A stretch of 10,447 bases of DNA, from contig LGFB01000027.1 of assembly GCA_001508835.1 (NCBI GenBank), positions 1 through 10,447 of the forward strand. The letters are read 5' to 3'. The notes beneath the pieces are model-generated. The model saw only the letters and a program-made list of their open reading frames with translations, had not been told where the DNA came from and searched no databases. This stretch comes from a bacterium 42_11 (lineage in GTDB: Bacteria > Synergistota > GBS-1). The stretch's first letter is position 1; each line of letters begins with the position of its first letter. This document shows positions 1 through 10,447 of the stretch, one piece after another. Position numbers and translations under genes: made by a program.

Positions 1-1274
1 AAGAGGCAATAGAGCAGGCTAAGACAGGGCATCTTGAGTTTGATGAAGAAGTCTTTAGAGAAGCTATGGAAAGCGATCCGTTGAAGGTTTATAGGCTTTT
101 TGCTGCTGAGGGACAGTATATAGAATCTGAGAGCCTGACAGAGTATAAGGTGGGAAGCCCCATAGGCTTATGGCATTTCGATGAAAGGCTTGGTAACGCT
201 TCTTACGATTACTCCGGTAATGGACTTGATGCTCAGGTTGTAGGAGCTACCAGGGTCTTGGATGGCGGAAATTATGCCTTATCCTTCAATGGCGTTTCGG
301 ACTACGTCAGCATAGCTTCGAACTCGCTCCTCGATATGACCGATTCCGTTACTCTTGAGGCATGGATTAAGCCTGCAAGTATAGGTGGTCTTCAGACCAT
401 TCTTGCCAAAGGGGATGATACGGGAACCAACTATGGTTTGCGTCTCAACGGGAGTGAGATCGAATTTTTCTATACCGACTCTGGGGGAGCGGAACATATC
501 TATAGGACTTCTCTTGCAAGTATAGCAAGCGGAAATTGGTATCACGTTGGTGTAACTTTTTCCTTTGGAGAGGGCGATTCTATAAATATAGTTGTGAACA
601 ACAGTTCTGTTTCAGGTAGCTGGGTGGTAGGTGATGGAAGTGGTCTGGCTCAAGTTAATTCTTCTAGCTTAACCATTGGCTTGGCCAATAACTATTCAGA
701 TAAGAATCCCTTTAATGGTATAATAGATGAGGTGGCAATTTATGGCTCTGCTTTAAACTCCTCTCAGATCGCGGAAAGATATTCCGCTTCAAGGAGAACG
801 GTTTACTATCTTAGCTCGACGCCAGTTTCTATGGAACAGCCACCGGTTTTGAAGGTTAACGGTACAAGCTATACCCTTGTGGCTGGTATTCCTGAGAGCG
901 GAGAGTTCAGTTTGGACTACACGACGGGTAAGATTTTGCTGGGAAATGCGCCTGCTTTGGGGGCAAGTGTGAGCGCGAGTTACGTGGGAGACGCGGAAAA
1001 CGAGGATTACTGGGGAATAGCTCGGAGATTAAAGGAGATTCTTTATGATTATACAAGATGGGGAGGAATAATCCTCTCTACAGCAGGAACCGGCGGAACC
1101 ATAGATCAGCAGCTTAATCGGCTTGAAAAAGAGAAAGCGGACCTTGAGGCGAGATTAGCTGAGAAGGAAAGCTTTTTGTGGAATAAGTTCGTGGCCCTTG
1201 AGGAGGCTTTAAGCAATTTGCAGAGCCAAAGCAATTGGCTTACGGCTTATTTGGCAAATCTGGCTGGTTCATAA
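1..1274 (+). CDS. fliD: Flagellar hook-associated protein 2 (FliD, filament cap), 5'-partial, with inserted LamG-like domain
   Basis: FliD caps the growing flagellar filament outside the cell and helps flagellin monomers fold into place. The frame is open from base 3, so the ATG at 66 is internal; the true start lies upstream. Bases 27-101 encode a hallmark FliD stretch, GHLEFDEEVF followed by DPLKVYRLF. The last ~85 residues (from W/G at about 1011) resume FliD with GIARRLKEIL, a small Gly/Thr loop and a long amphipathic coiled coil ending in NLQSQSNWLTAYLANL. In ordinary FliD these two blocks are separated by roughly ten residues. Here about 300 residues intervene: a LamG/concanavalin-like fold (about 162-782) and a beta-rich module (about 794-1000). 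FliD identity rests on remembered family motifs. The insertion is directly visible and stays in frame, so it is not a frameshift artefact. The stop is followed after 22 bases by the next gene. Confidence 0.88.
   Translation, partial: EAIEQAKTGHLEFDEEVFREAMESDPLKVYRLFAAEGQYIESESLTEYKVGSPIGLWHFDERLGNASYDYSGNGLDAQVVGATRVLDGGNYALSFNGVSDYVSIASNSLLDMTDSVTLEAWIKPASIGGLQTILAKGDDTGTNYGLRLNGSEIEFFYTDSGGAEHIYRTSLASIASGNWYHVGVTFSFGEGDSINIVVNNSSVSGSWVVGDGSGLAQVNSSSLTIGLANNYSDKNPFNGIIDEVAIYGSALNSSQIAERYSASRRTVYYLSSTPVSMEQPPVLKVNGTSYTLVAGIPESGEFSLDYTTGKILLGNAPALGASVSASYVGDAENEDYWGIARRLKEILYDYTRWGGIILSTAGTGGTIDQQLNRLEKEKADLEARLAEKESFLWNKFVALEEALSNLQSQSNWLTAYLANLAGS
162..782 (+). other. LamG / concanavalin A-like (Laminin_G_3) domain inside FliD
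   Basis: This about 207-residue segment has the classic LamG_3 pattern. It opens with GLWHFDE and DYSGNGLDA, continues with ALSFNGVSDYVSI, LEAWIKP and NWYHVGVTF, and closes with FNGIIDEVAIYGSALNSSQI. Such jelly-roll domains are common in secreted bacterial proteins and often bind carbohydrate. It has no cysteine. Sugar binding here is inference; the fold call is strong. Confidence 0.87.
794..1000 (+). other. Second beta-rich module inside FliD
   Basis: The segment between the LamG domain and the FliD C-terminal helices reads as a small beta-sandwich. It runs from TVYYLSS through LKVNGTSYTLV to FSLDYTTGKILLGNAPALGA and SVSASYV. The 'D-x-x-T-G-x-I ... A-P-x-x-G-A-x-V-x-A-x-Y' pattern recurs in phage tail and bacterial surface proteins. 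I recognise the pattern but cannot name a family with confidence. Confidence 0.5.
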
Positions 1275-1281
1275 TAGATTA

Positions 1282-1290
1282 AAAGGAGGA
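1282..1290 (+). promoter_or_regulatory. Strong Shine-Dalgarno for the 201-aa protein
   Basis: AAAGGAGGA lies 6 bases before the ATG at 1297. It is the strongest ribosome binding site among the genes of the first 8 kb and fixes that start. It suggests the small protein is made in higher amount than the coupled genes downstream. Confidence 0.8.
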
Positions 1291-1296
1291 AGTTAT

Positions 1297-1902
1297 ATGG
1301 TAAAGGTTTTTGTTGATGAGGAAGAGCGGGTTGACCTTGAGGACATGGAAGTGAGCGAGGTTGTGTCCAGGGTAGAAGAAGAATTAAAAAGGGACGGCAA
1401 GGTGATCATGCGAGTTGAGCTTGATGGACAGCCTTTAGGGGAAAGGAAGCTCGAAGAGATCGATTTAAGGGGGGTTAGGGAGATAGCTTTTTTTAGTAAG
1501 AGCGTGAGCGAGCTTGTGAAAGAATCGTTGGCGGACCTTCAAGTTTATCTTCCCCGACTTTCGGGTGGCTTAAAAGATATCGCCTCTTTATTTAGGCTTG
1601 GCGAGTTTAAGAAGGCTTTGGGACTTCTTCCTAAGGCAGTGGAGGGGGTTGGCTGGCTCATAAAGGTTTTCGAGTACACGGCCTTGCTTTTAGGGGTCGA
1701 ATGGAAAACGTTAAAGGATGTGGATTTTGAAAGGGAAAGAGATGCTGTCGTTTCTAAACTTGGGGAGGTTTCCAAGGCGCTTGAAGATAGGGATTTTATA
1801 AGACTCTCAGACCTTTTAGCTTACGAGGTAGCTCCTGTAATTGAGGGTTGGGAGAAGATAGCTAATTACCTTTTATCTTTAGCTCAGCAAGTGCGTCATT
1901 AG
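1297..1902 (+). CDS. Unknown protein of 201 aa in the flagellar chaperone slot
   Basis: I do not recognise a named family. The ATG follows a near-consensus Shine-Dalgarno. The first ~70 residues alternate beta strands and an amphipathic helix (MVKVFVDEEE, VIMRVELDG, GVREIAFF), suggesting a small alpha/beta domain. The remainder (about 70-201) is predicted helical, with several amphipathic segments and a hydrophobic stretch around GWLIKVFEYTALLLG that looks buried rather than membrane-spanning. There is no signal peptide, so it is probably cytoplasmic. It begins 22 bases after fliD and its TAG stop touches the next gene. Genes directly after fliD are often fliS or fliT, helical chaperones of flagellin and FliD; a chaperone-like role is inference from position only, and I see no FliS or FliT motif. 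Confidence 0.85.
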   Translation: MVKVFVDEEERVDLEDMEVSEVVSRVEEELKRDGKVIMRVELDGQPLGERKLEEIDLRGVREIAFFSKSVSELVKESLADLQVYLPRLSGGLKDIASLFRLGEFKKALGLLPKAVEGVGWLIKVFEYTALLLGVEWKTLKDVDFERERDAVVSKLGEVSKALEDRDFIRLSDLLAYEVAPVIEGWEKIANYLLSLAQQVRH

Positions 1903-1907
1903 TGGGT

Positions 1908-2501
1908 ATGGTTAAAGCGGCCTTTATAGACAGGGATGGAACTGTTCTTGATAACATGGGATACCTTAACCATCCTGCACGAGTGAGGCTCCTTCCGGGC
2001 GTAGCTTGTGGTATAAGGCTTCTTAGGGAAGCAGGCTGGAAGATTGTAGTTATCACAAACCAGGGTGGCATAGAAAGAGGATATTATACCCATGATGTTT
2101 TGCACATTATAAACTTACGGATGCTTGAGCTTCTATGGGCGGAGGGTGCTCTTATAGATGCCTTGTATTATTCCCCTTTTGTGAGTGAGTCTCCCTGTAA
2201 AAAGCCTAACACTGGGATGATAGAGAGAGCGGTGAGAGAGCTCGGCATAGATTTGAGGTCTTCCTTTGTGGTTGGAGATCAGCTTATAGACTTGGAGCTT
2301 GCGAGGCGAGCAGGATGCCCATCTATACTTGTTTTAACGGGCTTTGGTTTGGGCTTTTACGAATACATGCGTGACAAAGTGGAAGAGTTATCCCCCATAT
2401 TTATAGGAGAGGACCTGTTAGAGGTTGCTGAATGGGTGGTGAACGGTGAAGGTTCTTATTACCTCGGCCTCAAGAAAGGTGGTGTTGGTAAGGAGCTTTA
2501 A
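1908..2501 (+). CDS. HAD-superfamily phosphatase, GmhB / histidinol-phosphatase type (HAD-IIIA)
   Basis: It is likely a cytoplasmic sugar-phosphate phosphatase. HAD motif I is FIDRDGTV (nucleophile D8, acid/base D10), motif II is ITNQGG (T50), the motif III lysine is in CKKPNTGM (about K98-K99), and motif IV is VVGDQLIDLELA (D124, D128). The nearest family is GmhB (heptose bisphosphate phosphatase), but the Cys/His zinc loop before the KP motif is mostly gone: the segment reads YYSPFVSESPCKKP with one Cys. ATG 1908 gives the usual short N-terminus; a GTG at 1902 overlaps the upstream TAG by one base (TAGTG) and is an alternative two codons earlier. Neither has a clear Shine-Dalgarno, so translation is probably coupled. 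Its 3' end overlaps the ATP-grasp gene by 56 bases. In context it may dephosphorylate a sugar intermediate of the nonulosonate pathway; the substrate is unknown. Confidence 0.85.
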   Translation: MVKAAFIDRDGTVLDNMGYLNHPARVRLLPGVACGIRLLREAGWKIVVITNQGGIERGYYTHDVLHIINLRMLELLWAEGALIDALYYSPFVSESPCKKPNTGMIERAVRELGIDLRSSFVVGDQLIDLELARRAGCPSILVLTGFGLGFYEYMRDKVEELSPIFIGEDLLEVAEWVVNGEGSYYLGLKKGGVGKEL

Positions 2502-3390
2502 ACGGTACGCAACCGTTTATGTTACCGATATAGACCCTCTCTCTCCGGCCATTTACATGGCCGATTTTTTTTATAAAGCCCCTTTTACTCTATCTCCTGA
2601 ATTTTCTGATTTTATACTCGATCTCGTAGATAGAGAGGAAATTAATATGGTTGTTCCGACAACTGACGATGACCTTACAGTGGTTGCTTCCTTAAGGGAA
2701 CAGCTTATCGAAAGGGGAGTTTTCCCTTTAGTCTCTTCTTTGGAAGTAGTTTCGATCTGTAATGACAAGATTAAAACCTATGGCTTCTTTAAGAAGAATG
2801 GTATTCCTACCCCGGAGACCTTCCCTGTCGAGGAGATAAAAGGGAAGGGTCCCCTTCCTTTTAAGGCGGTATTTAAAAAGAGATTTGGCAGAGGTAGTAG
2901 AGGGCTCTTTTACCTTAATGAGGGTGACCTTCCTTCCGAAAATATAGGTGAGGACTATATCGTTCAGCGTTACATAGAGGGAAAGGAGTTTACGATAGAC
3001 TCTTTTGTTGATTCAAGGGGGAATGTAATTTCCGTGGTTCCAAGGGAAAGGATTTTGGTAAGTGACGGCGTTTCCGTTCGAGGGAGGACGGTAAAGTCGG
3101 AAGAGCTTATCATGTGGGGCAGGAATATTTGTGAACTTCTTAGACCTTTGGGGCCCGTTAATATCCAGTGTATCTGGGGGAAGGAAGGAATTTTTTTCAC
3201 CGAGATTAACCCTCGTTTTTCAGGGGGAATAGCTTTGACCTTGGCTGCTGGAGCGGACTTCATTAAATGGAGTATAGACCTGGCTTATGGAAGAGAAATA
3301 ACCCCCTTGCCCGATTTTGAGGAGCTTTATATGAGCTGTTATAATGAGCCGATTTTTTTTAAGCTTCCCATGGAGGGGAAAAAGTTTTGA
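2446..3390 (+). CDS. ATP-grasp ligase, carbamoyl-phosphate-synthase-large-chain-like
   Basis: This 314-residue protein has the three ATP-grasp parts. An N-terminal Rossmann-like pre-ATP domain begins MKVLITSASRKV and carries VVPTTDDDL. A nucleotide-binding region holds VFKKRFGRGSRG and DYIVQRYIEGKEFTIDSF. The metal-binding end is TEINPRFSGG, with E253 and N255 as expected ligands. ATP-grasp enzymes join a carboxylate to an amine through an acyl phosphate. Stand-alone CarB-like members are common in surface polysaccharide clusters, with few known substrates. The GTG at 2446 is chosen because it starts the strand-loop typical of the fold; it lies within the HAD gene's last 56 bases. The stop overlaps the next start as TTGA. 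A role in adding an amino acid or other acyl group to the sugar is inference. A terminator-like hairpin lies early in the gene (2546-2572). Confidence 0.85.
   Translation: MKVLITSASRKVVLVRSFKRYATVYVTDIDPLSPAIYMADFFYKAPFTLSPEFSDFILDLVDREEINMVVPTTDDDLTVVASLREQLIERGVFPLVSSLEVVSICNDKIKTYGFFKKNGIPTPETFPVEEIKGKGPLPFKAVFKKRFGRGSRGLFYLNEGDLPSENIGEDYIVQRYIEGKEFTIDSFVDSRGNVISVVPRERILVSDGVSVRGRTVKSEELIMWGRNICELLRPLGPVNIQCIWGKEGIFFTEINPRFSGGIALTLAAGADFIKWSIDLAYGREITPLPDFEELYMSCYNEPIFFKLPMEGKKF
2546..2572 (+). terminator. Terminator-like hairpin plus T8 inside the ATP-grasp gene
   Basis: CGGCCAT (2546-2552) pairs perfectly with ATGGCCG (2557-2563) around a TTAC loop. One A and then eight T (2565-2572) follow. 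This has the shape of an intrinsic terminator. It lies 45 bases past the HAD stop and about 100 bases into the ATP-grasp frame, where it encodes ordinary residues (around SPAIYMADFFYK). Translating ribosomes would mask it, so it may act as a polarity or attenuation site, or be coincidence. Confidence 0.35.
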
Positions 3391-4142
3391 GAATACTGGG
3401 GTTAATTCAAGCTAGGATGGGGTCTAAAAGATTGCCTGGCAAAGTCCTTGCAGAGCTTGATGGAAGGCCTCTCATTTTTGCCCTGCTTGATAGGTTGAGA
3501 TGGTCAAAAAGGGTAGATTCTTTCGTTGTTGCTACTACAGTGCTTCCTGAAGATGACGCTTTGGTTGAGGTTTTAAGGGGCAAGGGATTTCAGGTGTTTA
3601 GAGGACATCCAATAGATGTCCTTGATAGGTTTTATAAAGCTGCTTCCCTGTTGGAGGCTAACTATATTGTTAGGATTACCGCCGATAATCCTCTTACCGA
3701 TCCCGGGCTTATGGATGAGGCAGTTATGACTGCTTTGGTTAAAAGAGCTGACTATGTGAGCTTTGTTAACCTACCCCTTGGGGTGTATCCCGAGGTAGTA
3801 TCTTTTAAAGCTCTTGAGAGAGCCTACAAGGAGGCTAAGGCTCCCTATCAGAGAGAGCATGTGACCCCCTATATAAATGAAAGTCCCGATAAATTTAACC
3901 TGATTTTTCTTGAAACAGATCTTGGATTAGGATGTGATGGTCTCAGATTAACGGTGGATTATCCTGAGGACCTTGAGCTTATGAGAATCGTATTTAAAGA
4001 GATGATGAAGAAAAGGGGAAGGTGGGGTATAAAGGAAGTGTTGGAGTTTTTGAGATCTAACTCTGGGCTATTGCTTTTAAATAGGCATCTTTCTCAGAAG
4101 AGCAAGTTTGAGGTGGACGAAGGGTGGGGTAGAGATGGTTAA
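3387..4142 (+). CDS. SpsF-type cytidylyltransferase (CMP-KDO synthetase-like)
   Basis: This 251-residue enzyme should transfer CMP from CTP to a sugar acid, activating it for a glycosyltransferase. The N-terminal nucleotide-binding signature is IQARMGSKRLPGKVL (R10, S13, R15, K19). RITADNPLTDP (about 96-106) and GHPIDVLDRFYKAA are typical of the SpsF branch. PYQREHVTPYI and LRLTVDYPEDLELM complete the family pattern. In Bacillus, SpsF acts with the NeuB homologue SpsE on spore-coat sugar; here the NeuB gene follows directly. The TTG start overlaps the upstream stop as TTGA and is preceded by a GGAGGGG ribosome binding site at about 3372-3378, which supports it. The last 8 bases overlap the next gene. 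The exact sugar cannot be told from sequence. The last ~35 residues look less conserved. Confidence 0.88.
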   Translation: MRILGLIQARMGSKRLPGKVLAELDGRPLIFALLDRLRWSKRVDSFVVATTVLPEDDALVEVLRGKGFQVFRGHPIDVLDRFYKAASLLEANYIVRITADNPLTDPGLMDEAVMTALVKRADYVSFVNLPLGVYPEVVSFKALERAYKEAKAPYQREHVTPYINESPDKFNLIFLETDLGLGCDGLRLTVDYPEDLELMRIVFKEMMKKRGRWGIKEVLEFLRSNSGLLLLNRHLSQKSKFEVDEGWGRDG

Positions 4143-5136
4143 GGTTGGAAGAAAGTTTGTGGGAGTGGGAGCTCCTTGTTTCGTCATTGCTGAGGCGGGA
4201 ATAAATCACAACGGGGATGTAAATCTGGCTAAAGAGCTTATAAGACAAGCTGCTAAGAATGGGGCCGATGCTGTTAAGTTTCAGTTATTTCACGCGGAAA
4301 ATCTTGTTGAGGAAGGAACCCCTGAGTTTGAGATGTTCAAGAAATGCGAGTTACCAAAGGATGCGTGGAAGGAATTAGCCCTTCTTGCGGAAAGAGAGGG
4401 GATAACTTTTATGGCCACACCTTTCGATCTTGAGGCCGTTAGTTTGCTGGAGGAACTTGGGACTCCTGCTTATAAGATAGCTTCTGGTGACATTACCAAT
4501 TATGAGCTTATAAGCAATGTTGCGAGAAAGTGGAAACCCGTTTTTTTGTCTACAGGTGGGGCTACTCTTGAGGAAATCAGGCTGGCTGTGGATTGTATAT
4601 ACGGCGAGGAAAACGACAGAATCATACTCCTACATTGCGTTTCATGCTATCCTGCCCCTCTCGAAAGCTTAAACTTGAAAGCTATTGATGATTTATGGGA
4701 GCATTTTCGCATTCCCGTTGGTTTTTCTGATCATAGTATAGGGATCGATGCGGCTTTGGTAGCTGTATCAATGGGAGCTGTGGCTATAGAAAAGCATTTT
4801 ACGATAGATAAATCCTTGCCAGGGCCAGATCACCATCATTCCTTAATCCCCGATGAGCTTTCCGAGATGGTTAAAAAGATAAGAAAGATTGAGAAGATGT
4901 TCGGAAGCGGGAGGAAGGAGCCGATGCCTTGTGAGTCTGAGGTAAGAGTTAAGGGAAGAAGAGGGATTAAGGCAGCCGTTGATATTCCTAAAGGGACGCC
5001 TATAGAGAGGAGGATGTTAGCTCTTGTTAGGCCCAAGAGGGGAATAGGAGTGGAGGACCTTCAGAATGTTTTGGGTAAGAAGGTAGCAAGAGATATCAGG
5101 AGAGGGGAGGACCTTCGTTGGGAGGACTTAATATAA
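4135..5136 (+). CDS. NeuB-family nonulosonic (sialic/legionaminic/pseudaminic) acid synthase
   Basis: NeuB-type enzymes condense phosphoenolpyruvate with a six-carbon amino sugar to make a nine-carbon acid. The protein has a TIM-barrel N-terminal domain: AEAGINHNGD (E20, N24, H25, N26), ADAVKFQLF, FMATPFDLEA, YKIASGD, and metal-ligand histidines H200 in GFSDHSIG and H221 in IEKHFTID, 21 residues apart as in known NeuB. PGPDHHHSLIPDEL is the lid/substrate region. A C-terminal antifreeze-like SAF domain occupies about 275-333 (GIKAAVDIPKGTPI to DIRRGEDL). ATG 4135 is preferred over TTG 4108 because GGGGTAGAG precedes it and the family begins close to this point; it then overlaps the previous gene by 8 bases. 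Length (333) fits the family. I cannot separate NeuB, LegI, PseI and SpsE specificity. Confidence 0.92.
   Translation: MVKVGRKFVGVGAPCFVIAEAGINHNGDVNLAKELIRQAAKNGADAVKFQLFHAENLVEEGTPEFEMFKKCELPKDAWKELALLAEREGITFMATPFDLEAVSLLEELGTPAYKIASGDITNYELISNVARKWKPVFLSTGGATLEEIRLAVDCIYGEENDRIILLHCVSCYPAPLESLNLKAIDDLWEHFRIPVGFSDHSIGIDAALVAVSMGAVAIEKHFTIDKSLPGPDHHHSLIPDELSEMVKKIRKIEKMFGSGRKEPMPCESEVRVKGRRGIKAAVDIPKGTPIERRMLALVRPKRGIGVEDLQNVLGKKVARDIRRGEDLRWEDLI
5101..5110 (+). promoter_or_regulatory. Ribosome binding site deciding the TTG start of the aminotransferase
   Basis: AGAGGGGAGG sits 7 bases before TTG 5118, inside the 3' end of the synthase gene. There is no ATG or GTG before the conserved VPFFKP segment, so this site together with the TTG is the best start. 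The result is a 19-base overlap with the synthase. Confidence 0.65.
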
Positions 5137-6278
5137 AGGGGGTTCCCTTTTTCAAACCTTCTATAAGAGATGAGGAGATAGAAGGGGTAACCGAGGTCTT
5201 AAAGAGTGGATGGCTTACGAAGGGAAAGGTAACGGAGGAATTTGAGAAAGAGTGTATGAAATTTCTTTCGGCTTCAGCGTGCCTTGCTGTTTCCTCGGGA
5301 ACCGCGGGTCTTCATCTTGCCCTGTTGGGCTTAGGTTTAAGGCCGGGCGATGAGGTTATAACAACTTCCCTGACCCATGTTGCCACGGTTCAGTCAATAC
5401 TCTATGTGGGAGCTAAACCTGTTTTTGCAGACATAGAACCTGAGACGATGAACATCTCTCCTGATGAGGTGCTGAAAAAGGTTACTCCGAAAACGAAGGC
5501 TATCCTTCCCGTTCACTTTGCGGGACATCCCTGCGATATGGATGCTCTTCGAGAGATAGCCCAGAAGTATGGGTTATCCATAGTTGAAGATGCTGCTCAT
5601 GCCTTTGGTGCTTCCTATAAGGGAAAGCCCTTGGGAAGTAACGGCTTTGGGGATATAACCGTTTTTAGCTTTTACCCTAACAAACCTATAACGACTGGAG
5701 AGGGAGGCTTAATATGCGGAGAGAAGGAGAGAATAGATAAAATTAGAGTATTGTCTCATCACGGTATTGTTTACCCTTCCCGTGGACGCTTATGGAGATA
5801 CGATGCTGTGGAGCTCGGTTATAAGTATAACTTTACGGATATCCAAGCTGCCATCGGTTTAGCTCAGCTTCGTAAATCCGAAAAGCTGTTGTTAAGAAGA
5901 AAAAGGATATTTGAGCGGTATAATGAAGCTTTTAAACATGAAGAGGCCTTGATAACACCTGTTATAAAAGATTACGCCTCTCCTTCCTATTATATATATC
6001 CTCTAAGACTTAACTTAAGGGCCTTAAAGTGCTCTCGAGATGAGTTTGCCTTCGCTCTTGAGCAGGAAGGAGTGGGTATTAGTGTTCATTATTCTCCTCC
6101 TGTCCATCTCCATTCTTACTATCGCAGGACCCTTGGTTTAAGAGAAGGCGACCTACCCGTGACAGAGGAGGCTTCAAGAAGCGAGCTTAGTCTTCCCCTT
6201 TATCCTGACATGAGAGACGAGGAAATCGATTTTGTAGTTGAGAGAGTGTTTAAACTTATTAAGTCATTTAAGAGGTGA
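5118..6278 (+). CDS. DegT/DnrJ/EryC1 family sugar aminotransferase
   Basis: This PLP-dependent enzyme moves an amino group, usually from glutamate, to a keto-sugar nucleotide. Motifs run in the expected order: VPFFKPSI and VLKSGWLTKG at the N-terminus, AVSSGTAGLHLALLGLGL (phosphate-binding), DEVITTSLTHVATV, VHFAGHPCDMD, VEDAAHAFGA (D158 contacts the PLP ring nitrogen), and SFYPNKPITTGEGG with Schiff-base K189. The C-terminal domain includes YKYNFTDIQAAIGLAQL and the late GISVHYSPPVHL. The length of 386 is normal and nothing essential is missing. Relatives in nonulosonate clusters (PseC, LegC, SpsC) make the 4-amino sugar before the NeuB step. The TTG start overlaps the synthase by 19 bases and the stop overlaps or abuts the next gene. 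The role as 4-aminotransferase is inferred from context. Confidence 0.92.
   Translation: MGGLNIKGVPFFKPSIRDEEIEGVTEVLKSGWLTKGKVTEEFEKECMKFLSASACLAVSSGTAGLHLALLGLGLRPGDEVITTSLTHVATVQSILYVGAKPVFADIEPETMNISPDEVLKKVTPKTKAILPVHFAGHPCDMDALREIAQKYGLSIVEDAAHAFGASYKGKPLGSNGFGDITVFSFYPNKPITTGEGGLICGEKERIDKIRVLSHHGIVYPSRGRLWRYDAVELGYKYNFTDIQAAIGLAQLRKSEKLLLRRKRIFERYNEAFKHEEALITPVIKDYASPSYYIYPLRLNLRALKCSRDEFAFALEQEGVGISVHYSPPVHLHSYYRRTLGLREGDLPVTEEASRSELSLPLYPDMRDEEIDFVVERVFKLIKSFKR
6271..6278 (+). promoter_or_regulatory. Shine-Dalgarno favouring TTG 6284 for the GH88-like gene
   Basis: AGAGGTGA ends 5 bases before TTG 6284. The competing GTG at 6275 lies inside this site and has no good site of its own, but would give a GTGA overlap with the aminotransferase stop. 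The two differ by three codons. Confidence 0.55.
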
Positions 6279-6283
6279 AGGGT

Positions 6284-7264
6284 TTGTCTCTCCAAGAGAA
6301 GATAGAGAGAATATTGAAAAATCAAAATCTCTCTATAGGTCTTCCTAGCTATACAATTCGGGGAAGGTGGTGGTTTAAGCCCTTTGACCATTTGGATTTT
6401 TGGGATTTAGGGTTTTTCATTGGACTACTTCTTAAGTTTGATGAATTTAAAGCTGTGGGGCTTAAGCTTCTGGAGATGCTTGAGGAAAGGATATACCCTT
6501 TAAATCATAATCTGGGTTTTTTATTTTATAGCTCTTTCGTTCCGGCCTATCTTGAAACGGGTTCTAATAAGTTAAAACACAGAATAAAGGCTGAGGCTGA
6601 AAGGATGGCTTCCCTCTTTAATGAAGAGCTTGGATTCATACCGATGGATGGTCCCGGCGGGGATAGTATAGCGATTGATACTTTGGCTTCTCTTGAGTTT
6701 CTTTGGTGGGCCTCAAGAGAGTATGGTTCTTTTAAGTTTTCGGATATTGCCATGAGACATGCTTTGAGTTCTTTGAAGTTCCTTTTGCGCCAAGATGGCT
6801 CAACCTTTCATATATGTTCTCTGAGTAAAGGACCCATAAGAGGTCAGGGATTAAGTTCCTTAAGTTGTTGGTCAAGGGGAGCTGCATGGGGCGCATTGGG
6901 TTTCTTGAGAGCGTATGAGGAGACGAAGGAGAACCTTTTTAAGGAAGCTTGTGAAAGGATACTTCGGTTTGCGATGAGTAATGTAAATGAAGATGGCGTT
7001 CCCCCTTGGGATTTTTGCGACAAGGATGGACCCAAGGACACTTCAGCTGGTGCGATATTTTTAAAGGTTCTTTCTTCCTTTAATGGAGATTTCTCGCTTT
7101 GGAGGGAGTCTCTTCACAGAAGCCTTTCCATCAAGTATGTTGCCAAGGAGGAAAATTGGGAAGGTTTTCTTAAAGGGGGGTGTTATCATTACCACTGGAA
7201 GAAGGGAATAGATGAAAGCTTAATTTGGGGAGATTTCTTTGCGTTAGATGTCTTGGAATTGTGA
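6284..7264 (+). CDS. GH88-like (unsaturated glucuronyl hydrolase family) six-hairpin protein with altered catalytic residue
   Basis: The protein (326 aa from TTG 6284) follows the GH88 pattern end to end: NHNLGFLFYSSFVPAYLETG (about 74-93), SIAIDTLASLEFLWWA (about 128-143), CWSRGAAWGALGFLRAYEET, VPPWDF, DTSAGAIF and the C-terminal ESLIWGDFFALDVLE. GH88 enzymes remove an unsaturated uronic acid from lyase products using two Asp residues. The second, in IAIDTL (D132), is kept. The first, normally in an HDLGF motif, is Asn here (N76). The family alignment is from memory. There is no signal peptide, so it is cytoplasmic. It is coupled to an aminotransferase in a biosynthetic run and no polysaccharide lyase is nearby, so a degradative role is doubtful. 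It may be a sugar-binding or sugar-modifying protein built on the GH88 fold; the function is not established. Confidence 0.8.
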   Translation: MSLQEKIERILKNQNLSIGLPSYTIRGRWWFKPFDHLDFWDLGFFIGLLLKFDEFKAVGLKLLEMLEERIYPLNHNLGFLFYSSFVPAYLETGSNKLKHRIKAEAERMASLFNEELGFIPMDGPGGDSIAIDTLASLEFLWWASREYGSFKFSDIAMRHALSSLKFLLRQDGSTFHICSLSKGPIRGQGLSSLSCWSRGAAWGALGFLRAYEETKENLFKEACERILRFAMSNVNEDGVPPWDFCDKDGPKDTSAGAIFLKVLSSFNGDFSLWRESLHRSLSIKYVAKEENWEGFLKGGCYHYHWKKGIDESLIWGDFFALDVLEL

Positions 7265-7270
7265 TATAAT
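7262..7270 (+). promoter_or_regulatory. Extended -10 promoter (TGATATAAT) before the UPF0104 gene
   Basis: TATAAT at 7265-7270 is a perfect -10 hexamer. It is preceded by TGA, giving an extended -10; that TGA is also the stop codon of the GH88-like gene. No convincing -35 is seen. The expected start point, 6-7 bases downstream, falls on or next to the ATG at 7277, implying a leaderless mRNA. Confidence 0.55.
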
Positions 7271-7276
7271 ATTTCT

Positions 7277-8326
7277 ATGAAGAAAACTTCTCTCAAGAAA
7301 GGACTTTTAGTCTTCCTTCTTATAACTTTTACCACTGCTTTTTTTGTAATTTTTTTTACCATAAGTGGAGAAACTATCAGAAACCTCTTGGAAGTAAGGA
7401 AGGAATTTCTCCTTTTAGCCTTTTTGTGCATATTTCTTTCTTGGACTTTCGAATTTTTACGTTTCAGGGAGCTTATAAGGGCAGCGGGTTGGGATATAAG
7501 CTTTCTTGATGGATTAGTGTTAGTGTGGATAAACTACTTTGGGTGTGCTGTTACTCCTCTTCAGAGCGGGGGAGGTCCCTTTCAGATATATGTCCTCTAC
7601 AGAAAGAACATTCCCATCGGTATTGGGTTTGCTGTTACCCTGATAAGAACGCTGATAACCCTGATCATACTTAGTTTTGCGGGTCCCCTGGTAATATTTA
7701 CGCATCCTGAGATGACGGAGAATCCCCTTTTAAGAGGCATGATGATATATGTTACTGCTTTCCTTGTGTGCATATCTGTGCTAATTTTTATAAGCTTAAA
7801 GCGCGTTGATGTTATAAGAAAGATGGCCGTGTGGGTGGTGTTATTCTTAAACAAGCTTGGTTTTTTTAAGAGAGTTGGTCCCCGTCATGTCATAAGAAGA
7901 GTGGAGAAAGAAATAGCGCTTTATAATGAGAATTTTAGACTCCTCATTGGCAAAGAGAGAAAGCGCTTGTTTTTAGCGATTACATATAGTTTTTTTCAAC
8001 TTCTGGCTCACTTTTGTGCTCTTCCTTCCATAATGTTAGGAATGGGGTTGAAGTTCGATTTGGGTAAGGTGTTGATGATTCAAGCTGTATTTTTGTTCAT
8101 TCTCTATTTTGTTCCAACTCCTGGGGGAAGCGGGGTGGCCGAAGGGGGAGCCGCGATATTATTCCACTATATTATGCCATCGCATGTAACAGGTATCATG
8201 GCGATTTTATGGAGGTTTTTTACGGACTACATACCTATAATACTGGGAGGTATAATTACACTTAAAATCCTCGGTCTTAAAACCCTCGAAGAGGTGGTTA
8301 AACCTGGTAGGGAGAGTCTGGAATAA
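7277..8326 (+). CDS. UPF0104 / lysylphosphatidylglycerol synthase TM-region family integral membrane protein
   Basis: This 349-residue protein is very hydrophobic, with about eight membrane segments near residues 8-28, 42-60, 78-93, 112-140, 152-172, 228-248, 262-280 and 300-328. Two family signatures are visible: TPLQSGGGPFQIYVLY (from T93) and VPTPGGSGVAEGG (TPGG from T281). The family resembles the flippase half of MprF but lacks its aminoacyltransferase domain; stand-alone members are thought to move or handle lipid-linked substrates, mostly without proof. A basic cytoplasmic loop (about 174-225) is rich in Arg and Lys. The ATG lies 12 bases after the previous stop and has no Shine-Dalgarno, but a perfect -10 box lies just upstream. 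Its position after the sugar cassette permits a role in glycolipid or glycan export, as inference only. TM positions are by eye. Confidence 0.85.
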   Translation: MKKTSLKKGLLVFLLITFTTAFFVIFFTISGETIRNLLEVRKEFLLLAFLCIFLSWTFEFLRFRELIRAAGWDISFLDGLVLVWINYFGCAVTPLQSGGGPFQIYVLYRKNIPIGIGFAVTLIRTLITLIILSFAGPLVIFTHPEMTENPLLRGMMIYVTAFLVCISVLIFISLKRVDVIRKMAVWVVLFLNKLGFFKRVGPRHVIRRVEKEIALYNENFRLLIGKERKRLFLAITYSFFQLLAHFCALPSIMLGMGLKFDLGKVLMIQAVFLFILYFVPTPGGSGVAEGGAAILFHYIMPSHVTGIMAILWRFFTDYIPIILGGIITLKILGLKTLEEVVKPGRESLE

Positions 8327-8369
8327 GAACAGTCTTAGTATCTATTACTATTCTTTCCCCTTAGGTTTT

Positions 8370-8777
8370 TTGGTTCTCGAGATTTCCCCAAGAGGTTTAT
8401 TTTCTTCTCGGTTTTCCACATCTCCTTTGGGCAAACCACTACCAGGAGGTTGGCTTAAGAAGATATTGGATGACTACTTCTCAAAGAAGAACCTGAATTT
8501 ATTATATCCTCTTGACCTTAGCGGAGTTTCTTTGAAGTTTTTACCTATATATTCCTTCCTGTTGAAAGTTCCTCCTGGTGAAACTATAACTTATGGAGAG
8601 CTTGCGCGTTTAGCGAAAACTTCTCCACGTGCTGTAGGTATGGCCATGGCTTTCAACAGACATCTTTTGTTCATTCCTTGTCACAGAGTTGTTAAAAGCG
8701 ATGGGAGTTTAGGAGGTTTCTCATCGGGAGTTCGCCTTAAAAGCTGGCTTATAGAACATGAACTTGACAAAATTTGA
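8370..8777 (+). CDS. ogt: O6-alkylguanine-DNA alkyltransferase (Ogt/MGMT family), short form
   Basis: This cytoplasmic suicide repair enzyme moves alkyl groups from O6-alkylguanine in DNA to its own Cys. The C-terminal domain is complete: VPPGETITYGELA, the helix with RAVGMAMAFN (arginine finger and Asn hinge), the active site IPCHRVV with C104, and GSLGGFSSGVRLKSWLIEHE. At 135 residues it is shorter than usual (about 150-180), because the N-terminal domain is reduced to some 45 residues with only weak likeness to the family. The start is uncertain: TTG 8370 lacks a good Shine-Dalgarno, and the frame stays open upstream to beyond 8300 without ATG or GTG near. The 43-base gap before it holds no terminator. 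The heat-shock promoter begins inside its last codons. Function is confident, the 5' end is not. Confidence 0.86.
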   Translation: MVLEISPRGLFSSRFSTSPLGKPLPGGWLKKILDDYFSKKNLNLLYPLDLSGVSLKFLPIYSFLLKVPPGETITYGELARLAKTSPRAVGMAMAFNRHLLFIPCHRVVKSDGSLGGFSSGVRLKSWLIEHELDKI

Positions 8778-8792
8778 CTTTCGTGCTAATTT
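8764..8792 (+). promoter_or_regulatory. Sigma-A-type promoter of the hrcA-grpE-dnaK operon
   Basis: A perfect -35 TTGACA (8764-8769) is followed after 17 bases by TAATTT (8787-8792). TG one base before the hexamer makes it an extended -10. Transcription would begin about 8799-8800, just ahead of the CIRCE operator. The -35 overlaps the end of the alkyltransferase gene. A TATGAT at 8794-8799 is an alternative -10 but pairs poorly with either -35. Confidence 0.6.
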
Positions 8793-8804
8793 TTATGATT
8801 GCTG

Positions 8805-8831
8805 TTAGCACTCTTACGCATAGAGTGCTAA
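8805..8831 (+). promoter_or_regulatory. CIRCE operator (HrcA binding site), perfect consensus
   Basis: TTAGCACTC (8805-8813), nine spacer bases, then GAGTGCTAA (8823-8831): an exact 9-9-9 CIRCE inverted repeat. HrcA binds this element to repress class I heat-shock genes, so the operon represses itself. It sits between the predicted transcription start and the hrcA ATG. Confidence 0.97.
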
Positions 8832-8832
8832 A

Positions 8833-8842
8833 GAGGGTGAGG
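8833..8842 (+). promoter_or_regulatory. Ribosome binding site fixing the hrcA start
   Basis: GAGGGTGAGG lies 3-6 bases before ATG 8846. This site excludes the longer frame from TTG 8774, whose first 24 codons would run through the promoter and CIRCE and do not resemble HrcA. Confidence 0.75.
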
Positions 8843-8845
8843 AAG

Positions 8846-9871
8846 ATGCTTACCGAAAGGCAAAAGCAAATTTTGCTTGCTGTTGTTAAAGATTATATAG
8901 AGAGTGCGAAGCCGGTGGGATCGAGGACATTATCTAAAAAATATTTCCCAAATTTAAGCCCTGCTACCATTAGAAACGAGATGGCAGACCTTGAAGAGAT
9001 GGGGCTTTTTTATCAACCCCATACCTCTGCTGGGAGGGTTCCTACAAGCAGAGCTTACAGATATTATGTCAATGCGATATTGGATGGTGAGGAGGAGCTT
9101 TTCGTAGATGAACATCTATTTATAGAGTTTATAAATAAAACAAAAGAGGAAGTCGAATCTCTTTTAAGGAGGATAGGGAAGCTTCTTTCTAAAACTACCG
9201 ATTATTTAAGCGTGGTCGTTGCTTTGAGGTCTCGGGAATGCGCTATAAAAAAGGTAGAGTTAGTGAAGTTAGATTCCATGCATGCGTTGATGATAATAGT
9301 CACAGAAGGCGGATGGATACATCACAAGGTTTTGTATCTGAGGGAAGATATAGATGTGGAAGAGCTTGAAGAGCTTGAGAGATATATAAACGAAAGGATA
9401 AGCGGTAGGGCTTTAGGAAGCCTTAATGAAAACTTGCTCAGAGAGCTTCTTAGTAGGCTTGAAGGATATAGAACGGTTTATTTTGAGGCTGCCCGTGCTT
9501 TAAGAGAAGTTAAAGAAAAAACGGACAAGAAAATATACCTTGAGGGCAGAACGAATATACTTAAGCTCCCAGAATTTAAGGACGTGGAGAAAATAAGGAT
9601 AATTCTTGAAGTTCTTGAAGAGGAAGACTTTATGGCGAAGATGCTCACCGAAGTTTCACGTGAGGGAGATATAAGCGTAGTAATTGGAGATGAGAATCCT
9701 GTAGAAAAGATGAGAGAATGTAGTTTGGTAACGGCAAGCTATAGTCTTGGCGGGAAGATAATGGGTGTATTGGGTATAATAGGACCCACGCGTATGGATT
9801 ACAAGAAAGTTATTTCAATTATGAAAGCTATGACGCAGGTATTTAGTTATTTCGAAGAGGAGGGATCTTAG
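8846..9871 (+). CDS. hrcA: Heat-inducible transcription repressor HrcA
   Basis: HrcA represses class I heat-shock operons by binding CIRCE and depends on GroEL for active folding. The 341-residue protein begins MLTERQKQILLAVVKDYI, followed by the winged-helix DNA-binding region KPVGSRTLSKKY and SPATIRNEMADLEEMG. The strongly conserved HTSAGRVPTSRAYRYYV comes next (about 60-76). The middle and C-terminal parts match the GAF-like and dimerisation regions, with ITEGGWIHHKVL-like and MREC/SLVTASYSLGGKIMGVLGIIGPTRMDY near the end, all family hallmarks. Length is typical. The start at ATG 8846 is chosen for its ribosome binding site and because the family begins there. It is the first gene of an operon with grpE 7 bases downstream and is expected to be autoregulated by the upstream CIRCE. 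Confidence 0.97.
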   Translation: MLTERQKQILLAVVKDYIESAKPVGSRTLSKKYFPNLSPATIRNEMADLEEMGLFYQPHTSAGRVPTSRAYRYYVNAILDGEEELFVDEHLFIEFINKTKEEVESLLRRIGKLLSKTTDYLSVVVALRSRECAIKKVELVKLDSMHALMIIVTEGGWIHHKVLYLREDIDVEELEELERYINERISGRALGSLNENLLRELLSRLEGYRTVYFEAARALREVKEKTDKKIYLEGRTNILKLPEFKDVEKIRIILEVLEEEDFMAKMLTEVSREGDISVVIGDENPVEKMRECSLVTASYSLGGKIMGVLGIIGPTRMDYKKVISIMKAMTQVFSYFEEEGS

Positions 9872-9878
9872 TTAAGGA

Positions 9879-10406
9879 ATGAAGCTGATTCGTGGAAAGC
9901 CCAGCAAAAAGGAGTATAAGGAGCTAATCAAAAGAGTTAAAGAACTTGAAGAGGAAAAGTTAGAGATGAGGAAGCTCATAGACGGTTACAGAAATATGTT
10001 AGCGAAGATGCAGATAGATTTCGATAATTTTCGGAAGCGCGTTGAAAGAGATAGGGAGCTTGAGCGAGCTATGGCTTCTGAGCGAATAATAAGAGAATTG
10101 CTACCTATCATTGATAACCTTGAGCATGCAGTTAACGCTAGTATTAATTCTAGCAATAACGATGGACTTATCGATGGGGTTAAGATGATTTTAAGGCAGT
10201 TTTTGAATACCCTTTCCAAGGAAGGACTTGAAGTTGTGCCAACCGTTGGTAGCGAGTTTAACCCGTCTATTCATGAAGCGGTGGAAGTTGTTCCTGTTGA
10301 TAGTGACGATGATGATGGAAAAGTGGTTTCGGAAGTTAGAAAGGGATATACTTTAGGAGGCAGGGTTATAAGGCCTGCCTTGGTGAAAGTTGGGAAGAAG
10401 GGGTGA
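9879..10406 (+). CDS. grpE: Nucleotide exchange factor GrpE
   Basis: GrpE is the cytoplasmic dimer that releases ADP from DnaK in the chaperone cycle. The 175-residue protein has a short basic N-terminus and a long coiled coil (about 10-60, ELIKRVKELEEEKLEM onward). The GrpE signature follows: MQIDFDNFRKRVERD, RELLPIIDNLEHAV and the four-helix region. The C-terminal beta domain has VGSEFNPSIHEAVEVVPV and VVSEVRKGYTLGGRVIRPALVKV. The acidic run DSDDDDGK in a beta-domain loop is slightly longer than usual. ATG 9879 is fixed because an in-frame TAA ends just before it (9873-9875); a GAGGAGG lies 15 bases upstream and AAGG only 1 base upstream, so ribosome loading may depend on coupling with hrcA. 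The stop is 5 bases before the likely dnaK start. Confidence 0.97.
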   Translation: MKLIRGKPSKKEYKELIKRVKELEEEKLEMRKLIDGYRNMLAKMQIDFDNFRKRVERDRELERAMASERIIRELLPIIDNLEHAVNASINSSNNDGLIDGVKMILRQFLNTLSKEGLEVVPTVGSEFNPSIHEAVEVVPVDSDDDDGKVVSEVRKGYTLGGRVIRPALVKVGKKG

Positions 10407-10411
10407 TGGGG

Positions 10412-10447
10412 ATGGTAAGCAAAGAAAAGGTTGTTGGAATTGATCTT
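10412..10447 (+). CDS. dnaK: Chaperone DnaK (Hsp70), 3'-partial, first 12 codons
   Basis: The window ends 12 codons into a frame reading MVSKEKVVGIDL, the start of the DnaK ATPase domain, whose next residues would be the phosphate-binding GTTNS. ATG 10412 is preferred because GGTGA ends 5 bases before it. ATG 10406, in the same frame, overlaps the grpE stop as TGATG and would add two residues. Operon order hrcA-grpE-dnaK supports the call. Confidence 0.88.
   Translation, partial: MVSKEKVVGIDL

Follow-up and report, generated by a model that had tools for sequence, protein, structure and literature searches.

In some bacteria adhesion has been linked to the flagellar cap, as stated in the available text of a review (PMC7616799), and FliD proteins that take inserts at the D4-type site are already in print (PMC7316729). 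In the accessible portion of the latter paper, the authors state that the role of the Campylobacter D4 domain is unknown and postulate heparin binding, and the accessible sections of a later structural study place Campylobacter D4 far from the cap cavity and suggest that it takes no part in flagellin incorporation (PMC12221982). A lectin domain or LamG in FliD is not mentioned in the titles or abstract openings among the open-access PMC matches listed. The protein described here is a flagellar filament cap FliD that carries a LamG domain before its C-terminal coil, in a small bacterial group documented through genome assemblies.

The window, i.e., the whole stretch of DNA analyzed, is an entire contig of 10,447 bases (G000:C199) from a genome assembly that is 77.6% complete. 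A frame at positions 3 to 1274 of the plus strand runs open from the contig start and encodes 423 residues, which are 100% identical to the C-terminal 423 residues of P0004, a protein of 780 residues. Together with the open reading frame and the Pfam matches, this identity shows that the window carries the 3' portion of fliD, the last 423 of its 780 codons, and that the 5' portion lies beyond the contig start. No FliD_N match was obtained in this one 77.6% complete genome, and hence the 5' half of fliD is absent from that assembly. The window protein matches FliD_C (E 1.4e-12, 48 bits, cut-off 25.4) and, over residues 97 to 257, Laminin_G_3 (E 1.3e-25, 90.7 bits, cut-off 27.6), the latter match covering positions 2 to 151 of a profile of 151, so that the well-formed LamG domain noted in the sequence-only reading is borne out. 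The domains listed for P0004 are FliD_N, FliD_C, Flagellin_IN, and Laminin_G_3, with Laminin_G_3 sitting between two FliD_C pieces.

The features of the window gene all lie on the plus strand. Positions 3 to 104 (P0004 residues 358 to 391) hold the tail of the D1 piece of FliD_C, which closes with DPLKVYRLFA; a poorly conserved stretch of linker and strand then leads into the insert (105 to 143, residues 392 to 404), with 3 of its 13 columns invariant. The LamG jelly-roll domain occupies positions 144 to 791 (residues 405 to 620), the Pfam match proper extending from 291 to 773, and a small beta domain of no recognized family comes next (792 to 1001, residues 621 to 690). The second FliD_C piece, with the WGIARRL block and the C-terminal coiled coil, spans positions 1008 to 1271 (residues 693 to 780). 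The claim that FliD blocks flank about 300 extra residues is accurate, as the insert (residues 396 to 697) measures 302 residues in all eight protein clusters of this type (300 with an end correction). LamG does lie within these residues, as had been claimed, but it does not fill them, since about 70 residues behind it form the small beta domain. Outside the eight clusters, the small beta domain found no match below E 0.26 among 224 proteins searched.

Complete fliD genes, each a single frame of about 780 codons, are present in three relatives (L002, L003, and L004), one from the same genus and two from the same family, and one of them lies on a contig of 193,125 bases. The profile search of the full-length protein that the sequence-only reading had proposed gave FliD_N, FliD_C, Flagellin_IN, and Laminin_G_3 above their cut-offs in all three, with FliD_C split in two around the insert; FliD_N, whose absence from the upstream half that reading had named as fatal to its claim, is thus found in every intact relative as well as in P0004. 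The cap fold (D1-D2-D3), the flagellar gene neighborhood, and the ConA-like jelly roll are likewise all present. The eight protein clusters, one of which is P0004, align over their full lengths with identical joints, and the lowest pairwise identity over the whole protein is about 70%. The architecture occurs in four of four family genomes, the gene of the window being the one that is cut. When the window protein was compared with 57 other genomes, nine matched, solely within residues 293 to 423, behind LamG. As a separate observation, one family genome (G002) encodes an additional protein of 467 residues (L090, 6382 to 7785, minus strand) that matches FliD_C and Flagellin_IN but not FliD_N.

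How general the insertion site is can be judged from 116 FliD_C-labelled proteins gathered by two protein searches, in 109 of which the spacing between the FliD blocks was measurable. This spacing is at most 30 residues in 59 proteins, 31 to 60 in 1, 61 to 130 in 6, 131 to 230 in 26, 231 to 350 in 14 (8 of them the LamG clusters), and above 350 in 3. The earlier statement that family members have a short loop at this place therefore holds for the 59 but not for the 49 of 109 with more than 60 residues (41 of 101 outside the lineage of the LamG-bearing FliD). The nearest FliDs without an insert, P0158, P0159, and P0160, have 4, 15, and 14 residues there. In every LamG-bearing case the insert splits FliD_C in two and precedes the GIA..RL block, and an alignment with 6sih puts the long insert of Campylobacter FliD at this same position. 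The insertion site is general among FliDs, and what is new is LamG as the domain found there. Several other proteins (P0011, P0041, P0049, P0050, P0054, P0162, P0169, P0185, and P0188) have 314 to 456 residues at the same site; no named domain exceeded its cut-off in the long inserts of P0011, P0041, P0049, and P0054, and the P0041 insert has a Flagellin_IN match under the cut-off. In genus g8, FliD_C-bearing frames exceed 2,000 residues (2122 in G101).

LamG was found in none of the 108 other FliDs sampled, Laminin_G_3 being listed for the eight clusters only, of 116, and a profile built from this LamG retrieved the eight clusters from the sampled FliDs, with the next best match at E 0.34. 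All three protein searches scored only the 8000 candidates sharing most words, so that LamG-bearing FliDs may exist elsewhere, and the sample leans toward relatives of the LamG-bearing FliD; the rarity accordingly holds for the sample rather than for all bacteria. Of 185 genomes in the phylum, 20 contain LamG matches, and 16 of these 20 lie outside the family. LamG lies away from every FliD_C place among those listed in 13 of these 16, two more (G093 and G178) have no FliD_C match, and the last (G089) has no FliD_C place among the matches listed. All four family genomes have a single LamG match, the one in FliD. No close donor of the domain emerged, the matches without FliD_C being 24 to 35% identical.

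Among the eight clusters, mean pairwise identity is 76% for the whole protein and, part by part, 75% for LamG, 74% for the head, 80% for D1, and 65% for the small beta domain; the LamG part of the alignment contains no gapped column. Of the invariant LamG positions, 41 recur in half or more of a set of 14 other LamG proteins, 16 are polar or aromatic positions that are rare (<20%) in that set, and at 3 further ones few members of the set have a residue; the family-specific aromatic positions include W564, Y588, and F513/Y514. LamG dN/dS is 0.07 to 0.09 in the four pairs, of six, that gave a ratio, with synonymous sites mostly saturated. These alignments indicate that LamG is a maintained domain and not debris, and clusters as close as these eight may conserve it for folding alone.

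Modelled alone, the 302-residue insert gave a LamG jelly roll plus the small beta domain of about 70 residues with a pLDDT of 86.9. In the model of the whole protein, ten-residue blocks between residues 411 and 470, within LamG, have confidences of 38 to 58, and the direction of the domain is consequently not fixed by the model. Structural searches with the insert were filled by LamG matches: ranked by Z, the top rows belong to AbnA, which binds arabinan, in a tie with other ConA-like folds, and rows 5 onward, within 1 Z, comprise clostridial-neurotoxin-type jelly rolls and others; ranked by Foldseek E-value, chains of these latter kinds come first and AbnA (5hon_A) is 46th. The clostridial neurotoxin chains, which take up a large share of the fold lists, reflect a shared ConA-like fold class, and we claim no relation to them. 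Searched by itself against the structure database, the window protein matched an S-layer-domain protein at 4.4e-8, and AbnA at a nonsignificant E of 0.073. The lead to AbnA from these predicted folds is thin; a shared fold shows no function. Alignment of the whole model to 9gsx_X covers 836 columns at 15.7 Å, a figure for the whole protein and not for D4 alone.

We propose, with a probability of about one half (0.52), that this FliD displays outward-facing LamG domains that bind glycan, so that the flagellar tip holds a surface, a mat, or a neighboring cell. LamG and the small beta domain occupy the D4 position, in a loop of the leg (D1) domain, and a cap oligomer of five or six FliD subunits would show as many LamG domains on its outside. 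Each might bind a polysaccharide or other glycan weakly on its own and all of them firmly together, and the tip could then grip a surface, mat, or neighboring cell while flagellin insertion went on undisturbed. Fold, conservation, and site agree with this putative adhesin role, as far as alignments and models can tell. A LamG fold can also serve as a protein-binding domain or as a spacer.

A purely structural function, with LamG as a ligand-free spacer or stabilizer of the cap that would for instance help seat it on very large flagellins, is the alternative that survives best, and we consider it unlikely. Large flagellins are indeed encoded in the family (seven frames of 789 to 841 residues in G001 to G003, plus one of 247 residues in each), and the accessible text of the Campylobacter study locates D4 between a neighbor's D3 and FlgL (PMC12221982). 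Against it, 16 genomes of the phylum have only 20 to 28 residues at the site (L032 to L050), and 10 of them (G176, G010, G042, G018, G052, G040, G127, G019, G133, and G064) have a flagellin frame of 756 to 1006 residues; in the other six (G066, G065, G015, G067, G038, and G055), no full flagellin frame was found among the matches listed. FliDs with a short site thus exist alongside flagellins of 756 to 1006 residues, which implies that large flagellins need no insert, and the idea that the insert is a fit to large flagellins is not supported by the phylum comparison. The 16 family-specific invariant polar or aromatic LamG positions, with the further 3, also speak against a mere spacer. Because insert size does not track flagellin size within the phylum and LamG is as conserved as the cap itself, a glycan-binding tip appears to be the best reading.

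It is improbable that LamG instead binds a protein, such as an S-layer protein, a pilin, or a surface protein of another cell. LamG-type folds are generally known to serve both roles and the S-layer-domain protein mentioned above scored best by sequence in the structure database, but a close fold with a ligand seen in its structure binds a sugar.

The surroundings of fliD raise the question of which sugar a glycan-binding tip might recognize. Upstream of fliD lies a flagellin gene in all three relatives, and FlaG precedes fliD according to Pfam in the one relative scanned, with a gene of the same size in the other two. As to the flagellins themselves, a neighboring pair of large ones occurs in G002, and in three flagellins of 782 to 833 residues (two in G001, on C14 and C3, and one in G002, on C26) Flagellin_IN is the only central domain over the cut-off. 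Immediately behind fliD, in four of four family genomes, stands a gene for a conserved protein of about 200 residues with no Pfam or NCBIfam match (1297 to 1902, plus strand), which we would guess to be a chaperone of the cap protein; FliS is encoded elsewhere in three of the four family genomes. There follow, all on the same strand, genes for a HAD phosphatase, an ATP-grasp protein, a cytidylyltransferase (CTP_transf_3; 3387 to 4142), a NeuB-family synthase (4132 to 5136), a PseC-like aminotransferase of the DegT family (5118 to 6278), an unnamed protein of 329 residues, and a flippase-like membrane protein. The genes of this sugar-acid-type run (window positions 1902 to 8326) overlap or abut end to end, and their order is the same in all three relatives as far as the DNA was read. 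The synthase resembles the NeuB_NnaB and PseI models and the aminotransferase resembles PseC, in each case above the broad Pfam cut-offs and below the specific NCBIfam ones. Three of four family genomes also encode a protein that has the MptE-like domain of Maf proteins, with Maf_flag10_N in the one scanned. From the sugar-acid genes and the Maf-type protein, it is plausible that the flagellin carries sialic-acid-type sugar acids, which would be a potential ligand of LamG.

The cap could then be a lectin for the cell's own nonulosonic-acid-type flagellin glycans, on the same or sister cells, and serve to bundle flagella or hold cells together. The same-strand run of NeuB-family, PseC-like, and cytidylyltransferase genes, its short or overlapping junctions, its constant order in relatives, and the Maf-type protein all point this way. 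The argument is one of gene neighborhood alone, however, with enzymes below the cut-offs for named pathways; the sugars may go into other polymers, and the nearest solved fold with a sugar seen binds arabinan and not acid sugars, so that we hold this version to be doubtful at best. A still more specific proposal, in which the genes behind fliD make nonulosonic-acid-type glycans and a dedicated multivalent lectin at the tip reads them so as to recognize kin filaments or cells, is a long shot; if it were true, one cap would serve filament growth and cell-cell recognition together. That an assembly artefact joined fliD to a separate LamG gene, which the sequence-only reading had named as a way to be wrong, can be rejected with near certainty, for although the window gene is truncated where a contig of an incomplete genome begins, three further genomes each have the gene as one unbroken frame of about 780 codons, in one of them on a contig of 193 kb, and the same joints recur in eight protein clusters.

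Set beside the systems already described, the FliD of Campylobacter jejuni is alike in having a long insert, D4 (6sih and 9gsx), in the corresponding position on the D1 leg according to our reading of the alignment, and it differs in size, as its insert counts about 140 residues in the alignment versus 302 with LamG here. Domain4 of AbnA (5hon and 5hp6) is a carbohydrate-binding module located behind a Geobacillus arabinanase, whereas the LamG domain discussed here belongs to a flagellar protein, and the two are likened by fold alone, with other ConA-like folds tied in Z. Flagellinolysin and other domain-bearing flagellins, in the accessible part of their description (PMC5595980), are likewise axial proteins of the flagellum with a foreign domain in their surface region; there, it is an enzyme in flagellin along the filament, and here it is a binding-type fold in the cap, present in few copies at the tip. 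A recognized carbohydrate-binding-type domain at the D4 site makes the question of D4-domain adhesins testable with one expressed domain, and if this domain binds sugar, the flagellar tip could be a sticky or sensing end. The LamG-bearing FliD adds a case to the domain insertions known in axial proteins of the flagellum, and its putative glycan-binding role at the tip is plausible.
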